Source: Tannerella sp.
Lineage (GTDB): Bacteria > Bacteroidota > Bacteroidia > Bacteroidales > Tannerellaceae
Direction: 5' to 3'
Length of the DNA stretch: 10,056 nucleotides
NCBI GenBank assembly: GCA_031260095.1
Contig: JAIRKN010000176.1
Location: 1-10,056 of the forward strand
Every line of letters starts with the position of its first letter. Within the stretch, counting starts at the first letter, position 1. Positions 1 to 10,056 of the stretch are shown here, one piece after another. The notes under the pieces are model-generated. The model ran no database searches. It saw nothing but the letters and a program-made list of their open reading frames with translations, and was not told where the DNA came from. The position numbers were made by a program, and so were the translations under genes.

Positions 1-935
1 ATTTGTCCTAATAGCGGGATGTGTAGTTCTTCCGCTAATCGTTTGCCGCCATCTTTTCCAAAGATATAATATTTATTTTCGGGTAATTCTGCCGGCGTAA
101 ACCAGGCCATATTTTCGATCAGCCCCAATACCGGCACATTGACTTTATTTCCGGTAAACATACTGATGCTTTTACGGGCGTCGGCAAGCGCGACCTCCTG
201 TGGCGTGGCGACGACGACGACCCCTGTGATCGCAAGGGATTGTACTAATGTCAGGTGTATATCGCCGGTACCGGGTGGAAGGTCGATCAGCAGGTAGTCC
301 GGTTCGCCCCAGTTCGCGTCGCCGATTAACTGTTTGAGTGCGTTGCTTGCCATAGCGCCACGCCAGAGCACGGCATCTTCCTTATTTACGAAAAAACCGA
401 TAGAAAGAAGTTTCACCCCATAATTTTCGGCCGGTTGTATCAAATCCCGGTTTCCAACGTGTTCGAGGCAGGGCTTAACATCTTCCACATGAAACATTTT
501 CGGTTGCGAGGGGCCGGAAATATCAGCGTCGAGCAGTCCTACTTTATAGCCCATACCGGCAAGCGATACGGCGAGGTTTGCCGATACGGTACTTTTCCCT
601 ACGCCTCCTTTACCGGATGCGACGGCAATGATATTTTTGACTCCGGGCAGGAGATTCTCCGGTTCGGGACGAGCGTCTTGCCTTGATTTCACCGAGATAT
701 TTCCCTGTATCTCCACTTCGGGCGAGACATACGTAAGAATGGCTGTTTCTGCCGCTTTCACCACCGATTTCATAAACGGATCATTCCGTTTGTCGAAGAC
801 CAGCGAGAAAGAAACCTTGTTGCCTTCAATGCGGATATTATCTTCTACCATTCCGGCTTCCACGAGATTTTTTCCGCTCCCCGGATACCGTATTTTTTCC
901 AAGGCTTTAATTATTAATTGAGGATAGAGGGTCAT
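1..935 (-). CDS. mrp: Mrp/NBP35-type P-loop ATPase, Fe-S cluster carrier (3' end cut by window)
   Basis: This is a cytoplasmic ATPase of the Mrp/ApbC/NBP35 family, which is known to carry or assemble Fe-S clusters for apoproteins. I translated 311 codons from the ATG at 933-935; the frame stays open to the window edge, so the C-terminus (perhaps 50 residues) is missing. An N-terminal MIP18/DUF59-like domain covers about residues 1-80. The ATPase domain starts near residue 100 with the deviant Walker A GKGGVGKST (108-116), then DADISGPS (136-143) and the Walker B region DLPPGTGD (218-225). The usual CxxC after the ENM(S/A)xF motif is absent: here ENMAWF (274-279) leads into TPAELPENKYYIFG with no cysteine. 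It follows trmB by 93 nt on the same strand with no promoter that I can see between them, so co-transcription is likely. The leader is AT-rich without a Shine-Dalgarno. Confidence 0.95.
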   Translation of the reverse strand, partial: MTLYPQLIIKALEKIRYPGSGKNLVEAGMVEDNIRIEGNKVSFSLVFDKRNDPFMKSVVKAAETAILTYVSPEVEIQGNISVKSRQDARPEPENLLPGVKNIIAVASGKGGVGKSTVSANLAVSLAGMGYKVGLLDADISGPSQPKMFHVEDVKPCLEHVGNRDLIQPAENYGVKLLSIGFFVNKEDAVLWRGAMASNALKQLIGDANWGEPDYLLIDLPPGTGDIHLTLVQSLAITGVVVVATPQEVALADARKSISMFTGNKVNVPVLGLIENMAWFTPAELPENKYYIFGKDGGKRLAEELHIPLLGQ

Positions 936-1028
936 TTTATAATGATTTGTGATAAATGAGTAAACTATTAATTTTCTTTGCGAGAGTATGAATCTCCTTG
1001 GCTTCCCAAAAGGAATCCCAGGCAGTTT

Positions 1029-1811
1029 TTACCGTAAAGGAGCTTTGAGCGGATCATGGATCGGCGAACTTCGGCGGCTGCGGTTATAACTGCGGTACGG
1101 ATCGGGTTCGATTTCAACGCAGGGTTCGACCCACTCGTCGCGCGGCTCACAAATAAAACGGATATACTTTATATTTAGTCCGCGATCAAGCCATTGTTGT
1201 TCATAATAAGTCCGTATGGATAAAATTTCGTCTGCCATGCCGGAGTGATAGAGATGATCCGTACAAACCTGTACGGGATAACGATTTGCTTTTATCATTT
1301 CGCAGGTATAGGTATACAGGAAGCGACTGTCTGTTTTGAGATGAATAACGCCGTCGCCGGACAATATTTCGCTATACAGGCGCATAAAACGTGTACTTGT
1401 GAGGCGTTTATTTACTTTTTTCATTTGAGGATCGGGGAAAGTGAGCCATATCTCGGCCACTTCACCCGGAGCAAAGAAGTGAGCGAGAAGCTCTATATTC
1501 GTTCTGAGAAAGGCGACGTTTGTCATGCCTGCTTCCAGCGATTCTTTAGCGCCGGCCCACATCCGGGCGCCTTTAACGTCGATCCCGATGAAATTCTTCC
1601 CGGGGAAAAGCCTTCCGAGTCCGGTCGTATATTCTCCGCGTCCGCAGCCGAGTTCAAGCACCAATGGATGATGATTTCCGAAAACCTCCTCACTCCATCG
1701 TCCTTTTTGCGGGCATCCGCCTTCCGGTTGCAACACCGCTGCATAAGGATATTGGAATACGTGCGGAAAGCCGGCCATGTCGTCAAATTTCTTTAATTTA
1801 TTTTTTCCCAT
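1029..1811 (-). CDS. trmB: tRNA (guanine-N7-)-methyltransferase TrmB
   Basis: TrmB uses S-adenosylmethionine to methylate N7 of G46 in the variable loop of tRNAs. The 260-residue product has the class I methyltransferase fold. SAM-binding motif I is [10 protein letters not shown] (52-61) and the acidic strand-2 motif is GIDVKGARM (76-84). The family signature [14 protein letters not shown] lies at 124-137; the common form in other phyla is FPDPWPKKRHHKRR. The C-terminal substrate-binding motif [10 protein letters not shown] is at 198-207. The last 40 residues form a polar, Arg/Ser-rich tail beyond the conserved core. The ATG at 1809-1811 gives a normal N-terminus (MGKNKLKKF) and lies about 55 nt downstream of a promoter candidate at 1874-1881. 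mrp follows. Family assignment is secure; the link to mrp looks like simple housekeeping co-transcription. Confidence 0.95.
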
Positions 1812-1873
1812 ATACGTTTAAAAAAAGTGGGGGGGCAAGCCGAAACATTCCCCGGATCATTTCTAACAGAGTG

Positions 1874-1881
1874 CAAAAATA
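1874..1881 (-). promoter_or_regulatory. Promoter -7 element for trmB-mrp
   Basis: On the minus strand this reads TATTTTTG, an exact match to the Bacteroidetes -7 consensus TAnnTTTG. It sits just downstream of the kinase-operon terminator and would put the trmB transcript start near 1867, leaving a 5' UTR of about 55 nt. I see no good -33 TTTG at the expected spacing, so the call rests on the -7 box and its position. Confidence 0.5.
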
Positions 1882-1882
1882 G

Positions 1883-1920
1883 AAAAAAAAACGGATCTTA
1901 TAGATACGTCTGCGACCGTT
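1883..1920 (-). terminator. Intrinsic terminator of the response regulator-kinase operon
   Basis: The hairpin starts right after the kinase TAA (1921-1923). On the minus strand AACGG pairs with CCGTT, and an inner ATCT-ATA-AGAT hairpin strengthens the structure. The 3' arm runs straight into nine T residues (A's at 1883-1891 on the plus strand). The outer stem is short and interrupted by an internal loop, but the long U-tract and its place directly behind a stop codon support termination. Confidence 0.6.
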
Positions 1921-3207
1921 TTACATTCGGATCCGAAAACGGGTCAGCCCGTCCTCGTCTGTTTGCAAAGAAAAAGTATAGCCATGTTTGTTTAATACTT
2001 CACGGATAAAAATAAGTCCCAGCCCTTGTCCATTGGGTTTGGTCGAGAAGAAGGGACTGAACAGTTTGTTTTTCGTTTCTTTATCAATCCCTTTTCCGGT
2101 ATCGGCAATTTCGAGGCAAACCGGATCGTTCGACGTACGGATGTATATTTCCCCGTCTTTTCCGATCGCTTCGACGGAATTTTTAAGGATGTTAACCAGT
2201 ACCTGTTCAAAAAGCACGCTATCTATTTTTACCACGGGAGGGTGGTCCGATAATTCCATCACGATCCGTATATTTTGGTTTCGGCAGACATTTTCCATGA
2301 AGCGTTTCCCGGAAGAAACCAGTTGATTGAGATCCTCTTCCCGCAGTTGAGGTTCCGGGATGCGCACCACGTCCGCAAAATCAGTAATAAAACGGCTCAT
2401 ACTGTAACAGCGTTCGACAGCGATCTGTAATACATCGTGCAGTTCCGTATCTTTGAATGTATCCAGCAGCGTATCCAGCGTCGAAGTGATACCTGCGGTT
2501 GTATTATTCACTTCATGTGCGATCATACGGATGACTTTCTCGTAGGCTTTTTTCTCTGCTTTGAAAACGTCTTCGGTCAGCGATTCGATCAGATGGAAAG
2601 GATGTTGAAACCCCCGGTCGAGAAAAGAGGAGTGCGTACATTTATATATACTGGCATTATTGAGGCGTATGATTTGTGAATCATACTTTTTTATAAGCGT
2701 CAATTCTGTTGCTAAGGGAGAAGCTATCCGGGTCAATTTTTTGCCGGTCATACTGTCGGAATATTTCAGGCCGAAAATTTTATAAGCAGCCGGATTAGCG
2801 GCCTGAATAGTTCCATCCGGATCAAGAATAATCACACCTAAGGGCGAGGCATTGATCAGCAGATCCAGGAAATGATTTTGTTCCCTCAGATAAAGACGTT
2901 CATTTTTGAGTTGATTCATCATTTTATTAAAAACATCCACGATACGGTCGGCGTCTGTTTGTCCCACGCGTCGCAGGCGGGAGCTGAAATCCTGTTCTTT
3001 CAACAGCGCCATGCCGTCGCCTATGATTTGTAGCGGTCTGATGATCCGCCGGTAAAAAACGAACAAATAAATTGCTGTGATAAAGATCAACACTTCCACC
3101 GCAATAAACACATAAAACGACGAAGCATAAAAGACGAAATAAGCCATTACGACCAGTATGACCAGCAATAAAAGCGTCAGTATCCAAAACAAACCTTTTA
3201 ATCTCAT
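1921..3207 (-). CDS. Membrane sensor histidine kinase, NtrY-like (TM-HAMP-PAS-HisKA-HATPase)
   Basis: This is a 428-residue inner-membrane histidine kinase, the partner of the sigma-54 regulator encoded 15 nt upstream. Two hydrophobic helices (about 6-27 and 30-52) are separated by only a few residues, so there is almost no periplasmic sensor. A HAMP-like linker (about 53-105) follows, then a PAS domain (about 112-210, starting FLDLLINASPLGVIILD). The phosphoacceptor box is MIAHEVNN with His231. The ATPase domain shows the N box (NILKNSVEA, 339-347), G1 (DTGKGI, 369-374), the F box region PFFSTK and G2 (GQGLGL, 393-398). All catalytic parts look intact, so it should be active. The signal is probably cytoplasmic or membrane-borne, read by PAS or the helices; no ligand can be inferred. 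The gene ends at a terminator. The family is certain, but no specific name is justified. Confidence 0.92.
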   Translation of the reverse strand: MRLKGLFWILTLLLLVILVVMAYFVFYASSFYVFIAVEVLIFITAIYLFVFYRRIIRPLQIIGDGMALLKEQDFSSRLRRVGQTDADRIVDVFNKMMNQLKNERLYLREQNHFLDLLINASPLGVIILDPDGTIQAANPAAYKIFGLKYSDSMTGKKLTRIASPLATELTLIKKYDSQIIRLNNASIYKCTHSSFLDRGFQHPFHLIESLTEDVFKAEKKAYEKVIRMIAHEVNNTTAGITSTLDTLLDTFKDTELHDVLQIAVERCYSMSRFITDFADVVRIPEPQLREEDLNQLVSSGKRFMENVCRNQNIRIVMELSDHPPVVKIDSVLFEQVLVNILKNSVEAIGKDGEIYIRTSNDPVCLEIADTGKGIDKETKNKLFSPFFSTKPNGQGLGLIFIREVLNKHGYTFSLQTDEDGLTRFRIRM

Positions 3208-3222
3208 AGTTTCGTTTTAATA

Positions 3223-4590
3223 TCAGGGAAGGGGGTCAATATTATATTTCTCCAGTCTTCGGTAGAGCGCAGCACGGCTTATGCCGAGTGCAGATGCGAT
3301 GCGCGAGATATTCCCGGAATATTTTTCGACGGCCTGGAGGATCGTTTGTTTTTCAACCTCATCGAGAGTAAGTCCCGACAGCGCAGTCAGTGATTTACCG
3401 GAAGGGGCGGCGGGTTGATTTTGTTTCTGAAAGTCGGAAGCGTCCAGGATCTTCTTTCCCGATACAAGCATTGTACGTTCGACCAGATTTTTCAATTCGC
3501 GGATATTTCCCGGATAGGGCAGACTTTTCAGATAAGCCATCGCTTCCGGCGTAAACGTCACTTTCTCCATATCGTTATTTTCCGCTTGTTTATCGGCAAA
3601 GTAAGAGGCCAGCAGCGGCAGATCTTCCTTTCTCTCCCGTAGCGGCGGCAGGTGCAGGGTTATCAGATTGATACGATAGAAGAGATCCTCGCGGAAGGTA
3701 CGGCTTGCGACCATTTGACGGAGGTCGCGGTTGGTAGCGCTTACCACCCGGACGTTCACTTTGCGCGGACGACTATCGCCCAACACTTCAAAGGTCTGGT
3801 CCTGTAATACCCGCAATAGTTTCACCTGGCAGGAAAGATCGAGGTCGCCCATCTCATCAAGAAAGATCGTACCTTTATCGGCCATTTCGAAGCGCCCTGT
3901 CCGATCCGCATGAGCGTCGGTGAACGAACCTTTTTTATGTCCGAACATTTCGCTTTCAAAAAGGCTTTGCGAGAGTCCTCCCAGATTAACCTTCACAAAC
4001 GCTTCCCCAACTCTCCGGCTGTTTTCATGAATCGCCTCCGCTATCAACTCTTTTCCGGTACCACTTTCTCCTGTAATCAAAACAGAAGCATTGGTAGGCG
4101 CAATCCGTGAGACGGTAATTAATATTTCCAACAGCGCCTCGCTTTTCCCTATGATCTTATCAAACCGGAATTTCTTATCAACGTCTGTCCGGTTCAACGG
4201 TTTCGCATCTTCATCCTCTTTCCGTGTAAGTTCGATAGCCGTATGAATAGAACTAAGCAGTTGTTGATTATTCCAGGGTTTTGTGACGAAGTCGAATGCT
4301 CCGTTCTGCATACCCAGTACCGCCAGAGAGATAGACCCCCATGCCGTAATCAGAATGACGGGCACATCCGGTTGAAAGATCCGTACCTGCTTCAAGAGTC
4401 GAAGCCCTTCTTCCCCGGACGCTGTGAGGGTGAAATTCATATCCATCAGAATCAACTGTGGAGCCGTCTGCCGGACAATATTCAACGCCTCTACCGGCCC
4501 GGAAACCGCCTGTGTCTCATAATCCGCGCGTTTCAACAGGAAAGTCAAAGAAGAGCGGACAGCAATATCATCATCTATTATTAATATCAT
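3223..4590 (-). CDS. NtrC-family sigma-54-dependent response regulator
   Basis: This 455-residue transcription activator works with RNA polymerase carrying sigma-54 after phosphorylation by the downstream kinase. The receiver domain (1-120) has acidic residues DDD (6-8), phosphoacceptor Asp50 (LMDMNF), Thr82 and Lys104. The AAA+ domain (about 145-375) shows Walker A GESGTGKE (174-181), Walker B GTIFLDEM (240-247) and the arginine-finger region REDLFYRIN (300-308). A Fis-type helix-turn-helix (about 428-449, NISRIASALGISRAALYRRL) ends the protein. The sigma-54-contact loop reads GSFTDA (221-226) in place of GAFTGA. I chose the ATG at 4588-4590 (MILIIDDD) over one at 4638: it gives a standard receiver N-terminus, and a promoter box at 4609-4616 lies inside the longer reading. 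Target genes are unknown; I found no sigma-54 promoter (TGGCAC-N5-TTGC type) in this window. Confidence 0.93.
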   Translation of the reverse strand: MILIIDDDIAVRSSLTFLLKRADYETQAVSGPVEALNIVRQTAPQLILMDMNFTLTASGEEGLRLLKQVRIFQPDVPVILITAWGSISLAVLGMQNGAFDFVTKPWNNQQLLSSIHTAIELTRKEDEDAKPLNRTDVDKKFRFDKIIGKSEALLEILITVSRIAPTNASVLITGESGTGKELIAEAIHENSRRVGEAFVKVNLGGLSQSLFESEMFGHKKGSFTDAHADRTGRFEMADKGTIFLDEMGDLDLSCQVKLLRVLQDQTFEVLGDSRPRKVNVRVVSATNRDLRQMVASRTFREDLFYRINLITLHLPPLRERKEDLPLLASYFADKQAENNDMEKVTFTPEAMAYLKSLPYPGNIRELKNLVERTMLVSGKKILDASDFQKQNQPAAPSGKSLTALSGLTLDEVEKQTILQAVEKYSGNISRIASALGISRAALYRRLEKYNIDPLP

Positions 4591-4608
4591 GATACAATTT
4601 TTATCAGC

Positions 4609-4639
4609 CAAATATACGCTTTTTTTACAAATAATCAAT
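4609..4639 (-). promoter_or_regulatory. Promoter for the response regulator-kinase operon
   Basis: The minus strand carries TATATTTG (4609-4616), an exact TAnnTTTG -7 box, with ATTG (4636-4639) 19 nt upstream as a near-match to the -33 TTTG. Transcription would start near 4602, about a dozen nt before the ATG at 4590. This supports the shorter start of the regulator gene and implies a very short leader. Confidence 0.6.
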
Positions 4640-4712
4640 AAAACGATGAAATACGCATCTAATTTTATTCTATCCTTTGATTTTCACCGCCGGCATAACA
4701 TGCCGCCACCAT

Positions 4713-4926
4713 GTCATTGCGAAAGCCGACCCCATTTCATGGAGGAAAAAGGGGAAATGACTACCTCATCATGGAGAGGAGCGCAGCGACGCGGCAATCC
4801 AGGGGTATACAGGGTGCTGGATTGCTTCACTGCGTTCACAATGACGAATAGTGAGAGGGCCGCCGCAATGACGAGGTATGTACCTGGATTGCTTCCTGCT
4901 TCGTTCCTCGCAGTCTGCAATGACGA
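4713..4926. repeat. Degenerate palindromic dispersed repeat (CERSEAIQ family), one whole and two partial copies
   Basis: The left end GTCATTGCGA (4713-4722) and right end CAATGACGA (4839-4847) bound an imperfect palindrome. Its centre is a perfect 9-bp inverted repeat, GCAATCCAG (4794-4802) and CTGGATTGC (4817-4825), around a 14-nt loop. The right half recurs downstream: CTGGATTGCTTC at 4817 and 4884, and CAATGACGA at 4839, 4866 and 4918. Between the left end and the centre lie about 50 nt that do not fit the palindrome, possibly an insertion or decay. In one minus-strand frame the block reads RHCERSEAIQ, a spurious peptide often annotated in genomes with this repeat type. It resembles a MITE- or REP-like non-coding element; no transposase is nearby. 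Confidence 0.7.
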
Positions 4927-4971
4927 TATTCTCCGGTGTGCCGAATCCGATTCGCGCTGTCCGGATCGCCA

Positions 4972-5034
4972 CGAGACTTCCGGAGGATCCTACAAAACTT
5001 CCGGAGGATCCTACGAGACTTCCGGAGCACGCTA
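4972..5034. repeat. Three tandem 21-bp repeats
   Basis: Units at 4972-4992, 4993-5013 and 5014-5034 share the core ACTTCCGGAGGATCCTA; the third differs near its 3' end (GCACGCTA). Units 1 and 3 begin CGAG and unit 2 begins CAAA. Each unit contains the palindrome TCCGGA, and the first two also contain GGATCC. The 21-bp period equals two helical turns and keeps a reading frame (ETSGGSY on the plus strand), but there is no supporting gene. They start about 45 nt past the palindromic repeat block. Confidence 0.8.
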
Positions 5035-5152
5035 CAAAATTTTACGGACTGACTTTATAAAGTTATGTAAGGTACAGTATAACAGATTCATCCATACACG
5101 CAAAATCTTTCCGGTAGAGAGTGTTCCGACGGTAGAATTTCTTTCGATCGGG

Positions 5153-5205
5153 CCGGCAGAGGCGTCCTTTTCGTGCCGGTTGGTATTGCGAACATAGCCT
5201 GTTCG
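5153..5205 (-). other. Stem-loops behind the transporter gene
   Basis: Thirty-seven nt past the transporter stop lies a perfect 6-bp stem, CGAACA (5189-5194) and TGTTCG (5200-5205), with a 5-nt loop. Farther on is CCGGCA/TGCCGG (5153-5158 and 5174-5179) with a 15-nt loop. Neither is followed by a T-run on the minus strand. They may protect the mRNA 3' end or help termination, but they do not make a standard intrinsic terminator. Confidence 0.35.
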
Positions 5206-5241
5206 TTGCGGCGAGAGGTTTTGTGCTTGTGTCCGTACGGA

Positions 5242-6900
5242 TTACAATGTCACCAATACAAATATCTGGGCCAGCAGGACGCGCAGGAACATCGTTAAAG
5301 GATATACCGTCGCATAAGCCGTGGCCTGCGCCTGGACAGGGGCTATCCCATTGGCAAACTCAAGGGCGGGAGGGTCTGTCATCGAACCGGCTATACATCC
5401 GCATAGTTTCAGGTAATTGACTTTCATCAGACGGGCAATGATACCGGCCGCCAGAAGGGGAATCCATGTGATTGCGATCCCGTATATCATCCATTTCCAG
5501 CCTCCGTTCATAATGGTTCCCACAAATTCCCCCCCCGACAACAAACCTACACAAGCAAGAAACAGAATGATACCCGTCTCACGCATAAAATAATTAGCCC
5601 CGGGCGTCATGTAAAAATTAAGTTTGCCGATACGTCCTTTATAACCCAGTATGATTGCGATTAAAAGCGGTCCGCCGGCAAGCCCAAGTTTGGCGGGTGC
5701 AGGAAGCCCCGGAATGAAGATCGGTATGCTGCCTAAGATGATTCCGATGAAAATACCCAGAAAAATAGACATTATATTAGGTTTCGCCAATTCATTGACC
5801 GAATCGCCCAACTCTTTTTTTACATCATTCAATACTTCCTTTTTTCCGACTACCTTTATCGTATCACCCAACTCCAGGGTCGTATGAAGGGTGGGAAGAA
5901 TCTTCATCCCCGACCGGAAAATCCGGGTAATGTTTGCCGGATAACGTCGATAGATCCCGACCTGTTCGATCGTTTTACCGGCCAGCTTCGGATTGGTCAT
6001 TAAAACATTAATGATCGCCAACGGACCGGAAACCTCTGTGTTTTCGGATATTCTCACTTTTCCGATCTTGAAATTCAGGCTTTCAATCATGTTTTGGGCC
6101 GATACGCCACAGATGATATCGCCTTCCTGAATGATTTCATCGTCTATCGCCAGGATTGATTCTCCGTAACGTACAATACGGGAAACCGCCAGTTCTTTGT
6201 CCATAATGTGCTTGACGAAATCAATGTTTTTGCCGAACAGGTTTGGATTGGAAACGGTTATTTCTACACTTTGCAGTTTCGTTTCATTGTCGCCCAGGCT
6301 ATCTGTGTATTTCTTTGTCTCAATATCGGTTTTTATTCTGAAAAACAATTTGATCAACAGAATGGTTAGAATAATTCCGATGATACCGAACGGGTAAGCC
6401 ATTGCGTACGCCATGCCTGTTTCCGAAACAACAGAGGCTTCTGTACCCTGTTCCGTAAGCGCCTGTTGGGCCGCCCCCAGACTGGGCGTATTCGTGACGG
6501 CGCCACACAGTATGCCGACTACAACAGCAGGGGATAAGTCCGTCAAAGAATAAATCAGATAAGCAATGCCAAAACCTCCTACTACGATTCCTATTGCAAA
6601 TAGATTTAATAACAGTCCGTCTTTTTTGAATGAAGAAAAAAAGCGCGGCCCCATATTCAGTCCGATACTGTAAATAAATAATACCAATCCGAAGTCACGG
6701 ACGAAATGCAGCGTATGCTCATCTACCGGCACTCCGAAGCAAGCGATCAGTATGCCGCTGAACAGTACCCCTCCTACTCCGAGTTTGATTCCTTTTGTCC
6801 CGGCTTTTCCTATTAATACGCCGGCAAAAGCAGCCATACATAAATAAAGCATGGTAGAGCCGACACTCTGCGTTGTGAAAAAATCTAATAAATACTTCAT
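5242..6900 (-). CDS. AspT/YidE-type transporter with two RCK_C domains
   Basis: This 552-residue inner-membrane protein belongs to the aspartate:alanine exchanger (AAE) family. It is built as a duplicated membrane domain around a cytosolic centre. Membrane half one (about 1-190) holds GAVTNTPSLGAAQQ (133-146) and AYAMAYPFGIIGIIL (164-178). Half two (about 375-552) holds the matching GSMTDPPALEFANG (505-518) and AYATVYPLTMFLRV (528-541). Between them lie two RCK_C (TrkA-C-like) modules, about 205-275 and 285-365. AspT of Tetragenococcus exchanges aspartate and alanine, but most YidE/YbjL-like members have no proven substrate, so I leave the substrate open. The ATG at 6898-6900 gives a good N-terminus, and length fits the family. 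It stands alone between nrdG and the regulator and has its own promoter candidate. Control by the neighbouring two-component system is possible but unsupported. Confidence 0.88.
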   Translation of the reverse strand: MKYLLDFFTTQSVGSTMLYLCMAAFAGVLIGKAGTKGIKLGVGGVLFSGILIACFGVPVDEHTLHFVRDFGLVLFIYSIGLNMGPRFFSSFKKDGLLLNLFAIGIVVGGFGIAYLIYSLTDLSPAVVVGILCGAVTNTPSLGAAQQALTEQGTEASVVSETGMAYAMAYPFGIIGIILTILLIKLFFRIKTDIETKKYTDSLGDNETKLQSVEITVSNPNLFGKNIDFVKHIMDKELAVSRIVRYGESILAIDDEIIQEGDIICGVSAQNMIESLNFKIGKVRISENTEVSGPLAIINVLMTNPKLAGKTIEQVGIYRRYPANITRIFRSGMKILPTLHTTLELGDTIKVVGKKEVLNDVKKELGDSVNELAKPNIMSIFLGIFIGIILGSIPIFIPGLPAPAKLGLAGGPLLIAIILGYKGRIGKLNFYMTPGANYFMRETGIILFLACVGLLSGGEFVGTIMNGGWKWMIYGIAITWIPLLAAGIIARLMKVNYLKLCGCIAGSMTDPPALEFANGIAPVQAQATAYATVYPLTMFLRVLLAQIFVLVTL

Positions 6901-7017
6901 ATATTTTTCTTCTTACATTAAAAATCCTTTGAGTCCAATTGTTTTACATGGTAAAAAGAAGAAGGAATAAAACCGCGCGCACTCCGGCTGAGGATAAAGA
7001 ATTGTCTTTTTCGGCCG

Positions 7018-7048
7018 CAAAACTACATGAAAATTCTGTGATTTCCAA
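7018..7048 (-). promoter_or_regulatory. Promoter candidate for the transporter gene
   Basis: The minus strand has TAGTTTTG (7018-7025), which fits TAnnTTTG, with TTG (7046-7048) 20 nt upstream in the -33 position. Transcription from near 7012 would give a 5' UTR of about 110 nt. The 201-nt gap between nrdG and the transporter suits an independent promoter. Confidence 0.45.
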
Positions 7049-7101
7049 GCGCGTGCGAAACGAAAAAAGTTTTTCTTTGAAATAATTGCATCGTAAAAAA
7101 A

Positions 7102-7569
7102 TCAGACTGTTTTTTTCTGAAAACAAGAAGAGATATCTATCATCTTATCCTCTCTTATCCGGTATAAACGTTGATTCGTCCTGACGGAATTCAGGCCGCC
7201 AAGCTCTTCTATATACGGGCCTAATTTGATATAATCGAAATGCCGGTGCGAACAGGCAGGCGGAATATGCTGTTTTCCCGAATACCAGGCGGTTTTTATG
7301 CGACCGGCATTGCGTATAAACAGCGCCAATTGCTCTATTTCCTGCGGGGCGGCGTCTCCACCCATAAAACAGATACAGGTAATCGCCTTTCCGTATTTAT
7401 TCATCAAATCCGTCAAGACGATTTCATCCAGTATCTCGCCCTTATCCTCCATCAGATGAGGGCTGTGGCATCCTTTACAGCGGTTGGGACAGTTTGACAG
7501 GTTAATGGCCAACGTGATTTCACCCGGGACTTCCTGAAATACTATATCATAACTGATGAATCGTAGCAT
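7102..7569 (-). CDS. nrdG: Anaerobic ribonucleotide reductase activating protein (radical SAM)
   Basis: NrdG reductively cleaves S-adenosylmethionine at a [4Fe-4S] cluster to install the glycyl radical on NrdD. The 155-residue product is of normal length. The cluster-binding CxxxCxxC is CPNRCKGC, Cys27, Cys31 and Cys34. GGDA (70-73, after CFM) matches the SAM-contacting GGE-type motif. The C-terminal part contains KLGPYIEELGGLNS and RTNQRLYRI, typical of this family. The ATG at 7567-7569 lies inside the end of nrdD, with a 23-nt overlap in a different frame. An AAGGAGG stretch lies 17 nt upstream within nrdD, farther than usual for a Shine-Dalgarno. Translational coupling to nrdD is likely. 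Being cotranscribed with nrdD, it shares any control by the B12 riboswitch. Confidence 0.95.
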   Translation of the reverse strand: MLRFISYDIVFQEVPGEITLAINLSNCPNRCKGCHSPHLMEDKGEILDEIVLTDLMNKYGKAITCICFMGGDAAPQEIEQLALFIRNAGRIKTAWYSGKQHIPPACSHRHFDYIKLGPYIEELGGLNSVRTNQRLYRIREDKMIDISSCFQKKTV

Positions 7570-9637
7570 AATGACGTTGTGCAGCCTCCTTCTGCCTGCT
7601 TTGGGAAAAATTACTGATGCGTTTCATATATCCGATGATACGGGTCAGGTAGTCCAGATTCTGACTTCCACACGACGGACACGTCTTCAGGTTTCGTTTA
7701 TCAATATGGTTACAATCACAACAAACCGTGTTCGGTATGTTGAATGTAAAATAATTGCACCCTTCCTGCGCTGCAATGCGTAGCAACTGACGGTATTGTT
7801 CCTTACTCAAGTGTTCGTCCAGATTGAGGTGTAGCGCCGATCCCCCGGTTAGATGTTCAATATACTGCCTTCCATGCAAGCGGAATTTATCAATGATGTT
7901 TAGCGATTTATCTTCTACAATATAGAAATAACTGTTGTAACAATCACGGTTTACTTTATATCCGTCACGCCTGTCCCATTTGGCATGTTTCACACCTACA
8001 TTTTCCGCGGGAATCATTTCACAATTGAACATCACTTCTTTTGTCCGGTACTTTTTGTTATAATTTTCAATAATACCCAGGATTTCCTGCACAAATTCGG
8101 CATAACGGGGATTGTCGTTAATCTCTATTCCCAGCGCCTCTGCCGCTTCTACCAATCCGTTCACTCCGATCGTCAGGTATTGGCGGCTCATATTGATATA
8201 GCCGGAATCAAATAAGGGCAACATTCCTTTTGCCTGCATATATTTCAGGTTATCATTGTAAGCCAGTTGCACTTTATGTACAAGGTCTACAATTTCTTCC
8301 AGGAAAAACCGGTACGGATACGATTTACGTAAAGCATGCTGAATACAACGGTTTAGATTGATCGTTAATACACTTTTCGAGCCGGTGGAAACGCCTCCGG
8401 CGCCTAAGGTATAACTAAATCCATTATCCTGAATTTCATTCCGTAACCGGCAACAACTACTTAACGAATCTGCATTGTCGCTGATATAAGTGAAGAACGA
8501 ATGTCCTTCGGCGTACATTTCGGCCGTAAAATCACCATATTCTTCGTCTTTTACATCGCCGTCTTCAGTCAGAAGCGCCATTGTTTCAACCGGAAATGTC
8601 AACACGGTACGCGTACGTTCATGGTTAAACCATTTCATAAAACGCTTTTGCAGCCAATTAAGCGAATCCCAGTCGGGTTTGCTTCCATCCGGAAAAACAA
8701 ATTCACTGAACAGGCTTTCAAAGTAATATTTGTCATAATAGGAGATATTCCAGAATACGGCCTGAAAATTCCTGGCTCCGGTAGGCTGGTTGATAGAATA
8801 AACAATCTGTTCAAAATAGTCGGTAATCACCTTGTCCAATATACGTTGTTTTTTAGACAGGTCTACCACCTTATCCACATTCAGGTAATAGTCGGGACCA
8901 TACTCCAACCCGATAAAATAATTCATGTACATCAGGAACTCAGGGGTTGCACAGGCTCCGCTAAGCATACTTGATACCATGAAGACCATGTTTACAAACC
9001 CGCCACAAAACGATTTCAGGTTGGTCGGGGCTTTGGAATTTCCTCCGATAGATGTCGTACCCCCGATCAGCCAGGGGTACATCGTGATACTGGCGCAATA
9101 ATTGGCAAGGCTTGTTTCATCATTTTTATAGATATAATGGTTATTCAGTAAGTCAAGGTATTTATCCGAGATTTCTTTTCCGTACATATCTTTAAGACGG
9201 TCGGTCAACATCCTTCGATTCAGGCGGATAAAGTTCGACTTGGGAAGTTCGCCGATAAGGGTTGCCATGTTTTTGTTCTCCACATTGGCATTCGAATCGT
9301 ATTTGCTTCCCGACGCTGCATTTTTGGCGTCGCAATAGTCCATCAGAAACTTGAGTTTATCCCTCACTTCCCGGTCTTCCTCATGTTTTTGCCGGTAAAG
9401 CATATAGGATTTGGCAACCGCATAGTATCTTTCCGCCATCAAAGCTACTTCTACTTGATTTTGTATATCCTCCACGGTAGCGCCTTCTTTCACACTTACC
9501 CGGCAGAGAATGTTGGTAATTACATCCTCCGTAGCAAAACTGCCCACTGATAGAAAAGCCTTTGCTATCGCATTCTTGATCTTTTCAATAGAGAAAACCT
9601 CTTTTTTTCCGTCCCTTTTGATAATGAATAGTTCCAT
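7547..9637 (-). CDS. nrdD: Class III anaerobic ribonucleoside-triphosphate reductase
   Basis: NrdD reduces ribonucleoside triphosphates to deoxyribonucleotides without oxygen, using a glycyl radical made by NrdG. The 696-residue product begins with an ATP-cone allosteric domain (about 1-90; FIIKRDGKKEVFSIEKIKNA at 4-23). The barrel follows, with Cys395/Cys396 in NADSLSSCCRLRNE as likely active-site cysteines. Near the C-terminus a zinc site shows CxxC twice (Cys639 and Cys642, Cys653 and Cys656), then RIIGY with the radical glycine at 669. All key parts are intact. I chose the ATG at 9635-9637 (MELFIIKRDG) because the ATP cone normally starts there; an in-frame ATG at 9691 would add 18 unconserved residues and lies in the leader. 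A cobalamin riboswitch lies upstream at 9787-9961, so expression is probably lowered when B12 is plentiful. Confidence 0.96.
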   Translation of the reverse strand: MELFIIKRDGKKEVFSIEKIKNAIAKAFLSVGSFATEDVITNILCRVSVKEGATVEDIQNQVEVALMAERYYAVAKSYMLYRQKHEEDREVRDKLKFLMDYCDAKNAASGSKYDSNANVENKNMATLIGELPKSNFIRLNRRMLTDRLKDMYGKEISDKYLDLLNNHYIYKNDETSLANYCASITMYPWLIGGTTSIGGNSKAPTNLKSFCGGFVNMVFMVSSMLSGACATPEFLMYMNYFIGLEYGPDYYLNVDKVVDLSKKQRILDKVITDYFEQIVYSINQPTGARNFQAVFWNISYYDKYYFESLFSEFVFPDGSKPDWDSLNWLQKRFMKWFNHERTRTVLTFPVETMALLTEDGDVKDEEYGDFTAEMYAEGHSFFTYISDNADSLSSCCRLRNEIQDNGFSYTLGAGGVSTGSKSVLTINLNRCIQHALRKSYPYRFFLEEIVDLVHKVQLAYNDNLKYMQAKGMLPLFDSGYINMSRQYLTIGVNGLVEAAEALGIEINDNPRYAEFVQEILGIIENYNKKYRTKEVMFNCEMIPAENVGVKHAKWDRRDGYKVNRDCYNSYFYIVEDKSLNIIDKFRLHGRQYIEHLTGGSALHLNLDEHLSKEQYRQLLRIAAQEGCNYFTFNIPNTVCCDCNHIDKRNLKTCPSCGSQNLDYLTRIIGYMKRISNFSQSRQKEAAQRHYATIHQL

Positions 9638-9651
9638 GATATAATCTTTTA

Positions 9652-9738
9652 TTAAAACATTTGCGATAAAAACATCCGAACAATTACCCACGGAGTGAAA
9701 AAAGGATCATACTTCAACGATTTGATAAAATCCTGCAT
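9652..9738 (-). CDS. Possible 28-codon upstream ORF in the nrdD leader
   Basis: Between the riboswitch and nrdD an ATG (9736-9738) opens a 28-codon frame that starts MQDFIKSLKYDPFFTPW and ends SQMF before TAA at 9652-9654, 14 nt before the nrdD start. It is rich in aromatic and hydrophobic residues, with no recognised domain. There is no Shine-Dalgarno, though real genes here lack one too. It overlaps the hairpins that may form the expression platform. It could be a leader peptide coupled to nrdD, or chance; a frame of this length is not surprising. Confidence 0.25.
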   Translation of the reverse strand: MQDFIKSLKYDPFFTPWVIVRMFLSQMF

Positions 9739-9747
9739 GTTTGAAGT
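9703..9747 (-). promoter_or_regulatory. Possible riboswitch expression platform: two competing hairpins
   Basis: On the minus strand ACTTCAA (9741-9747) can pair perfectly with TTGAAGT (9711-9717). Alternatively AGGAT (9730-9734) can pair with ATCCT (9703-9707), which runs into a T-run at 9698-9703. The second hairpin encloses one arm of the first, so they exclude each other, as in an anti-terminator/terminator switch. The terminator-like stem is only 5 bp with a 22-nt loop, so this reading is weak. Confidence 0.3.
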
Positions 9748-9786
9748 TCGTCTTGCCACTCTTCACCCGAAAGTCCGGAATCTGCT

Positions 9787-9961
9787 GATATGGCAGGTCT
9801 TCTGACTTGCCCGGCTAACGGACCTCCTTCCCGGATGCTCTCATAATTTATCCAGTGGAGTTTTTTTCCTGTCCGAAGCTCTTCTACGGGCTTACAGCTA
9901 CGGGGATAGTTCCCGAATTACACAGGATTCCCTTTTCATCCGGAATAACCGGAACCATATC
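9787..9961 (-). promoter_or_regulatory. Cobalamin (B12) riboswitch aptamer
   Basis: Read on the minus strand, the conserved blocks occur in the right order. GGGAATCCTGTG is at 9921-9932 and CTATCCCCGTAGCTGTAAG at 9891-9909. The B12-box core CCACTGG is at 9852-9858, GGGAAGG at 9826-9832 and AAGTCAGAAGACCTGCC at 9792-9808. A 7-bp closing P1 helix, GATATGG (9955-9961) with CCATATC (9787-9793), bounds the element. Such aptamers bind adenosylcobalamin or other cobalamins and usually switch the downstream gene off. The next gene is nrdD, 149 nt away, so the target is the nrdDG operon. The promoter lies just upstream, placing the transcript start at about the first P1 base. Confidence 0.93.
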
Positions 9962-9965
9962 GCCA

Positions 9966-9999
9966 CAAAGATAAATCTTATTTTTATGACATCACCAAG
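9966..9999 (-). promoter_or_regulatory. Promoter of the riboswitch-nrdDG transcript
   Basis: TATCTTTG on the minus strand (9966-9973) is an exact TAnnTTTG -7 box; CTTG (9996-9999) 22 nt upstream is a tolerable -33 element. The predicted start near 9960 coincides with the 5' edge of the aptamer P1 helix, so promoter and riboswitch support each other. The remaining bases to 10056 are AT-rich and show nothing else I can name. Confidence 0.65.
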
Positions 10000-10056
10000 T
10001 TTGGCGAACTTTTTTTCAACAAAACAACAAAAGTTTTCCAAAATATTCCACAAATA

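Follow-up and report, generated by a model that had tools for sequence, protein, structure and literature searches.

A cobalamin riboswitch upstream of the B12-free ribonucleotide reductase genes nrdDG in Tannerella sp. and its apparent deletion in relatives

In a 10,056-nucleotide stretch of DNA from Tannerella sp. (hereafter the window), analysis with covariance models and comparison with related genomes confirmed that a B12 riboswitch lies directly in front of nrdDG, the genes of a B12-free class III ribonucleotide reductase (RNR) and its activase. From the arrangement we infer repression of nrdDG by B12: very probably, the riboswitch and its kissing-loop hairpin reduce expression of these genes at high cellular B12 levels, and the B12-dependent reductase NrdJ would then likely make the DNA precursors. 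The arrangement and its proposed logic are already in print for other bacterial groups, and the idea is not new. What is new is that three relatives appear to have lost the aptamer by deletion, with the promoter box and the gene spared and NrdJ kept. New, too, is a locus in Mariniphaga at which a single B12 riboswitch precedes nrdB, nrdA, nrdD and nrdG.

The nrdDG leader carries a complete aptamer, a promoter box and a kissing-loop hairpin

The original prediction, made from the letters of the window, placed a complete cobalamin aptamer upstream of nrdDG; the Rfam model run bears this out, the predicted coordinates included, with the model covered over its full length (Table 1). RF00174 was the sole Rfam family above cut-off in a scan of the window, where no tRNA was found, and its match is the single one across the whole assembly. 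Our own covariance model R1 places the aptamer at 9973-9775 with 136 bits. That no gene would separate the aptamer from nrdD was also correct, the 137-nt gap being free of genes: only a mechanical frame of 51-52 aa appears near there in the list of open reading frames, and it runs into the aptamer at the 5' end.

The -7 consensus of Bacteroidetes promoters is TAnnTTTG. The box TATCTTTG at 9973-9966 fits this consensus and abuts the first aptamer helix, and the same pattern occurs in the 80 nt that surround the start of the aptamer in 45 of the 49 nrdD leaders, out of 51, that had enough upstream sequence (mean 2.85 and maximum 7 leaders in 200 mononucleotide shuffles), in agreement with the predicted presence of a promoter belonging to the riboswitch itself. 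Comparison of homologous leaders gave no single clear spacing for a -33 element, and a sigma-70 promoter scan of the window returned no match on the correct strand.

Corrinoid riboswitches are described, in the available parts of two studies (PMC10653944, PMC9600662), as switching through a kissing interaction that joins loop L5 of the aptamer, of consensus UCCCG, to loop L13 of the hairpin P13. Both the L5-L13 complementarity and the P13 hairpin expected of an RF00174 riboswitch are found in the window, where P13 (ACUUU-CGGGUGA-AGAGU, 9774-9758) directly follows the aptamer on its 3' side and the CGGG at the start of L13 is complementary to the CCCG of L5. Across 51 homologous leaders, 50 of which have a readable L5, the complement of the last four bases of L5 occurs just past the aptamer in 48 of the 50 (mean 12.5 and highest value 22 in 500 shuffles), and the two halves of the P13 stem covary at 50 loci, none of 200 partner swaps being as good; the loci are related and hence not independent in either test. 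Hairpins with a CGGG loop or a variant of it also stand behind many other riboswitches of these genomes (43 listed, 10 of them linked to nrdD), so a hairpin of the P13 type is not special to nrdD. One fold suggested that the P13 strand might pair instead with a pyrimidine tract further downstream; this pairing was rejected, since its mean z was -0.3 relative to dinucleotide shuffles and 172 of 200 partner swaps did no worse than the real pairs.

Table 1. Coordinates of the features of the window and of the Mariniphaga sediminis locus
Sequence	Feature	Position	Strand	Basis
Window	Predicted -7 promoter box, TAnnTTTG type, TATCTTTG	9966..9973	(-)	Sequence and homologous leaders
Window	Cobalamin riboswitch aptamer, RF00174	9775..9974	(-)	Rfam model match, 112.7 bits (gathering score 31.5), E 3e-28; model positions 1-189 of 189
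Window	Aptamer loop L5 (UCCCCG), half of predicted kissing loop	9901..9906	(-)	Sequence; L5 consensus UCCCG (available part of PMC10653944)
Window	Hairpin P13 with loop L13 (CGGGUGA, 9769-9763), other half of predicted kissing loop	9758..9774	(-)	
Window	Leader, aptamer end to nrdD start	9638..9774	(-)	137 nt; no intrinsic terminator found
Window	nrdD, class III (glycyl-radical) RNR, TIGR02827 kind	7547..9637	(-)	NCBIfam and Pfam; TIGR02827 959.6 bits, cut-off 568.3
Window	nrdG, radical-SAM activase, NrdG3 kind (TIGR02826)	7102..7569	(-)	173.6 bits, cut-off 151.7
L147	Riboswitch	1219-1407		
L147	Class I RNR small chain (nrdB)	1533-2519		Named from sequence
L147	Class I RNR large chain (nrdA)	2532-4952		Named from sequence; the NrdJ model also matches there, below its cut-off
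L147	nrdD	4989-7109		
L147	nrdG	7102-7563		

The target operon encodes a divergent class III reductase

The enzyme encoded behind the riboswitch is a divergent class III reductase of the TIGR02827/NrdG3 kind. The canonical model TIGR02487 gives 140.6 bits for NrdD, far under its cut-off of 326.35, and the Pfam domains recognised in the protein are ATP-cone and NRDD. Its start is taken as the ATG at 9637, where the ATP-cone homology begins, the list of open reading frames giving a GTG at 9691; nrdG overlaps nrdD by 23 nt. The hallmarks of class III RNRs are a C-terminal glycyl-radical motif, RxxGY, and a C-terminal set of cysteines. R666, G669 and Y670 as well as C639, C642, C653 and C656 are invariant in all ten aligned NrdD proteins. 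The best sequence match of NrdD among solved structures is 4coi, which we take to be the NrdD of Thermotoga maritima.

The arrangement recurs among Bacteroidales genomes, most of which encode NrdJ

Loci were assigned from scores and reading frames among 61 relatives, which yielded 18 loci of the window's kind, ten of them aligned; the riboswitch is directly upstream in 15 of the 18. The other three comprise G005, where nrdD is riboswitch-led by way of two genes, G028, which carries a scar, and G035:C341, with nothing. RF00174 as such was matched in 57 of the 61 genomes, and the riboswitch is also found at four loci nearer the canonical family (G035:C14, G040, G043 and G055). In one of the 15, G034 (L019), 95% identical where aligned, the riboswitch is kept and the nrdD frame is interrupted in what is a metagenome assembly. 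The nearest named relative in the searches is a Parabacteroides.

The ten aligned proteins were then used to scan GTDB species genomes, and the best 80 of 578 confirmed loci were analysed with a covariance model built from 25 aptamers; the titles of these loci are those of Bacteroidota, mostly Bacteroidales, or of broader groups. An aptamer lies directly upstream of nrdD on the same strand at 50 of these best 80 loci (in one of them, L095, the match is cut by the contig end), and Bacteroides faecis (L109) is among the carriers. The remaining 30 have none directly upstream and include close relatives that keep NrdJ, as well as L094, which is not judgeable with only 109 nt of upstream sequence.

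When comparing these loci with the NrdJ content of their genomes, NrdJ accompanies 48 of the 50 aptamer-bearing loci (the exceptions being L092 and L140) and 20 of the 28 that lack an aptamer (the exceptions being L107, L123, L128, L150, L151, L153, L154 and L157), a tally that omits L094, at a contig end, and L100, and in which L103 and L111 share one genome. The association of riboswitch and NrdJ has a Fisher p of 0.003; once relatedness is taken into account, 7 pairs remain usable and the association is not significant, the sign test giving a median p of 0.5. The NrdJ absences are soft, since MAGs are incomplete; G044 and G054, both nearly complete and without NrdJ, have an nrdD with no riboswitch directly upstream.

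Two further architectures follow the same logic. In Mariniphaga sediminis (L147), the riboswitch is followed by nrdB-nrdA-nrdD-nrdG, all on one strand (Table 1), and a full NrdJ is encoded elsewhere in the genome. Here a single B12 riboswitch heads reductase genes of both class I and class III, and none of the other clusters that we saw expresses the logic as clearly. At the G005 locus (L161), the riboswitch leads a TonB receptor gene and a DUF5074 gene, with nrdD a few bases on; the best NCBIfam match of the receptor is a B12 receptor, at 90.4 bits, under the cut-off of 599.7.

NrdJ in the genome of the window

The original prediction read the arrangement as control of a B12-repressed isozyme, with NrdJ or a B12 salvage route expected elsewhere in the genome. 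One part of this reading stood: the window has the aptamer with its promoter box and kissing-loop hairpin as well as the target operon, and relatives with the arrangement have NrdJ in the proportion given above. As to the other part, NrdJ (TIGR02504) was not found in the window's assembly, which is 73.3% complete in 284 contigs; by the standard set with the original prediction, a genome lacking a B12-dependent reductase would speak against it. Searches of the same assembly for an RNR large chain of any kind and for a class I RNR small chain were also empty, and the 10 kb nrdJ region of G028, used as query, recovered no nrdJ from it. In a synteny search, a neighbour from the nrdJ region is present on contig C176 but is flanked there by another gene; the neighbour gene on C176 is presumably fluoride-channel-like.

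These empty searches, together with the loss of the aptamer in close relatives and the existence of two other genomes (those of L092 and L140) with an aptamer and no NrdJ found, would fit a true loss of NrdJ in the species, with the riboswitch tuning the sole reductase or itself being lost as in those relatives. We consider this improbable. NrdJ is present in 55 of the 61 relatives' genomes and in 34 of 36 congeners, and a gene for an 898-aa protein, found in 21 of the 22 congeners searched and adjoining nrdJ in 19 of those 21, is missing from the window's assembly as well (a control search found it in 26 of 37 genomes), which fits one missing block. Because this neighbour is absent too, the assembly is incomplete and nearly all congeners have NrdJ, a gap in the assembly is likelier than a loss. 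The window's genome encodes MetH and methylmalonyl-CoA mutase, both B12-dependent, and the cell therefore uses B12.

Apparent aptamer deletions in three relatives that keep NrdJ

In a tree of 81 NrdD proteins, to which G034 does not belong, the two rows nearest the window have lost the aptamer and keep a stump. The G028 leader can be aligned with that of the window over the promoter and the first 53 nt of the aptamer (82%, E 1.1e-27), and the alignment resumes with the last 36 nt of the leader and the nrdD start (81%, E 3.4e-15), the 246 nt between them being missing. Parabacteroides sp. PH5-46 (L079), whose title carries no MAG label, keeps the promoter and the first 41 nt (74%, E 2.6e-10). 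L096, a MAG, retains the aptamer's 5' half (33.3 bits), and the coding region begins shortly after. Misassembly is possible in G028 and L096, both of which are metagenome or draft assemblies. The scar of a fourth candidate, L100, was recognised by eye only (8.8 bits, E 3.7) and is not counted.

The breakpoints differ, and for this reason the three apparent losses are taken as independent. Over the whole tree, the best topology implies a minimum of 15 changes for the aptamer, with eight forced by the starred branches, and gain and loss are indistinguishable there. NrdJ is present in G028, L079 and L096, so loss of the switch need not wait for loss of NrdJ, and such losses count against a strict version of the isozyme rule. 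We give an even chance to the broader proposal that B12 control of DNA-precursor supply has been cut out repeatedly in Bacteroidales, the aptamer core being deleted while promoter, nrdD start and NrdJ are kept; nrdDG would then be constitutive, with both reductases side by side, and the clade of the window would be losing the switch around it.

Proposed mechanism

Under the repression that we favour, transcription would start just past the TAnnTTTG box, and bound cobalamin would fix the L5-L13 contact and P13, which would reduce nrdDG output. The probable route is a block of translation, Rho-type termination or mRNA decay, favoured because no intrinsic terminator is recognisable in the window leader. 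Among the 51 leaders, terminators were found in 3, within the 0-3 obtained in ten shuffled sets. P13 lies about 120 nt from the nrdD start, and fold and pairing analyses established no masking of the start site. With B12 scarce, the B12-free glycyl-radical enzyme would be made.

The opposite polarity, in which B12 would free the nrdD start and raise nrdDG, is very unlikely. An activating corrinoid riboswitch does exist (available part of PMC10653944), and in one fold the nrdD start is base-paired to the P13 region, native pairs being slightly better than swapped ones; this excess is weak, as 16 of 200 swaps are as good, and it is hard to see why B12 should switch on an enzyme that does without it. 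The B12-riboswitch genes measured in Bacteroides are moreover repressed in the accessible portions of two reports (PMC6143338, PMC8941943), the mRNA behind the locus 2 riboswitch of Bacteroides thetaiotaomicron falling about 70-fold with B12 (PMC6143338). Least probable of all, and hardly credible, is a non-functional relic: close relatives do keep relics at the same place, but the B12 box is missing in all four relic leaders checked (G028, L079, L096 and L100), whereas the window retains an intact promoter box, core, L5, B12 box and L13.

Discussion

Repression of nrdDG by B12, as proposed here, has counterparts outside Bacteroidota. Streptomyces is said, in work attributed to Borovok in 2006, to have its class Ia nrdABS under a B12 riboswitch; as in the window, a B12-free reductase is the target, and unlike in the window it is of class I and not class III.

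For nrdDG itself, B12 elements were described in 2004 by Rodionov in Desulfovibrio vulgaris and Desulfuromonas, together with NrdJ and a proposed repression, and the part of that paper available states that the arrangement had been seen earlier in other genomes (PMC545781). Element, target and proposed repression are the same as in the window, in another phylum and with NrdJ present. In Propionibacterium acnes, according to the accessible text, cobalamin riboswitches are annotated before nrdDG and nrdAB while NrdJ has none, and an early transcript end was seen for nrdAB (PMC3848588); a B12-free reductase again stands behind a riboswitch, in an Actinobacterium where nrdAB is also controlled. 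The available excerpt on Ca. Chlorobium antarcticum reports a cobalamin riboswitch before nrdD and describes the switches of Chlorobi as mainly translational (PMC8620254), which resembles the window in the direct tie to nrdD and differs in phylum and in the lack, within that excerpt, of an argument about NrdJ. For Bacteroidota, a search of one open-licence library returned no report of nrdDG under a B12 riboswitch, and the key papers of 2003 may contain one.

A rule known from Desulfovibrio, Propionibacterium and Chlorobium is thereby extended to many Bacteroidota, the window contributing a divergent NrdD/NrdG3 pair. The part of most interest is the pattern of losses, as intact and amputated leaders in close relatives constitute a natural experiment: under the rule, strains of Parabacteroides with an intact leader, such as sp. 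52 and PF5-9, would turn nrdDG down with B12, and PH5-46 would not. The arrangement would tie the supply of DNA precursors to B12 in Bacteroidota, a phylum in which gut species compete for this vitamin.

Organization of the nrdD region in related genomes

At locus L147 of Mariniphaga sediminis, a single strand carries in order a cobalamin riboswitch, the genes for the small and large chains of a class I reductase, nrdD and nrdG, and the same genome encodes the B12-dependent class II reductase NrdJ outside this riboswitch cluster. At locus L161, in the relative's genome G005, the riboswitch is followed consecutively by the gene for a TonB receptor similar to the B12 receptor, a DUF5074 gene and nrdD. 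The riboswitch is also intact upstream of an nrdD 95% identical to that of the window in another relative, G034 (locus L019, contig C174). The reading frame of this nrdD is broken, which could be an assembly error.

The aptamer itself is deleted upstream of nrdD in L159 (relative G028), L079 (Parabacteroides sp. PH5-46) and L096 (a MAG). The breakpoints are not the same, and these leaders retain both the promoter box TAnnTTTG, the predicted -7 element, and the nrdD start.

Features in the related loci and in G000, the window's own assembly
Feature	Location	Genome
Riboswitch, class I and class III reductase cluster	L147:1219-7563	Mariniphaga sediminis
Riboswitch, TonB receptor, DUF5074 gene, nrdD	L161:2900-6506	G005
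Aptamer deletion	L159, upstream of nrdD	G028
Aptamer deletion	L079:3500-3760	
Aptamer deletion	L096:2640-2756	
Repeat of ~35-50 bases, also in G028	C190, C189, C219, C206, C272	G000

Other features of the window and its genome

The window encodes a histidine kinase and a sigma-54 response regulator (1921-4638), for which the best models are AtoS and AtoC, both matches falling below the cut-offs of those models. An intergenic stretch (~4700-5050) is repeat-like, with repetitive frames; it is distinct from the short repeat shared by G028 and five contigs of G000.

Class III reductases and B12

Class III reductases do not require B12. Even so, BT_1998, the anaerobic ribonucleoside-triphosphate reductase of B. 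thetaiotaomicron, appears in a table of proteins enriched with a B12 probe (PMC8941943).
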